This document shows, piece by piece, positions 1 through 64,000 of a stretch of 64,000 nt of DNA; the first letter of the stretch is position 1; each line of letters begins with the position of its first letter. The DNA lies in NCBI RefSeq assembly GCF_029360705.1, contig NZ_JARKMX010000001.1, positions 248,001 to 312,000 on the forward strand. The letters run 5' to 3'. The notes beneath the pieces were generated by a model. It was not told where the DNA came from and made no database searches. It saw nothing but the letters and a program-made list of their open reading frames with translations. Source of the DNA: Paraflavitalea pollutisoli (GTDB lineage Bacteria; Bacteroidota; Bacteroidia; Chitinophagales; Chitinophagaceae). The position numbers and the translations under genes are program-made.

Positions 1-1
1 G

Positions 2-277
2 CAGCAGAAACGGGATTATTTCGCTTCGCTGATGAAAGACACGCGCTTCACGCCCCTGTCCAGCTACGGCAGCTATTTTCAATGCTACCAGTACGACAGG
101 ATCAGTAATGAAAGCGATAAGGATTTTGCCATCCGCATCACCAAGGAGTATGGGATCGCCACTATTCCCGTATCGGCCTTCTACCAATCCGGTAAAGACA
201 ACCACGTCATCCGGTTTTGTTTTGCAAAAAAGGAGTCGACCCTCGAGCAGGCAGTAGAACGGTTGCGGAAGATTTGA
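2..277 (+). CDS. PLP-dependent aminotransferase, C-terminal end (partial)
   Basis: Only the last 91 codons are present; the frame is open from base 2 and stops at 277. The tail contains a short aromatic stretch around YFQCYQY, then IPVSAFY, then a conserved Arg in IRFCFAK. These match the C-terminal domain of class I/II fold-type I aminotransferases of the YbdL (methionine/kynurenine aminotransferase) type, in which the Arg binds the substrate carboxylate. The PLP lysine lies outside the window. A strong hairpin at 426-456 closes the transcript. Family is fairly sure; substrate is not determined. Confidence 0.75.
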   Translation, partial: QQKRDYFASLMKDTRFTPLSSYGSYFQCYQYDRISNESDKDFAIRITKEYGIATIPVSAFYQSGKDNHVIRFCFAKKESTLEQAVERLRKI

Positions 278-425
278 TAGCGTGGAAATGCAGGCGTATA
301 CCGGGAATAAGGCGCCTCGGGCTGAAGTCAACCCAAAGCCTTTTCCAACCGAACGATTACTGGATTCAATCGATCCTGGTCAAAATATCCCTGATCAAAT
401 AAAGGCAGCAGATGCCCATAAACGA

Positions 426-456
426 AAGCGCCCCCTGCCATCGGCAGGGGGCGCTT
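426..456. terminator. Bidirectional intrinsic terminator between convergent genes
   Basis: Perfect 14-bp inverted repeat, arms 426-439 and 443-456, with a 3-nt loop. It lies between the convergent aminotransferase and the minus-strand gene ending at 468 and probably serves both. Confidence 0.85.
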
Positions 457-467
457 GTATTCATTGA

Positions 468-2075
468 TTAAGCTGATATCTTTTGGGGAACGTCCAGCTC
501 CACATAACGCCGCACGCGGCGTTTGAGGTATTTGTTGTAGATGATCTCACTCATCGGCTTGCCCGACACCTTACTTTCTACCCACGAGATCACATCCAGG
601 TAAGCAAAAGCGCGTGTTTCGTAGCGGTCTTTTTCGAGGTGTTTGATCTTCTCCAGAAACTTCTCCAGCTCTGGTTTCAACTGGCGGGGCGATACACCGA
701 AGGAGTGGCGGAGGAATTTGAACATCTCTTCTTCCACGACGGTCAGGTTACCCATCTTGGCCATAAAGCGGTATACCGATTTCGTCAAAGACTCCATCAG
801 TTCAAAATTGCCCAGTTCATAATGCGCCATCAGGTGCAGCAGGCGGGCGTAGCATTGCAGGTCATTGCGGATCTCCGTACTGCCATGAATGATCTTCTGG
901 AGGTAATCGATAGATCGGTTGAAATCGCCGCTGCCAAAATGCAAGGTGGCAAACTTATACGTGAACACCATGATACGGTGCCCATCTACATACAATTGAT
1001 AGGTTTCAAGGTCCTGCTCGATCTTGGGCAGTTCCAGCAAGCCCTCTTTGAACGTGCCCCGCATCAGGTTCAGGTTCAGCTTGGCGCCGTTGATATATAT
1101 AGAAGTATGCGTTCTGAAATTGTCGTGCATATTGGCAGTGGGCGTCTTCGCATATTCTTCGAACTTCTTGAGGGTGATCTCGAATTTCTCGAAGTTGCGG
1201 AGGTCAAAATGCGCATTGAGCAGGTTGTGCATGCCCTTGATGAAGTGACCCGTCTCTACGGTGATCATAAACGGATCGGCATCAAACAGGTCAATCCATT
1301 TCTGGCTATAGCGATAGTACATCAGAAAGTCCTGGCGTACGAAAGCGTACCAGCAATAACTTTGGTAGAGGTAAAGTTTTTCGTAAAACCCGGTGATCTC
1401 ATCATCGGGCGGAAGGTTCTTGTTAAAGAATTCACGGATATCCTTTTCATCGGCTTCGTCGCGCACGTGGCCGTTCTTGATATACCAACGGTACAATTTC
1501 AAAGCAAGATTCGACAGCCGTGTTACACGGTCGATGTGACCAGCGATCTCCAGCGACTCCTGCACCAGCTCATCGGTCTTCTCCTGCGAGCTTCGGGTGA
1601 TGTGCAACGTTTCGATCTTCTTCTCTAGCGAAATCACCTGCGCCAGGAAGTTGAACTTCTGGTTCTGACGGGCAATTTCCTTCACGCGCTCGAGGATCTT
1701 CAATGCCTGGATCTTCAAACCTTTTGTATACAGAATGCGTGCATAATCCAGCTGCTCTGTCAATTGAAGATCGGTATTGTCGGCCGTTTTCAATAGACGC
1801 AAACTCGCTAACAACTGTTTGTACAAGTGTGTCTTGAGGTTGTTGAGCTGCGGCTTTTGTATGGAGGGAAGTTTTTTGAGAAGGAGCTTTTCGTCGTACT
1901 CGTTCAGCTTATCGAGTGCGTCGAATAACTGTATGATTTTCAGGTCTTCATTACCCGAACTACGTTTTATATAGAGCTTGAAATGTCGCTTCTCCGATTT
2001 CTCTAAAGAGTGAACTAATTGGAATAAGGTATCTGTTAATCTGTTGGCCATCATCATGAAATTTTCCTGAAACAC
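468..2075 (-). CDS. Conserved hypothetical, all-helical protein (535 aa)
   Basis: I do not recognise a named family. The protein is soluble with no signal peptide and is rich in Leu, Lys and Glu. Long amphipathic helices resemble TPR-like or helical-repeat proteins; residues 1-60 read as a basic helix pair (SEKRHFKLYIKRSS) and the C-terminus ends in a basic segment near YLKRRVRRY. Two starts are possible, at 2075 or at the Met cluster near 2057. It is monocistronic, convergent with the aminotransferase and divergent from the acetyltransferase at 2549. A regulatory scaffold role is possible but only a guess. Confidence 0.8.
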   Translation of the reverse strand: MFQENFMMMANRLTDTLFQLVHSLEKSEKRHFKLYIKRSSGNEDLKIIQLFDALDKLNEYDEKLLLKKLPSIQKPQLNNLKTHLYKQLLASLRLLKTADNTDLQLTEQLDYARILYTKGLKIQALKILERVKEIARQNQKFNFLAQVISLEKKIETLHITRSSQEKTDELVQESLEIAGHIDRVTRLSNLALKLYRWYIKNGHVRDEADEKDIREFFNKNLPPDDEITGFYEKLYLYQSYCWYAFVRQDFLMYYRYSQKWIDLFDADPFMITVETGHFIKGMHNLLNAHFDLRNFEKFEITLKKFEEYAKTPTANMHDNFRTHTSIYINGAKLNLNLMRGTFKEGLLELPKIEQDLETYQLYVDGHRIMVFTYKFATLHFGSGDFNRSIDYLQKIIHGSTEIRNDLQCYARLLHLMAHYELGNFELMESLTKSVYRFMAKMGNLTVVEEEMFKFLRHSFGVSPRQLKPELEKFLEKIKHLEKDRYETRAFAYLDVISWVESKVSGKPMSEIIYNKYLKRRVRRYVELDVPQKISA

Positions 2076-2130
2076 AGTTCCAGTAAGGATTCTGCGCTAA
2101 ACACACCCCTTAGGCATAATCAAATCCCCC

Positions 2131-2192
2131 ATAAGATGTTTTGAGTTAAGTAAAACCTCATCTTATTTTTGTATCACAAGAACAAGATGAGG
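2131..2192. repeat. Three-arm overlapping inverted repeats over a promoter
   Basis: ATAAGATG (2131-2138) is complementary to CATCTTAT (2159-2166), with extra pairing of the flanking T and A runs. CCTCATCTT (2156-2164) is complementary to AAGATGAGG (2184-2192). The middle arm is shared, so the two hairpins are mutually exclusive. The arms flank and overlap the promoter at 2141-2171, which also suits a repressor operator. Confidence 0.55.
2141..2171 (+). promoter_or_regulatory. Bacteroidota-type promoter for a candidate small RNA
   Basis: TTG at 2141-2143 and TATTTTTG at 2164-2171 (a perfect TAnnTTTG) are separated by 20 nt. This is the same geometry as the padR and gcvT promoters in this window. 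Predicted start of transcription is near 2176. Confidence 0.6.
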
Positions 2193-2345
2193 CTTTGAGT
2201 ATCGCAGGCAAGTGAGTTAGAGGCCGGGGTGAAATTGAGCAAAAATACGTTCACCCACACAAATAGAGATAGATTTTATTACCTTTTTTCATATGGCAAG
2301 CAATCGTTAGAGGTCAGCTGTTTCTACAGTGGACCTTTTTTCTTT
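2176..2345 (+). ncRNA. Candidate small non-coding RNA of about 165 nt
   Basis: The stretch from the predicted start to the intrinsic terminator has no reading frame of note. It contains an internal stem (GGGTGAA 2227-2233 with TTCACCC 2250-2256) and ends in a terminator. The two ends do not pair, which argues against a classical 6S layout, and no SRP or tmRNA signature is seen. The call rests only on promoter plus terminator plus lack of coding, so it is tentative. Confidence 0.35.
2311..2345 (+). terminator. Intrinsic terminator of the candidate small RNA
   Basis: AGGTC (2311-2315) pairs with GACCT (2332-2336) and CTGT (2318-2321) with ACAG (2326-2329) around a small internal loop and a TTCT loop. 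A T-rich run follows. No annotated plus-strand gene ends just upstream. Confidence 0.6.
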
Positions 2346-2548
2346 TAAAAAGGCCCCGCGAATATAGGAGAATAATACCAGCCAGTGTTAACTTTTCTTT
2401 AAAATCAGCAAAAATGCTTGGCCAGATCGTATTTTCCGCAATTCCTTCTACTCCATCAGGCGCAATTATCTTACACCCGACACATTAAATAACGGACAAA
2501 AACGCTTTTACCCCGTCTTAAATTGTTTACGATCGATAATTTAGGAGC

Positions 2549-3040
2549 ATGATCACGATCGAACCCATGCAAGCCAGTCAGGCCCCCATACTACTCGACA
2601 TCTACCGCCAGGGCATACTTTCCGGAATGGCTACCTTCGAAACCCAGGTACCCGACTGGACCGAATTCGACAACAAATTCCTCCCACACACCCGGATCAT
2701 GTCAAAAGAGGGCCCCGAAATAACGGGATGGGCGGCCCTCGCACCCGTTTCTTCCCGCGATTGCTACCACGGCGTGGCAGAGGTAAGTGTTTATGTGGCC
2801 CAGGCACACCAGCGCAAAGGAATAGGTCGTGCCCTGCTGCTGGAACTGATCGCCGAAAGTGAGCGGAACGGAATCTGGTCCCTGCTCAGCGTCATTCACG
2901 AAGAGAACCGCGCCAGCATCCATCTTCATGAGCAGTGCTCCTTTCGCTATATCGGGTACCGCGAACGCGTGGCGCAACTCGATGGAATCTGGCGTACCAC
3001 CGTCATGCTCGAGCGGCGGAGTCAATCTGTTGGTGTATGA
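2549..3040 (+). CDS. GNAT N-acetyltransferase, phosphinothricin acetyltransferase-like
   Basis: 163 aa, a normal length for this cytosolic acetyl-CoA-dependent family. The N-terminus (IEPMQASQAPILLDIYRQGI) and the segment GMATFET match the phosphinothricin/methionine-sulfoximine acetyltransferase group. The acetyl-CoA motif A reads QRKGIGRAL around residues 92-100, after the strand VSVYV. It starts at an ATG six bases after an AGGAG-like sequence, and the HAD gene follows 73 bp downstream on the same strand, possibly co-transcribed. The true acceptor (amino acid, polyamine or drug) cannot be read from sequence. Confidence 0.85.
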   Translation: MITIEPMQASQAPILLDIYRQGILSGMATFETQVPDWTEFDNKFLPHTRIMSKEGPEITGWAALAPVSSRDCYHGVAEVSVYVAQAHQRKGIGRALLLELIAESERNGIWSLLSVIHEENRASIHLHEQCSFRYIGYRERVAQLDGIWRTTVMLERRSQSVGV

Positions 3041-3113
3041 CGGTGTTATCTCATCCACTGCTTTTCACACTTACTTCGAAACGTTTATTTTCGTGCCTCA
3101 ACCCCACAACACT

Positions 3114-3731
3114 ATGAGCAGGATCGACACCATCGTATTTGACCTCGGCGGCGTATTGGTAGATTGGAATCCTGAATATGTCTACAAGACTATATTCGAC
3201 AAAGAAGAAGACATGCGCTGGTTCTTTCAAAACATCACCACCGGCGATTGGAACGAAGAACAGGATGCAGGTCGCTCACTCGCCGAAGGAACAGACATAC
3301 TGGTAAAGCAGTTTCCCGATCATGAGGCCAATATCCGCGCTTTCTATGGCCGTTGGGAAGAAATGCTGGGTGGCCCCATCCAGGGCACCGTCGATATCCT
3401 GCGTCACCTCAAGCACGACACCAATTATCGGCTTTACGCCCTCACCAACTGGAGCTCCGAAACATTTCCCATTGCCTTACAGCGATACGAATTCCTGCAT
3501 TGGTTTGAAGGCATCGTCGTGTCCGGCGATGAAAAAACACGCAAACCCTACCTCCCCATCTATCAAACACTCCTCAGCCGCTTCGACATCGATCCCACCC
3601 GAGCAGTGTACATCGATGACAATGCGCGCAACCTGCATCCCGCCAAAGAACTCGGCATGCAAACCATCCATTTCAAATCACCCGCGCAATTTCGTTCCGA
3701 CCTGGAGGCCCTCGGCGTCACGCTTCCTTGA
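3114..3731 (+). CDS. HAD-superfamily hydrolase, YihX-like
   Basis: 205 aa, cytosolic. HAD motif I is FDLGGVLVDWN with the nucleophile at Asp10, motif II is TNWSS, the motif III Lys is in RKPYL, and motif IV is YIDDN. The DLGG form and the small helical cap match the YihX/epoxide-hydrolase-like group of subfamily IA, often sugar-phosphate phosphatases. A longer upstream in-frame extension exists, but the family starts at the ATG at 3114, directly before the first beta strand. It probably shares a transcript with the preceding acetyltransferase. Confidence 0.88.
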   Translation: MSRIDTIVFDLGGVLVDWNPEYVYKTIFDKEEDMRWFFQNITTGDWNEEQDAGRSLAEGTDILVKQFPDHEANIRAFYGRWEEMLGGPIQGTVDILRHLKHDTNYRLYALTNWSSETFPIALQRYEFLHWFEGIVVSGDEKTRKPYLPIYQTLLSRFDIDPTRAVYIDDNARNLHPAKELGMQTIHFKSPAQFRSDLEALGVTLP

Positions 3732-4106
3732 TAAGCTCATTAGAATGATAATTCGGTGTGCCTGACAAGGAGGACGCGGCTTCCAGCACGAACCTTATCA
3801 ACTAGTTACAAATCAACAAAATCACTATGTAACATTTGCTGCCGAGCTCATGCCGAGCTACTCCCGAGCTGGTGCCGAGCCGGTGCCGAGGTCTGGATCC
3901 GGTTTAGGTGGCCGATACATTCGCTGATCATCCTCAAGACATCCTCTGCATCCGGCCGGGCACCCCTCTGCACAGCCTTCCTATAGAGAAGCCATTTAGG
4001 CAATGTGGAGAAGATCAGGTGAACAGCCGAAGGCCATTCCGCGAGCAGCGGACGGCCAACAACGCCGAAGCGGCCGAAAGCCGTTAAAGGCAAAAACAGC
4101 CAGCGC
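3732..4106. other. Intergenic region of 375 bp with an 11-bp tandem repeat
   Basis: It lies between the HAD gene and the convergent minus-strand NTF2-like gene. Apart from the repeat at 3842-3896 I see no gene or convincing hairpin. A minus-strand reading frame at 3848-4093 is judged spurious because it is compositionally odd and lies over the repeat. Confidence 0.5.
3842..3896. repeat. Five imperfect 11-bp tandem repeats, CCGAG-based
   Basis: Units begin with CCGAG at 3842, 3853, 3864, 3875 and 3886. The first five bases are invariant and the following six vary. A period of 11 places each unit on about the same DNA face. Another 11-bp-period repeat of different sequence occurs at 16594-16626. 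Confidence 0.75.
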
Positions 4107-4646
4107 CTAGCGCAGATATTGATCCGGTATCGTCAATTGTGGCGTTTCCGGCTGCCAGAACACCGACAATACCCACCAACGTTTGCCGTCATGATACAGC
4201 TGAATGCTGTTGATGCCGCGCATGAACGGCTTTTCATCCGCCTGGGTTTTCTTGGAGTCGTAGGTGCTAAACACATGCGCCACGCAGCCAAACTGATCCG
4301 TTTTACGGCCAATCTCCCGTTCAAAAAAGCCATTCTTCTCCAGGTAAGGCCCCGAAGTATTGATATAGTCCTCCACGCTCATCACCCGCTTACCGGTAGT
4401 GCCATCGGGGCGGATGCCGGTAGCAACCAACCTGCCCTCCGGTAAAAACAAGGTGCGCATACGATCCCAGTTCCGCTTTTGACCCGCCGGGCCCGAGATC
4501 ACATCATACAAAGCACCGATAATGGCATCCATCGATTGAACGTCCTTTGCCTGCGCGGGGATGCTGTCCGGCGCCGCGGTATACTGATGCGCCTGCACGG
4601 CGACGCTGGCTATAAAAGCCACACAGAAAACCAGAAGCTTTTTCAT
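4107..4646 (-). CDS. Secreted SnoaL/NTF2-like fold protein
   Basis: 179 aa with a cleavable signal peptide (about residues 1-19, ending AVQA). The mature part has the pattern of NTF2/SnoaL-like proteins: an early helix (DAIIGALYDVISG), NWDRMRTLFLPEGRL, then alternating strands ending in RWWVLSVFWQPE. The length suits a single cone-shaped NTF2 domain. No catalytic residues can be assigned, since the fold serves both enzymes and binding proteins. It is monocistronic and divergent from the lipoprotein gene at 4965. Confidence 0.75.
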   Translation of the reverse strand: MKKLLVFCVAFIASVAVQAHQYTAAPDSIPAQAKDVQSMDAIIGALYDVISGPAGQKRNWDRMRTLFLPEGRLVATGIRPDGTTGKRVMSVEDYINTSGPYLEKNGFFEREIGRKTDQFGCVAHVFSTYDSKKTQADEKPFMRGINSIQLYHDGKRWWVLSVFWQPETPQLTIPDQYLR

Positions 4647-4964
4647 ATTCAGGTTATTGCTTTAGTCCACCAAGCTATTCCTTTTGCGGCAGGCGATCCG
4701 GCTCACTTGTACCAGTGGTCGGATTTGCCTGCCCGATTGACGGGTTTGAGGCCCAGGCCAACGCAGTAACCCCGAACCGAAATCCACCTTCCCCTGATGC
4801 CTGTCCGGCAGCGCCTATGCACTACCTACATGCTCCCGGCAAAACAAGCCGAACACACAATTACCTGTCAATCAACCCTGCGCCAGAAAGCCTGCATGAT
4901 TTAAGAATCCGCTAACAATCTTTTGAACCCTTTTGCAGTCAATGTAGGGAAGGAGAACCAAATT
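4647..4964. other. Divergent intergenic region of 318 bp
   Basis: It lies between the NTF2-like gene (minus) and the lipoprotein gene (plus). A purine-rich ribosome-binding sequence sits at 4948-4957 before the ATG at 4965. I found no perfect TAnnTTTG box on either strand and no strong hairpin. Confidence 0.4.
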
Positions 4965-6110
4965 ATGATACGCCTGATGATAACCCTGTCGCTCGCCGCA
5001 GTATTGTTTACTGCCTGCCGCGGCACCCAGAAATTCCAGGCTTCTTTTACAGAAGACAAGCCCCTGTATGCCGCCGTGAACGAGCTGATCAAACACCCGG
5101 ACAATGCAAAAGCCCAACAGGATGTGAAGAGCCTGTACGCCCTGTCGGTAGACCGGCACGAACAAGCTATTGCCGTATACCGCACCAGCACCGATGAAAA
5201 GCGCTGGGATAAAATACTGCGGGAATATGAAGCACTGCAACAGATGTACACCAGTGCCCAAACGGTACCGGCCTTACTGAACTTTGTGCAGCCGCACAAC
5301 TACCTGCAGCAACTGCAGGATGTACGGGAAGACGCAGCCGATTACTTTTACAACAAAGGCACCAGCCTGATGGCCGCGAACGAACGCGAACAAAACCTGC
5401 AGGCCAATGAAGCTTTCCGCAGATCCAACGCCTATGTCAATGGCTACAAGGATACACGGGCATTGATGGCACGTTCTTACGAACAAAGTGTAGTAGACGT
5501 CGTGGTAAACCGGATCGACAACGACAACCTGTTTTTCAATACCTGGGGCAATACCGGATTCCGGTACCGCCCCGAAGATTACCAGGAGTCACTGGTGCGC
5601 GAACTGGGAGGCAGAAACGCGAACATCGTACCCGCCCGCTTCTATACCGACCGTGATGCCAGCCGCGAAAACATCGATGTAGACTGGGTCGTAGATGTGA
5701 AATGGAGAAGTATCGATGCCAACGCATCCATGCCCTACCAGTTCAACCGCGAAGTATCACGCAACGTGGAAGTAGGAAAGGACTCAACCGGCAAACCCGT
5801 GTACAAAACCGTCCGCGCCACCCTGCACATCACCCGCCGCACCTTTACGGTAAACGGCGGCCTCGATTACCGGGTCAATGATATTGTCAATAACCTCAGC
5901 ATCGACCAGGGCTTATTGACGCAAAACCTGAGCTGGGACGATAGCTACGCCACTTATACTGGCGACTCCCGTGCACTCGACAACAACGACTGGTTGCTCA
6001 TCCGTAACAGGAACAGCAATTTCGGACCTTCCAAAGAACAGATCCTCGACAACCTGATGAAAAGGATGTACCCCGATCTGCGCAGAAGGATCGAACAGGC
6101 AGCCAGCTAA
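4965..6110 (+). CDS. Lipoprotein of unknown function (381 aa)
   Basis: The start at 4965 was chosen because it gives a signal peptide with a lipobox (LFTAC, Cys18) and a good ribosome-binding sequence (GGAAGGAGA). A TTG start 42 bases upstream adds only a polar extension. The mature protein begins with a helical segment (about residues 25-190, TPR-like, with a YFYNKG repeat start) followed by a beta-rich domain with many Asn and Arg residues. I do not recognise a named family. It probably sits in the outer membrane, facing the periplasm. Confidence 0.8.
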   Translation: MIRLMITLSLAAVLFTACRGTQKFQASFTEDKPLYAAVNELIKHPDNAKAQQDVKSLYALSVDRHEQAIAVYRTSTDEKRWDKILREYEALQQMYTSAQTVPALLNFVQPHNYLQQLQDVREDAADYFYNKGTSLMAANEREQNLQANEAFRRSNAYVNGYKDTRALMARSYEQSVVDVVVNRIDNDNLFFNTWGNTGFRYRPEDYQESLVRELGGRNANIVPARFYTDRDASRENIDVDWVVDVKWRSIDANASMPYQFNREVSRNVEVGKDSTGKPVYKTVRATLHITRRTFTVNGGLDYRVNDIVNNLSIDQGLLTQNLSWDDSYATYTGDSRALDNNDWLLIRNRNSNFGPSKEQILDNLMKRMYPDLRRRIEQAAS

Positions 6111-6166
6111 CGATATTCAAAGACGGTTGGTTTTTATTTTCTAAGGTTTGAATGGGTAGAAAACGT

Positions 6167-6191
6167 AAAGGAGCTCCTCGTGAGCTCCTTT
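6167..6191. terminator. Bidirectional intrinsic terminator
   Basis: Perfect 10-bp stem (6167-6176 with 6182-6191) and a 5-nt loop, between the convergent genes ending at 6110 and 6232. Confidence 0.8.
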
Positions 6192-6231
6192 CCTGTTGGT
6201 TGTTTGGGCGTATGCTAAAGTTGTTGGATCG

Positions 6232-6840
6232 TTATTCAGTTTGGGCCGTGGCAATGATGGGAGAGGCCCCCTTGGTGATCACCAGCAACGACTGCTGCCC
6301 GGTTTTATAAACGTCCGATGTCAGCCTCGTCTGAATATTGAATGACCGGCGTTTGTTCACGGCAAAACCAGCGAAAATATCCGGCTGCTTTTCTTCAAAG
6401 GAGGCATTGAACAGCGATTGCTGTTTCCAGCGGCCGGGTTGCTCTTCCACATAAAAGCTGATATCGTCGAAGTAAAATTGACCATTGCCATTGACCGAAG
6501 CGTAAAAGCTGAGTTTGTGCATGGTGGGCAATACCTTGCCGACCACTGTGTAAATGGTCCATTCCTGTTCGGTGCGGGTCTCTACCGTAAAGCCACTGTT
6601 CAACAAATGCTGCTGACCGGCATCGATACCAACGCCATGGATCCTCGCCCTCGACAGCGAGTCGGCCGGATCGGCTTTTACCGCAATTTCATACCGGAAA
6701 TTCTTGCCCTGCAGGGAGCTCGCAGGTACTTCTTTCACGAACCAGAACTCCTCCGTGTAGTGATACCACGAGGCAGGTGTCTGGGCATTCGAGACATAGG
6801 CGCACAAGCATGCAAAAAAGATACTGACTATCTTTTTCAT
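6232..6840 (-). CDS. Secreted beta-rich protein of unknown function
   Basis: 202 aa with a typical signal peptide (about residues 1-19, ending SNAQ). The mature part alternates polar and hydrophobic residues as in jelly-roll carbohydrate-binding modules: HKLSFYASVNGNGQFYFDDI is typical of such sandwiches, where a strand pair precedes FDDI. There is no catalytic domain, so if it is a binding module it stands alone. It is convergent with the lipoprotein gene and lies just downstream of feoB on the same strand with a gap of 124 bp. Confidence 0.7.
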   Translation of the reverse strand: MKKIVSIFFACLCAYVSNAQTPASWYHYTEEFWFVKEVPASSLQGKNFRYEIAVKADPADSLSRARIHGVGIDAGQQHLLNSGFTVETRTEQEWTIYTVVGKVLPTMHKLSFYASVNGNGQFYFDDISFYVEEQPGRWKQQSLFNASFEEKQPDIFAGFAVNKRRSFNIQTRLTSDVYKTGQQSLLVITKGASPIIATAQTE

Positions 6841-6964
6841 AGGGAGGGGATTTGGGTAACCCTATAAACGACCAACCGAAATGATTGTTGCGTAACCAGG
6901 CTTCGGCCACCGCTTATTGACGTAGCGCAAACCCCTGTAAAAATTGGGATATGTGTAGCTGCTT

Positions 6965-9085
6965 CTACCTGAGTAACTGAAAGGCCAGTAGGCTCATGAC
7001 ATACGCAAGACCGGTCATATAGACCAGCTGCCAGATCGGCCATTTCCAGCTCCGGGTTTCGCGCTTCACGATCGCCAGCGTACTCATACATTGCATGGCA
7101 AAAACATAGAATATCATGAGCGAAACTCCGGTGGCCAGGGTATAGACCTTGCTGCCATCTGCCCGGGTGGCAGCATGTAGCTTTTCCGTCAGGGTCGATT
7201 CGTCGGCGTCATCGCCACCTTCCACGCTGTACAAAGTGGCCATCGTACCCACAAATACTTCACGGGCCGCAAAAGAAGTGATCAGGGCAATGCCGATCTT
7301 CCAGTCGTAACCCAGGGGTTCGATGGCCGGTTCGATGCTTTTACCCAGGATGCCGGCGTAGGAATTACCCAGCAATTCAGAGCTTTTTTCTCTGTCGAGT
7401 TCATCGGCTTGCTCGGGGTGCTGCTGCGCCAGCTGCTCGTATTTGGCATGTACATTGGCCATACGATCGCCGGGGCCATAGCTGCTCAGTACCCACAAAA
7501 TAAGGCTGATCACCATGATCACCTTACCGGCATCGACGACGAAAATCTTCGCCTTGCTGACCATTGTCACCAGTACGTTCTTCCAACGGGGTGCACGGTA
7601 TACCGGCAGTTCAAGAATGAAATAACTCTTCTCTTTGATATTGATGAAGAACCGCGCTACATAAGAAGTTACCAGCGCCATCACAGGCCCCAGCAGGTAA
7701 AGTCCCATCATGACCAGGCCCTGTACACCAATAAAACCAAGCAGGTTGGTTTTAGGAATAACCAGGCCGATGAGGATCGTGTACACCGGCAGACGGGCAC
7801 TACAACTCATCAGCGGCGTCACAAATATGGTGAGCAGGCGTTCTTTCTTGCTTTCAATATTGCGGGCACTCATGATGGCGGGTACCGCGCAGGCAAAACC
7901 GCTGATCATGGGCATCACACTTTTGCCGTTGAGCCCCACTTTGCGCATGAGCTTGTCGGTCAAAAAGCTGATCCGGGCCATATAACCGGTGTCTTCCAAT
8001 ATAGTAATGAGGCCAAACAAGATCATGATCTGCGGAATGAAGATCACGATACCGCCGATACCGGCGATAAGCCCGTTGATGATCAGGTCGCTCCACCAGG
8101 CTTCGGGCAACACGCGATTGAAGAAACCGCCGATCTCGGCAAAGCTCCATTCGATGAAGTTCATCGGGTACTCTGCCAGCCAGAACACACTTTGAAACAG
8201 CAGGAAGAGAACCGACAGCAGGATCAGGTAGCCCCACCTGCGGTGCAACAGGATATCGTCGAGTTTTTCGGTGAGCAGGCTTTTTTGCAAAGGCGACGGC
8301 TCAGAAACCGATTGCTTCAGGATGGTGCCAATACGCTGGTAGCGTTGAAGGATCTCTTCCGCCTGCGTTTTGGTATGATTGAATTTGTGCGACACCTCGA
8401 TCGACTCGATCTTGTCCTGCAGTCCATCTGCCAGGGCAAAAGATTCATGGTTGATGAGATAGTGGATCGCTTCGTAGTCGCTCAGGTCGGCTACCACTTC
8501 CTGTACATCCTTTACCGCTGCGGGCGCCAGCGCCGCGTTGTTGATAAAGTCCCGTACAGGCGTCTTATAAAGATGTAAGGCCGTTTGTTCGATGGCCTTT
8601 TTAAGTTGTGGAATACCCTTGTTTTTGCGGGGGTTGATGGGGATGATCGGTACGCCCAGTTCTCTTTCCAGCTCGGGAATATCTATCTTGATGCCTTTTT
8701 GCTTGGCCAGGTCCATCATGGTAAGCCCGATCACCACCGGCATTTTCAGGTCGATGATCTGGGAGGCGAAAAGCAGGTTGCGTTTCAGGTTGCTGGCATC
8801 GGCGATCAGTACCACCATTTCAGGCTTCACTTCAGCATCCTGGTTCATCAATACGCGGTAAGCTACCCACTCATCTTCCCGGCGTGGGTACAGGCTGTAG
8901 GTGCCAGGCAGGTCGATGATGGTGGCCGTCATGGATTCAGAAATGGTCGTTTGGCCAGATTTCTTATCCACGGTAACACCGGGGAAATTGCCGACTTTCT
9001 GGTTCAATCCGGTCAGGGCGTTGAACAGGGATGTTTTTCCACTGTTGGGGTTGCCTACCAATGCAATTTGAATCGTTTCCCTCAT
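6965..9085 (-). CDS. feoB: Ferrous iron transport protein B
   Basis: 706 aa inner-membrane Fe2+ transporter. The N-terminal G domain has G1 GNPNSGKTS (residues 11-19) and G3 DLPG. A GDI-like helical region follows, then the two gate/core membrane blocks (GYMARISFLTDKLMRKVGLNGK and SCSARLPVY signatures). The G4 motif reads TMMD where NxxD is expected, and the G5 region reads NPRKNKG. No FeoA or FeoC is fused or adjacent, although Bacteroidota FeoB is often linked to FeoA. ldhA lies upstream on the same strand, 109 bp away. No Fur box was recognised with confidence. Confidence 0.96.
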   Translation of the reverse strand: MRETIQIALVGNPNSGKTSLFNALTGLNQKVGNFPGVTVDKKSGQTTISESMTATIIDLPGTYSLYPRREDEWVAYRVLMNQDAEVKPEMVVLIADASNLKRNLLFASQIIDLKMPVVIGLTMMDLAKQKGIKIDIPELERELGVPIIPINPRKNKGIPQLKKAIEQTALHLYKTPVRDFINNAALAPAAVKDVQEVVADLSDYEAIHYLINHESFALADGLQDKIESIEVSHKFNHTKTQAEEILQRYQRIGTILKQSVSEPSPLQKSLLTEKLDDILLHRRWGYLILLSVLFLLFQSVFWLAEYPMNFIEWSFAEIGGFFNRVLPEAWWSDLIINGLIAGIGGIVIFIPQIMILFGLITILEDTGYMARISFLTDKLMRKVGLNGKSVMPMISGFACAVPAIMSARNIESKKERLLTIFVTPLMSCSARLPVYTILIGLVIPKTNLLGFIGVQGLVMMGLYLLGPVMALVTSYVARFFINIKEKSYFILELPVYRAPRWKNVLVTMVSKAKIFVVDAGKVIMVISLILWVLSSYGPGDRMANVHAKYEQLAQQHPEQADELDREKSSELLGNSYAGILGKSIEPAIEPLGYDWKIGIALITSFAAREVFVGTMATLYSVEGGDDADESTLTEKLHAATRADGSKVYTLATGVSLMIFYVFAMQCMSTLAIVKRETRSWKWPIWQLVYMTGLAYVMSLLAFQLLR

Positions 9086-9194
9086 GATAATATAGAGCCT
9101 GCCCGCTTTTGGCGGGAAACAAGGCCGCGAAATTACCGAAATGAAATGGAGGCGCTTTACGATTTAGGTAAAAAGGGCGCCAGCCCGCCAACAA

Positions 9195-10178
9195 TTAACC
9201 TATTTTATAGATTAGGGGTCGTCCGGCCTCGAAGTCGTTGATACTCTGTATGGTAGTTTGGGCGATTTGGGTCAATGCCTCATCCGTGAAAAAGCCCTGA
9301 TGCGCGGTGACCAGCACATTGGGGAAGCTCATGAGCCGCATGATCACCTCGTCTTCGATGATCTCCTCCGATCGGTTGTGGAAAAACAGCTTTTCTTCCT
9401 GCTCGTATACATCGATGCCCAGATAGCCCAACTGGCCGCTTTTCAGCGCTTCGATGCCGGCCCGCGTATCGACCAGGCCGCCACGGCTGGTATTGATCAG
9501 CATTACCCCCGGCTTCATCATGCCCAGGGTTTGGTCATTGATGATGTGCTTGGTCTGGTCGTTCAGGGGGCAGTGCAAAGAGATGATATCACATTCGGGT
9601 AGCAGCTTAATGAGTGGCAGGTATTCCACGCCGGCTGCTTCCAGGTCGCGGTTGGCGATCACATCGAAGGCCAGCACCCGGCAGCCAAAGCCCAGCATGA
9701 TCCTGGCAAACACCTGGCCGATCTGACCGGTGCCGATCACGCCCACCGTTTTGCCATGCAGGTCAAATCCCGTCAGTCTTTCCAGCGAAAAATTACCTTC
9801 CCGCACCCGGTTATAAGCCTTATGCGTTTTGCGGTTAAGCGTCAGGATCATGGCCACGGCATGTTCGGCTACCGCGTAGGGCGAATAGGCCGGCACCCGC
9901 ACCACTGCCACCTGGTTGGCCTGGGCCGCCGCCAGGTCTACATTGTTGTAACCGGCGCAACGCATCGCGATGATCCGGGTGCCCTGCGCCGCCAGCTGGT
10001 TGATGACGGGCGCTGTCAGTTTATCGTTCACAAAGGCGCAGATGGCTTGAAAGTCCCTGGCCAGCTCCACCGTTTGCTCATTGAGCTGAGCATCGAAAAA
10101 CACCAGCTCATGGCCATTGTTGAATTGACTGAAATACGTGCGGTCGTATGATTGGGTAGAAAAAAAAGCAATTCTCAT
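9195..10178 (-). CDS. ldhA: D-lactate dehydrogenase, fermentative type
   Basis: 327 aa. It reduces pyruvate to D-lactate with NADH in the cytosol. It matches E. coli LdhA along its length: FVNDKL and RCAGYNNVD in the substrate domain, the NAD-binding loop GTGQIGQ around residue 150, and the catalytic triad Arg in NTSRGG, Glu in VYEQEE, and His in TAHQGF. The 5' end faces asnS (divergent, 138 bp). It may share a transcript with feoB, which would place two low-oxygen functions together, but an independent promoter is equally possible. Confidence 0.93.
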
Positions 10179-10258
10179 GGTACAAACCGGGGATTGATGG
10201 ATAATCTACTATTCCTTTCGTTCAAAGTTATCCTATATAACATTGCCTGCCCAATCCT

Positions 10259-10266
10259 TATCTTTG
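10259..10266 (+). promoter_or_regulatory. -7 box of the asnS promoter
   Basis: TATCTTTG, a perfect TAnnTTTG, 50 bp upstream of the asnS ATG. No TTG is found at the 19-20 nt spacing, so the promoter is of the -7-only kind. Confidence 0.5.
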
Positions 10267-10316
10267 CAAACTGCCAAAAAATGGCAATTATTGGTAATCG
10301 TATTAAGCTAAAAATC

Positions 10317-11756
10317 ATGTTTAACAAACGGACAAAGATCAAAGATTTGTTGACCACCGAAGCAACGGGCCAGGAAGTAATAGTAATGGGTTGGGTACGC
10401 ACCTTCCGTAACAACCAATTCATAGCGCTTAATGACGGGTCTACCAATAATAATATCCAGATCGTAGCAGAGCTCGGCTCACTCGACGAGGCCACCATCA
10501 AACGGATTACGACGAGTGCTTCGATGAAAGTAACCGGCCAGCTGATCCCTTCACAGGGCAAAGGACAAAAAGTAGAGGTAAAAGCAACAGCGGTGGAAAT
10601 ACTGGGGGATAGCGATCCTGAAAAATATCCTTTGCAGCTGCGGAACAGGCCCAGCCTTGAGTTCCTGCGTGAGATCGCTCACCTGCGTTTCCGCACCAAT
10701 ACATTTGGCGCCATATTCCGCGTACGCCATAGCCTGGCATTTGCTGTTCACCAGTTCTTTCACCAGAAAGGATTTGTCTACATGCATACGCCGATCATCA
10801 CCGCCAGCGATGCGGAAGGTGCCGGTGAAATGTTCCGTGTAACCACCCTGCCTCCCGAAAATGCACCGAAGAACGACGATGGCACCATCAACTATAAAGA
10901 AGATTTCTTTGGCCGCTCTACCAACCTGACCGTGAGCGGTCAGCTGGAAGGCGAACTGGCGGCTACGGCTTTCAGCGAGATCTATACCTTCGGACCAACT
11001 TTCCGTGCCGAAAACTCCAATACCGCGCGTCACCTCGCCGAGTTTTGGATGATAGAACCCGAAATGGCCTTCTATGACCTGGAAGACAATATGAACCTGG
11101 CTGAAGAATTCATCAAACACCTGATCCGCTTCGCCATGGAAAATAACCGCGAAGACCTCGAGTTCCTCGCGCAGCGACTGGTAGAGGAAGAGAAGCAATT
11201 GCCGCAAGACAAGCGCAGCGAGATGGGGCTTATCGAGAAACTGGAGTTTGTACTGAACAACGATTTCACCCGCATTACCTATACAGAAGCGATCGATATC
11301 CTGTTGCAGTCACCCGCGTACAAAAAGAAGAAATTCCAGTATGAAGTGAAATGGGGGGTAGATATGCAGAGCGAGCACGAGCGCTACCTGGTGGAGAAGC
11401 ATTTCAAGAAACCCGTCATCGTGACCAACTATCCCAAGGAGATCAAATCCTTCTACATGCGCGAGAACGAAGATGGTAAAACGGTCGCCGCCATGGATAT
11501 CCTGGCACCCGGTATCGGTGAGATCGTAGGTGGGTCACAGCGCGAAGAGCGCCTGGACAAGCTCACCAAACGTATGGAAGAGTTGCACATTCCGACAGAA
11601 GAAATGTGGTGGTTCCTCGATACGCGTCGATATGGTACTGTTCCCCATGCCGGCTTTGGACTTGGCTTTGAGCGGATGGTGTTGTTCGTAACCGGTATGA
11701 CCAATATCCGCGATGTGATCGCCTTCCCACGTACACCCAAGAACGCAGAGTTTTAA
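10317..11756 (+). CDS. asnS: Asparaginyl-tRNA synthetase
   Basis: 479 aa, the usual length for class IIb AsnRS. It charges tRNA-Asn. An N-terminal OB fold (about residues 15-110, with [19 protein letters not shown]) is followed by the class II core: [17 protein letters not shown], motif 2 [21 protein letters not shown] region, and motif 3 [10 protein letters not shown] near the C-terminus. The start at 10317 was chosen because the longer frame adds a non-homologous leader and the -7 box at 10259 lies inside that extension. A UUCG-loop terminator follows. Confidence 0.97.
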
Positions 11757-11792
11757 CCTTCGTGCGCTTTAAGTGCATTGAACATATTTACC

Positions 11793-11818
11793 AGAGAGTC
11801 GCTTCGGCGGCTCTTTTT
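11793..11818 (+). terminator. asnS terminator with UUCG loop
   Basis: Stem 11796-11802 with 11807-11813 (one G-T pair), TTCG loop, extended by A-T pairs outside, then a T-run. Confidence 0.8.
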
Positions 11819-11954
11819 GTTTTTCGGTTTGGGCCGGGAAGGTCTTAGCAGCCACACAAAGGCCAGGCGATTCTCCCTTGCATGCCTGGCACAACACGCA
11901 GGAAAACTTTATGGAATTTGTTACAGCCTACATCTTATACTAAAATCTACCTGT

Positions 11955-12509
11955 ATGGCTGAAATAAATACCGCTACGACAAGCGACAAACCCGGCGTGC
12001 GCCGTAGTAAGAAATTATCTACCCGTGTCGACCTCACGCCCATGGTCGACCTGGGTTTTTTGCTCATTACCTTTTTCATATTTACGACGACCATGTCCAA
12101 TCCGGTGGTGACCAAACTGATCATGCCCGATGATACAAAACCGGCTCCTCCGGGTACAGTGGGTGAAACATCTGCACTGACCGTACTTCCCATCGCGGGC
12201 AATAAGGTATTTTATTACCACGGGAGTATGGATGTTGCCCTCAAAACAGGCGCATTTGGCGTCACCGGCTATGGCATGAAAGACGGTATTGGCCAGGTTA
12301 TCCGCGATAAACAGATCGCGATGGATAGGATAAAACCGGACTTCCGGAAAGACCTCACGCTGATGATCAAACCGGATGCCGCATCGAATTACCAGAACGT
12401 GGTAGATATCATCGATGAGGTCAAGATCAATGGGCTGAGCCGCTACGCCCTGATGGATATAACGGACGAAGAAAAGCAGGCAGCGGCGACAAAAAGCGGT
12501 GGCTTGTAA
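11955..12509 (+). CDS. ExbD/TolR-family biopolymer transport protein, orphan
   Basis: 184 aa. A basic cytoplasmic N-terminus is followed by one membrane segment (about residues 33-52). The conserved Asp32 sits in PMVDLGFLLITFF, the position equivalent to the proton-carrying Asp25 of E. coli ExbD. The periplasmic part is longer than in classical ExbD. The start at 11955 removes an implausible upstream extension. It normally works with ExbB (MotA family) to energise TonB or TolA, but neither exbB nor tonB is adjacent. It has its own terminator at 12619-12656. Confidence 0.88.
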   Translation: MAEINTATTSDKPGVRRSKKLSTRVDLTPMVDLGFLLITFFIFTTTMSNPVVTKLIMPDDTKPAPPGTVGETSALTVLPIAGNKVFYYHGSMDVALKTGAFGVTGYGMKDGIGQVIRDKQIAMDRIKPDFRKDLTLMIKPDAASNYQNVVDIIDEVKINGLSRYALMDITDEEKQAAATKSGGL

Positions 12510-12618
12510 TGACAGCTGGGCCCGGCCTGGATCAACAGCCAGACCGACAGGGAATCGGGCGTGCACGGCCCGAAACCGATACCCCACAAAGCGCCCCACT
12601 GTGTATAACTATAGCAAT

Positions 12619-12656
12619 GCAGGCAGCATCCTTTACGAGGTGCTGTCTGCGCTTTT
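12619..12656 (+). terminator. Terminator after the ExbD-like gene
   Basis: Imperfect stem of about 12 bp (12619-12631 with 12639-12650) followed by GCTTTT. Confidence 0.55.
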
Positions 12657-12716
12657 ATATGAAAAAGAACTAATTTTATCATCCATTAACTACATTGATA
12701 AAATTAAACTTGTCGT

Positions 12717-13661
12717 ATGGCTATACCAGTCGTCAATCTCGCCGACTTTACTTCCGGCGATCCTCAATTGAAACAGGCCTTTGTACAACAACTGGGCAAG
12801 GCGTATGAAGATGTTGGCTTTGTGGCCGTAAAAAATCACGGCATATCCGATGCGCTCATTGCCGATCTGTATAAATATGTACAGCAGTTCTTTGCTTTAC
12901 CTTCCGATACCAAAAAGCAATACGAAGTGCCAGGACTGGCCGGGCAGCGTGGCTATACCTCCTTCGGAAAGGAACACGCCAAAGGAAGCGATGCGCCGGA
13001 TTTAAAGGAGTTCTTTCAATATGGGCAGATCGTCGAAGACAATGATCCCGTTAAGAGTGAATACCCCGATAACGTAAAAGTGAAAGACGTAACAGCTTTC
13101 AACGACACCTTCGACAAAGCCTACCGGGCTTTTGAAAAGTCGGGCAAATCATTGCTGCAGGCAATTGCCATTTACCTGGGGCTCGACGAGCACTATTTTG
13201 ATGGATACATCCACAATGGCAACTCCATCCTGCGGGCTATCCATTACCCGCCGATCACACAGGAGCCAAAGTCAGCCATCCGTGCTGAGCAACATGAAGA
13301 CATCAACCTCATCACTTTGCTGGTGGGCGCCTCGGCCGATGGCCTGCAGATCCTGACCAAGCAAAACGAGTGGGTAGGGGTGACCTCTTTGCCCGAACAG
13401 ATCGTGGTGAATGTGGGCGATATGTTGCAACGCCTCACCAACAACAAGCTTAAGAGTACGACACACCGCGTGGTCAATCCACCCCGCGAAATGTGGCATA
13501 CATCGCGGTTCTCGATCCCCTTCTTCCTGCATCCCAAAAGTCAGATGAGCCTGGCCAGCCTCGACAGCTGTATCGATGCCAATCATCCCAAAGCTTATCC
13601 CGACGCTACAGCCGGCGAATACCTCGACGAACGTTTGCGCGAGATCGGGTTGAAGAAGTAG
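12717..13661 (+). CDS. 2-oxoglutarate/Fe(II)-dependent dioxygenase, isopenicillin N synthase-like
   Basis: 314 aa, typical length. The N-terminal DIOX_N domain (VVNLADFTSG, VGFVAVKNHGI) precedes the Fe2OG core. Iron ligands appear as HED (His193, Asp195) and the His in TTHRVV near residue 250; the 2-oxoglutarate Arg is in RFSIPFF near residue 265. All ligands are intact, so it should be active. Clear substrate cues are absent and the gene stands alone. Plant-type gibberellin or flavone annotations given to such bacterial proteins should not be trusted. A near-perfect -7 box (TAAACTTG) ends 4 bp before the ATG. Confidence 0.9.
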   Translation: MAIPVVNLADFTSGDPQLKQAFVQQLGKAYEDVGFVAVKNHGISDALIADLYKYVQQFFALPSDTKKQYEVPGLAGQRGYTSFGKEHAKGSDAPDLKEFFQYGQIVEDNDPVKSEYPDNVKVKDVTAFNDTFDKAYRAFEKSGKSLLQAIAIYLGLDEHYFDGYIHNGNSILRAIHYPPITQEPKSAIRAEQHEDINLITLLVGASADGLQILTKQNEWVGVTSLPEQIVVNVGDMLQRLTNNKLKSTTHRVVNPPREMWHTSRFSIPFFLHPKSQMSLASLDSCIDANHPKAYPDATAGEYLDERLREIGLKK

Positions 13662-13688
13662 CATTGTTAATGCAATGATTTATACAAC

Positions 13689-13716
13689 AAAGCCGGTGGG
13701 TCAACTGCCGGCTTTT
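13689..13716 (+). terminator. Terminator after the dioxygenase gene
   Basis: AAAGCCGG (13689-13696) pairs with CCGGCTTT (13708-13715), followed by T and a T-rich tail. Confidence 0.75.
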
Positions 13717-13842
13717 GCATTTTACCACATTTAACATCACATAAAGATGTATATTTATGTATACAGCTTGCATAACCTACGGTTTAACACTATCTTGCAC
13801 AGATGGTGTTCCAATTTAACGCCCGGTTAACGCATCGCTGAT

Positions 13843-13850
13843 TAGCTTTG
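13843..13850 (+). promoter_or_regulatory. -7 box for the LpoB/COG3014 operon
   Basis: TAGCTTTG, a perfect TAnnTTTG, 33 bp before the ATG at 13884. There is no TTG at the matching upstream position. Confidence 0.45.
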
Positions 13851-13883
13851 CATCATCAATTGGACTTACTTAAAGCTATAGTT

Positions 13884-14285
13884 ATGAAAAGTTTTCTACT
13901 TACAGCTTCTTTTGTCCTGGTAACAGCCATCGCTGCTACAGCACAAACCTTAGCCCCCGACCAGAATCCCAGCTTCATGGTGAGCCAGGCCCGCTATATG
14001 CAAATGGCCGATTCGATCAACAGCTGGCATGGTACCACCGTACAGGATACTTACAAAGCCATCGATTATTACGAAGATAAACTGGCGCTCCGCGCCAACC
14101 GCAAAGCCTGGCGCCGCGAACTCCGTATGGAGCGTGCACGTAATAACGGATGGTATAATGGGTACAGCAATGATTACTACTACCCCTATAACTCCTATTA
14201 TCGCCCGTTTGGCGGTACTGGTTGGGGCAATTACCTGTGGTCAACCCTCCCCCTGGCAGCTTCACTTGCATTTTGGTGCAGATAA
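13884..14285 (+). CDS. Small secreted Tyr-rich protein of unknown function
   Basis: 133 aa. The start at 13884 directly precedes a clear signal peptide (about residues 1-20, ending ATAQ). The mature part has a helical charged region (YEDKLALRANRKAWRRELRMERAR) and then a Tyr/Asn/Gly-rich tail (YYYPYNSYY) ending in a hydrophobic stretch. I know no family. It is the first gene of a tight operon with the LpoB-like and COG3014-like lipoproteins (gaps of 36 and 38 bp), so an envelope role is likely. Confidence 0.75.
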   Translation: MKSFLLTASFVLVTAIAATAQTLAPDQNPSFMVSQARYMQMADSINSWHGTTVQDTYKAIDYYEDKLALRANRKAWRRELRMERARNNGWYNGYSNDYYYPYNSYYRPFGGTGWGNYLWSTLPLAASLAFWCR

Positions 14286-14321
14286 TTTTTAAGCAATAAC
14301 CTCTTTTACAAATAGTCTTTT

Positions 14322-14912
14322 ATGAAAAGAATTCTATGGATTGTTACAGCCGCCGTGGCTGTAAGCGTTACAAGTGTATCCTGTTCACGCAAAGTAACCC
14401 GCATCGACCCGGGCGAGCAGATCGACCTCAGCGGCCGCTGGAACAATACTGATTCCCGCCTTACCGCTGAAAAGATGATCGACGACGTACTCGGCGACAA
14501 GTGGATAAGCGACTACCAGCAATCTAAAAATGGCGCAAAACCCGTTGTGATTGTAGGTTTCGTCACCAACAAAAGCACAGAACACATCGACGCAGAAACT
14601 TTTGTAAAAGACGTTGAACAGTCTTTTATCCGCTCGGGTAAAGTAAGACTTGTGCAAGGCGGCAAAAAACGCGAAGAGCTACGGGCAGAAAAAGCCGATC
14701 AGCAAACCAACGCATCAGCCTCCAGCATGAAGAAGTTCGGTCTTGAACAAGGCGCCGACTTTATTCTCCAGGGGTCCATCAACTCCATCGTTGACGCACA
14801 GAAGAAGAAAAAAGTGGTGTACTACCAGGTGAATCTCGAACTCACCAACATCCAAACCAACGAAGTGGTATGGATCGGTGATAAGAAGATTGCCAAATAC
14901 GTGACCAACTAA
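14322..14912 (+). CDS. LpoB-like penicillin-binding protein activator lipoprotein
   Basis: 196 aa outer-membrane lipoprotein with a lipobox at SVSC (Cys21). The core matches the LpoB/YcfM family (COG3417): SGRWNNTDSRLTAEKMIDDVL, VVIVGFVTNKSTEHID, FVKDVEQSFIRSGKVRLV, and a final QGADFILQGSINSI plus EVVWIGDKKI. In E. coli, LpoB reaches through the peptidoglycan to stimulate PBP1b. The linker between lipobox and domain is short here compared with E. coli. It is in an operon with a COG3014-type TPR lipoprotein, a pairing also known from Vibrio. The family is well supported; the PBP partner is inferred. Confidence 0.88.
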   Translation: MKRILWIVTAAVAVSVTSVSCSRKVTRIDPGEQIDLSGRWNNTDSRLTAEKMIDDVLGDKWISDYQQSKNGAKPVVIVGFVTNKSTEHIDAETFVKDVEQSFIRSGKVRLVQGGKKREELRAEKADQQTNASASSMKKFGLEQGADFILQGSINSIVDAQKKKKVVYYQVNLELTNIQTNEVVWIGDKKIAKYVTN

Positions 14913-14950
14913 TTTAGACTTCACTCCGTTCAACGGAAGATCCCACCGGC

Positions 14951-16366
14951 ATGTCTTTATCATCTAATCATATGATAAGAGCATTGGCTGTAGTACCGCT
15001 GATGCTCTTATTGTTTTCCTGCGCTACGTACAATACCCGTATAGGCAGTTACTATTCCAATGTCATGAATGGTAACTACGAAAAAGCTGAATCGGACCTG
15101 GACAAGATCAAGCTGATCAAGGCCAATCGCAACCGGCTGCTCTTTTATTTCGAAAAAGGAAAGATCACCCACCTACAAAAGAAATACGATAGCAGCAACT
15201 ACTATTTCAACCTCGCCGACAACTTCATCGAAGACACGCGCACCTCAGCCGGTGACATCGCCTTGGGTACCCTGCTCAACCCCATGATGCAGACCTACAA
15301 AGGGGAGGATTTTGAAAAGTTCATGATCCATTATTACAAGGCGCTCAACTACCTCTACCTGGGCGAGTCGGATGAAGCCATGGTGGAGGCGCGTCGTATT
15401 TCGCTGCGTAGCTATGCCCAGCAGGATAAAACGAAAAGTGACCGCAAATACAGCGATGATGCCTTCTCGCTTACCATTCAGGGTATCATCTACGAGCAAA
15501 GCCGCGATATCAACAACGCGTTCATTTCGTATCGCAACGCCGTAGATATTTACCTGAAGAATAACGACCAGTACTATGGAACCCAGCTGCCGGCACAGCT
15601 GGTGCAGGATCTTTTCCGTACCGCCGACGGGATGGGTTTTCAGGACGAGATACGCCGCTATGAGCAATTGCTGAAAACGACCTACAAGCGTACCGCCCCC
15701 TCCGAAGCAGGCGAACTGGTATTGTTCTGGGAAAATGGACTGGCGCCCATCAAGGTGCAGCAGGATTTCTTTTTTGCCCTGACCAAAGACGGGTTTGGCA
15801 ACTTCGCCTTTGTAGACCCCGCCGGGGCCTTCAATATCCCCTTCGATTTTGCCAGCACCAATGCCAAAGCCGAAGACCTGAAGCTGACCGACCTGCGATC
15901 CCTGCGCATCGCTTTTCCACGCTACCAGGAACAACCGGTGTACTATCGCAACGCAACCGTGGCCCTGAACAATGTCGACTATCATTTCGAGCCGGCTGAA
16001 AACATCAATGCCATCGCTTTCGCGACCTTAAAAGAACGCTTCCTGCGGGAAATGTCCACCGCCCTCAGCCGGGCCGCCGTCAAAAAGCTGGCAGAGATCG
16101 CCGCCCGACCCAAAAGCGACGACAAAAACAAAGACACCAAAGAAGCCATCGCTTTTGCCATCCAGGTCTTCAACTTCGCCTCCGAGAAAGCCGACACCCG
16201 TAACTGGCAAAGTCTGCCCCATACCATTTCTTACCTGCGCGTACCGCTCAACCGGGGCACCAATGTGCTCCAGGTGACCGTTTCTGGCCAATCCTCCCAA
16301 AAATTCAATGTGGTCGCCGAAGGCAATGGAAGCATCCAGGTGCAAAATATCTGCACACTCCGATAG
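14951..16366 (+). CDS. COG3014-type TPR lipoprotein
   Basis: 471 aa. The signal peptide ends in a lipobox (LLFSC); the start may be at 14951 or at the Met at 14972, and both keep the lipobox. TPR-like helical repeats cover about residues 30-250 (YYSNVMNGNYEKAESDLD, YYKALNYLYLGESDEAMVEARR), followed by a beta-rich C-terminal domain. The layout matches the COG3014 lipoproteins found next to LpoB-like genes. It probably acts at the outer membrane on peptidoglycan synthesis or envelope assembly, inferred from context only. Confidence 0.85.
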   Translation: MSLSSNHMIRALAVVPLMLLLFSCATYNTRIGSYYSNVMNGNYEKAESDLDKIKLIKANRNRLLFYFEKGKITHLQKKYDSSNYYFNLADNFIEDTRTSAGDIALGTLLNPMMQTYKGEDFEKFMIHYYKALNYLYLGESDEAMVEARRISLRSYAQQDKTKSDRKYSDDAFSLTIQGIIYEQSRDINNAFISYRNAVDIYLKNNDQYYGTQLPAQLVQDLFRTADGMGFQDEIRRYEQLLKTTYKRTAPSEAGELVLFWENGLAPIKVQQDFFFALTKDGFGNFAFVDPAGAFNIPFDFASTNAKAEDLKLTDLRSLRIAFPRYQEQPVYYRNATVALNNVDYHFEPAENINAIAFATLKERFLREMSTALSRAAVKKLAEIAARPKSDDKNKDTKEAIAFAIQVFNFASEKADTRNWQSLPHTISYLRVPLNRGTNVLQVTVSGQSSQKFNVVAEGNGSIQVQNICTLR

Positions 16367-16960
16367 GCGCCCATTACCCCATTTCCGAATGCCATAGCTA
16401 CAAGGCCGGTTTGCCAGCTACACGATTAAGGTAACTATTGTGTCAAAATGGCGTAGTTGCTGAATGGTGAAACCTGAATAACCCAAATTTCTAACAAGCC
16501 AAGGTATGTCCTGGTGCGATTTACGAGCAGGCATTCATCAGGCACCCACCGCCTGGCTAAGGCGTACCGTTCCCGTGTTTCGCCTAAAGCACCAGTAAAC
16601 CTGAAGTAAACCTAGAGTAAACCGCAACTAACAATCGGATTGATTTTCAATCCCAGCGGCAACGCTGTTTGGCGGTAGTAGAGGGCGGGTTGCCCGACCG
16701 ATTCAGCCACTGAATGACACATTATAGAAGATATTGAAAGCAGGCCCCAAAGATACCTCCTGAAATGCCAGAATGACGCAATTGGGCGAAAGCAAATGAT
16801 TGCAACGCCGTAGCAGCCTATGTTTGATAAAATCACCCCCACTCAACCCGCTCCTTTTACCATTCATCCAGATTCTGTTGGCTGCACCTAAACGGCCAAT
16901 CCTGGCTAAAGGCCGCCGGTACTGCATTTCGGGCAAAACTCATTATTGGCTTATCAAAAT
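16367..16960. other. Long non-coding stretch with a short 11-bp tandem repeat
   Basis: It lies between the envelope operon and the padR promoter. No frame on either strand has family-like composition. The only clear structure is the repeat at 16594-16626. Confidence 0.5.
16594..16626. repeat. Three 11-bp tandem repeats, AGTAAACC-based
   Basis: AGTAAACC begins at 16594, 16605 and 16616, each followed by three variable bases. The period equals that of the unrelated CCGAG repeat at 3842-3896. Confidence 0.7.
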
Positions 16961-16965
16961 TACCT

Positions 16966-17037
16966 TACCTCGGTAGGTACTATATGTTGCATAGTACTAA
17001 AAAACTCCATACATTTGTATTGTCAATGAAACAATAC
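16966..17037 (+). promoter_or_regulatory. padR promoter with two matching dyad operators
   Basis: The promoter is TTG at 16987-16989, a 20-nt spacer, and TACATTTG at 17010-17017. One dyad is GTACTAT-N7-ATAGTAC (16977-16997) and covers the -33 element. The second, GTATTGT-N7-ACAATAC (17017-17037), starts at the last base of the -7 box and covers the start site. Both fit GTAyTrT-N7-AyArTAC and their centres are 40 bp apart. A third short dyad, TACCT-N4-AGGTA, overlaps at 16966-16979. Autorepression by PadR is the simplest reading. Confidence 0.65.
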
Positions 17038-17038
17038 A

Positions 17039-17120
17039 CTGGCAGCAAGGGGTAAAAACAAGTATAGCCTTAAAACAAAACGTTCACAGTATAGCCATGA
17101 AGCCCCTGCTGCCAGTTTTT
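17039..17120 (+). terminator. Terminator-like hairpin in the padR leader
   Basis: CTGGCAGCAAGGGG (17039-17052) pairs with CCCCTGCTGCCAG (17103-17115): 13 bp with one bulged A, then five T. The loop is long (50 nt), so it may act as an attenuator that depends on leader translation rather than as a strong terminator. Confidence 0.5.
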
Positions 17121-17141
17121 AACAACAAACGCATCATATGA
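17097..17141 (+). CDS. Candidate 14-codon leader peptide upstream of padR
   Basis: MKPLLPVFNNKRII followed by TGA. The TGA overlaps the padR ATG (ATGA at 17138-17141), so translation could be coupled. Codons 3-7 lie in the 3' arm of the leader hairpin. The ATG follows AGTATAGCC, the same nine bases that precede the ATG at 20008. It is too short for sequence-based proof of coding. Confidence 0.35.
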   Translation: MKPLLPVFNNKRII

Positions 17142-17554
17142 ATATCGAGAACACACAGAGCCAGATGCGGAAAGGGATCCTGGAGTTCTGCATTCTCTCC
17201 ATCATCCGCCGGGGTGAAGCTTACCCCAGTGATATCGTGGATGAAATGAGAGGTTGCAACCTGCAGATACTGGAAGGTACCCTTTACCCCCTCTTAACCC
17301 GGCTGAAAAATGCCGATATGCTCACCTACCGCTGGGTAGAAAGCAACTCGGGGCCACCCAGAAAATATTTCTCGCTTACACCGAAAGGCGAGGAATTCTA
17401 CGGCGAACTGGAAGCCACCTGGCACGAACTGGCCAACGCGGTCACCCTGTTAACCACCAAAAAAGAGTCACTCGTTTCCACGGCCGGTAGCGTTTCTTTC
17501 GGACCCGATTCTGCCAGCACACCAACCAACACTTCAACCGACAAACCAGCGTAA
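17138..17554 (+). CDS. PadR-family transcriptional regulator
   Basis: 138 aa. The winged-helix domain fits PadR subfamily 2: QMRKGILEFCILSII, EAYPSDIVDEM, LEGTLYPLLTRLKNADML, then the wing with RKYFSLTPKGEEF. A short C-terminal helix for dimerisation and a Ser/Thr-rich tail follow. It is 2 bp upstream of the PspC gene. PadR-PspC pairs are common in Bacteroidota and PadR usually represses its own operon, which fits the dyads at 16977 and 17017. The effector is unknown. Confidence 0.93.
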   Translation: MNIENTQSQMRKGILEFCILSIIRRGEAYPSDIVDEMRGCNLQILEGTLYPLLTRLKNADMLTYRWVESNSGPPRKYFSLTPKGEEFYGELEATWHELANAVTLLTTKKESLVSTAGSVSFGPDSASTPTNTSTDKPA

Positions 17555-17556
17555 TC

Positions 17557-19845
17557 ATGAAAAAGGTAATCAATATAAACTTTCAGGGCAGAGTGATCCC
17601 CATCGAGGAGACCGCTTATGAACTCCTGAAACAATACATCGAAAGCCTCCGAAGGTACTTCGCCAAGGAAGAAGGTCGTGATGAGATCATCAACGACATC
17701 GAAGGCCGTATCGCCGAACTGTTTTCTGAAAGGATCAAAAAGGGTGCTACCTGCATCACCGATGACGACGTCAACGCCGTGATCGCCAGCATGGGCCGCC
17801 CCGAAGATTTCGAAGCAGAAACCGCCGGTACCGAAACAAGCAATACGCAACAACAACAGCAGCAGCAACAAAGCAGCCAGAGCCATACCAGCAGCAGCTC
17901 GCAAAGCTATGGTACATACAACCGCCCTGGTCGTGGACGTCTCTACCGCAATGCCGATGACAAGATCCTCGGTGGTGTAGCCAGCGGACTGGCGAACTAC
18001 CTCGGTATCGACCCCGTGATCATGCGGATCATCTTCGTGGTGTTGTTTGCACCCCTCTTCTGGGTATATATATTATTGTGGGTGATCATTCCTTCCCAGT
18101 CCATCGAAACCAATATCACCAAACGACTGTACCGCAGTGCAGAAGATAAGGTGATCTCCGGTGTCTGTGGCGGTCTGGCTGCCTACTTCAATACCCCCAA
18201 CTGGGTACCCCGCCTGATCTTCGCTTTGCCTTTGATCTTCGGGCTCATCTCTGGTGTATTCAACAACTTCTGGTGGCACGATTGGGATTTCTGGTGGGGA
18301 CCTAAGATCATCACCAGCTCACTCGGCAGCACCCTTTTCCTGACCTATATCATTCTGTGGATCACCGTTCCCATCGCTGTTACTTCAGCCGAAAAACTGG
18401 AAATGCGGGGGGAGAAGGTAGACCTTAACTCCATCCGGGATACCGTTAAGGAAGATCTCGAAGGATTTAAGGTCCGCGCAGAAAAATGGGGTAAAGAAGT
18501 AAAAGAATCTGCCCAGCAGTTTGGGGAAAAAGCAAGAGAGTTCGGACAAACAGCCGGCTCACGCGCCAAGACCTTTTCCGCAGAAGCAGGGCCTGCCGCC
18601 CGCCATGCCGGGAGCGGAGTAGGCCACGCGATTGGCGTGATCTTCAAAGCCTTCTTCATGTTCATCTTTGCCATCATCCTGATCTCGGTGATTACCGTGG
18701 CCGCAGCGTTCATCTTCGGAGGATTCACCGTGTTCCCCGTGAAGGATTTTATCCTCGATGGTTTTGGACAGAACATGCTCGCCTGGGCAACCCTGATCCT
18801 CTTCCTGGGTATACCGCTCATCGCTGTACTCACCTGGCTGGTTCGCCGCATCATGGGTGTACGTTCCAAGAACCACTCACTCCGGTATGTATTCGCAACC
18901 CTTTGGTTTGCCGGTCTGATCTGCGCCTTTATATTGGGGATGACGCTCGGCCGCGATTTCAAAGCATCAGGCTATGCGCCTGAAGAAGAAGTGCAACTGA
19001 CGCAACCTGCCGGTGGCCGCCTGATCGTCGATGTAGCCGATACCTTCGATAAATACTATGGTGGCGATTGGTACGGCATCGATTGGGAAGAATGGCCCTT
19101 CTACGCCATCAACCAGGATACCGTGATGCTCAACACCGTTCGCGTCAACATCAAGAAAAGTGAAGACGATAAATTCCACGTACGCCGGGTGAAGTTTAGC
19201 CGCGGTAGCGACCTCGCCGATGCCCGCGAGCTGGCCGGGAAGATTGCTTTCAACGTAGAACAGCAGGATAGCGTGTTGCTGCTGCCCAAAGGATTTGCCA
19301 TCAGCCGCAACGAAAAGTTCAGGAATCAACAAGTACTGGTGATCGTTGAAGTACCTGTAGGCAAACGCATCCGCATCGATAGTAAAGTAGAGAACTATGA
19401 GTGGTTCAGCATCAACATCAATCGTCGTCGCGGATACCGCAACAACGACTTCGACTGGGACAATTCCTTCGGTTGGAGCAGCGATCGCGATATGATCATG
19501 ACACCGGATGAGGGATTGCAGTCTGTTGATAAATACGAAGAGAAAGAACTGAAGTCCGGAAAATTCAAACTGAAAATAAAAGACGGCGATAATGAGCTGA
19601 ACATCGAAGGCGAGTTGAAGGACACACAGCCTCAGACCCAGCCCAAGGCTGACACCACCGGCGGCTATCGTTACCGTCGCAACAAAGAAACAGAAGCAGT
19701 AGATACGGCCGGCCCTGTTAAAAAAGCAGACACCCGCACCACCTACCGCTCCAAAGCAGCTGACGAAGAGCACGGAAGCAACACCAGAAAGCCCTTGCTG
19801 GCAGATATGGCAGGTCCCGTCGCCTCGCTCGCAAAGCTCTTTTAA
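17557..19845 (+). CDS. Membrane protein with two PspC domains and a poly-Gln linker
   Basis: 762 aa. Residues 1-90 form a helical cytoplasmic domain (FQGRVIPIEETAYELLKQYIESL). A run of eight Gln plus a Ser-rich linker follows at about 96-120. Two PspC domains start near 128 (RLYRNADDKILGGVASGLANYLG) and 191 (RLYRSAEDKVISGVCGGLAAYF), each with a hydrophobic hairpin. An amphipathic helix region, more membrane segments to about 470, and a large soluble C-terminal part rich in Asp and Lys complete it. PspC domains sense envelope stress in the phage-shock response; here the protein is likely the target and partner of PadR. Confidence 0.85.
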   Translation: MKKVININFQGRVIPIEETAYELLKQYIESLRRYFAKEEGRDEIINDIEGRIAELFSERIKKGATCITDDDVNAVIASMGRPEDFEAETAGTETSNTQQQQQQQQSSQSHTSSSSQSYGTYNRPGRGRLYRNADDKILGGVASGLANYLGIDPVIMRIIFVVLFAPLFWVYILLWVIIPSQSIETNITKRLYRSAEDKVISGVCGGLAAYFNTPNWVPRLIFALPLIFGLISGVFNNFWWHDWDFWWGPKIITSSLGSTLFLTYIILWITVPIAVTSAEKLEMRGEKVDLNSIRDTVKEDLEGFKVRAEKWGKEVKESAQQFGEKAREFGQTAGSRAKTFSAEAGPAARHAGSGVGHAIGVIFKAFFMFIFAIILISVITVAAAFIFGGFTVFPVKDFILDGFGQNMLAWATLILFLGIPLIAVLTWLVRRIMGVRSKNHSLRYVFATLWFAGLICAFILGMTLGRDFKASGYAPEEEVQLTQPAGGRLIVDVADTFDKYYGGDWYGIDWEEWPFYAINQDTVMLNTVRVNIKKSEDDKFHVRRVKFSRGSDLADARELAGKIAFNVEQQDSVLLLPKGFAISRNEKFRNQQVLVIVEVPVGKRIRIDSKVENYEWFSININRRRGYRNNDFDWDNSFGWSSDRDMIMTPDEGLQSVDKYEEKELKSGKFKLKIKDGDNELNIEGELKDTQPQTQPKADTTGGYRYRRNKETEAVDTAGPVKKADTRTTYRSKAADEEHGSNTRKPLLADMAGPVASLAKLF

Positions 19846-19895
19846 GATTTTGGTCACGGATCTTCTATCCAGGACCTGGTTGAAGTTGGAACAAC

Positions 19896-19928
19896 GGGGC
19901 CGGTTACACTACGGCCCCATTTTTTTCC
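19896..19928 (+). terminator. Terminator of the padR-PspC operon
   Basis: GGGGCCG (19896-19902) pairs with CGGCCCC (19912-19918), 9-nt loop, then a long T-run. Confidence 0.88.
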
Positions 19929-20007
19929 CTCCCTCGTACCCTTCCGCTACCCGCTCATTAGGACATCCCCCTCGTCCGTTTTTCCCTTAATAGTATAAAG
20001 TATAGCC

Positions 20008-20847
20008 ATGAAAAAAGTATTTCGTATAGCCATCTGGCTATTGGTCATTGTTGTTGCCTTATTGGGAACGATCTACCTTATTGCCTGGAAATCGCCCCGT
20101 TATTACAAGCTTAGCCATACCATCACCGTTCGCGACTCCATCACCCCTTTTGCCAATTATCCGCTCATCGCCAACCACCCCCGGCCCTATATCCTGGAGG
20201 GCAAAAGTTTTGTGATCATCGGCGCCGAACATACCCGCAATCCGCAACATCCCCAGATCGCTGAAATAGAAAAGCATTGGAAGCAATTGAAGCCCACGGT
20301 GGCACTGGTAGAAGGTCGCCTGGGTTTTCTCTTCCCCGGCCTCATGGATCCCGTCAGTACACTGGGCGAGGGCGGCAAAGTAAGTCAACTGGCAAGGAAA
20401 GACGGTATCCCCCTGTACAATTGGGACCTGTCTAAAGAAGACCTGGCCATGCGGTTGAAGGAAAAGTTCAGTCCCGAACAGATCGCCCTTGCCCAGATCC
20501 TGAATCCCTATTTCAGCCAGCTACGATTTGGCAAGCCGATCTCTCCGGAAGGGTTTGTAGAGCAGTGCCTGCATCGGGCCAGCTATGTACAACAGACACA
20601 AAAGTTCCGGTCAGTAAACGATGTCGACCGGAGCTGGAAGCGGTATTTCCCGCTAGAACCTGATTGGCGCAATACTTCCGATGAGCAGGCATTGCCCGGC
20701 TACCTGGCAGATATGATGAACATAACCAACGATCTGCGCAACCAGCACCTCGTAGCTACCATGAAAGAGCTGGCCGCCCGGCAAGAGCGTGTGTTCCTGA
20801 TCTGTGGTTCGAGCCATGCGGCTTGCGTGGCCCCTGCATTCAAGTAA
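20008..20847 (+). CDS. TraB/GumN-like membrane-anchored protein
   Basis: 279 aa with one N-terminal membrane segment (about residues 6-27); the rest is probably extracytoplasmic. The motifs [14 protein letters not shown] near residue 72, VALVEGR near 100 and the C-terminal ICGSSHAA fit the TIKI/TraB/GumN group, in which His, Glu and the C-terminal GxxH contribute to a metal site. Similarity is remote and the fold call is tentative. The ATG is preceded by AGTATAGCC. gcvT starts 76 bp downstream from its own promoter. Confidence 0.6.
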
Positions 20848-20875
20848 ACTTACCCGTATGCCAGTCCTCTTTTTA

Positions 20876-20906
20876 TTGGCGACCTTGGCGGCAACCTTTA
20901 TTTTTG
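20876..20906 (+). promoter_or_regulatory. gcvT promoter
   Basis: TTG at 20876-20878, a 20-nt spacer, TATTTTTG at 20899-20906. The predicted 5' UTR is only about 13 nt. Confidence 0.65.
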
Positions 20907-20923
20907 CCGATCAAAATCAACAA

Positions 20924-22009
20924 ATGAAGAATACTCCTTTCACACAGAAACACATTGCCCTGGGGGCAAAAATGGCGGAGTTTGCTGGCTATAATATGCC
21001 AATATCCTACACCGGAATCAATGATGAACATGCTGCCGTGCGCAACAATGCCGGTATTTTTGACGTTAGCCACATGGGTGAATTCATCCTGAAAGGAGAA
21101 AAAGCACTTGATCTCATCCAACGCGTAACTTCCAACGACGCCTCCAAACTGACTGCCGGAAAAGCACAGTACAGCTGCCTGCCCAATCTGCAAGGCGGTA
21201 TCGTAGACGATCTTTTGGTGTACTGCATCGAAGAGAACAAGGTATATATGCTGGTGGTGAATGCCTCCAATATCGAAAAGGATTGGAACTGGATCAGCCA
21301 GTTCAATACAGACAATGTGGAGATGCACAATGTGAGCGACAAAACCTGTCTGCTGGCCATACAGGGACCCAATGCCACGAAGATGTTGCAGCCACTCACC
21401 GACATCGATATCCTCAACCTGAAGTATTACACTTTTGGTAAGGGTAAATTTGCCGGGGTAGATAATGTCGTAGTAAGTGCTACCGGCTATACCGGTGCAG
21501 GTGGTATCGAGATCTATTTTGAAGACAAAGATGGTGCAGCAGATAAGATCTGGGATGCCATTTTCGCCGCTGGCGGTCCGCAAGGATTGAAGCCCATCGG
21601 CCTGGGTGCCCGCGATACCCTGCGCCTCGAAATGGGATTCTGTCTCTATGGTAATGATATCGACGACACCACTTCACCGCTGGAAGCAGGTCTGGGTTGG
21701 ATAACCAAGTTTACCAAGGACTTTACCGCCAAAGAAATACTGGAAGAGCAAAAGAAAGCCGGTCTCAGCCGCAAGCTGGTAGGCTTTGAAATGATCGATA
21801 AAGGTATTCCCCGTCATGATTATGTGATCGCCGACGCAAATGGTAACGCTATTGGTAAAGTGACGTCGGGTACACAGGCACCCAGCCTCGGCAAAGCCGT
21901 CGGTATGGGCTATGTGGAAACAGCTTATGCGCCGATCGACTCGGCTATCTACATCAAAGTAAGAGACAAGCTCCTGCAGGCCAAGGTGGTGAAGTTCCCC
22001 TTCCTGTAA
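20924..22009 (+). CDS. gcvT: Aminomethyltransferase, glycine cleavage T protein
   Basis: 361 aa, the standard length. It transfers the methylene group from the aminomethyl-lipoyl H protein to tetrahydrofolate and releases ammonia. Family signatures: [29 protein letters not shown] at the N-terminus, [31 protein letters not shown], and [22 protein letters not shown]. The start at 20924 was chosen because the promoter lies just upstream and a longer frame overlaps the preceding gene. Other gcv genes are not in the window. A strong terminator follows. Confidence 0.96.
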
Positions 22010-22033
22010 TGGTTGAATGATATGTACAAATGG

Positions 22034-22068
22034 GAGCGTTGCAGATCAGCTGCAGCGCTCTTTTTTTT
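22034..22068 (+). terminator. gcvT terminator
   Basis: 11-bp stem (22034-22044 with 22050-22060, one G-T pair), 5-nt loop, eight T. Confidence 0.9.
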
Positions 22069-22212
22069 GCCTGAGAAATGGGCCATGGGCCGTAGCGTTG
22101 ATAGGCAACATACCGGAGAGCTGGGAAGGAAGGTGCTGCAATCCCGCACGGGGCGCACAATCTGGCTTATTTCTTGCTATTTATTCGGCACCTCAAGCAA
22201 ACCAGCTATCCC

Positions 22213-22689
22213 ATGCCCATCATCCACCTGACGACCTTTATTGCCGCACCAGTCGAACGCGTATTCGATCTTAGCCGTAGCATCGATCTGCATAAAAAAT
22301 CAATGTCACATACTGGTGAACAAGCCGTGGCCGGCACTACCATGGGGTTGATCGGTCAGGATGAGACGGTTACCTGGAAAGCCAAACACCTCTTCAAGAC
22401 CCGCATCATGAAGGTGCGCATTTCCGACATGAAAAAGCCCTATAGCTTTACCGACGAAATGGTAGAAGGGTCTTTCAAAAGCATGAAGCACGAACATCAT
22501 TTCAAGCAGATCGAAAACGGTACGCTGGCCATCGATTTGTTTTCCTTCGAAACGCCCTGGGGAGTATTGGGCAAAATGGTCAACATACTATACCTGCGCA
22601 ACTACATGGAGCAACTCCTCAATCAACGCAACCAAACCATCCGCGAATATGCAGAGAGCGACAAATGGAAATTTATTTTACAGAAATGA
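22213..22689 (+). CDS. SRPBCC-family protein
   Basis: 158 aa. It begins with the family pattern HLTTFIAAPVERVFDLSRSIDLHKKSM and has the alternating strands and long C-terminal helix (MEQLLNQRNQTIREYAE) of the START/Bet v1-like helix-grip fold, similar to cell-division inhibitor SulA-like or YndB-type annotations in Bacteroidota. The cavity ligand cannot be predicted. The start at 22213 was chosen because residues upstream of it are not family-like. It stands alone between gcvT and comB. Confidence 0.85.
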   Translation: MPIIHLTTFIAAPVERVFDLSRSIDLHKKSMSHTGEQAVAGTTMGLIGQDETVTWKAKHLFKTRIMKVRISDMKKPYSFTDEMVEGSFKSMKHEHHFKQIENGTLAIDLFSFETPWGVLGKMVNILYLRNYMEQLLNQRNQTIREYAESDKWKFILQK

Positions 22690-22816
22690 GCACCATTTTG
22701 GCAAAGCATTAACGATCGCCGGAAACGCCCGCCCGAACTACTTTTCGCATATTTTGTTTTTTTAGCTGGTATCTGCATCTTAACATTGCAGCTGATTTTA
22801 AATCGTTAATCCCTTC

Positions 22817-23557
22817 ATGAGCACCAATAAACCAGCACTGTACACTACCCTGTCTCCGGCCTTATTACACCTGTATGATCTTAACAATACCATTGTAGTG
22901 ATCATCGACGTGCTTCGGGCTACGTCTACCATCGCTACTGCCCTGTACAATGGGGCTAAATGTGTTATTCCGGTAGACAGTGTGGCCAGGTGTATAGAGC
23001 TCGGCAAAAGCATCGACTCCATCACCGCCGGTGAGCGCGATGGGCAGGTTGCAGAAGGGCTTCAGTATGGTAACTCTCCTTTCGAATATCCCGAAACCTT
23101 TATTCGCAACAAGACCCTCGTGCTGACCACCACCAATGGCACGAAATTGTTACATATGGCATTGGATAGGGGAGCGGGACAGATCGTTACCGGTTCATTT
23201 CCCAATCTGTCAGCAGTTTGCGAGTACCTGGTTGCACAGAACATGCCGGTGGTATTGGGCTGCGCAGCCTGGAAAGACCGTGTAAACATCGAGGATACCT
23301 TATTCGCTGGAGCGGTGATCAATCGTATCAAAGAGCATTTCACCATCAATTGCGACTCATCGCAAATGGCAGAAACCATGTATGTTGCAGCAAGCAAAGA
23401 CCTCTATGGTTTCATGCAGGAAAAGAATGCTTCACACTTCAATCGGCTTACGGGCTTTGGGCTTGAAAAGGATATCCGGTATTGCTTGACACCGGATGTA
23501 GCCAATGTATTGCCCTTTTATGAAGATGGCAAGCTGGTGGTACATACACCGCGGTAA
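22817..23557 (+). CDS. comB: 2-phosphosulfolactate phosphatase (ComB family)
   Basis: 246 aa, usual length. ComB removes phosphate from 2-phospho-3-sulfolactate in a Mg2+-dependent reaction. Family motifs: VVIIDVLRATSTIATAL near residue 27 with the essential Asp, AGERDG, GNSPFEY, the TTTNGT loop near residue 104, and CAAWKD. ComA and ComC are not adjacent. In Bacteroidota, sulfolactate or cysteate chemistry may feed sulfonolipids, so a role there is an inference, not shown by the locus. Confidence 0.92.
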   Translation: MSTNKPALYTTLSPALLHLYDLNNTIVVIIDVLRATSTIATALYNGAKCVIPVDSVARCIELGKSIDSITAGERDGQVAEGLQYGNSPFEYPETFIRNKTLVLTTTNGTKLLHMALDRGAGQIVTGSFPNLSAVCEYLVAQNMPVVLGCAAWKDRVNIEDTLFAGAVINRIKEHFTINCDSSQMAETMYVAASKDLYGFMQEKNASHFNRLTGFGLEKDIRYCLTPDVANVLPFYEDGKLVVHTPR

Positions 23558-23890
23558 ATGACCGTTGGCGGGGGGTAAAATATTCCTTCCGGGGGTACCA
23601 TGAATTGGCATATATTGCAGCACAGATCAGGCTTTTAGTCAAATTGAACGTTGGTTATACCCTTTTTACCGTTCATAACAGGAAACCCTTATCCCAAAGG
23701 GCAAAAATTTTTGCTTTTTATAAAATTGATGTATTATTGTGGCGGAATAGGACTGATAAGTCATACCCGATCTCTGCTACTCATCAGTTTTTGTGCATTC
23801 CGACACAATATAAACTCATTTCAAAAGATTTTTTTTCAACACACACAAAGATTGGTCCTCTAATCAAGTGTTAAACTTTCAAGTTTTGTT
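23558..23890. other. Long rho leader region (333 bp)
   Basis: AT-rich. It contains the perfect palindrome GCAAAAATTTTTGC (23701-23714) overlapping the TTG of a candidate promoter (23711-23739). The predicted rho 5' UTR from there is about 145 nt, long enough for autoregulation by Rho itself. Confidence 0.45.
23711..23739 (+). promoter_or_regulatory. Candidate rho promoter
   Basis: TTG at 23711-23713, an 18-nt spacer, TATTATTG at 23732-23739 (one mismatch to TAnnTTTG). The TTG lies inside the palindrome at 23701-23714. Confidence 0.4.
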
Positions 23891-25561
23891 ATGTATGATA
23901 TTCTCCAACTGAACGACATGCTCGTTCCCGAACTGCTTGATATAGCTGAGCAGCTTAAAATCCCCAATCCAAAAAAGCTCGACAAGCAGGGTCTCATCTA
24001 CAAAATCCTCGATAAACAAGCCGTCCTGGCTAGCGATGAGAAAGGTTCCGCCACAGAAGATAAAGGCAAACGCAAACGCATCGTAAAAGCTACTACCGCC
24101 AATGCAACTGAAGAAGCAGACGTCATGAGCACTGGCGAAGAGAAGAAGCCAAAAGAGATCAAGAAAGAAGCTCCTAAGAAGAAAGCCGCCGAAAAAGTAA
24201 TCGTGGCAAAGAAAGTCGCCCGCAAGAAAAGCGACGATGAGCAACAAGTGCTCGACCTTCCCCCGGTTGTACAAGACGAAGAAGATGATGACGATGAAGA
24301 AATGACACAGCCTACACAACAAACGCAGAACGGTGTAGAACAGGAAGGCGAACAACATGTAGAAGAAGTACAGACAAATGGCGGTCATCAGGATCAACAA
24401 CATAAATCATATCCCCGTCACCGCGAAGCAGCCTTCAACATTGAGTTCGACGGCGTTATCCTCGGTGAAGGTGTACTGGAAATGATGCCGGACGGATACG
24501 GGTTCCTCCGTTCCTCCGATTACAACTATCTCTCTTCACCCGATGATATCTATGTATCCCCTTCGCAGATCAAGCTGTTTGGTCTCAAGACCGGTGATAC
24601 CGTTTACGGTGCCGTTCGCCCTCCCAAGGAAGGTGAAAAGTACTTCGCCCTGCTGAAAGTAGAGCATATCAATGGAAAGGCCCCCGAAGATGTTCGTGAC
24701 CGTGTTCCGTTTGATTATCTCACACCGCTTTTCCCCTTTGAAAAGCTCAACATTTTCACTGCCCCCAACGCTTATAGCACACGTATCATGGACCTGTTCA
24801 CACCTATCGGTAAGGGACAGCGTGGCCTGATCGTTGCACAGCCCAAAACCGGTAAAACGGTATTGCTGAAAGAAGTGGCCAACGCCATTGCGGCTAACCA
24901 CCCCGAGTGTTACCTGATGGTGGTACTCGTAGATGAGCGCCCTGAGGAAGTTACCGACATGGAACGTAGTGTAAGAGCAGAGGTAATTGCCTCTACCTTC
25001 GACGAACCAGCCGAAAAGCACGTGAAGGTATCTACCATCGCCCTGCAAAAGGCCAAGCGACTGGTTGAATGCGGTCACGATGTAGTGATCCTGCTCGATT
25101 CCATTACCCGTCTTGCCCGAGCACACAATACCGTGGCACCTGCATCTGGTAAAGTACTGTCGGGTGGTGTGGAAGCCAACGCGATGCAAAAGCCCAAGCA
25201 GTTCTTCGGTGCAGCCCGTAAGATCGAGAACGGTGGTTCACTCACCATCCTCGCAACGGCCCTGATCGACACTGGTTCGAAGATGGATGAAGTGATCTTC
25301 GAAGAGTTCAAGGGTACCGGTAACATGGAATTGCAACTGGATCGTCGCCTGGCCAACAGAAGGATCTTCCCCGCCATCGATCTCGTTGCCTCCTCCACAC
25401 GTCGCGATGACCTGCTCCTCGAAAGAGAAGTACTGCAGCGCATGAACCTGCTCCGTGTATATCTCACAGATATGAACACGGAAGAAGCCATGCACGAACT
25501 GCTGCGCCGCATGAGAGGAACCAAAGACAACCAGGAGTTCCTGGCCAGCATGAACGGATAG
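23891..25561 (+). CDS. rho: Transcription termination factor Rho with disordered insertion
   Basis: 556 aa, longer than E. coli Rho (419). The Rho_N helical domain covers about residues 1-47. A highly charged Lys/Glu/Gln-rich insertion without predicted fold runs from about 48 to 175. The cold-shock RNA-binding domain follows with GYGFLR near 201. The ATPase domain has Walker A PKTGKT near 318, [11 protein letters not shown], Walker [17 protein letters not shown], and the Q/R loops [12 protein letters not shown]. It is a hexameric RNA-dependent ATPase. Published work on Bacteroides Rho shows that such an insertion drives condensate formation; the same may hold here. Confidence 0.97.
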
Positions 25562-25594
25562 ATTATACACTTCTCCTGTAGAAGTCAATATAAA

Positions 25595-25632
25595 AAGGCC
25601 CTGTAATCAGCGATGACTGCAGGGCCTTCTTA
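25595..25632 (+). terminator. rho terminator
   Basis: AAGGCCCTG (25595-25603) pairs with CAGGGCCTT (25620-25628); 16-nt loop, weak T-rich tail. Confidence 0.65.
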
Positions 25633-25775
25633 GTTATAGTAGCCGTAGATTGTTGCTTCGATACCTCCAGGGCGCAGGAAACTGGAATATGAGTCCTCTG
25701 CCTTTCGCCGGAGCCTGTCCCGACGAATGGCGGGATTGCCTCGGTGCCATTTCCTGGCCTCGATGCCTTGCTTCC

Positions 25776-26471
25776 CTATTTGATCGCTACCCCTTTCAGC
25801 CGTTCCGTTTTCCAGTAATCGGCCAGGGAACCTGCCATCGAAGGATCGGGCAGTTCATAAACAAAGAAGGTCTTCGTGGGGATATGGTATCGCCAGATGG
25901 TGGGTACTCTTTCACCTTGTTGATTCTCCTGTGTACCCATCAGCACCACGGTACTGTTATCGAGCCATAAGCCATCTTCCACATTACCACCAGGCCCCAT
26001 AAAGAGCAACCGCGACCGGGTTTTGCCAGTCAGGTCCACCAGGCCGATCTCAGTATCAGGGCCAATCTCTGCACCGGTAAGCCGCCCTTGTGCATCACGG
26101 GTGATATCGATGTTGTAGCTATCCAGGTCGATAAAATGGGAACTGTCCGGCGAGTATTTCAGGAAAGGACCATAGTTCTTGTAAAAGTCTTTCTCCGGCG
26201 TAAAGGCGCTTGCCAGCAGCGAATCTTCCTCGTAAGTGCTCACCATGCGGAACCTCGCCCAGTCGAACGAGGGCGATTTTTTCCTGGCATAGTCAGCTAT
26301 ACCCGAAGTGCTGAAAGTCTGGATCGCATCGGCAGACAACACCGTGTCGACTGACTCTACCACCAGCGAATCGGTTGAGTCTTCCGGGGCTTCTGGCTCC
26401 TGTTTCGGTTCGTCCTTACAGGCAATGATAAACAGCAAGGCAATGAATACACTAAATCGGAATATACGCAT
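25776..26471 (-). CDS. Lipoprotein of unknown function (231 aa)
   Basis: The start at 26471 gives a signal peptide and lipobox (IIAC, Cys18) followed by a Glu/Pro/Asp-rich linker; the longer frame starts before the signal peptide. The mature domain has beta-rich segments (GLVDLTGKTRSRLLFMGPGGN, IWRYHIPTKTFFVYEL) that recall a propeller blade or WD-like repeat, but only one or two units are present. No named family was recognised. It is convergent with rho and divergent from the CPBP-like gene. Confidence 0.8.
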   Translation of the reverse strand: MRIFRFSVFIALLFIIACKDEPKQEPEAPEDSTDSLVVESVDTVLSADAIQTFSTSGIADYARKKSPSFDWARFRMVSTYEEDSLLASAFTPEKDFYKNYGPFLKYSPDSSHFIDLDSYNIDITRDAQGRLTGAEIGPDTEIGLVDLTGKTRSRLLFMGPGGNVEDGLWLDNSTVVLMGTQENQQGERVPTIWRYHIPTKTFFVYELPDPSMAGSLADYWKTERLKGVAIK

Positions 26472-26627
26472 GGTCGATATATTGACTGGTTTCAAGATAC
26501 TACAAACCACTGGCCAGGGATGCTCCTTTAACGCGCCGTTAAGACCGCTCAAAAATCACATGATCATGCGATACGTTCCCGATTGACCAAACACGTTCTT
26601 TGCTGACCAAAATGCTGCTGCAACGAT

Positions 26628-27332
26628 ATGGCCAGAATAACCTATAGGCACATTGACAGAGAACGATCGCTGATCCTTTACGCTGCACTCCTCGTCTTCG
26701 CCGTGTGCACACAGATGATTGCCGTGATGAGTGGCTATGGGGCCTTCTCCTGGGAACTGCTGCTGGTGATCACACTAGGTCTACCCGCCATCGCTTTCCA
26801 GGAACAGGCAGGTTTTCCAGGCCTGTTGCAACGCAACATTTCCAATCGTCAACGTTACCTATACCCACTCCTGATCGGAATGGCCTTCGCCATCCCCGAT
26901 ATCATCCTGGTCAAAGGCATACGAAATCCCGGGCCTTACAACAGCCTGCCCCCCTGGTTCCAGCCATTCCCGTACTCGGTATTACATTATACCACAGGCG
27001 CTATCTTCTCGGAGGTCTGGTACAGGCTCATTCCGCTGACACTTGCCATGGTCCTCATCCAAAAAATTGCCCGGCGCTATGTTGAAACGCTATTTGTGGT
27101 GGTTGCATTGCTTACAGCGGTCTGGGAACCCCTGGATCAATGGCCGCAGGGGCCTGCCTGGTTTGTGGCCTATTGTTTCCTGTCTGGGTTTGCCTTCAAT
27201 TTTATCCAGGCCTGGCTGCTCCGCAAATACGGCTTCCTGGCCACCCTATGTGTAAGGATGGGCCACTATTTGCTCTGGCATATCCTGCTGGGGTGGTATG
27301 TGGAGCTATTTGAGATATTGCCTGCGCAGTAA
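26628..27332 (+). CDS. CPBP-like intramembrane protein with degenerate motif
   Basis: 234 aa with about six to seven membrane segments. The order of conserved polar sites resembles the CPBP (CAAX protease/bacteriocin-processing) family: SEVWYRLIPL stands where EExxxR is expected, and RMGHYLLWH stands for the later HxxxN/D motif. One of the two Glu residues of motif 1 is missing, so catalytic activity is doubtful. It could be a remote homologue or a non-catalytic member. Confidence 0.6.
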   Translation: MARITYRHIDRERSLILYAALLVFAVCTQMIAVMSGYGAFSWELLLVITLGLPAIAFQEQAGFPGLLQRNISNRQRYLYPLLIGMAFAIPDIILVKGIRNPGPYNSLPPWFQPFPYSVLHYTTGAIFSEVWYRLIPLTLAMVLIQKIARRYVETLFVVVALLTAVWEPLDQWPQGPAWFVAYCFLSGFAFNFIQAWLLRKYGFLATLCVRMGHYLLWHILLGWYVELFEILPAQ

Positions 27333-27344
27333 CGGAGAGCGGCC

Positions 27345-27578
27345 TTAGGCGGCCAGTTTGTCGATCTTGTCCGCCAGCTTACGATCCTTGTCGGTCACCG
27401 TATCGCCCGCATCATGGGTCGAGAGCCAAAACTCAACGGTATTGTAAACATTGGTCCACAAAGGGTGGTGGTTCATTTTCTCCGCTTCCAGCGCCACGCG
27501 GGTCATAAAGGCAAATGCCTCCGAAAAATCCTTGAACTGGAATTTGCGGTACAGCTTGTTGTTTTCTTCTTTCCACAT
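27345..27578 (-). CDS. phhB: 4a-hydroxytetrahydrobiopterin dehydratase
   Basis: 77 aa from a start at 27578, the classical size for PCD/DCoH. It dehydrates 4a-hydroxytetrahydropterin, recycling the cofactor of aromatic amino-acid hydroxylases. The signature is complete: [29 protein letters not shown] with the catalytic HH, then [14 protein letters not shown] with the second His. No hydroxylase gene is in the window. It is the last gene of a minus-strand run with the IPExxxVDY and M28 genes and is convergent with the CPBP-like gene with a gap of 12 bp. Confidence 0.93.
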
Positions 27579-27658
27579 ATAGATTTCGTTGAAAGTGTTC
27601 ACGAATAGGAAAGCCCAACCGGGCGTGGCTTCCATCAGCTCCCGACGCTACCGTCCGC

Positions 27659-28093
27659 CTAAAAGATCAGGTGCCCTTTATTCCTGATCTTCTCGTTGGT
27701 TAACTCAGTCACCAGTTGCACCGGACCGATGCCCTTGATGGCCAGCATCAGGTTTTGCAGGAATTCATCTGCCACCAGGTCGCCTTTCAATAGCCACAAA
27801 AAGTCGAGGTGCCTGAATTCGGGCAGAAGATATTCTCCGTCGAATTGATTGTTGTATAAATAGTGTACCAGGGAGCTGTTGGGTTCGCGGTACTCGAAGA
27901 TGGAGAAATAATAATGCCGCTGTTTCTTGAACAGCTGGATCTCGATGTCGTTGTTGAGGCGAAAGTCAAACCGCAAAAGCTGGTTCAGCTGCCAGCAGAA
28001 CTGGTAGTTCTTAACGGGCGCCACAATACCCATCAACCGGGTATTGTCGAAAAAGTCGTCCGTCATTTCGTCCAGGTCGAGCTTCAGCTTCAT
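27659..28093 (-). CDS. IPExxxVDY-family protein
   Basis: 144 aa, a small Bacteroidota-specific cytosolic family of unknown function. The N-terminus (LDEMTDDFFDNTRLMGIVAPVKNYQFCWQLN) and the motif LPEFRHLDFLWLL, equivalent to IPExxxVDY, support the call. The protein is alpha/beta, without signal peptide. It sits 47 bp after the M28 peptidase gene on the same strand, probably co-transcribed, but this context gives no clear function. Confidence 0.7.
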   Translation of the reverse strand: MKLKLDLDEMTDDFFDNTRLMGIVAPVKNYQFCWQLNQLLRFDFRLNNDIEIQLFKKQRHYYFSIFEYREPNSSLVHYLYNNQFDGEYLLPEFRHLDFLWLLKGDLVADEFLQNLMLAIKGIGPVQLVTELTNEKIRNKGHLIF

Positions 28094-28140
28094 GCGTATA
28101 CAGAGGTTAACTGGATGATATCCCGGTGCCTGACCAGGTA

Positions 28141-29811
28141 TTAGAATACGACCTCGGTCTCGAGACTTTCCTCGCCGCGTTTGTATTTCACCCGGGCCTT
28201 ATCGCCTTTTTTGAACTTGGAAAGGGCCTGCATATAACCTTCCATGGAGGAGGTAGAGAAATCGCCCAGTTGCAGGATCACATCCCCGATCTTGATACCG
28301 GCTTTTTGAGCAGGACGGTTATCGCTGACCCCATCCACACGTACGCCGGCACCGGTAAAGGTATAATCGGGCATAATACCCATGGTAACGCTAAAACGGG
28401 TGGATGTGTTCGTTTGTACTTCCCGGGTCTTGGTAAAGGCCAGTTTACCCTGCGCATTGGCAGCTGCGACGATCTCATCGATCAGCTTGATGATCTGCCA
28501 CTCGCCGGCATAATTGATCTTGTCGGCATCGTCGGAAGGGCGATGGTAGTCGGTATGAAGCCCCGTGAAGAAAAAGAGCACGGGAATGTCTTTGCGGTAA
28601 AAAGAGGTGTGATCGCTGGGACCGGTGCCGCTGCTATCGTATTTCAATGTCAGGGGCTGCTTTTTGCCCGTCAATTTAGTGAAGGTGGTTCCCCAGAAAG
28701 GCGATGTACCATAGCCGCCCACGGTCACCGTTTTGCTCGAATCGTTGAGTCTGCCAACCATGTCCATATTGATCATAAAACTCACCTGGCCCAGGTCGAC
28801 CGTGGGGTGTTCCGTGTAATATTTGGAACCATTCAGACCCAGTTCTTCGGCCGAGAAGGCCAGGAACAGGTAATTATTGCCCTTGTTTTTGGAAACCTTC
28901 AGCAATTTGGCCAGCTCGATAAGGGCAGCCGTGCCACTGGCATTGTCATCGGCACCATTGTGGATCAGCTTTTCGCCGGTACGCAACATGGAGTTGTTGT
29001 CTTCGCCATACCCGAGGTGATCGTAGTGGGCGCCCAATACGATGGTCGTCGGCGCGCCGTTGTCGATAAAGCCAACCACGTTGTGGCCGGTCCTTTTTTT
29101 ATCGGCAATGGTAACCCTTAGCTTGATATCATAGGTGGCCGACTCGTCCTTCAGGTAGGATTTACGCGCCTTCTCCGATACATAGATGATCGGTATTTTG
29201 GTGGCTTCTGAGCGGTCTTTACCGTCATATTTCAGCCCGTCAACAATCGATGAGGTATTGTAGATGATCAGAGCACTGGCGCCTTTGGCGGCCACTTTCT
29301 CCGCCCTGGTGCGGATTTCCGGGATCAGGTCAAAATGAGGATTGTCCTTATTGGATTCGAGCAGTTCCCTCAGGTCGAAGAACCAGGGTACGCCTTGCTC
29401 GGGCAGGGCGATGGATACCGCTTCTTCCAGACTGCCATTGGGGCTGCCAGCCAGGGGGAAGAACTCCTCGTTGACCTTCAATTCATGGTTGTTGATGAAG
29501 AAGAAGGTGCTGCTACCCAGCTGTTTACCATCGTTGATGTCGAAAGCCTGGTACCAGCCATTGGCGTTCCCTTTGGGTTGAAGACCCGCTTGTTCAAACT
29601 GTTTGCTGATGTATTCCCTGGCCAGTTGCTCACTTGCAGAGCCCGCCCGGCGGCCTTCCAGCTTGTCGTCGGCCAGGTAGCCAATATGTGCCCGCAATGC
29701 ATCGATCCCGGCCTTATCGGCTTTCTTGAGTTTTTGGGCCAGTAATGGGGTAGAAAACAGGAAAAAGACTAGAGACAAACGCAAGGTTCGGGTCTTCGAC
29801 ATACTAAACAA
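28141..29811 (-). CDS. Secreted M28 aminopeptidase with PA and PDZ domains
   Basis: 556 aa. The signal peptide ends at LLAQ. A protease-associated (PA) domain covers about residues 130-240. The M28 zinc-peptidase core follows with GAHYDHLG near residue 255 (first His and Asp ligands), NGADDNASGTAALIEL (Asp bridging two zincs), and SAEELGLNGS (Glu general base and ligand). DHTSFYRKDIP supplies a late His. A PDZ domain ends the protein (about 475-556, DNRPAQKAGIKIGDVI). It probably acts in the periplasm or outside. The promoter lies at 29837-29866. Confidence 0.93.
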   Translation of the reverse strand: MFSMSKTRTLRLSLVFFLFSTPLLAQKLKKADKAGIDALRAHIGYLADDKLEGRRAGSASEQLAREYISKQFEQAGLQPKGNANGWYQAFDINDGKQLGSSTFFFINNHELKVNEEFFPLAGSPNGSLEEAVSIALPEQGVPWFFDLRELLESNKDNPHFDLIPEIRTRAEKVAAKGASALIIYNTSSIVDGLKYDGKDRSEATKIPIIYVSEKARKSYLKDESATYDIKLRVTIADKKRTGHNVVGFIDNGAPTTIVLGAHYDHLGYGEDNNSMLRTGEKLIHNGADDNASGTAALIELAKLLKVSKNKGNNYLFLAFSAEELGLNGSKYYTEHPTVDLGQVSFMINMDMVGRLNDSSKTVTVGGYGTSPFWGTTFTKLTGKKQPLTLKYDSSGTGPSDHTSFYRKDIPVLFFFTGLHTDYHRPSDDADKINYAGEWQIIKLIDEIVAAANAQGKLAFTKTREVQTNTSTRFSVTMGIMPDYTFTGAGVRVDGVSDNRPAQKAGIKIGDVILQLGDFSTSSMEGYMQALSKFKKGDKARVKYKRGEESLETEVVF

Positions 29812-30158
29812 TTTTATCGGCAGAATAGAGCGAGGACAAAGGTATATCCGACAAAGGCCATACCAATAAATGTTCGGAGAATTTTATGAAGAAATTCCCG
29901 TTTCCGGTCAACCAGGGAGCCTGTCTATATCCTTGATTGGCAGGCAGCCGCAGAATGTCTCGTTCCTACAGGCATTAAAAACCTTATTTTGCTATTAATA
30001 ATTGATTTTCCTCTTTTTAAGCTCGTTTTTTTTCCTTTACTTTTGCAGATTGCCCTTTCCCCAACGGATAGGGCAAAACCTGGATTAGGACGAAATTCCG
30101 GCCCCTTGACGCCAATTACCGTTTTTGACCCGGGCAACCGTAAATTTTAACGCATAGC
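29812..30158. other. Divergent regulatory region between M28 and helicase genes
   Basis: Minus strand: the M28 promoter at 29837-29866. Plus strand: a perfect -7 box TACTTTTG at 30038-30045, with TTT rather than TTG 20 nt upstream. A 7-bp hairpin (TTGCCCT 30050-30056 with AGGGCAA 30070-30076) lies in the helicase 5' UTR. Confidence 0.5.
29837..29866 (-). promoter_or_regulatory. M28 peptidase promoter
   Basis: On the minus strand: TTG (29866-29864), a 19-nt spacer, TACCTTTG (29844-29837). The predicted 5' UTR is about 20 nt. Confidence 0.55.
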
Positions 30159-33100
30159 ATGGCACTACCCCATCTCATAAAGTACGTCTACACCAATGGA
30201 ACAGATGAAGTGATCCGTCGCGGCAAAAAGATACATGCCATCGGGTACGTCGAGTTGGTTGATTATGATGAGCTCACAGATTCAGTTGTGTTCCGTGTAA
30301 AGGACGATAGTTACTCGACCTATTATAAAGTCAACATTACCAAGTTCAAAGATCCACGTACCCTCTCCGTTCGATGCGCCTGCCCCTACAACCTGGGCGA
30401 TATCTGCCGGCACGAGGCCGCTGCCCTCATCCAGCTCCAGGAAATGCTGGACAAGAACATGCTGAAGGCAGAGGACGCCGACTACGATCAACGGCATACC
30501 GTGGTGAAAATGAAGACCATCGACCTCAAGACCCTGCGGTTGCTGTGCTCGCCGGAAAGCTATACCGCCGCAGAAATGCACCTGCGTACACAGCGTGCAG
30601 ATATCGAATATGCGAAAGACGAAGTCGTCAAAGCCACCGTCAACCTGGAAGGAAAAGACTGGAAAGTGGTCATCCGCAAGAACGAGGAGCGCAACTTCGA
30701 TACCAGTTGCGATTACGAAGACCGCCTCCATCCACTAGGCCTGCCCAAGGTGATCGTATTTCTCCAACTGCTCAACAACCACGGCCCCTTTTATTTCGAC
30801 AGCATCCGCAACTGGGATAAAGAAAAGAACAAGCTGCTGGAAGCCTATGGCTACAGCCTGAGCGATAACCTCGAAGGCAAATTTGAATTTACCTATAAGG
30901 ACGGAAAACCTTTTCTGCGTGTACTGGATACCAGCATCAAGCGGATCGTACAGGCGGCCAATGCCCGCCCGGTTTCCAAGCCGCTACCCGTGGCCGAAGC
31001 AGAACCCCAACAGGAAGACAGTACCAACGGAATTGGTGTACCTACCGAAAAACCCGAGACACCTGCCCAGCGGCTGGGTATCGTTTTCAACCTCAACCAG
31101 AAAGGTTATCCCGGCTTTGCCATCGATGCCGTAACCGGCGAGTCGAATGAGGAAGTCAGCGCCTATGTGGGGAAAGTAGAAAAGCTCGACCTGTCGAAGT
31201 TCATCAACCTCGACGTCTACAACGACAATGATAAACACCTGATCGCTCCGCTGCGCAAAATGCAGGAAGGTGAGATCACGAAGTACCTGAACCGCAACTC
31301 CCCCTTCAGTGGTATCTGGGAAAACATCATTCACCATGAAGAAGACGAACTGCCGGATGAGACAAAGGCCCTCATGGTTGAATACCTGCATCCCAAACTA
31401 AAAAAGCTGTTTGTAGACATAGCGGCCAGCCCCTTTGTTTACTTCCTCGACGATAAGAAACCCTTCAAGACCGATAACCTGCGTACGGTAGGTGTGGTAA
31501 CCGATCCCATCTCGCCCTGGTTCAAGGTGGTGGCGGGGAAAAGCAGCTATGATATCGAGTGCTGGGTAAAGCTAAATGGCCAGCAGGTACCCGTGACGGA
31601 GAACATGCTCAACAGCAGCCTCCTGTTCTTCTATCAGGATAACCTTTTCCTCTGGAACAGTCCGGAAGAAGTGAACCTGGTAAATCGCTTTCATGGAAAA
31701 GGAAAGATCACCGTTTCCAAATCTAAATGGGCCGAACAGCTGCGTGAATTTGTACTGCCGCTGACCAAAGAACATCATGTAGAGTTCGATGGCACTCTTA
31801 TCAGCGAGATCAAAGAAGGCGATCCGGAAAAGCGTATCATCCTCCAGGAGAAAGGAGACTACCTCGTTTTTCAACCCTATTTTTCCTATAAAGGCTTCGA
31901 GACCAAGCCCGGTGGTAAAGACGAGCTCATTATCCCCGATGGCGATAAGGTGCTGATCGTACACCGCGATAAAGAAAAGGAACAGCAGTTTATCCAGAAA
32001 CTGGAGGCGCTGCACTCCAATTTTATCCGCCCCGAAGGCGGACAGCAGCTGGCGTTGAAAGGCAGCGATGTGCTCAAGAACAACTGGTTCTTCCTGTTTG
32101 TTGATGCGATGAAAGACATGAAAGTGCCTGTCTTTGGTTTCGACGCCCTGAAGAATTTCCGCTTCAATACCGCCAAGCCACAAACCAAGATCCACATCAG
32201 CAGCAATACCGATTGGTTCGATGCCCGGGTGGATATCGTTTTTGGTGAACAAAAGGTAACGGTGGCCGATGTGAAAAAAGCCCTGGCCAACCGCCAACAG
32301 TTTGTACAACTCAATGATGGTACACTGGGTATCCTGCCCGAAGAGTGGATCAAGAAATATTCATTGCTGTTCAGGGTAGGCGAGGGCAAGCAAAACCAGC
32401 TCCGCCTCTCGAAGTACCATATGAGTGTGATCGATGAATTGTACGATGGGCGCAGTGAAGAAGAACTCGTGTTGAAGCTCGAAGAGAAATACGACCAGCT
32501 AAGAACCTTCAATAAGATCAAAGAGATTCCCGTGCCGGAACACCTGGCACCGATCTTACGCCCTTATCAGGAACATGGCTTTCACTGGCTCAACTACCTG
32601 CGCGACATTGGATGGGGCGGTATCCTGGCCGATGACATGGGTCTTGGTAAAACCCTCCAGGCATTGTCGTACATGCACTATTTCCGCGCCCATTATGGAA
32701 AGTTGAGGGCCCTGGTAGTATGTCCCACTACGCTGATGTTCAACTGGCAGAATGAGATCAATAAATTTACCCCCAACCTGACCAGCTATATTCACCATGG
32801 GGGAGAGCGTACACGCAATAAAGAGCAGTTTACCCATGCCGAGATCATGATCACGACCTACGGCACATTGCGCAGCGATATTAAACTGCTGGTAGATATT
32901 CCCTTCGACTATGTAATCCTCGATGAGTCGCAGGCGATTAAAAACCCCGCCAGTAAGGTAACCCGGGCGGCTTGCTTGTTGAATGCGAAGAACCGCATTT
33001 GCCTCAGTGGTACGCCCCTGCAAAACAACACCTTCGACATCTTCGCACAGATGAACTTCCTCAACCCGGGTATGCTGGGTAGTATCGAGTTCTTCCGGCA

Positions 33101-33944
33101 GGAGTTTGCGATTCCGATCGACAAGTTTGGTGAAGCAGACCGTAAAGATCACTTGCGTAAACTATTGTTCCCCTTCATACTGCGCCGTACCAAAGAACAG
33201 GTGGCCAAAGACCTGCCCGAAAAAACAGAGACCATCCTGTACTGTGAAATGGACGACGAGCAACGTAATATATATGATGCTTACCGCAACGATTTCCGCG
33301 ATAAGATCCTTGGCACCATCGAGTCGCAGGGCATACAGCGTTCACAGCTGACCATCCTGCAAGGCTTGATGAAACTTCGCCAGATCTGTGATTCGCCGGC
33401 AATCCTCAATGAAACGGAGAAATTCCCCAACCATTCCATCAAGCTGGAAGAAATAGGCCGGGAGATCACCGAAAACATCAGCGATCACAAAGCCCTGGTA
33501 TTCTCACAGTTCCTCGGCATGCTGGGACTGATACGGGAAAAACTGAAGGAGTTGGGGGTAGAGTATGAATACTTCGATGGAAGTACATCGGCAGTCGACC
33601 GGGAAAAAGCCATCCAGCGATTCCAGAACGATAAAGAGTGCCGCGTATTCCTAATTTCGCTCAAAGCGGGTGGTGTGGGTCTTAACCTCACGGCGGCCGA
33701 TTATGTCTATATAGTAGATCCCTGGTGGAACCCCGCTGTGGAACAACAGGCCATCGACCGTACGCACCGTATCGGCCAGACGAAAAATATCTTTGCGTAT
33801 CGAATGATCTGTAAAGACACCATTGAAGATAAGATCCTGCAGCTGCAGGACAGGAAGCGCCTGCTAGCCAAAGACCTGATCACCGACGATGAAGGTTTTG
33901 TCAAAAGCCTTACGCGGGAAGATGTCGAATACCTGTTCAGCTAA
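30159..33944 (+). CDS. SWIM zinc-finger SNF2-family helicase
   Basis: 1261 aa, cytosolic. A SWIM zinc finger near residues 70-90 reads CACPYNLGDICRH. A long middle region contains a bacterial SNF2-associated domain. The SNF2 ATPase core has Walker A DDMGLGKT near residue 823 and the DESQ motif near 921. The helicase C domain has SGTPLQNN, QFLGMLGLIREKL, LKAGGVGLNLTAADYV and the final motif VDPWWNPAVEQQAIDRTHRIGQ. It is a double-stranded-DNA translocase related to HepA/RapA-like remodelers; the bacterial role is not settled. A terminator follows at 33969. Confidence 0.94.
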   Translation: MALPHLIKYVYTNGTDEVIRRGKKIHAIGYVELVDYDELTDSVVFRVKDDSYSTYYKVNITKFKDPRTLSVRCACPYNLGDICRHEAAALIQLQEMLDKNMLKAEDADYDQRHTVVKMKTIDLKTLRLLCSPESYTAAEMHLRTQRADIEYAKDEVVKATVNLEGKDWKVVIRKNEERNFDTSCDYEDRLHPLGLPKVIVFLQLLNNHGPFYFDSIRNWDKEKNKLLEAYGYSLSDNLEGKFEFTYKDGKPFLRVLDTSIKRIVQAANARPVSKPLPVAEAEPQQEDSTNGIGVPTEKPETPAQRLGIVFNLNQKGYPGFAIDAVTGESNEEVSAYVGKVEKLDLSKFINLDVYNDNDKHLIAPLRKMQEGEITKYLNRNSPFSGIWENIIHHEEDELPDETKALMVEYLHPKLKKLFVDIAASPFVYFLDDKKPFKTDNLRTVGVVTDPISPWFKVVAGKSSYDIECWVKLNGQQVPVTENMLNSSLLFFYQDNLFLWNSPEEVNLVNRFHGKGKITVSKSKWAEQLREFVLPLTKEHHVEFDGTLISEIKEGDPEKRIILQEKGDYLVFQPYFSYKGFETKPGGKDELIIPDGDKVLIVHRDKEKEQQFIQKLEALHSNFIRPEGGQQLALKGSDVLKNNWFFLFVDAMKDMKVPVFGFDALKNFRFNTAKPQTKIHISSNTDWFDARVDIVFGEQKVTVADVKKALANRQQFVQLNDGTLGILPEEWIKKYSLLFRVGEGKQNQLRLSKYHMSVIDELYDGRSEEELVLKLEEKYDQLRTFNKIKEIPVPEHLAPILRPYQEHGFHWLNYLRDIGWGGILADDMGLGKTLQALSYMHYFRAHYGKLRALVVCPTTLMFNWQNEINKFTPNLTSYIHHGGERTRNKEQFTHAEIMITTYGTLRSDIKLLVDIPFDYVILDESQAIKNPASKVTRAACLLNAKNRICLSGTPLQNNTFDIFAQMNFLNPGMLGSIEFFRQEFAIPIDKFGEADRKDHLRKLLFPFILRRTKEQVAKDLPEKTETILYCEMDDEQRNIYDAYRNDFRDKILGTIESQGIQRSQLTILQGLMKLRQICDSPAILNETEKFPNHSIKLEEIGREITENISDHKALVFSQFLGMLGLIREKLKELGVEYEYFDGSTSAVDREKAIQRFQNDKECRVFLISLKAGGVGLNLTAADYVYIVDPWWNPAVEQQAIDRTHRIGQTKNIFAYRMICKDTIEDKILQLQDRKRLLAKDLITDDEGFVKSLTREDVEYLFS

Positions 33945-34292
33945 GCATAGACAATATTTCATTTGCATGGCGTGGCCCCAGAGCCGCGCCGTTTTTGTGT
34001 TAGCTACTGTTGTTCATAATGGTCAACACGTCTCTGTTTATCGTCGACTGTTCAACTGCCTGGCACTGTGAATGGTTATCCTCCTAAGCAGGAGGCCAGA
34101 TCTGCCACTCCTTCCATCACTCGGTGGGAGCAAAAAAAGTTTGTGCCCGTTCGCCGGTACAAATGTCCCGGCCGTCGATACTCAGGTAGTTTTGGGCATG
34201 TTCTCGTTAATTTCTGATTAAAGTACCACACAAGTTTCCCACAACCCCGGCGTCTAACTTTTTATCATTCGAACATTTTATATACAACCTGC
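33945..34292. other. Intergenic region of 348 bp
   Basis: The helicase terminator at 33969-33996 opens it. I see no other gene, perfect promoter box or strong hairpin before the outer-membrane protein gene at 34293. Confidence 0.4.
33969..33996 (+). terminator. Helicase gene terminator
   Basis: 8-bp stem (33969-33976 with 33983-33990, one G-T pair), 6-nt loop, then G and five T. Confidence 0.75.
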
Positions 34293-37271
34293 ATGAGCAA
34301 GATATTGACCCTCTTGATTTTATTGATTGGATTGGGAAGCGCCGCCCTGGCACAGAAGGGTGTTGTGAAAGGTAAGCTCGCCGATTCCACCTTTAAGGAA
34401 ATACTGTCCGACGCTACTGTTACCATATTGGATATCAAAGACTCTTCGATAGTCGCCTTTGTTATTTCCAACGCCAAAGGCGAATTCCAACTGAATAATA
34501 TTGATACCGGTTCTTTCCGGTTAACCGTTAGCTACCAGGGATACCAACCCATTTCCCGGCGTATCACCATCAAGACAGACGCACCGATCCTCGATCTTGC
34601 TACCCTATACATGGATAAAAAGTCGACCCTGCTAGATGAAGTGATCGTGGAGGCCCCACCGATCCAGGTCAAGAAGGATACGGTAGAGTTCAAAGCCAGT
34701 GCCTTCAAGACCAAGCCCAACTCCACCGCGGAAGACGTACTGAAAAAAGTGCCTGGTATGCAGGTGGATAAAGATGGTAATGTAAAAGCCCAGGGCGAAG
34801 ATGTTCAAAAGGTGTACGTCGATGGTAAAGAGTTTTTTGGCTCCGACCCCAAATTGGCTACCAAGAATATCACGGCCGATATGATCGAGTCGATCCAAGT
34901 ATTTGACGACATGAGTGATCAGGCCAGGTTTACCCGTATCGATGATGGTAGCCGTGCAAAAACTATCAACATTCGGTTGAAGAAAGATAAACGAAAAGGA
35001 TATTTCGGCCGCGCCGTTATGGGTGGTGGCTATAGTGAAGAAAACAAAGACTTCCGCTACGATGGAAGTTTCAACTTCAGCCGTTTTAATGGCGATCGCC
35101 GTATTTCGATCCTCGGCCAGGCCAACAACATCAATAAACAAAGCTTCAGCTTCAACGACATCTCTGGCGGCGGCGGCGGTGGATTTGGCGGTGGTGGATT
35201 TGGTGGCGGAGGTTTCGGCGGCTTCGGTGGCGGCGGCGGTGGTGGCTTCCGTGGCGGTGGTGGCGGCGGCGGTCGCGGTGGGATGGGCTTTGGCCTGTTG
35301 TCCAGTGGCGCTACCGGTGGTATCACCAAAACCTTGTCGGGAGGTATCAACTACACCGATAAATGGTCCCCCAAGATAGACGTTACCGGAAGTTATTTCT
35401 ATTCCAATACCAACAACCATGCTGAACAAACGATCCGTCAACAAACGGATCTCAGCAAAAGTCTTGGTGGTAAGGTTGTGCCCGACTCTGCCTCCGTGCA
35501 AACCGAACTGGCAGCTACAGATACCAAAAACCAAAACCACCGTTTTAGTCTGCGTTTGGAAGCAGCGATCGATTCCATGAACTCGATCCTGTATACCCCC
35601 ACGGCTACTATCCAACGGTCACAAACGTTCAATGAACAGATCGATACCATCTATCGGTATTCACCTGCCAACGGTGGCAACTACCGCGCGAATACCATCA
35701 ATACCGTGAGCAGCAATGAACGGGAGGGGTATAATATCAACAACAACCTGTTGTACCGCCGGAAATTCGTTAAGCCCGGAAGAACCTTTACCCTGGGCCT
35801 AAACAACAGTATTAATAATAATACCACCAATGGTCAGACCTGGTCACCCATACGCTCGTACGATTTTGCCGGTAATATCATCCAGGATTCACTCCAGGAC
35901 TTCATCAGCACGGCCAAGACCAAGTCGATGAATACGGTAGTGAGCACCTCGTACACCGAACCCATTGGGCACAACAAGATCCTGGAGTTGAACTATGCCT
36001 ATACCAATAGTCATAGCACATCTGACCGGGTAGCCTACAACTACGATAGCCTGGGCAGCAAAGGATACACTATCCTCAACCTGGCACAGACCAACTATTT
36101 CGAAAGCGATAACATCAAGCACCGTGGCGGCGCCAATTTCCGGATACAAACGACCAAGTATAATTTCCAGATTGGTGGTGCAGTCGAATACTCCGACATC
36201 ACTAACCATACCATTCGCCCGCTCACGGCGAGAGATACAACGGTGCAGCAGAGCTTTTTGAATTTCCAGCCCATTGCGCGCTTGAACTTCACCTTTACGC
36301 GTACCAAGAACCTGCGTATTTCTTATCAGGGACGCACCAACCAGCCCAGCATCAACCAATTGCAGGATGCTCCTGATTTCTCGAGCCAATTCTCCGTTAC
36401 CAATGGTAACCCGTTCCTGAAGCAAGAGTATTCCAACAACGTGAACGTAAACTATAGCTCGTTCAACATCTCTACTTTCAAGCTGTTTTCGGCCAACCTG
36501 AACTTCAGCAACACCAGCAATAAGATTGTTAACAACGTAGATACAGTTCCCGAAAGGTTCAAGAAATTCAACAACACACCAGGTGCACAATACATCGTTC
36601 CTGTGAACCTGAACGGGTCGTTCAATGCATCGTCTTTCATCACCCTGGGGCTGCCGCTGAAAGGTGTACTGAAAGGAAGTAACCTGAACTTCAACAACAA
36701 TGCCTCGTACAACCGCAACGCAGGTATCCAGTCGGGCCAAACCTACTTCACCAACAGCTTTGTAGTAACACAGACCGCCAGTGTGAACATCGATTACAAA
36801 GGCCTGAATGTAGGTGTGAATGGTAGCTTTACCTACAACAATATTACCTATTCCGGTAACTACAGCGGAGCAGCTGCGCAGACCTACTACACACAGAACT
36901 ATGGTCTCGACCTCAGCTATACCTTCCTGAAGAGAATTGTCTACTCGTCCGACTTTGACTATATCATCAACACAGGCCGCGGTGGCGGATTCGATCAGAA
37001 TATTCCGCTGTGGAATACCAGTATTGCCATGCAGGTGCTGAAGAATAAAAACGGAGAGATCAAGTTGTCCGTGAATGACCTGCTCAACCAGAACCAGAGC
37101 ATCAACCGCACAGTAGACGGTTTGAACATCAAGGATACCCGTTCGCTGGTGTTGAAGCGCTACTTCATGCTGACATTTACGTACAACCTCAACAGGGCCG
37201 GTCAGCAACAGCAACGTGGCCAGGGCGGACCTGGTGGAGAAATGCCCCGTCAGTTCAGAATGCGTAACTAA
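34293..37271 (+). CDS. Outer-membrane beta-barrel protein with Gly-rich insertion
   Basis: 992 aa, signal peptide ending LAQ. A CarboxypepD_reg-like domain covers about residues 22-105 (VVKGKLADSTFKEILSDATVTIL), then a plug-like region (VLKKVPGMQVDKDGNVKAQGEDVQKVYVDGKEFFG), then a barrel of the OMP_b-brl_3 type. Residues about 292-332 are almost only Gly with spaced Phe and Arg, a low-complexity loop absent from the paralogue at 38481. No partner SusD is present. Substrate is unknown; TonB dependence is likely but a clear TonB box was not identified. Confidence 0.9.
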   Translation: MSKILTLLILLIGLGSAALAQKGVVKGKLADSTFKEILSDATVTILDIKDSSIVAFVISNAKGEFQLNNIDTGSFRLTVSYQGYQPISRRITIKTDAPILDLATLYMDKKSTLLDEVIVEAPPIQVKKDTVEFKASAFKTKPNSTAEDVLKKVPGMQVDKDGNVKAQGEDVQKVYVDGKEFFGSDPKLATKNITADMIESIQVFDDMSDQARFTRIDDGSRAKTINIRLKKDKRKGYFGRAVMGGGYSEENKDFRYDGSFNFSRFNGDRRISILGQANNINKQSFSFNDISGGGGGGFGGGGFGGGGFGGFGGGGGGGFRGGGGGGGRGGMGFGLLSSGATGGITKTLSGGINYTDKWSPKIDVTGSYFYSNTNNHAEQTIRQQTDLSKSLGGKVVPDSASVQTELAATDTKNQNHRFSLRLEAAIDSMNSILYTPTATIQRSQTFNEQIDTIYRYSPANGGNYRANTINTVSSNEREGYNINNNLLYRRKFVKPGRTFTLGLNNSINNNTTNGQTWSPIRSYDFAGNIIQDSLQDFISTAKTKSMNTVVSTSYTEPIGHNKILELNYAYTNSHSTSDRVAYNYDSLGSKGYTILNLAQTNYFESDNIKHRGGANFRIQTTKYNFQIGGAVEYSDITNHTIRPLTARDTTVQQSFLNFQPIARLNFTFTRTKNLRISYQGRTNQPSINQLQDAPDFSSQFSVTNGNPFLKQEYSNNVNVNYSSFNISTFKLFSANLNFSNTSNKIVNNVDTVPERFKKFNNTPGAQYIVPVNLNGSFNASSFITLGLPLKGVLKGSNLNFNNNASYNRNAGIQSGQTYFTNSFVVTQTASVNIDYKGLNVGVNGSFTYNNITYSGNYSGAAAQTYYTQNYGLDLSYTFLKRIVYSSDFDYIINTGRGGGFDQNIPLWNTSIAMQVLKNKNGEIKLSVNDLLNQNQSINRTVDGLNIKDTRSLVLKRYFMLTFTYNLNRAGQQQQRGQGGPGGEMPRQFRMRN
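35168..35283 (+). repeat. Gly-rich low-complexity coding repeat
   Basis: Tandem GGC/GGT codons interrupted by TTT/TTC encode GGGF-type units inside the outer-membrane protein. Repeat-driven length change is plausible. Confidence 0.8.
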
Positions 37272-37300
37272 AAGGAATTTCCCCCTTCACATAGTAGCAG

Positions 37301-37319
37301 GCCTCCTTCGGGAGGCTTT
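37301..37319 (+). terminator. Terminator of the Gly-rich outer-membrane protein gene
   Basis: GCCTCC-TTCG-GGAGGC hairpin at 37301-37316 followed by TTT and T-rich sequence. Confidence 0.75.
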
Positions 37320-37348
37320 GCTGTTTTATAGGATGCCCCGGCCAGGAT

Positions 37349-37380
37349 AAAAACAAAAGCCCCCCGTTTACACAGGGGGC
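37349..37380 (-). terminator. Minus-strand intrinsic terminator
   Basis: GCCCCC (37359-37364) pairs with GGGGGC (37375-37380). Read on the minus strand the stem is followed by CTTTTGTTTTT. It has no T-run on the plus strand, so it implies a minus-strand transcript from the right. Confidence 0.65.
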
Positions 37381-37481
37381 CAGCACATACTGATTGTGGT
37401 TTCAGAGGTAAGTGCTGAACTATATGAACCTGGCAATGCGCCGCAGTAAGCACGCCTGGTGGTTGTCATGCACTGAATTGG

Positions 37482-37652
37482 TTAGTGTTGGTGTAAACGG
37501 TATTTAGTAATGGGAGAAGATATGGGAGACCTGCCAACCATCAGAACGGCTAAAAAGCTTCTGACGATCCGGACAATGTTGGAAGACGGGCGGTAGATAT
37601 CTTTATGGATCCTGGCCCGGCGGGTGTCATAATACATGGTATTTTTCTGCAT
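37482..37652 (-). CDS. Candidate small basic protein, 56 aa
   Basis: A frame from ATG at 37652 to TAA at 37482, too short for usual cut-offs. It starts MQKNTMYYDTRRARIHKDIY, has an Arg-rich centre and a short hydrophobic stretch (SFLAVLMVG). The minus-strand terminator 102 bp beyond its stop supports transcription of this strand. No family is recognised, and codon evidence at this length is weak. Confidence 0.4.
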   Translation of the reverse strand: MQKNTMYYDTRRARIHKDIYRPSSNIVRIVRSFLAVLMVGRSPISSPITKYRLHQH

Positions 37653-37797
37653 GGAATAGTGGATTTAGGAACAAAAGTTTAGGATTAACCCACATTCAAC
37701 GACGCTTTAATTGTTTTATTGTGTACCCCGCAAAAAAGTAGATTTCCTATTCCATCTGACCGACGGAATGTGTACTTTTCGTTAATAAATCCGTTCC

Positions 37798-38361
37798 ATG
37801 AAAAAGATATTCCTGCTCCTGTGGTTAGCTGCCTGCAGCGTTTCCGGTCAAGCGCAGGGCGTTTTTAGCACAAAAACCACCACCGCACTCCAAAAGGTCA
37901 TTGAAGATTATCCCAACCGGTTCAGGAACATAAAAGGTGATCGCCTGGCCGAGCATACCCGGACTGTCGATTACCACTCACGTGTCGTCATTGCGGGTGC
38001 CGCCAATCCCGTTATTACTCAATACAGCACCTCCCCCAAAGAACAATTTGCGTGGAGCTGCGAGCTGGCACGATCAGATAGCTTTGAAAGAGCCAGGACT
38101 ACTTTCCAGGACCTGTTCAACCAGATCTCCAATACCATCATCAAGATAGAGGGCGAAAAGCCTTTCATTCTGAACGGAAAATACCAGGTGCCCGAAGCTG
38201 GTAAGAAACTCCATGCAGTGCGGTTCGAATTACTTTCGGCCCCCGAAGCGGTGCTGACCCTCAAAGTAGAGCTGACGCTGCAATACACCACCGAGTGGAA
38301 GATCATACTGGCTGTGTATGACCAGGAGAAACAATATGATGTAGCCATGCAACAGCCCTGA
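37798..38361 (+). CDS. Secreted protein of unknown function (187 aa)
   Basis: Signal peptide about residues 1-20 (AACSVSGQAQ); the Cys is not in a convincing lipobox. The mature part is alpha/beta with regular strands (KLHAVRFELLSAPEAVLTLKVEL) and no recognised family or catalytic motif. It lies between two paralogous outer-membrane proteins on the same strand, 119 bp before the second, so it may work at the envelope with them. Confidence 0.75.
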   Translation: MKKIFLLLWLAACSVSGQAQGVFSTKTTTALQKVIEDYPNRFRNIKGDRLAEHTRTVDYHSRVVIAGAANPVITQYSTSPKEQFAWSCELARSDSFERARTTFQDLFNQISNTIIKIEGEKPFILNGKYQVPEAGKKLHAVRFELLSAPEAVLTLKVELTLQYTTEWKIILAVYDQEKQYDVAMQQP

Positions 38362-38480
38362 CTGGTAACCCCGCGCATTATTTATTAACCTTCATTAACA
38401 TTAAAGCAAGGCTGGTTAACCTGCTTTCCATGCCGGTACTAATAATTTCGTAGCACTAAATCTTCGAAAAAAGAACCGGC

Positions 38481-41300
38481 ATGAAAAACGTCTACCTGCT
38501 TATAATAACCTGTCTTGGCTGTTTGGCTGCGATGGGGCAAAAGAACGGATCGGTAAAGGGTGTGCTTTACGATACTGTGGCCAAACAACCGGTGGTCTCC
38601 GCTACCATCACCATCCTGCAGAAAAAGGATTCGGCCCTGATTTCATTCACCATGTCCGATAGCAAGGGCCGGTTTGAAGTATCCGGTCTGGCCAATGGGG
38701 ACTACCGGCTGCTGATCACCCATGTTAATTACCACGGCAGCAATAAATACTTTTCGATAGCGGATGCCCATAAGAACAATGACCTGGGAAACGTGGTCAT
38801 GCGTGACGCCTCGCAAATGCTCGACGAGGTGGTGGTCACTGCCGAAGCACCGCCTGTAACACTTATCGGCGATACGGTCCAATACAATGCCGGCTCCTTT
38901 AAAACCCCACCTAACGCCAATGTAGAACAACTGCTGAAGAAGATGCCGGGCATCCAGGTAGAAAAGGATGGAACCGTAAAAGCACAGGGGCAGGAAGTAA
39001 AGCGGGTACTGGTTGATGGCAAAGAGTTCTTTGGCGCAGACCCCAAGATCGCCACCAAAAACCTGCCATCCGATGCCGTAGATAAGGTGCAGGTCTACGA
39101 TAAAACCAGCGACGCTGCCCAGCTCACTGGCTTCGATGACGGCAATAGCGAAAAGACCATCAACCTCAAACTTAAAAAAGACAAGAAGAAAGGCCTTTTC
39201 GGGAAAGCATCTGTGGGCGGAGGTACCGCAGACCGCTATGAGGGCCGTTTCAACGTCAACTCCTTTAAAGGCGCGCGGCAACTGTCGGTGATCGGGTTGG
39301 GCAACAATACCAATGCGGAAGGCTTTTCATTCAGTGACATGCTAAGTTTCTCCGGGGCATTAAACAATGCACGGCAGAATGGCGGGGTCATCACCCTTTC
39401 GGGCAGCGAGGCTGCCATGGCCGGATTTTCTGGTCTCAATAACAACAACAGTATTCGCACCATCTGGGGAGGTGGCCTCAACTACAACAATATCATCGGC
39501 AACAATACAGACTTCACGAGCAACTATTTCTACAACAGGTATAGCCCGATGATCGAAAAAGAAACCCAGCAACAAAACTTCCTGCCAGATGGCTCCACGT
39601 TAACCCGCCTGGCCAATAGCGTTACCAACAATACCAACAACAGTCACCGGGTTAACCTCGGCGCAGACATCCGGCTTGATTCTTTCCATTCCATTAAGAT
39701 CTCGCCTTCGCTGGGCTACCAATCGTCTGAGAACAACGTAGCCAGCCGGTATGCTACCCGCAACCAGAACGGTGTGCTGGCCAATGAAGGATTCAACAAC
39801 AGTTTGTCTAATAGCAATGGCTATAATTTCCGCAACGATATCCTGTTTCGGAAACGCTTCCGCACCCGGGGCCGCACCTTATCACTCAGCTTGCAGACCA
39901 ATTTAAATGCCAGCGATGGAGACGGAGAGCAGTTGTCGGTCAATAAATTCTTCAACCCCGATGGTACTGCTTTGAGGACCGATTCCATCAACCAGCACAA
40001 CGCATCCAGCAACGACCTGCGTAGTTATAATATACGGGCGGTTTATACAGAGCCCATTATGAAGAATACCTTGCTCGAGTTCAGTGTCAGCAATAGCCAG
40101 AGCAAAAGCACCTCCGAGAAGACGACCTGGGATTATAACAAGCTCAGCGGAAAACATGATGCCATCAATGAAGACCTGTCCAATCATTACGAGAATACCT
40201 ATGGCTTCACCAATGCAGGTATCCGCTGGCGCAGTCAGTTTAAGAAATGGAATTTTGCAATAGGTGGCAACTGGCAAAAGGCAGACCTGGAAGGAAGTAT
40301 CATTGCGGGCACCAAAGACAGCCTCATCAACCAAACCTTTAACAATGTGCTACCCAGCGCACGGTTCCAGTACAACTTCACCAAGTTCAAGAACCTGCAG
40401 ATCAATTACAACACCAGCACCAACCAGCCCACGATGACCCAATTGTCACCGGTACCGGATATCAGCAATCCCCTCAATATCCGGGATGGTAATGCTTCTT
40501 TGAAACAGGAGTATACACAAATGGCCAGTATTAATTTTATGTCGGTAAACCCGTTCAAAAACAGGAACCTTTTTGCCTTCGTCAACCTACGGCAAACCAA
40601 CAATAAGATCGTCAACTACGATACCATCAATGCCCAGGGGGTGAAGCGAACAAGGCCAGTCAACGTCGACGGTGTGTACAATGTGAATGGCAGTATTAGT
40701 GTGGGATTACCAGTACGTTTCCTGAAAGGCTCGGTGAATGTATCTTCTAATTTTGGTTATGACCGGGGCAAGCAATTCATCAACGGGGTGGGTAATACAA
40801 TCAATACCGCAACAGCCGGCCCCTCCATCCGGGTAGACATGAACCCCAGTACTAAATTTGATGTGTCGCTGAATGCAGGCATCAACTATAACCGCAGTTC
40901 CTATTCCCTGCAATCCAGCCTCAACACCACTTATTTTTCACAGAACTATGGCAGTGAGGTCAACTGGCAATTGCCCAAAAGCTTCTACTTCAACACAGAA
41001 TTCTCCTATACTGTCAACAACCGGCTGGCCAATGGATTCAACCTGCGTGTGCCGTTGTGGAATGCCTCCATCAGCAAGCAGTTTCTGCGGTTCAATCGCG
41101 GTGAGCTGAAGTTGTCGGCCTTCGATATCCTGAATGAAAACGTCAACGTAAGCCGGAGCAGCAATCAGAATTACATAGAGGATAGCCGCATCACTACCTT
41201 GCGCAGGTATTTCCTGCTGTCCTTTACTTATAGCCTCAGCAAGATGGGCCTTGGCCCTGCAGGAGGGGCAGGTGGTAATGGCATTCGTATTACCCGTTAA
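38481..41300 (+). CDS. Outer-membrane beta-barrel protein, paralogue of 34293-37271
   Basis: 939 aa, signal peptide ending MGQ. Same layout as the upstream paralogue: CarboxypepD_reg-like domain (SVKGVLYDTVAKQPVVSATITIL, about residues 22-105), plug-like region with LLKKMPGIQVEKDGTVKAQGQEVKRVLVDGKEFFG, then an OMP_b-brl_3-type barrel ending in FLLSFTYSLSK. The Gly-rich loop of the paralogue is replaced by an Asn/Ser/Ala-rich segment. The pair looks like an old tandem duplication with the 187-aa gene between. Terminator at 41334. Confidence 0.9.
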   Translation: MKNVYLLIITCLGCLAAMGQKNGSVKGVLYDTVAKQPVVSATITILQKKDSALISFTMSDSKGRFEVSGLANGDYRLLITHVNYHGSNKYFSIADAHKNNDLGNVVMRDASQMLDEVVVTAEAPPVTLIGDTVQYNAGSFKTPPNANVEQLLKKMPGIQVEKDGTVKAQGQEVKRVLVDGKEFFGADPKIATKNLPSDAVDKVQVYDKTSDAAQLTGFDDGNSEKTINLKLKKDKKKGLFGKASVGGGTADRYEGRFNVNSFKGARQLSVIGLGNNTNAEGFSFSDMLSFSGALNNARQNGGVITLSGSEAAMAGFSGLNNNNSIRTIWGGGLNYNNIIGNNTDFTSNYFYNRYSPMIEKETQQQNFLPDGSTLTRLANSVTNNTNNSHRVNLGADIRLDSFHSIKISPSLGYQSSENNVASRYATRNQNGVLANEGFNNSLSNSNGYNFRNDILFRKRFRTRGRTLSLSLQTNLNASDGDGEQLSVNKFFNPDGTALRTDSINQHNASSNDLRSYNIRAVYTEPIMKNTLLEFSVSNSQSKSTSEKTTWDYNKLSGKHDAINEDLSNHYENTYGFTNAGIRWRSQFKKWNFAIGGNWQKADLEGSIIAGTKDSLINQTFNNVLPSARFQYNFTKFKNLQINYNTSTNQPTMTQLSPVPDISNPLNIRDGNASLKQEYTQMASINFMSVNPFKNRNLFAFVNLRQTNNKIVNYDTINAQGVKRTRPVNVDGVYNVNGSISVGLPVRFLKGSVNVSSNFGYDRGKQFINGVGNTINTATAGPSIRVDMNPSTKFDVSLNAGINYNRSSYSLQSSLNTTYFSQNYGSEVNWQLPKSFYFNTEFSYTVNNRLANGFNLRVPLWNASISKQFLRFNRGELKLSAFDILNENVNVSRSSNQNYIEDSRITTLRRYFLLSFTYSLSKMGLGPAGGAGGNGIRITR

Positions 41301-41333
41301 GTATAGCCAGAAAACAACCCTTACACCATCCAG

Positions 41334-41365
41334 CCAGGCCCGCCATCGCGGGCCTGGTGCTTTTT
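41334..41365 (+). terminator. Terminator of the second outer-membrane protein gene
   Basis: Perfect 10-bp stem (41334-41343 with 41348-41357), 4-nt loop, then GTGC and five T. Confidence 0.85.
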
Positions 41366-41377
41366 AGTATATAAGTT

Positions 41378-41407
41378 TTGCCGGTTGGGCAAACAATAAT
41401 ACTTTTG
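41378..41407 (+). promoter_or_regulatory. Promoter of the TPP-riboswitch operon
   Basis: TTG at 41378-41380 (within TTTTG), a 19-nt spacer, TACTTTTG at 41400-41407. Transcription should begin near 41412, just before the riboswitch. Confidence 0.65.
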
Positions 41408-41413
41408 ACTACA

Positions 41414-41492
41414 CATGCATCGGGGTGCCTGAACAAGGCTGAGATGATACCCGGGAACCTGATCTGGTTAATACCAGCGGAGGAAATGCAAC
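41414..41492 (+). promoter_or_regulatory. TPP (THI-box) riboswitch
   Basis: All core elements are readable: GGGGTGCC (41422-41429), AAGGCTGAGATGATACCC around 41435-41452, AACCTGATCTGGTTAATACC (41456-41475) and CAGCGGAGGAAATGCA. P1 forms from TGCAT (41416-41420) and ATGCA (41486-41490). The pyrimidine-sensor CTGAGA and pyrophosphate-sensor regions are intact. The class binds thiamine pyrophosphate and usually represses. Confidence 0.96.
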
Positions 41493-41560
41493 AGGCTCGT
41501 CGTATATTTTATTAATATAGTAAGCCACATTTCCTGCACAGGTAATGTGGCTTTTGTTTT
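41481..41560 (+). terminator. Riboswitch expression platform: antiterminator and terminator
   Basis: Terminator: AAGCCACAT (41522-41530) pairs with ATGTGGCTT (41545-41553), followed by a T-rich run. Antiterminator: AGGAAATG (41481-41488, the 3' side of the aptamer and P1) is complementary to CATTTCCT (41528-41535), which overlaps the 5' arm of the terminator. With TPP bound, P1 forms and the terminator is free, so expression stops. Confidence 0.8.
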
Positions 41561-41576
41561 AACAAAATACGGCGAT

Positions 41577-42281
41577 ATGGATATACAACACTTTACTACC
41601 GACCTTACCAACTGGCAGGGGCGTAAGGAATGGTTCTTCAACCGCGAGCATACCGACACTTATGAACAATGGTATGAAGGCCGCTATAAAAGGGCCGAAA
41701 TATGGCAGAAGAAAGTCATCGGTGGCCTCATCAAAAAAGACAACCGCGTAAAAACCTTATTGGAGTTTGGTTGCGGCACTACCCGCTTCACACGATGGTG
41801 GCACCAGATCGGCATCGAGGCAACCGGCGGCGATATCTCTCCTTTCATGTTGGGGCAAGGTGTTCACCTGTTTGATGGAAACCTCGTGCTGGCCGACTCA
41901 CACCACATGCCATTCAAAGACCACACATTCGATGCGCTTGCTTTCATCACCACCTTCGAGTATTACCGCGATCCGGTAAAAGTAATCCGTGAGGCAGCCC
42001 GGGTAGGGAAGTACGGTATCGTATTCGGCATGATGAACCGCAACTCTACCAAAGTCGTCAGACGAAGGGTGCAACAACTGTTTGGGAAGAATCCATTCTA
42101 CATCACAGCTACTTTTTATACACCCGCTGCTTTGAGCGCAGTGATCCGCGAGGCTTTGCAAGGCAGGGACTATTCGATTGAGTGGACCTGTACTGGATTG
42201 CCTGCCTGGTTTCCTGTACAACAATGGGGTGTTCCGTATGGAGATTTCTTTGGCCTGCACGTTCAATTCAATGACGTATGA
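41577..42281 (+). CDS. Class I SAM-dependent methyltransferase, TPP-riboswitch operon
   Basis: 234 aa, cytosolic. Motif I is LLEFGCGTTRF near residue 63, motif II GGDIS, then ADSHHMPFKDHTFDALAFITTFEYY as in UbiE/methyltransferase-11 proteins. The start at 41577 follows the riboswitch terminator; an upstream GTG frame begins inside the terminator stem. Its stop overlaps the next gene's start (ATGA). No thiamine-pathway enzyme of this class is standard, so its substrate is open. The Trm112-like gene at the end of the operon may encode its partner. It is repressed by TPP as the first gene after the riboswitch. Confidence 0.9.
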   Translation: MDIQHFTTDLTNWQGRKEWFFNREHTDTYEQWYEGRYKRAEIWQKKVIGGLIKKDNRVKTLLEFGCGTTRFTRWWHQIGIEATGGDISPFMLGQGVHLFDGNLVLADSHHMPFKDHTFDALAFITTFEYYRDPVKVIREAARVGKYGIVFGMMNRNSTKVVRRRVQQLFGKNPFYITATFYTPAALSAVIREALQGRDYSIEWTCTGLPAWFPVQQWGVPYGDFFGLHVQFNDV

Positions 42282-43342
42282 CAGCCCTCTTTTCCAGTGG
42301 CGGTAAGATCGTTGACGCCAGTTTTCAGCGTACCATCTACCCGCAATGTGGTACGCCGCGAAACGAAGTGGTGGCAGGTCCTGCATATGGCGTAGATGTA
42401 TCCATCATTCAGCTGCCCAATGGGCTGGATATGGCGCTTACCAGCGACCCGCTATCGCTGATCCCCACACTTGGTTTGCAGGAGTCGGCCTGGTTGTCGG
42501 TACACCTGATGGCGAATGATATGGCCACTACGGGCGTTGCTCCCATGTATGCCCAGTTGGTATTAAACCTTCCCGAGCATACGACCATGCAGCAATTCGA
42601 AACTTACTGGCAGCATATTCACCAGTATTGTGCCGGCATCGGCGTGGCGATCACAGGTGGACATACCGGCCTGGCTGTTGGGCAACATTCTACACTGGCA
42701 GGCGGCGGTACCATGGTGGCCATAGCGCCGGCAGGTACGATGTTGTTGAGCAGCTATGCCCAACCAGGCGACACCATTGTGCTTACCCAGGAAGCGGCGA
42801 TGCTTTCAACGGCCATACTCGCCATGAGCTTTCCCAACATAGTACAAGACCAATGTGGCCAGGAAAATTACCTGCATGCCTGTGACATGTTTTATAAAAC
42901 CAGTTCGCTGGAAGCAGGACTGGCGGCTGCGGCTTTTAATACCTGTGACCGTGGTGTTTCGGCCATGCACGATGTAACCGAAGGAGGTGTGCTGGGGGCT
43001 ATCTACGAGATGGCGCAAGCTGCTGGCCTCGGTGCAACCGTCGATGCCGACAGGATTCCCGTGGGGGTGGCACAGCAAACTATTGCCCGGTTATTTGACT
43101 TAGATCCTTTGTACATCGTTGGGGCAGGTGCGATGATCATGTCAGTTGCCCCGGATGAAGCGGAAAACCTGATCCATTCGCTGAGCGGGAAAGGTATCCG
43201 GGCAACAGCCATCGGGTCTTTTACCAGTAGCAAATCGGTCAACCTCACCCGACATGGCAGCGGACCAGAGCTATGGAAGTATCCTGGTGCCGACCCCTAC
43301 TGGGCAGCCTATTGTAACGCACTCAACAACGGATGGACATGA
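42278..43342 (+). CDS. AIR synthase-related protein (PurM/HypE/ThiL-like)
   Basis: 354 aa. The PurM/SelD/HypE/ThiL two-domain ATP-binding fold is indicated by DMALTSDPLSLIPTLGLQESAWLSVHLMANDMATTGVAP, where the Asp and NDMAT correspond to the NDLA metal/ATP motif, and by ITGGHTG and AMHDVTEGGVLGAIYEMA. Members phosphorylate or activate amide, carbamoyl or phosphate groups with ATP. It is not a typical ThiL: the N-terminal D-D motif is not clear and sequence is closer to generic AIRS-related proteins. It overlaps both neighbours by 4 and 10 bp, so translation is coupled. Substrate is unknown. Confidence 0.88.
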   Translation: MTALFSSGGKIVDASFQRTIYPQCGTPRNEVVAGPAYGVDVSIIQLPNGLDMALTSDPLSLIPTLGLQESAWLSVHLMANDMATTGVAPMYAQLVLNLPEHTTMQQFETYWQHIHQYCAGIGVAITGGHTGLAVGQHSTLAGGGTMVAIAPAGTMLLSSYAQPGDTIVLTQEAAMLSTAILAMSFPNIVQDQCGQENYLHACDMFYKTSSLEAGLAAAAFNTCDRGVSAMHDVTEGGVLGAIYEMAQAAGLGATVDADRIPVGVAQQTIARLFDLDPLYIVGAGAMIMSVAPDEAENLIHSLSGKGIRATAIGSFTSSKSVNLTRHGSGPELWKYPGADPYWAAYCNALNNGWT

Positions 43343-43989
43343 GTAACAAAAGAAGAAAGATCAACGGTGGACTGTACCTGGTCGTCGATCCGGCTACGGG
43401 CGAAGACTATTTGCTGCCGGCCCTGCGGTCCGCCATGGAGGGTGGCGTAGATATCGTGCAGATCTGGGATCATTGGCTGCATGGGCAGGATAAGCGCTCA
43501 TTGGTATCGAAAATATGCGCCCTGGCGCACCAACACGATCTTCCGGTATTGATCAATGAAGATTGGTCATTGGCGCAGGATACCCAATTGGATGGTGTGC
43601 ACTTCGACGAGCCGCCTGCTGATCTTGCCTCCATCAGGGCATTGGTTGGTCGTGACCTACTGATCGGTATTACCTGTGGTAATGATCTGGAGAAAGTAAC
43701 CTGGGCCGAAAGCAACCAACTGGATTACATTTCCTTTTGCTCCATGTTCCCTTCCACTTCGGCAGGCACCTGTGAGTTGGTGACCATTGAAACGGTACAG
43801 GCGGCACGCCGTATTACTGCCCTGCCTATTTTCCTGGCAGGTGGTATTACGCTCGACAATCTACCGGGACTGGTGGCCACACCTATGAATGGCATCGCCG
43901 TGATCAGTGGCATCATGCGTGCAGCAGATCCAGCCAAGGCTTCGGCTGCCTATAAACAAACTCTAGTACAGCAATTAAAACAACGATAA
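43333..43989 (+). CDS. ThiE/TenI-like TIM-barrel protein with altered active site
   Basis: 218 aa; start at 43333 or at the Met two codons on. The frame fits thiamine-phosphate synthase: GLYLVVD, VDIVQIWDHW, LPVLINEDW, LDGVHFDE, LLIGITCG, LDYISFCSMFPSTSAG, IFLAGGI, and GIAVISGIM. Compared by eye with B. subtilis ThiE, Arg59 and Lys61 read Trp45 and His47, Asp93 is Glu, Asp112 is lost and Lys159 is Ala, while Gln57 and Asn92 persist. The residues that hold HMP-pyrophosphate are thus mostly gone. It may act as a TenI-like tautomerase or on another substrate; a plain ThiE call would mislead. Confidence 0.82.
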   Translation: MDMSNKRRKINGGLYLVVDPATGEDYLLPALRSAMEGGVDIVQIWDHWLHGQDKRSLVSKICALAHQHDLPVLINEDWSLAQDTQLDGVHFDEPPADLASIRALVGRDLLIGITCGNDLEKVTWAESNQLDYISFCSMFPSTSAGTCELVTIETVQAARRITALPIFLAGGITLDNLPGLVATPMNGIAVISGIMRAADPAKASAAYKQTLVQQLKQR

Positions 43990-43991
43990 TC

Positions 43992-44228
43992 ATGCAACCA
44001 TCATTGCTCGATAAACTGGCTTGCCCGATGGATAAGGGCGATCTGTCGCTGAACATTTATACCCGCGACACAACAGGAAATATTATTGAAGGTATGCTGC
44101 ATTGCGCCCACTGTAATCGGCAGTATCCGATCATTTACGGGTTGCCCATTCTGGCGCCCGATGAGTACCGCCAGCCCACACTCGAAAACAATATCACCCG
44201 GCACTGGCCCAAAGAACTGACCAACTGA
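43992..44228 (+). CDS. Trm112-like (UPF0434) zinc-ribbon protein
   Basis: 78 aa. It matches the Trm112/UPF0434 pattern: LLDKLACPMDKGDL, then LHCAHCNRQYPIIYGLPIL. The second Cys of the first knuckle is Asp, so zinc binding would use three Cys at most. In eukaryotes and archaea, Trm112 binds and activates methyltransferases; bacterial members are little studied. It is 2 bp after the ThiE-like gene and is the last gene of the operon that opens with a methyltransferase, which suggests a pair. A terminator follows at 44249. Confidence 0.85.
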   Translation: MQPSLLDKLACPMDKGDLSLNIYTRDTTGNIIEGMLHCAHCNRQYPIIYGLPILAPDEYRQPTLENNITRHWPKELTN

Positions 44229-44248
44229 TCGGAGTGCCGTTAAAAGAC

Positions 44249-44281
44249 AACAGGAACCTGCGCAAAGCGGGCTCCTGTTTC
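44249..44281. terminator. Terminator between convergent units
   Basis: AACAGGA (44249-44255) pairs with TCCTGTT (44273-44279), with inner CC/GG pairs. T-rich sequence flanks it on both strands, so it can end the riboswitch operon and the GLPGLI gene. Confidence 0.65.
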
Positions 44282-44316
44282 TATTGGCATGAGAAATGAG
44301 ACTAACTGGTAGCGAT

Positions 44317-45135
44317 CTAGTTCGAGAAGCGAATGGTGCCCCTTGTGTTGGGCGCATTCAATTGCATCTCTTTCATCAGTTTGTTCCTCTCTTCGTCAAA
44401 CTCCTTGCGGGTAACCTTCTTTCCTTTCGAAGGCTCTTTGACCAGGGCTACATCTATTTTAGGAGATACTTCGAGCGCTTTGTAAACGGTACGCCCGTTG
44501 TTGATATCGATGGCCAATACCAGGCCGGGCAACTGACCGGCAAAATCGGGGCTCACGGATACCGGAACCGCCGTGGTAAACCAAGCTGTGATATTCGCGG
44601 TATCCTGCACTTCCTGGCGGGTGGCTTCTCCGTTCGACATACTCATCGTAAACCTGGTAGCGATGCGTTGGGCGATAGCTTGCTGGCATGTGTAACCCAG
44701 TATCTTACGCGTTTCACCGGTCAGCTTCCAATTGAGTTTGGAGATGCTGTCGGCAATCAGGAAATTCTTGGTGCCCAGTTCCCGCTGCTCCACAACAGTA
44801 CTGTTGTTATGGTCGGTATAGGTTACGTCATCCTGACCAGCTGCCATCACCCGCACCTGTAATTGCCTGCCGTCACCACCCACTGCATTTTGAAAAGCCT
44901 GCTCGTCCGATTCATCAGGCGGTAACTGCCGGCGTAAAGACTTCCCATTGGTAAACAAGATCTCCACTTTATCCGTTCTGGTACGCGGAATTGCCTGCTG
45001 CAGTCGTTCATCGCCGCCCTGAAACCGGATGGTCATCTCTACGGTTCTTTCGTATAGTATCTTGCCTTCGGTTTGCTGTGCCTGGGAATTCATTGCACCC
45101 AATAGGGCGAAACATCCTATCCATATCTTTTTCAT
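44317..45135 (-). CDS. GLPGLI-family secreted protein
   Basis: 272 aa from a start at 45135 that opens a signal peptide (MKKIWIGCFALLG, ending SQAQ); the longer frame has no homologous look. The C-terminal half has the family motif QLPGLVLAIDINNG, a variant of GLPGLI, and the Cys-containing GYTCQQAI segment. The family is restricted to Bacteroidota, periplasmic or outer-membrane-linked, function unknown. It is divergent from a two-component system (130 bp apart), so it may be a target. Its -7 box TAGCTTTG lies at 45164-45157. Confidence 0.85.
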   Translation of the reverse strand: MKKIWIGCFALLGAMNSQAQQTEGKILYERTVEMTIRFQGGDERLQQAIPRTRTDKVEILFTNGKSLRRQLPPDESDEQAFQNAVGGDGRQLQVRVMAAGQDDVTYTDHNNSTVVEQRELGTKNFLIADSISKLNWKLTGETRKILGYTCQQAIAQRIATRFTMSMSNGEATRQEVQDTANITAWFTTAVPVSVSPDFAGQLPGLVLAIDINNGRTVYKALEVSPKIDVALVKEPSKGKKVTRKEFDEERNKLMKEMQLNAPNTRGTIRFSN

Positions 45136-45156
45136 ATCGTTGCTTGATTTTGAATT

Positions 45157-45164
45157 CAAAGCTA
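45157..45164 (-). promoter_or_regulatory. -7 box of the GLPGLI gene
   Basis: TAGCTTTG on the minus strand, a perfect TAnnTTTG, about 22 bp before the ATG at 45135. Confidence 0.5.
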
Positions 45165-45185
45165 CAGGGGGGCATCCGCAAGGCA

Positions 45186-45223
45186 GGTTAATACACCTTG
45201 GTTTAATGTTAATTAAGGTTAAA
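45186..45223. repeat. GGTTAAT-like direct repeats in a divergent regulatory region
   Basis: GGTTAAT (45186), GGTTTAAT (45200) and GGTTAAA (45217) stand in the same orientation, 14 and 17 bp apart, between the GLPGLI and histidine-kinase promoters. They are candidate sites for the adjacent OmpR-type regulator. Confidence 0.4.
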
Positions 45224-45251
45224 GCTGCCATCTCTGAAATTGGCAAAAACT

Positions 45252-45259
45252 TACATTTG
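45252..45259 (+). promoter_or_regulatory. -7 box directly before the histidine kinase start
   Basis: TACATTTG, a perfect TAnnTTTG, ends 6 bp before the ATG at 45266, predicting a leaderless or nearly leaderless mRNA. Confidence 0.5.
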
Positions 45260-45265
45260 TAACAC

Positions 45266-46738
45266 ATGTCGGCTATCCGCTCCAAAATATCAGCTTCTTT
45301 TTCGCTTGTGCTCATGGTACTGGCCATCCTGGCCATTGTCATTTTTCAGGGATATTGGCTGCGCAATAACTACCGCGACGAAGTCCAAAACCTCGAGCTT
45401 CGTACCAACTTGCTTTTCAGGGAAACGATCCAGCAGTACCAGATAGAGAAATTGAAGTTGGATACCAACATGAAGTTCCGGGTCACCGACCGTCGCCGCG
45501 ATGCAAATGCCACTTTTGAAACATTCTCTTACAGAGACTCTGTACGGCAGCGGAAGCCACGTATCGCATCAATAGTTTATACACTTAATAAGACTTTTCG
45601 GTCCAATAACCTGGATTCGCTAAAGGGGCATATCAATTCGATCCGGATCGAACCGCCACCTGGAGCAGTAGGGGCTATTACTGCCAGAAGGCAACCCGGA
45701 GATCATATTCTTCAATTTCTGCAGGGTGTTGATTCTCTTCAGGATTCTATCACCGTGAAAGAAGCGACGCTGCGGTATGGTAAGATGCTGCAATCGGAAA
45801 AGCTCTCGATTCCATTTGTCATTTTACGGGAGAATGGTGTCAGCAGCGGACCGGATGAGGTCATCAACGACAACCGGATCACTATGGGTTTTTCGAACCC
45901 CTATACGTTGATTTTGCAATTGGAGAACACGGTACCTTATCTGATCAACAAACTCACCCCGCAGCTACTGGTTTCCTTGTTGCTGATCACGCTCACCATA
46001 TTTTCATTTGTACTGATGTATCGCAGCCTTCGACGGCAACACAAGCTCACCAGGCTAAAGAATGATTTCATCAGCAATATTACCCATGAACTGAAGACGC
46101 CTATTGCCACGGTTAGCGTAGCGATCGAGGCGCTCAAAAACTTTAATGCGCTGCACGATCCGCAACGAACCGCCGAATACCTGGATATCTCTGCCAATGA
46201 ATTGCAAAGGCTGTCCTTGCTGGTGGATAAAGTGCTGAAACTATCCATGTTTGAGAAACAGCAGATCGAGTTGAGTGAAGAGCCTTTCGATCTCAAAGAA
46301 CTGGTCGACGAAGTGGTCGCCTCTATGAGGCTCCAGTTTGAGAAGTACAGGGCCAAGGTAAGCCTGGAAATGCAGGGGAGCGATTTTGTTATCCGCGGCG
46401 ACCGCATGCACATTACCAGCGTGATCTTTAACCTGCTGGATAACGCACTCAAATACAGCAAAGCAAACCCTACGATACAGATCGACCTGGTATCACAACA
46501 GCAGTACGTGGAAATGAGTGTCACTGATAATGGTATCGGTATCTCGGCAGAGTACCAGCGTAAGATATTCGATAAGTTTTTCCGCGTACCGACTGGCGAT
46601 ACGCACAATGTAAAAGGATATGGCCTGGGCCTTAGCTATGTGGCTTACATCATGGATCGGCACAATGGCCTGATCAATGTGGAAAGTCAGCCCGGTATCG
46701 GAACCCGCTTCACCACCAAATTGCCCAAACTCGCATGA
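45266..46738 (+). CDS. Membrane sensor histidine kinase
   Basis: 490 aa. Two membrane segments (about residues 10-32 and 232-252) frame a periplasmic sensor domain with no recognised fold. The kinase core has the phospho-acceptor His near residue 275 in ITHELKTPIATV, N box NLLDNALKYS, G1 DNGIGI, and G2 GYGLGLSYV. There is no HAMP domain, as is common in Bacteroidota kinases. It overlaps the response-regulator gene by 4 bp (ATGA), so the two form a cognate pair. Confidence 0.95.
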   Translation: MSAIRSKISASFSLVLMVLAILAIVIFQGYWLRNNYRDEVQNLELRTNLLFRETIQQYQIEKLKLDTNMKFRVTDRRRDANATFETFSYRDSVRQRKPRIASIVYTLNKTFRSNNLDSLKGHINSIRIEPPPGAVGAITARRQPGDHILQFLQGVDSLQDSITVKEATLRYGKMLQSEKLSIPFVILRENGVSSGPDEVINDNRITMGFSNPYTLILQLENTVPYLINKLTPQLLVSLLLITLTIFSFVLMYRSLRRQHKLTRLKNDFISNITHELKTPIATVSVAIEALKNFNALHDPQRTAEYLDISANELQRLSLLVDKVLKLSMFEKQQIELSEEPFDLKELVDEVVASMRLQFEKYRAKVSLEMQGSDFVIRGDRMHITSVIFNLLDNALKYSKANPTIQIDLVSQQQYVEMSVTDNGIGISAEYQRKIFDKFFRVPTGDTHNVKGYGLGLSYVAYIMDRHNGLINVESQPGIGTRFTTKLPKLA

Positions 46739-47427
46739 GCAAGACCAAAATACTCTACGTAGAAGATGAAATGTTTCTCGGAAAGATCGTCAAGGAAAGT
46801 CTCGAAAGCCGCGGATTTGAAGTGGTGATGGAAAGCGACGGAGCAGATGTGCTGCAGACGTTTAAACGAATCAACCCGGAGGTTTGTGTGCTGGATGTGA
46901 TGTTGCCCAACAAAGATGGTTTTACCCTGGCAGGCGAGATCCGGGAAGTAGATCAGAAAGTGCCGATCATATTCCTGACTGCCAAGACGCAGACCGATGA
47001 CCTTGTCAAAGGGTTTTCTACCGGCGCTAATGACTATATCAGAAAGCCGTTCAGTATGGAGGAGTTGATCGTGCGTATCGACAATGCCATGCGTTACCGC
47101 CGCAATGACCGGCCTATATCAGGCAATCCGGATGAAGTGAAGCTGGGGAAGTTTCAGTTTCACCTCACCCGCCAAACTTTGATGGCCGGCCGGGAAGAAA
47201 AAAAACTATCATTCCGGGAAAGCGAATTGCTCAAATTGCTGTACGAGAACCGGGATAAGATCATAGATAGAAAAGACATACTCACCTTGCTATGGGGCAA
47301 CGACTCCTTCTTCAACTCACGTAATCTGGATGTGTACATCACCAAATTGCGCGGTTACCTGAAAGACGACGATAGCCTCGCCATCATCACCATTAAAGGG
47401 ATTGGCTATCGCTTCATCATTGCGTAA
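46735..47427 (+). CDS. OmpR-family response regulator
   Basis: 230 aa. The receiver domain has the acidic pair EDE near residue 10, the phospho-acceptor Asp in VLDVMLPNKDG near 54, and Lys in RKPF near 104. The C-terminal winged helix has RESELLKLLYENRDKIIDRKDIL and LDVYITKLRGYLKDDDSLAIITIKGIGYRF. It is the partner of the preceding kinase and is convergent with the small membrane-protein gene 9 bp away. The divergent GLPGLI gene is a likely target, inferred from position and the repeats at 45186-45223. Confidence 0.95.
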   Translation: MSKTKILYVEDEMFLGKIVKESLESRGFEVVMESDGADVLQTFKRINPEVCVLDVMLPNKDGFTLAGEIREVDQKVPIIFLTAKTQTDDLVKGFSTGANDYIRKPFSMEELIVRIDNAMRYRRNDRPISGNPDEVKLGKFQFHLTRQTLMAGREEKKLSFRESELLKLLYENRDKIIDRKDILTLLWGNDSFFNSRNLDVYITKLRGYLKDDDSLAIITIKGIGYRFIIA

Positions 47428-47436
47428 TGAACTGCG

Positions 47437-47727
47437 TTAAGGCCTGGCTACAGAAGTCTTGCTGAAGGCAGCGCGCCGTTGCCATACCCACATGATCGTA
47501 AAACTGGGAATGAAATCGAGGCCGGGCAATATTTCCTCTATGAAGTTGAACAAGCCTCCAAAAGCGCCTCTCCATCCACCAAACATGCGGTAGAAAATAA
47601 GGCCGGAGATAGGAGCCCAGATAATATCGCCGAATTCTCCGAGAATCGGCAACGCATAACTGGCATACCCAATGAGATCCAATAAGATACATAAGATCAG
47701 AGAAGGTCTGGCAGTGTTGCTGTTCAT
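47437..47727 (-). CDS. Small membrane protein, conserved in Bacteroidota
   Basis: 96 aa. Several hydrophobic segments: LILCILLDLIGYASYALPILGEFGDIIWAPISGLIFY and PGLDFIPSFTIMWVW. The pattern with GEFGDIIWAPIS and FIEEILPG recurs in many Bacteroidota hypothetical proteins and is shared by no named transporter I know. It is probably integral to the inner membrane; function unknown. Confidence 0.75.
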   Translation of the reverse strand: MNSNTARPSLILCILLDLIGYASYALPILGEFGDIIWAPISGLIFYRMFGGWRGAFGGLFNFIEEILPGLDFIPSFTIMWVWQRRAAFSKTSVARP

Positions 47728-47797
47728 CGGCTGTTAGCGTTTTTTAGGAAGACGCATAAAAGCCGTCAATAGTTGTATCGCCAGCCTCCCGGAACAA

Positions 47798-52156
<4,359 letters not shown>

Positions 52157-52332
52157 GGTTTTTGATGGGATATTCGAATAGTAAATAACTGCAAAACAAT
52201 GATTTCTATTGAACGCCCGCCCGCTTTTTTTCGCAGAATAAGAGATTTACCGTAAAAACACTGCCATAATTCACCAGAAAAGACGGGGTAGGTACTAACA
52301 GGGGCGCTTTTGGCCAACACCAGCACATAACG

Positions 52333-52366
52333 TAAAACGCCGGATGGAAGGTATCCACCCGGCGTT
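52333..52366 (-). terminator. mqnC terminator
   Basis: 8-bp stem (AACGCCGG 52336-52343 with CCGGCGTT 52359-52366) with further inner pairing; on the minus strand it is followed by TTTT. It ends the mqnC transcript. Confidence 0.7.
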
Positions 52367-52405
52367 CTGTCAATAAAGTTTGATATCTGTCAAAGCGATA
52401 GCGCG

Positions 52406-53530
52406 TTAATAGTCGATTACCTGCTCTTCGATCACACGTGGCATTTCTCTGAATTCGTATTGCTGGTTGCGCAATTGGGGTTCGAAACCGGCTTCGCGGA
52501 TGGCCTGTTGGATGCTCTTGTAGGTAAAGCGGTGGGGTGCCCCGGCAGCGCTTACCACATTTTCTTCCAGCATAATACTACCAAAGTCATTGGCGCCGCC
52601 ATGCAGGCAGATCTGGGCCGTTTGCTTACCCACAGTGAGCCAGGACGCCTGGATATTCTTGACATTGGGCAACATGATACGGCTGATGGCGATCATGCGA
52701 ATGTATTCGTCGGCAGTGGTCAGGTTGTGCACGCCGCGAATCCGGGTCAACAAGGTGTCCACATCCTGGAAAGTCCAGGGGATGAAAGCCAGGAACCCTT
52801 TGGCTGATTCGGGCTTGCGGCTTTGTACTTCGCGGAGCTTGACCAGGTGCTCAAAGCGCTCCCGTAGGGTTTCCACATGACCAAACATCATGGTAGCAGA
52901 GGTGGTAATGTCCAGTTTGTGGGCTTCGTGCATAATATCCAGCCATTCCTGCGAGCCACATTTGCCTTTAGAGATCAACCGGCGTACACGATCCACCAGG
53001 ATCTCTGCGCCGGCGCCGGGCAAGCTATCCATGCCAGCTTCCTTCAAGGTCGCCAACACTTCCCGGTGCGTCGATTTCTCCAGTTTGGTGATATGCGCTA
53101 TTTCGGGTGGCCCGAGGGTATGTAACTTCAGGTTGGGATATAACTGCTTCAGTTCGCGGAAAAGATCGGCATAAAACTGCAGCCCCAGCTTGGGATGGTG
53201 ACCGCCCTGCAACAACAATTGATCTCCGCCCCAAAGAATGGTTTGATCGATCTTTTTCTTATAGGTATCTATATCGGTAATATATGCGTCGGCATGCCCA
53301 GGGATGCGGTAGAAGTTGCAGAACTTACAATTGGCTGTGCATACATTCGTGGTGTTCACGTTGCGGTCTATTTGCCAGGTTACCTTATTATACGGTACCT
53401 GTTTCTTTCTGAGCTCGTTGGCCACAAACATCAGCTCGCTGAGCGGAGCTTCCTCAAATAAATGCATGCCTTCCTCAATGGTCAGGAACTCAAACTGCAG
53501 GGCTTTCGAATAGAGATCGTCTGTTTTCAT
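52406..53530 (-). CDS. mqnC: Cyclic dehypoxanthinyl futalosine synthase
   Basis: 374 aa, standard length. This radical-SAM enzyme cyclises dehypoxanthinyl futalosine in the futalosine route to menaquinone. The iron-sulfur ligands are in CTANCKFC (Cys64, Cys68, Cys71), followed by FYRIPGHADAY. Further signatures: LLQGGHHPKLGLQFY, LGPPEIAH, and GANDFGSIMLEENVVSAAG. No other mqn gene is adjacent. The start follows a perfect -7 box TACTTTTG (53555-53548). Confidence 0.95.
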   Translation of the reverse strand: MKTDDLYSKALQFEFLTIEEGMHLFEEAPLSELMFVANELRKKQVPYNKVTWQIDRNVNTTNVCTANCKFCNFYRIPGHADAYITDIDTYKKKIDQTILWGGDQLLLQGGHHPKLGLQFYADLFRELKQLYPNLKLHTLGPPEIAHITKLEKSTHREVLATLKEAGMDSLPGAGAEILVDRVRRLISKGKCGSQEWLDIMHEAHKLDITTSATMMFGHVETLRERFEHLVKLREVQSRKPESAKGFLAFIPWTFQDVDTLLTRIRGVHNLTTADEYIRMIAISRIMLPNVKNIQASWLTVGKQTAQICLHGGANDFGSIMLEENVVSAAGAPHRFTYKSIQQAIREAGFEPQLRNQQYEFREMPRVIEEQVIDY

Positions 53531-53547
53531 ATCGTCACATTAAAGAA

Positions 53548-53555
53548 CAAAAGTA
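53548..53555 (-). promoter_or_regulatory. -7 box of mqnC
   Basis: TACTTTTG on the minus strand, 17 bp before the ATG at 53530. No TTG is seen at the matching upstream distance. Confidence 0.45.
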
Positions 53556-53725
53556 CTAAACGATCGGTTTTACCCGTGCGCAGGTATTTTTTATTCCGCC
53601 GGCAACTTCTTTTGCCCCAAAACCAGTAACTTAATGACAATAACCAATAATCGTCGTTTATCGGACGATAACTGCATTTGGCAGACAAATCCAGCGCGTA
53701 CCCGGGAAAATTAGTAAAATAGCCT

Positions 53726-54928
53726 ATGCGATTGCGCTCCATCACTACTCTGCTATGTTTGACCCTGGCCAGCCTATCCCTGTCAGCGCAGGAAGTCTTT
53801 GTTCCCCCTCCCGCCAGGCACATCACCAGCTTTGGATTCAGGATGCTGACCGGTGGCATCGTTACCCTCCGGGCCAAGCTCGGTAACTTTTCCGACTCCC
53901 TGACTTTCATCCTGGATACCGGCAGCGGCGGTATTTCGCTCGATTCGGCCACGGTGGCAGAAAAAAAGATCCCATCCGTTCCCAGCGACCGTACCATCCG
54001 GGGTATTGCCGGCAGTATGATCGTTCGCTTTGCGAATAACCATACCCTGCACCTGCCGGGCCTCGATGTAGACAGCCTTAACTTTCACATCAACGATTAC
54101 GATATCCTCACCAGCGCCTACGGAGAAAAAATTGATGGCATCATCGGGTATAGCTTCCTTTCGCGGTATATTGTTAAGATCGACTACGACAGCTCAAAGA
54201 TCCACGTCTTTACCAAAGGATCGATCAAGTATCCACGGGGTGGCTTTATGTTGAAACCGCAATTGCAGTACATCCCGATATTGAGCGCCGGGGTAAAAGA
54301 TGCCCGCGACCTGTCGACAAGGGTTTATTTCGATACCGGCGCCGGTATGTGCCTGCTCATGACCTCCGACTATGTCAACGACAGTGGTGTCGTCGGCAAG
54401 CGCCGTAAGTGGTATGCTACACAGGCTGAAGGTTTGGGCGGCAAAGCGCCCATGAAGCAAGGTATCGTTAAGCAGGTAAGGCTGGGGCCTTATAAGTTCC
54501 GGAATGTGCCCACCTATATATTCGACGACGAATACAATGTGATACAATACCCGGCTTTAGGCGGCCTCATTGGCAACGACCTCTTGCGCCGATTCAACCT
54601 GATCATCAATTACGACAGGCCCGAGATACACCTGCTGCCGAATTCGCATTTCAAGGACGTATTCGACTACGCCTATACCGGCCTGGGCATGTATGTGGTC
54701 GACGGGGAGATCCTCGTGGTAGATGTCATGCCGGGTTCTCCCGCAGAAGTAGCTGGGTTCAAACCAGACGACCTGATCATTGCGGTGCAGAATAACTTTT
54801 CCAAGAATATCCAAACGTACAAGAACCTGATGCAAACGCCGGGCGAGCGCTTGAAGATCCTCGTGTTGCGCGACGGCGGGCCGGTGGTGCTTACGCTGAA
54901 AGTGAAGAACATCCTGACTGGTCGGTAG
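53726..54928 (+). CDS. Secreted aspartyl protease with two DTG motifs and PDZ
   Basis: 400 aa, signal peptide about residues 1-20 (SLSAQ). The first retropepsin-like lobe has FILDTGSGG (Asp65) and the second YFDTGAGM (Asp about 203), with hydrophobic psi-loop sequences GIIGYSFL and GLIGNDLLRRF after each. This gives a single-chain two-lobed aspartyl protease layout as in pepsins. A PDZ domain follows (about 310-395, VMPGSPAEVAGFKPDDLIIAV). It probably acts in the periplasm or at the surface. It is monocistronic. Confidence 0.88.
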   Translation: MRLRSITTLLCLTLASLSLSAQEVFVPPPARHITSFGFRMLTGGIVTLRAKLGNFSDSLTFILDTGSGGISLDSATVAEKKIPSVPSDRTIRGIAGSMIVRFANNHTLHLPGLDVDSLNFHINDYDILTSAYGEKIDGIIGYSFLSRYIVKIDYDSSKIHVFTKGSIKYPRGGFMLKPQLQYIPILSAGVKDARDLSTRVYFDTGAGMCLLMTSDYVNDSGVVGKRRKWYATQAEGLGGKAPMKQGIVKQVRLGPYKFRNVPTYIFDDEYNVIQYPALGGLIGNDLLRRFNLIINYDRPEIHLLPNSHFKDVFDYAYTGLGMYVVDGEILVVDVMPGSPAEVAGFKPDDLIIAVQNNFSKNIQTYKNLMQTPGERLKILVLRDGGPVVLTLKVKNILTGR

Positions 54929-55116
54929 TAGATTAATAATCAGAGCCTTATGGGTTAATTGCGCCAATAATGGTCGGATTTAAACTTTATACCCCAACTT
55001 GTCGTTAATTTGCTGTCCCCCTTACTGCCGGCGACAGACGATCATATACCGGAATAATCGAAATGGTAGTTTCGTGATTGTCAGGTCGGTCTGTGAGCAA
55101 AAGAAAGGAATAATCC

Positions 55117-56355
55117 ATGATACAATTCGAGAAATTTACGTTGTCCAATGGTCTGCGCGTGGTAGTACATGAAGACCCCTCCACTCCCATGGCGGTTGTC
55201 AATATTATGTATGATGTAGGTGCGCGCGATGAAGATCCCGGCAAGACCGGTTTCGCCCATTTGTTCGAACACCTGATGTTCGGCGGGTCCATCAACATTG
55301 AAGATTTTGAAACGCCCCTCCAGATGGCCGGTGGAGAGAATAATGCCTATACCTCCAACGACGTCACCAATTATTATGTACAGCTGCCGGCAGAGAACCT
55401 GGAAACGGCGCTGTGGCTGGAAAGTGACCGTTTGCTATCGCTGGCCTTCGATGAGAAGAGCCTCGAGGTACAACGCAAAGTGGTTTGCGAAGAGTTTAAA
55501 GAACATTACATCAACAAGCCCTATGGCGATGTTTGGTTCAAGCTCCGTGAAATGGCCTATCCCAACCACCCCTATCGCTGGATGACGATTGGCAAAGAAT
55601 TATCACACATCGAAAATGCCACGCTGGAAGACGTCAAGCAATTCTTCTTCAAACATTACCGCCCTGTCAATGCTATTCTCGTAGTAGGTGGTAATGTGAA
55701 GACTGCCGAGGTAAAAACCCTGGTGGAGAAATGGTTTGCCGATATTCCTGCCGGTGAAAAATACGAACGCCATATACCGGAAGAGCTGCCACAAACAGCT
55801 CCCCGTCGTATGGAAGTGAAAGCTGATGTGCCACTCGATGCTTTGTATAAGGTATGGCATATGGATGACCGGCTCGACCACGGCTATTATGTAGCCGACC
55901 TCATTACCGAAGTGATGGGTGGTGGTGGATCTTCCCGCCTGTTCCAAACGTTGGTGAAGGAGAAAAAGCTGTTCAGCCATATCGAGTGTTACCATTTTGG
56001 TTCTGTAGGCAGAGGCCTCCTGGCCATCGAAGGCAAGCTGGTAAAAGGCGTGAAGATGGAAGATGCTGAAAAGGCGGTTGACGAAGAAGTGGAGAAACTG
56101 AAGCTGGAAGGTATTACGGAAAAAGAGCTCACCAAGATCAAGAACAAGACGGAGTCATCCATCGCTTTTGAAGACATGAGCGTGATGACCCGTACCAATA
56201 ACCTGGCATTCTATGAACTGCTGGGTGATGCCAACCTGTTCAATACCGATCGTGAGAAGTATTTTGCCGTAACGCGGGAAGATATCCTGCAATACAGCCG
56301 GAAGATCTTCGACGTCAATAATTCGAATACGCTCTGTTATTACAGCAATAACTAA
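55117..56355 (+). CDS. M16 zinc metallopeptidase, catalytic subunit
   Basis: 412 aa, no signal peptide, cytosolic by sequence. The zinc-binding inverted motif HLFEH is at residues 48-52 in FAHLFEHLMFGG; the third ligand Glu lies in VCEEFKEHY. The second M16 lobe follows from about residue 180. It corresponds to the MPP-beta/PqqL-type active subunit and is followed 107 bp downstream by a second M16 gene lacking the motif, so the two probably form a heterodimer that degrades small peptides. Confidence 0.93.
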   Translation: MIQFEKFTLSNGLRVVVHEDPSTPMAVVNIMYDVGARDEDPGKTGFAHLFEHLMFGGSINIEDFETPLQMAGGENNAYTSNDVTNYYVQLPAENLETALWLESDRLLSLAFDEKSLEVQRKVVCEEFKEHYINKPYGDVWFKLREMAYPNHPYRWMTIGKELSHIENATLEDVKQFFFKHYRPVNAILVVGGNVKTAEVKTLVEKWFADIPAGEKYERHIPEELPQTAPRRMEVKADVPLDALYKVWHMDDRLDHGYYVADLITEVMGGGGSSRLFQTLVKEKKLFSHIECYHFGSVGRGLLAIEGKLVKGVKMEDAEKAVDEEVEKLKLEGITEKELTKIKNKTESSIAFEDMSVMTRTNNLAFYELLGDANLFNTDREKYFAVTREDILQYSRKIFDVNNSNTLCYYSNN

Positions 56356-56462
56356 GTGTGGGCAGGTGAAATACCTGCTACCTGCGGGCCGCGTCACAGG
56401 CCGAAAGCTGCTGGCGCCGTCTCAAGAAACAAGTTTACTAATTAGTGATCCCGATCCATACA

Positions 56463-57746
56463 ATGGTTAATAGAACAATTGCTCCTCCAATAAAGGAACC
56501 GGTCGATTTCTCGATAGCACTGCCGGGCTGTCAAAAAAACATCCTTTCCAACGGCATCGAAGTGTATTCCGTGGATATGGGCAGTGAAGAGGCCCTCATG
56601 ATCAATTGGGTATTCGTTGCCGGCAACTGGTACGAGGATAAGAAAGCCGTTGCTGCTGCTACAAACTTCCTGTTGAAGAACGGTACCTCCAAAAGGACTG
56701 CCTTCGAGATCAATGAACATTTCGAGTACCATGGCGCCTACCTCAGCAGGTCCTGCTACAGCGAAACATCAGAGATCACACTGCATTGCCTCAATCGCCA
56801 TATCAACGAGCTGCTGCCCGTAGTAGCCGAGTTGGTAACCGATGCAGTACTTCCCGAAGAAGAACTGGCCATCTATAAGCAAAACGCCAAGCAGAGACTC
56901 ACCGTCAGCTTGCAGAAATGCGAGTTTGTAGCCGGTCGCCTGATCGACGCTTACCTCTATGGCGAGGAGCATCCCTATGGTAAATACAATAACGCGGAAG
57001 ATTATGATGGCGTAAGTCGGGAAGATGTATCGGCCTTCTATGATAAGTTTTACCGCAATGGCCGTTGTGTGATCTTTGCCGCGGGTAAACTGCCGGCCAA
57101 TTTGTTGGCCGATCTCGAAAAGCATTTCGGCTCCCTGCCATTGCGTACGCATCGCCAGGACTCGATGATCGTACATCCCGTACAGCCGGCCATGCAGAAG
57201 AAAAGCCATATCATCAACGATGCCGCTGGTGTACAGGCTGCCATCCGTATCGCCAGGCCATTTCCCAACAGACACCACCCCGACTTCCCCAAGGTCATGG
57301 TGCTGAACAGCCTGTTTGGCGGATTCTTTGGATCTCGCCTGATGGCCAATATCCGGGAAGACAAAGGATATACCTATGGTATTTATAGTTATCTCCTTAA
57401 TCACGTACACGATGGCGGCTGGATGATCAGCACCGAGGCTGGCAGGGATGTGAGCGAGGCTACGATCACCGAAGTGTACAATGAAATGGAGCTGCTGCGC
57501 GATGAGCCGGTCGATGAAGAAGAGCTGCTGATGACCCGTAACTATATGATCGGAACCATCCTGGGCGACCTGGACGGACCCTTCCAGGTGATCGGGCGTT
57601 GGAAGACCATGGTGCTTAACAACCTTGATGAAAGCTATTTCTACAACAGTCTCGAAACGATCCGGAAAGTGTCTGCAGAAGAGTTACAGGAGCTGTCGAA
57701 GAAATATTTAAATCCCGAAGATTTCTACGAGTTGGTCGTTATATAG
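56463..57746 (+). CDS. M16-family protein, non-catalytic subunit
   Basis: 427 aa from the ATG at 56463 (a GTG six codons upstream is possible). The fold pattern follows M16: NWVFVAGNWYEDKKAVAAATNFLLKNGTSKRTAFEINEHFEYHGAYL. HxxEH is absent: the equivalent reads AAATNF, so no zinc site is present. Late Arg and Tyr residues (NREDKGYTYGIYSYL region, where R/Y bind substrate in M16B partners) are kept. The downstream partner of the active subunit is thus probably regulatory or substrate-binding. Confidence 0.9.
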   Translation: MVNRTIAPPIKEPVDFSIALPGCQKNILSNGIEVYSVDMGSEEALMINWVFVAGNWYEDKKAVAAATNFLLKNGTSKRTAFEINEHFEYHGAYLSRSCYSETSEITLHCLNRHINELLPVVAELVTDAVLPEEELAIYKQNAKQRLTVSLQKCEFVAGRLIDAYLYGEEHPYGKYNNAEDYDGVSREDVSAFYDKFYRNGRCVIFAAGKLPANLLADLEKHFGSLPLRTHRQDSMIVHPVQPAMQKKSHIINDAAGVQAAIRIARPFPNRHHPDFPKVMVLNSLFGGFFGSRLMANIREDKGYTYGIYSYLLNHVHDGGWMISTEAGRDVSEATITEVYNEMELLRDEPVDEEELLMTRNYMIGTILGDLDGPFQVIGRWKTMVLNNLDESYFYNSLETIRKVSAEELQELSKKYLNPEDFYELVVI

Positions 57747-57813
57747 AACGCCATAACCAGAATAGTGAATAAGTATTACCTTCAGTAGTATCCCAGCGTC
57801 ATGCACGCCGGAA

Positions 57814-57821
57814 TAAATTTG
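57814..57821 (+). promoter_or_regulatory. -7 box directly before the small membrane-protein gene
   Basis: TAAATTTG, a perfect TAnnTTTG, ends 6 bp before the ATG at 57828: a predicted leaderless or nearly leaderless mRNA. Confidence 0.45.
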
Positions 57822-57827
57822 CAGGCT

Positions 57828-58178
57828 ATGAACTTTATCATGCGCATCATCGTGACCTCCATCATTGCTTTCGGGCTATCGTATATCCTGAAGGGGGTTC
57901 ACATCGATTCTTTCTGGGCGGCTATTATTTTTGCTGTTGTACTGGCCATTCTCAACGCCATCCTGCGTCCGATCTTTATTTTGCTCACGTTACCCATTAC
58001 GCTGGTCACCTTTGGCTTGTTCCTTTTTGTGATCAATGCAGCCCTGATTTTGCTGACGGCAGAGTTTGTAGATGGCTTTAGGGTTGATGGGTTTTGGTGG
58101 GCGCTGCTGTTCAGTTTGCTGTTATCGATCATAACCTCGGTATTGAGCCGGCAGGAACGGCGGGAAAAGGAAGACTAA
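57828..58178 (+). CDS. Phage holin family 4-like small membrane protein
   Basis: 116 aa with four hydrophobic segments and a charged tail (RQERREKED). The pattern IIAFGLSYILKGVHIDSFWAAIIFAVVLAILNAILRPI followed by LTLPITLVTFGLFLFVINAALILL fits the widespread chromosomal PF04020 family, called phage holin 4 superfamily IV. Despite the name no phage genes are near. The start at 57828 gives the family N-terminus and lies right after the -7 box. Function unknown. Confidence 0.88.
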   Translation: MNFIMRIIVTSIIAFGLSYILKGVHIDSFWAAIIFAVVLAILNAILRPIFILLTLPITLVTFGLFLFVINAALILLTAEFVDGFRVDGFWWALLFSLLLSIITSVLSRQERREKED

Positions 58179-58205
58179 ATCGGGGCTACATAAAACGATA
58201 CTACG

Positions 58206-58235
58206 GGGAAGTGTTTCAAAACACTTCCCTTTTTT
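58206..58235 (+). terminator. Terminator after the small membrane-protein gene
   Basis: Perfect 10-bp stem (58206-58215 with 58220-58229), TCAA loop, six T. Confidence 0.9.
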
Positions 58236-58296
58236 GTGCCCATTTGTAGTTATCTTAAACTTAAAATGGAACCTTTCCGGGCTTCATGATGATCTA

Positions 58297-58304
58297 TATC
58301 TTTG
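58297..58304 (+). promoter_or_regulatory. -7 box directly before the E1 dehydrogenase gene
   Basis: TATCTTTG, a perfect TAnnTTTG, ends 4 bp before the ATG at 58309, again predicting a leaderless mRNA. Confidence 0.5.
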
Positions 58305-58308
58305 TTGT

Positions 58309-60318
58309 ATGCAATTCAACCGTAAAGACCTATCCAACGACCAACTGGTCCATTTCTACAAAAGCCTGTTGCTTCCCCGCATGATCGAGGAAAAAATGCT
58401 GGTGTTGTTGCGACAGGGCAAGATATCCAAGTGGTTCAGCGGTATCGGGCAGGAAGCAATTGCAGTAGGCGCCACCCTGGCGCTGGAGGCCGACGAATGG
58501 ATCATGCCACTTCACCGCAATCTCGGGGTCTTTACTACCCGCAGTATGCCGCTCAGTAAACTGTTCCTGCAATGGCAGGGCAGTCGCGAAGGCTATAGCA
58601 AAGGACGGGAAAGAAGCTTCCATTTTGGCAGCAAAGAGCACCATATATGTGGTATGATCTCTCACCTCGGTCCGCAACTGGCGATTGCCGATGGTGTGGC
58701 CCTGGCGCATAAACTTCGTGCAGAAAATAAAGTGGCCCTGGCTTTTACCGGGGAAGGCGGAACCAGTGAAGGCGATTTTCATGAAGCCCTCAATACGGCG
58801 GCCGTCTGGGACCTGCCGGTCATTTTCCTGATCGAGAACAATGGTTATGGATTAAGTACCCCGGTAGCTGAGCAATACCGTTGTGAGAACCTGGTAGAGC
58901 GGGCAAAAGGATATGGTATTGAAGGTGTGCGTATCGATGGCAACAACCTGCTGTCTGTGTACGATACCATCAGGGGCATACGGGATTACTGCATCGAAAA
59001 GCAAAAGCCCTACCTCATCGAGTGTGCCACCTTCCGCATGCGTGGGCACGAGGAGGCCAGCGGCACCAAATATGTACCTGCCTACCTGTTCGATGTATGG
59101 GAGATGAAAGATCCCATCAGGAATTATGAACAGTTCCTGTTGGCCGAGCAGGTAGTTGACCAGGAGCAATTGGCGATCATCCGCCAGGATTTGAAAGAAT
59201 ACATAGAAGTCGAATTGTCCATAGCGTCCAACAGCGCGCCCCTCATACCCAACACCGACGAAGAGCTGCATGATATCTACGCCCCGGCACCGACTGCAGG
59301 CGCGGCAGTGATCGATAATGCCACCCCCCGGTTGATGGAGGAGGCGGCAGGGTATCCGGAGAAGCGGGTGATCGATGCCATCAGCGAAGGCCTGCGGCAG
59401 TCGATGGAGCACCATGACAATCTCGTATTGATGGGTCAGGACATCGCCGAATACGGAGGTGCCTTTAAGATCACGGACGGGTTTGTAGAAATATTTGGTA
59501 AGGCACGCGTACGCAACACGCCGCTCTGCGAAAGTGCTATTATCGGCAGTGCCCTGGGGCTAAGCCTGGAAGGATACAAAAGCATGGTGGAAATGCAGTT
59601 TGCCGATTTTGTATCCGTAGGTTTCAACCAGATCGTCAACAACCTGGCCAAAATACATTACCGTTGGGGGCAGGCCGCTGATGTCGTGATACGGATGCCC
59701 ACAGGAGGCGGTGTCGGCGCAGGCCCCTTCCATTCACAAAGCAATGAAGCCTGGTTTACCCACACCCCCGGCCTTAAAGTGGTATATCCATCCACGCCGA
59801 TGGATGCCAAAGGTTTGCTGATTGCGGCCATCAATGATCCCAATCCTGTGTTATTCTTCGAGCACAAGGCACTTTACCGGAGTATTTCCGGCCAGGTACC
59901 TCCGCATTACTATGAAGTGGAGATTGGCAAAGCACGGGTGGTACAGGAAGGCGTCGATATCTCGATCATTACCTATGGTAGCGGCGTACAGTGGGCCAGT
60001 GAATATGCCCATGCACACAACTATATTTCATTCCATATACTTGACCTGCGTACTTTGTTGCCACTCGATTATCCTTCCATCCGGCAGGCAGTAGCACGTA
60101 CCGGCAAAGTGCTCATCCTGCATGAAGATACCTTGGTAGGCGGCATCGGTGGCGAGCTCGGTGCCTGGATCGGCGAGCACTGCTTCGATCTGCTCGATGC
60201 GCCCGTCATGCGCTGCGCTTCGCTGGATACGCCAGTACCGTTCAATATTGAACTGGAAAATAATTTCCTGGCGAAATCGAGATTGGATGAATACGTTCGC
60301 AAACTGATCAACTATTAA
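58309..60318 (+). CDS. Fused 2-oxoacid dehydrogenase E1 (alpha-beta)
   Basis: 669 aa, alpha and beta subunits in one chain. Alpha part about 1-340: TPP-binding pattern GEGGTSEGDFHEALNTA ending in ENNGYG, and HRNLGVFTTRSMPL. Beta part from about 365: EKRVIDAISEGLRQSMEHHDNLVLMGQDIAEYGGAFKIT and PTGGGVGAGPFHSQSNEAWF. This is the branched-chain (2-oxoisovalerate-type) E1 common in Bacteroidota; pyruvate-type E1 cannot be excluded. It decarboxylates the 2-oxoacid with thiamine pyrophosphate and passes acyl groups to lipoyl-E2. No E2 or E3 is in the window. Confidence 0.92.
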   Translation: MQFNRKDLSNDQLVHFYKSLLLPRMIEEKMLVLLRQGKISKWFSGIGQEAIAVGATLALEADEWIMPLHRNLGVFTTRSMPLSKLFLQWQGSREGYSKGRERSFHFGSKEHHICGMISHLGPQLAIADGVALAHKLRAENKVALAFTGEGGTSEGDFHEALNTAAVWDLPVIFLIENNGYGLSTPVAEQYRCENLVERAKGYGIEGVRIDGNNLLSVYDTIRGIRDYCIEKQKPYLIECATFRMRGHEEASGTKYVPAYLFDVWEMKDPIRNYEQFLLAEQVVDQEQLAIIRQDLKEYIEVELSIASNSAPLIPNTDEELHDIYAPAPTAGAAVIDNATPRLMEEAAGYPEKRVIDAISEGLRQSMEHHDNLVLMGQDIAEYGGAFKITDGFVEIFGKARVRNTPLCESAIIGSALGLSLEGYKSMVEMQFADFVSVGFNQIVNNLAKIHYRWGQAADVVIRMPTGGGVGAGPFHSQSNEAWFTHTPGLKVVYPSTPMDAKGLLIAAINDPNPVLFFEHKALYRSISGQVPPHYYEVEIGKARVVQEGVDISIITYGSGVQWASEYAHAHNYISFHILDLRTLLPLDYPSIRQAVARTGKVLILHEDTLVGGIGGELGAWIGEHCFDLLDAPVMRCASLDTPVPFNIELENNFLAKSRLDEYVRKLINY

Positions 60319-60383
60319 ACTTCTTTCAGCGGGCCTGTGTAATCCATCGCCTGGGTGCATCTTCTTCCAAACCCCCTGCTTGC

Positions 60384-63300
60384 ATGAGAAGACAGGCTCT
60401 ACTCTTATCGATCGTCTTATTGTGGACCATGCAGACTGTTGCGCAACAGCTATTGTCGGATAGCCGGCAGTCTGGTGTTTATACCTATGTTTACCGCATC
60501 TCACCCCAGGAGGCAATTCGCCTGTTCAAGTCAAATATGCGGGCACTGACAGAACAATACCTGCACACCCGGGTCGATTCCTTTGTTACCGATCGCAACC
60601 AACCACCGGCTTTGACGCCGGGCAACTATATTTTTGTAAAAGCCGTTGGCAATCACCTGCGAGGTGAACTGAAAACAATCGGTGACCTGCAGATCAAATT
60701 ACTACGGAATGCGCGCGACCTGCATATCGTTTTGCACGACCGTACCGGTAAGCCCATCACCCAGGCAACCGTAAAGGCGGGGAGCAGAAAGCTGCCGTTC
60801 GATGATAATCTGCAGGCATTTCATGCCCGTACATCGAGGCCGGCACTGATCGCTGTGAGCCATGAAGGTATCCTGCACCTGTCCAGGGTAACCGATGAAT
60901 ACCCATCCTATTCCTGGCATAAACCTTCTTTGGTTCGCAGGTTCACCCAGGGCGTAGAGCGCCTTATTGGCGGAAACGACCGGTACCAGAGCCGTAGTTT
61001 TTTTAATGGCAAAACTTCTCATGAGCAAAGTTTCCGCGGCTTTATGGTATTCAACAAACCCATTTATAAACCCGGCGATACGGTCCGGCTGAAGGCCTGG
61101 GTGTCGACAACCAATGGTAAGCCGGTCAACAGGCCGCTGCTGTTGCGCCTGGTAGACCGCAACCTGGATACCGATACGATACTCACAACGATTAGCCCTT
61201 ATCAACCCGGGGGATACGAGACGAGTTTTGTATTAACCGACTCGCCCGATCTAACCCTCGATAAACAATATCTCCTGACACTCGAAGAGCCTAGCAGTCG
61301 TAAATACGATCTGGTAGGTTATAGTGGAAAGCTACGCGAAAATGAATACGCCCTGAAGCGTAAAGTACTCATGCGGGGTAATTTCAAATACGAAGATTAC
61401 CAGCTGGCACAAGTAACCTTCACAGCAAGAAGTGATAAGAAAGAGCACACCCGTGGCACACCGGTTTCGATCTATTGTAAAGCTGTCGACGAAAATGATC
61501 TGTCCGTCATGGACGGCAGGGTAGAATTGACGATGGTCACCGATCCATATAGTGTCAATGGGTTTCAGGCGCCACAAGTATTTATCGCCGACACCATCTG
61601 GCGACACGAACAACGGCTCGACGCTATTGGCGAAACCAGGATCGTTCTTCCCGACAGCCTGTTTCCCCGGGTGTCTTTTCGGTATACGATCCGATGTCGT
61701 TTCCTGAACAGCAATAATGAAGAGAAGATAGTGTCACTTTCTCAGGAGTATAAAGACCAGCGGCGCGAGCTCAGTATTGCCCCGCGCAAAGATTCCCTGC
61801 AGCTGTCCGTATTGGAAGCTGGCAAGTCCGTTCCGGCCCGGGCACAACTCTATGCACTCGCAGCACAAAGCGATACCCTTTATAGCCAATCGATCCAACT
61901 GCCGGCCAATATCCGCCTGGACCCTTTCGTTGCCGACTACGTGGTGGCCACCGACAGTCTTTCCAAAACGTATAGCAGGAGTGCCAATGCCGGACTGCTG
62001 CAATTCCGGTCTTCCCGCAGCAAAGACTCCGTAATGGTGGAAGTGATCAATCCGCGCAAGGTGCATTTCTGGTATTCCCTGTATGCCGGCCGCAAGCTTA
62101 TACAGCAGGGGCAAAGCGATACGCTGTATTTTAAAGAGAGATCCCGTACGGTCCGTGATTACGCCTTGTCCGTACAATACATCGATGGCAATAAGGCCGG
62201 ATCAGATTTTCACACTATCACGTACAATCCGCGTGAGCTGAAGATTCAGGTACAGCAACCTGCCCAGGTTTATCCCGGCCAGCAGGCCTCCATCTCTTTC
62301 GAGGTGACGGATGCCGAGGGGCAACCCGTCGCCGATGCAGATCTCACGGCTTATGCTTTTACCCGAAAATTCACCAACGCGTCGTTGCCTGCTATTCCTT
62401 CCTGGGGTGCTGCCTACAGTGGGCCGCGAAGAGGCAAGAACTTTGTCCTTCGCCAACAGCAGGGCGACTCAGCTGCCATCCTGATGAACTGGGAACGCTG
62501 GAGCCGGGAGATGCACCTGGATACCATCGAATACTATAAGTTCCTGCATCCTGCCACGATCTATACCAATACAGAACCTGCCCCGCATCGCACTACCCAG
62601 CTTGCGCCATTCGTGGTATTGAACGGCCAACTGGTGCCCGTGCAGTTGTTGTACATCGATGAAGAGCCGATGTTCTTTAACCAGGCAGGAAATCTGCAGC
62701 AATACAGTTTTGCGGTAAAGCCGGGTAAACATACGCTGCGTATCAGGATCCACAACAGCCAGCTCACCATTTATGGTGTAGAGGCAGCAGCCGGAAAGAA
62801 GACCATCCTCTCCATCAATGCCGGCAAAGAAAATAGCGCCATCATGCAGGAGAAAATGCCTTCAACCCTATCGAAGTATGAAAAACTGTTGTGGAGCAGG
62901 TACATGATCCTGGTAGAAAACAATTTTGGAGAGCGGCTCGCTACCTTAAACGATGGCGTGCGGACTCTCCCGCTCAACTTTGCGCTCACTCCATATCAGT
63001 ATGGTACATCTTTCAACGGGTATGGCTTACACACAGCCTATCGATACTGGCACCAAACCACCATTCGCCCCAACCACCAGCCAGTAGTACTGGTTGGCCC
63101 ACTGACGCCTTCCGATGGCGTCTTAAAGGTGTATGACAGGTATTCCCAGCCTTTTGAGCTGGAAGGAAATTATTTGTACAAGTTCATGAAAGGGCAGATC
63201 AGGCAAAAACAGCTGCCACCTGGCTCCTTCGTATTCCCGAATGGTTTTAACCGTAGCGTACACGCTCCGAATTTTAGGGATTTTGTATGGTCTGCTGCCG

Positions 63301-64000
63301 ATATCGATAGTTTATGGAGCCATTTTCTGGATCACCGCAGCGCCAACGAAGAGTTGTTTACCAACGAATACCTGAATAGCGCCGGCAATGGTCAGCTGAG
63401 GATCGCTCCACCCCGGCAGATGGATGGCGAGCCGCTGTTTGTAAAAAACATTCTCTTGTTCAGACATGATAACCCTGATTTTCTTCGCATCTATAGGGGT
63501 GGCGCTACCAATCTAGGATATGTAAAGCCGGGTCAGTACAGGATCGTATACCTGTTTAAGCAGGACGCTTATTATGTAAAAGACAGTGTGCTGGTACACA
63601 AGAATGGAATCAATTATTTCGATGCAGGCAAAATAACACTACTGCCCCAAGACAGCGTAAGTATCCGGCTATCCGACTTATTCAGAAACCGTGATCGCTA
63701 CCGGGGTAACGCGTATGCCGAGGATGCGGAGCTCATCAAAGCAGTATTCAATAGTAAATATGTGGACACCGCCAGGTTTAAGCAGGTATTGTTCGGTCGG
63801 GTGATAGATCGTGAAACGCGCCTGCCCTTGCCTGGTGCCAGCGTTGTGGTGAAAGGTGCAGGCGTGGGTACGCTAACGGACCGGCTCGGCAACTTCCAGT
63901 TGCGAGTGCCTGAAAGCGGTATGTTGGTTACCTCGAATATCGGTTACGATGTGGTGTATACCAATTACACGGACAGAAATATGGTAGAGATCGAGTTGAC
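60384..64000 (+). CDS. MG2-domain (alpha-2-macroglobulin-like) protein, partial
   Basis: 1205 codons are visible and the frame is open to the window end. Signal peptide about residues 1-21 (TVAQ). The macroglobulin MG2 domain has FNKPIYKPGDTVRLKAWV near residue 230, followed by repeated beta-sandwich segments. No thioester CxEQ is seen in the part present. From about residue 1133 a CarboxypepD_reg-like domain begins (VIDRETRLPLPGASVVVKGAG, with TDRLGNFQLRV), as at the start of TonB-dependent receptors, so a plug domain may follow beyond the window. It is probably an envelope protein. Function is not known. Confidence 0.85.
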   Translation, partial: MRRQALLLSIVLLWTMQTVAQQLLSDSRQSGVYTYVYRISPQEAIRLFKSNMRALTEQYLHTRVDSFVTDRNQPPALTPGNYIFVKAVGNHLRGELKTIGDLQIKLLRNARDLHIVLHDRTGKPITQATVKAGSRKLPFDDNLQAFHARTSRPALIAVSHEGILHLSRVTDEYPSYSWHKPSLVRRFTQGVERLIGGNDRYQSRSFFNGKTSHEQSFRGFMVFNKPIYKPGDTVRLKAWVSTTNGKPVNRPLLLRLVDRNLDTDTILTTISPYQPGGYETSFVLTDSPDLTLDKQYLLTLEEPSSRKYDLVGYSGKLRENEYALKRKVLMRGNFKYEDYQLAQVTFTARSDKKEHTRGTPVSIYCKAVDENDLSVMDGRVELTMVTDPYSVNGFQAPQVFIADTIWRHEQRLDAIGETRIVLPDSLFPRVSFRYTIRCRFLNSNNEEKIVSLSQEYKDQRRELSIAPRKDSLQLSVLEAGKSVPARAQLYALAAQSDTLYSQSIQLPANIRLDPFVADYVVATDSLSKTYSRSANAGLLQFRSSRSKDSVMVEVINPRKVHFWYSLYAGRKLIQQGQSDTLYFKERSRTVRDYALSVQYIDGNKAGSDFHTITYNPRELKIQVQQPAQVYPGQQASISFEVTDAEGQPVADADLTAYAFTRKFTNASLPAIPSWGAAYSGPRRGKNFVLRQQQGDSAAILMNWERWSREMHLDTIEYYKFLHPATIYTNTEPAPHRTTQLAPFVVLNGQLVPVQLLYIDEEPMFFNQAGNLQQYSFAVKPGKHTLRIRIHNSQLTIYGVEAAAGKKTILSINAGKENSAIMQEKMPSTLSKYEKLLWSRYMILVENNFGERLATLNDGVRTLPLNFALTPYQYGTSFNGYGLHTAYRYWHQTTIRPNHQPVVLVGPLTPSDGVLKVYDRYSQPFELEGNYLYKFMKGQIRQKQLPPGSFVFPNGFNRSVHAPNFRDFVWSAADIDSLWSHFLDHRSANEELFTNEYLNSAGNGQLRIAPPRQMDGEPLFVKNILLFRHDNPDFLRIYRGGATNLGYVKPGQYRIVYLFKQDAYYVKDSVLVHKNGINYFDAGKITLLPQDSVSIRLSDLFRNRDRYRGNAYAEDAELIKAVFNSKYVDTARFKQVLFGRVIDRETRLPLPGASVVVKGAGVGTLTDRLGNFQLRVPESGMLVTSNIGYDVVYTNYTDRNMVEIEL

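Follow-up and report, generated by a model that had tools for sequence, protein, structure and literature searches.

What does a TPP riboswitch control when the genes behind it belong to no familiar thiamine pathway? A four-gene cassette of Paraflavitalea pollutisoli raises this question. It occupies positions 41378-44228 of the window, the 64,000-nt stretch of DNA that was analysed (GCF_029360705.1, NZ_JARKMX010000001.1 positions 248,001-312,000, forward strand), and all cassette coordinates given here are positions within that window. To our knowledge, no known thiamine pathway uses this four-gene set, and our literature search found no paper describing the cassette. As set out below, the cassette probably serves to supply, salvage or repair B1 at times of shortage, by a route not described before.

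The aptamer (RF00059, 41411-41502, plus strand) aligns to the full model, positions 1-105, and scores 67.5 bits (gathering, 54.3); it is the sole Rfam match above gathering in the 64-kb window. Upstream, a promoter-like pair can be read from the sequence on the same strand (41376-41407), with TTTTG at 41376-41380 and TACTTTTG at 41400-41407, the latter fitting TAnnTTTG, which we take to be the Bacteroidota promoter consensus. Downstream lies an intrinsic terminator (41522-41560, plus strand), whose stem pairs 41522-41531 with 41544-41553 (hairpin 41522-41553, -17.0 kcal/mol) ahead of the T-run TTTTGTTTT. In the aptamer, AGGAAATG (41481-41488, plus strand) forms the 3′ side of the closing helix and is a perfect 8-base complement of CATTTCCT (41528-41535) in the terminator 5′ arm, so that the two can pair as a putative antiterminator. 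When TPP is scarce, the free aptamer would let AGGAAATG pair with CATTTCCT, the terminator would be blocked and the four genes transcribed; with TPP bound, the terminator would form and transcription would end.

These features were followed through a cassette set of 87 rows (85 distinct; L036 = L104 and L039 = L082, and counts per row include the duplicates) and through whole-genome searches of 39 cassette genomes, with L060 left out, and 30 related cassette-free comparators. A pattern search recovered the aptamer core in all 87 rows, and an Rfam aptamer match adjoins 40 of 40 cassettes in the 39 genomes, 38 above gathering and two below (G069, 47.8 bits; G228, 54.0 bits). In 31/87 rows, TAnnTTTG occurs in the 45 nt before the aptamer, against 2.0 expected from shuffles, and terminators of -10 kcal/mol or better occur in 58/87 rows versus 19/435 shuffles. 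In the 29 rows without a strong terminator by this criterion, the switch may act on translation. Strict antiterminator pairing over the whole segment reaches at least seven pairs in 16/65 rows; with G-U pairs allowed and the 5′ arm only, at least seven pairs form in 33 of the 58 strong-terminator rows versus 19% of shuffles. The switching mechanism thus appears clear in the window and not general across rows, where its support is moderate. The sequences support OFF logic, in which TPP binding would shut the operon off.

Behind the terminator follow, all on the plus strand, a class I SAM methyltransferase (41577-42281, 234 aa, PF08241), an AIR-synthase/HypE/ThiL-fold protein (hereafter AIRS protein; 42278-43342, 354 aa, PF00586/PF02769), a ThiE/TenI-fold barrel (43333-43989, 218 aa, PF02581) and a Trm112-like zinc protein (43992-44228, 78 aa, PF03966). 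ATG 41577 is the most likely start of the first gene, as the longer ORF from GTG 41547 begins inside the terminator. The first two genes overlap by 4 bp and the next pair by 10 bp, with a gap of 2 bp before the last. The elements, gene identities and junctions named in the first-pass annotation therefore agree with the Rfam and Pfam matches and the coordinates. Thiamine-enzyme folds are present in two of these proteins, which favours a thiamine role.

Gene set and gene order are constant in 84 of 85 distinct cassettes, the lone exception stopping at a contig end, and median intergene spacings across loci are -1, -4 and -4 bp. A unit that recurs in 85 distinct cassettes, of which 84 are complete, is not a chance array. 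In three family members (L056, L110 and L120), aligned pieces of at least 40 residues are confined to the stretch from the aptamer region through the Trm112 end; a fourth, L060, has five such pieces outside the cassette, which are not collinear. At 86 loci, the two closest ORFs on either flank revealed no recurrent fifth operon gene: the largest group of related flanking genes covers at most 7/86 loci, most groups stay within one genus, and a few are common families at varying places. No transporter gene lies within the cassette, and the other TPP riboswitches of the cassette genomes are mostly upstream of import-type genes. Pairwise distances, computed without control for shared species history, correlate at 0.71 for methyltransferase and Trm112-like protein, 0.66 for AIRS protein and barrel, and 0.44-0.53 for the other pairs; the first value is what a complex would be expected to give, the second what consecutive enzymes would. 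Far from occurring mostly without a riboswitch, the four genes have an aptamer beside every cassette examined, and the earlier proposal of one TPP-controlled unit is well supported. The unit, its gene order and its riboswitch are established by computation.

The unit is widespread and patchy. Carriers among the best 80 of 204 relatives from the genome scan include many Bacteroidota and also Balneolales, while samples across the phylum and across the family contain it in 7/198 and 11/195 genomes. Plasmid records held no match covering 80% of the cassette methyltransferase and eight weak partial ones, two of which were inspected and have unrelated neighbours; 27 pattern matches in viral contigs included no relative.

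Could the cassette simply encode the ordinary end of the pathway? The barrel would then be a functional thiamine phosphate synthase and the AIRS protein an additional TMP kinase, while the methyltransferase and Trm112-like protein would be passengers. Annotation models do rank thiE (129.5 bits) and hypE/thiL (70.6/68.7 bits) for these genes. The barrel matches TMP-TENI at 8e-37, its AlphaFold model (pLDDT 95.4) finds thiamin phosphate synthase as the best PDB fold, and it shares that fold with 2tps_A at a TM-score of 0.84 and 23% identity. However, 80 of 80 barrels fall below the ThiE cut-off (TIGR00693, 145.1 bits), the window's own score being the best. R59, K61, D93, D112 and K159 of ThiE, which we take to be its pyrophosphate/Mg ligands, are all kept in 8/8 canonical ThiE from ThiC-bearing genomes of the phylum, whereas R59, K61, D112 and K159 are replaced in 86/86 barrel rows and D93 in 82, remaining in four (ThiE-like and Trm112-like counts are mostly over 86 rows, AIRS and methyltransferase counts over 87). 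What the barrel shares with ThiE are pyrimidine-site and phosphate-loop positions: Q57, H107 and S/T130 are retained as Q, H and T and the phosphate-loop G is present in 86/86 rows, and N92 in 80/86. Judged by these residues, the barrel has lost the pyrophosphate/Mg site and kept the pyrimidine and phosphate positions. It also has cysteines of its own, at 136 and 147 in 86/86 rows and at 115 in 76/86. The TenI thiazole tautomerase (1yad, 3qh2) has the same fold and likewise no pyrophosphate chemistry, and its model NF005819 matches 80/80 barrels; unlike TenI, the window barrel reaches 51.4 bits against a cut-off of 251, scores higher with ThiE and has its own cysteine pattern.

The AIRS protein departs from its relatives in a similar manner. 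Its Pfam matches are AIRS_C (1.5e-22) and AIRS (9.1e-11), and its AlphaFold model (pLDDT 91.3) has HypE and ThiL as best PDB folds, 3vys_C first. It shares with ThiL a fold, an ATP-enzyme superfamily and possibly a thiamine-type substrate. Yet at 68.7 bits it is far below the ThiL cut-off (TIGR01379, 184.15), and GGH[TS] stands at the GGDT position of ThiL in 87/87 rows, while GGDT is present in both ThiL rows counted, the host's own and L138. HypE is its best profile and fold match, again below cut-off (TIGR02124, 70.6 bits against 251.6); none of the 87 rows has a cysteine in its last five residues, whereas 8/8 HypE of the phylum (461-489 bits) end in PRIC. An invariant H129 in the GGH motif and a DPYW tail mark the AIRS protein as a subfamily of its own, by its sequence neither ThiL nor HypE. 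That it is not ThiL follows also from the true ThiL found elsewhere in 69/69 genomes (39 with the cassette and 30 comparators). Barrel and AIRS protein fall short of ThiE, ThiL and HypE both in diagnostic residues and in score, which supports the first-pass view that no known thiamine pathway has this set. With the methyltransferase the most conserved gene, and so no passenger, we consider an ordinary pathway end highly improbable.

That methyltransferase (Methyltransf_11, 2.8e-15, 57.1 bits versus a gathering score of 21.2) has 91 invariant positions in 87 rows at a mean pairwise identity of 78%, among them E63, G65, C66, G67 and T68 of the glycine-rich motif I. The Trm112-like protein (Trm112p, 5.1e-9, 36.4 bits versus 22) has candidate Zn ligands in C11, C38 and C41, each in at least 95% of 86 rows, and an invariant D14. 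Its alignment A4 matches PDB 6zxw_H (5e-13) and 6f5z_C (1.1e-9), both presumably archaeal Trm112, and both chains of 6f5z, which we take to be an archaeal Trm112-methyltransferase complex, are matched by cassette proteins. As in those archaeal systems, a Trm112-like protein and a class I methyltransferase come together, here in one operon; unlike them, the cassette pair comes with two thiamine-fold proteins behind a TPP riboswitch, and the Trm112-like protein scores below the archaeal model cut-off (NF038101, 63.9 bits against 77). The methyltransferase resembles general ones and Trm112 partners are known from translation, which counts against a salvage reading.

The targets of characterised Trm112 partners are tRNA, rRNA and release factor, and Bud23-type and archaeal matches were found for the cassette pair. 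Both would suit a role outside thiamine metabolism, TPP-sparing or housekeeping, in which the cassette replaces a TPP-dependent step or modifies RNA or protein at low TPP. B12 riboswitches, which control B12-independent isozymes, offer a model, and TPP repression would fit. We regard this role as unlikely, given the thiamine-enzyme folds of two of the four genes and the phosphate and pyrimidine positions kept in the barrel; in addition, the top NCBIfam matches of the methyltransferase are small-molecule models of UbiE/MenG and BioC type, all far below cut-off. We know of no earlier case of a small-molecule job for a Trm112-methyltransferase pair.

Which thiamine genes accompany the cassette? 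ThiL is above cut-off in 39/39 cassette genomes and 30/30 comparators. ThiC is present in four cassette genomes and missing from 35/39; five of the 30 comparators have it (G002, G012, G017, G021 and G095). In the phylum sample, ThiC occurs in 67/198 genomes and in none of the seven with the cassette, 42 of the 67 belonging to one distant family, f16. No cassette genome passes the curated ThiD cut-off of 205 bits, the best scores being 139-198 bits in the four ThiC genomes and at most 63.7 in the other 35; a distant bifunctional kinase is therefore possible. Those four genomes hold ThiC, ThiD-like and ThiE genes as well as the cassette. Full-length ThiG occurs in 3/39 cassette genomes; 22/39 pass the Pfam cut-off of 23 bits, all but three via partial matches below 36 bits. 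In 32/39 there is no other strong ThiE, leaving the barrel as the sole strong ThiE match. In the comparison with thiC and thiG that had been suggested from the window, both are mostly missing from carriers, and no co-occurrence pattern fixes the step; the making or salvage of a modified pyrimidine or thiazole, proposed in the first pass, is thus a candidate role.

Ordinary TMP synthesis or condensation is an unlikely job for the cassette, because 35/39 genomes have neither ThiC nor a convincing ThiD. Nor does the cassette cleanly fill a missing gene, because the comparators all have ThiL and mostly lack ThiC. Cassette-free genomes with ThiL and no ThiC would have to get TMP by a putative thiamine kinase, and carriers may do likewise, without needing the cassette for it. 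Several simple replacements were considered and rejected. One for ThiC conflicts with coexistence in four genomes and with cassette-free relatives that mostly lack ThiC too. TPK (PF04263) is missing from 31/39 cassette genomes; it is present in all five carriers of family f22 and missing too from cassette-free relatives such as G007, G033 and G091, which speaks against a TPK replacement. A second ThiL is set aside by the true ThiL in every genome. As a divergent TPK, the protein beside a second ThiE (L144:4835-5407) has no Pfam or PDB support.

The same counts bear on a new de novo branch that would make HMP phosphate or thiazole phosphate without ThiC or ThiG, for example by a PurM-like ring closure and methylation. 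PurM-fold enzymes close heteroaromatic rings, the operon has a TPP riboswitch with terminator, and the scarcity of ThiC, ThiD and full-length ThiG in carriers leaves room for such a branch. We think it quite unlikely all the same: with no convincing ThiD, and no other strong ThiE in 32/39 genomes, HMP and thiazole could be joined only by the cassette barrel, which lacks the pyrophosphate/Mg positions for joining. Moreover, cassette-free relatives mostly lack the de novo genes too, and the cassette also occurs in the four ThiC genomes.

We tentatively favour, at a probability of roughly 0.4, a self-contained TPP-repressed operon whose products make TMP from a thiamine-related phosphate by a short pathway not yet described, with ThiL completing the route. 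The step of each protein, and TMP as the product, are what we infer here. The substrate would be an altered thiamine or a precursor half; methyltransferase and Trm112-like protein would form a holoenzyme that methylates this small molecule, and the AIRS protein would spend ATP either on phosphorylating it or on carbonyl activation. The barrel would grip the substrate at its pyrimidine and phosphate ends, and its step, perhaps using the invariant cysteines 136 and 147, would depend on neither pyrophosphate nor the ThiE Mg site. TMP would then be converted to TPP by ThiL, whose gene lies elsewhere in the genome. A more specific form is possible, and held still more tentatively: an undescribed salvage or repair route, under direct TPP control, that takes an environmental or damaged thiamine compound to TMP by means of a methyltransferase activated by Trm112, an ATP enzyme of the PurM superfamily and a barrel derived from ThiE that does no pyrophosphate chemistry.

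Methylation, an ATP-using enzyme and a barrel with a thiamine site would suit disposal as well as salvage, so that the cassette might instead serve to detoxify or remove damaged TPP or a harmful analogue of thiamine, its product being a dead end and not TMP. Disposal of damaged TPP by Nudix enzymes is known. According to PMC5613172, pnuT-tnr3 is part of the TPP regulon of B. thetaiotaomicron, another point for this reading. We judge it very unlikely, because damaged TPP would be most abundant at high TPP and OFF control by TPP therefore fits supply better.

The cassette resembles the TPP riboswitch-controlled Bacteroidota operons thiSEGCHF-tenI, OMthi and pnuT-tnr3 in phylum, in the aptamer class directly upstream and in its thiamine-fold proteins; in the parts of PMC5613172 consulted, none of these operons has a methyltransferase or Trm112, and the word methyltransferase is absent from the main text. 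Cassette genomes, for their part, mostly lack thiC, thiD and thiG.

The TPP riboswitch is among the best understood classes, and here it heads four genes whose association is strictly conserved and whose chemistry no known pathway explains. Riboswitches have repeatedly flagged missing steps of cofactor metabolism. By its residues, the barrel should not count as a thiamine phosphate synthase, although it is the sole strong ThiE match in 32/39 cassette genomes. Should a small molecule prove to be the target of the Trm112 pair, the range of known Trm112 roles would become wider. A B1 supply route of this kind would alter predictions as to which Bacteroidota from soil, sediment and marine habitats depend on their neighbours for B1.

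The cassette opens with a TPP riboswitch aptamer (Rfam RF00059; 41411–41502, forward strand) and a strong terminator by hairpin prediction (41522–41560, forward strand), bearing out the complete riboswitch with terminator described in the first-pass annotation. The 5′ arm of the terminator includes the exact complement of the aptamer 3′ closing strand (AGGAAATG at 41481–41488, CATTTCCT at 41528–41535), and the predicted fold of 41405–41570 reaches −47.3 kcal/mol (z −2.41 versus shuffles). Rfam places RF00059 upstream in 4/4 loci at a permissive threshold, and 9 of 11 loci exceed the gathering score (L041 and L064 being the remaining two). The association of the four genes with a TPP riboswitch holds across cassettes: a pattern search finds the aptamer core in all 87 aligned copies, and a genome-wide search of 39 cassette carriers, pairing two hit tables by eye, places a riboswitch within ~3 kb on the upstream side of the ThiE-like gene at 40/40 cassettes, 38 of them above gathering. 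Terminators of −10 kcal/mol or stronger lie downstream of the aptamer in 58/87 copies (19/435 shuffles), and a TAnnTTTG promoter motif lies just 5′ of it in 31/87 (2.0 expected). Two Arenibacter genomes have two cassettes each (L059 and L069; L061 and L080), every one with its own aptamer motif, confirmed by Rfam for the L059/L069 pair.

After the terminator come four genes labelled by Pfam as methyltransferase (41577–42281), AIR synthase-related (AIRS, 42278–43342), TMP-TENI (the ThiE-like barrel, 43333–43989) and Trm112p (43992–44228), spaced as originally read, with two overlaps (4 and 10 bp) and then a 2-bp gap. Median intergenic spacings among cassettes are −1, −4 and −4 bp. All four genes are present in 86/87 copies, the exception (L091) stopping at a contig end, and in 84/85 distinct cassettes once two duplicate rows are removed. 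The AIRS protein has matches at E ≤ 0.001 in 116 of 198 genomes of the phylum; seven are close (E < 1e-90, own genome counted; next best 3.4e-16), and all seven carry the four genes in identical order. Scanning one-per-species genomes with a methyltransferase alignment yielded 204 relatives. The best 80, which were taken further, comprise by record title Chitinophagaceae, Sphingobacteriaceae, cytophagal genera (e.g. Pontibacter, Runella), flavobacteria (e.g. Arenibacter, Salegentibacter), Bacteroidales and Balneolales. Distribution is patchy, with the cassette in 11/195 family genomes (own genome counted) and 2/3 sampled from the genus. When window positions 34001–52200 were compared with six family members, only the congener (L042) shared long flanks; L043 gave 39 outside pieces, chiefly receptor-like genes upstream, L060 gave five that were not collinear, and L056, L110 and L120 gave no aligned piece of at least 40 residues outside the aptamer-to-Trm112 stretch. 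Mean identity is 78% for the methyltransferase, with 91 invariant positions in 87 copies, 55% for AIRS, 45% for the barrel and 52% for Trm112. Given this regulation and conservation, there can be little doubt that all four proteins work towards a single purpose under TPP control, as first proposed.

The fold of the barrel (AlphaFold pLDDT 95.4) most resembles thiamin phosphate synthase, with 1xi3 and 2tps as the nearest PDB entries. R59, K61, D93, D112 and K159, residues that presumably form the pyrophosphate/Mg site, are all retained in eight ThiE proteins taken from genomes of the phylum that also encode ThiC. In contrast, 86 barrel copies replace R59 (W 84, Y 2), K61 (N 54, H 29, G 2, R 1), D112 (P 73, no D) and K159 (A 53, V 19, S 11, others 3), and D93 persists in 4/86. 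Like ThiE, the barrel has Q57, H107 and a T at S130 in 86/86 copies and N92 in 80; C136 and C147 likewise occur in every copy. Profile models hit by the AIRS protein are HypE (70.6 bits), ThiL (68.7), SelD and PurL, each far below cut-off; the best E-values over 81 members (HypE 3.6e-26, ThiL 2e-24) we take to fall short of those models' cut-offs too. Its structural model (pLDDT 91.3) is nearest to HypE, then ThiL. The protein does not end in the PRIC typical of HypE, and where ThiL has GGD it carries GGH. No paper describing a TPP riboswitch with these four genes was found in the openly licensed literature, consistent with the earlier statement that no known thiamine pathway uses the set; neither PMC2211319 nor PMC5613172 uses the word methyltransferase in its main text.

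A second ThiE variant, without K61 and N92 but with R59 and K159, occurs near receptor/PnuC-like genes in four genomes lacking ThiC (L142:5725–6357, L143:8758–9381, L144:5530–6156, L145:5548–6183). In the two of these genomes that were searched for TPP riboswitches, G206 and G211, weak matches (~36 bits, under the gathering score) sit close to it. Its neighbour in L142, L144 and L145 begins MSSHHIV-R/K-EKQEP, and a Pfam scan of two of these three proteins matched no family.

Among the 39 carriers, ThiC is present in four, ThiG above 300 bits in three (every other match <36 bits; Pfam's low cut-off passes 22), a ThiD-like match above 130 bits in four (≤63.7 bits in the rest), and a second strong ThiE in seven. 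The genome from which the window comes (8.76 Mb, listed as 100% complete) has ThiL and no ThiC, ThiG or TPK match, nor a ThiD match above 30 bits. Because 35/39 carriers have none of the known enzymes for HMP-PP and no pyrophosphate site is left in the barrel, ordinary TMP synthesis is unlikely. The two other TPP riboswitch matches in the window's genome precede a TonB-type receptor and, below gathering, a PnuC-like transporter. Judged by eye, 12 non-cassette riboswitch stretches from 11 other carriers have a receptor of ~800 aa directly downstream in nine, a PnuC-like gene in one and no clear thiamine gene in two. By this and their gene content, carriers are mostly importers that finish TPP via TMP and ThiL. 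A DUF6807 protein follows the riboswitch-headed receptor in the window's genome (L034:8922–10136). PnuC-like (PnuT-type) transporters directly precede an acyl-CoA-dehydrogenase-like gene in L035:1718–3475, L143:5140–6872, L144:8410–10138 and L149 (assigned by Pfam for the L035 pair and the L143 dehydrogenase, others by eye), with riboswitch matches below gathering upstream in L035, L143 and L149; an AAA_28 kinase-like gene follows a PnuC-like gene at L142:1849–2379.

ThiL exceeds its cut-off in 39/39 carriers and occurs in every one of the 69 genomes examined, while TPK (PF04263) is found in eight carriers and absent from 31, so a further kinase would have to make TMP from imported thiamine. 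We tentatively propose, at a probability of roughly 40%, that the cassette is a supply route ending in TMP from another thiamine-related phosphate. Against this, imported thiamine may reach TMP through such a kinase, a route on which relatives without the cassette have to rely. ThiC in 5/30 and ThiL in 30/30 of these comparators indicate that the cassette is an addition rather than a patch for one missing gene. The TMP supply route is the most economical account, compatible with genomes that have ThiC and with those that lack it.
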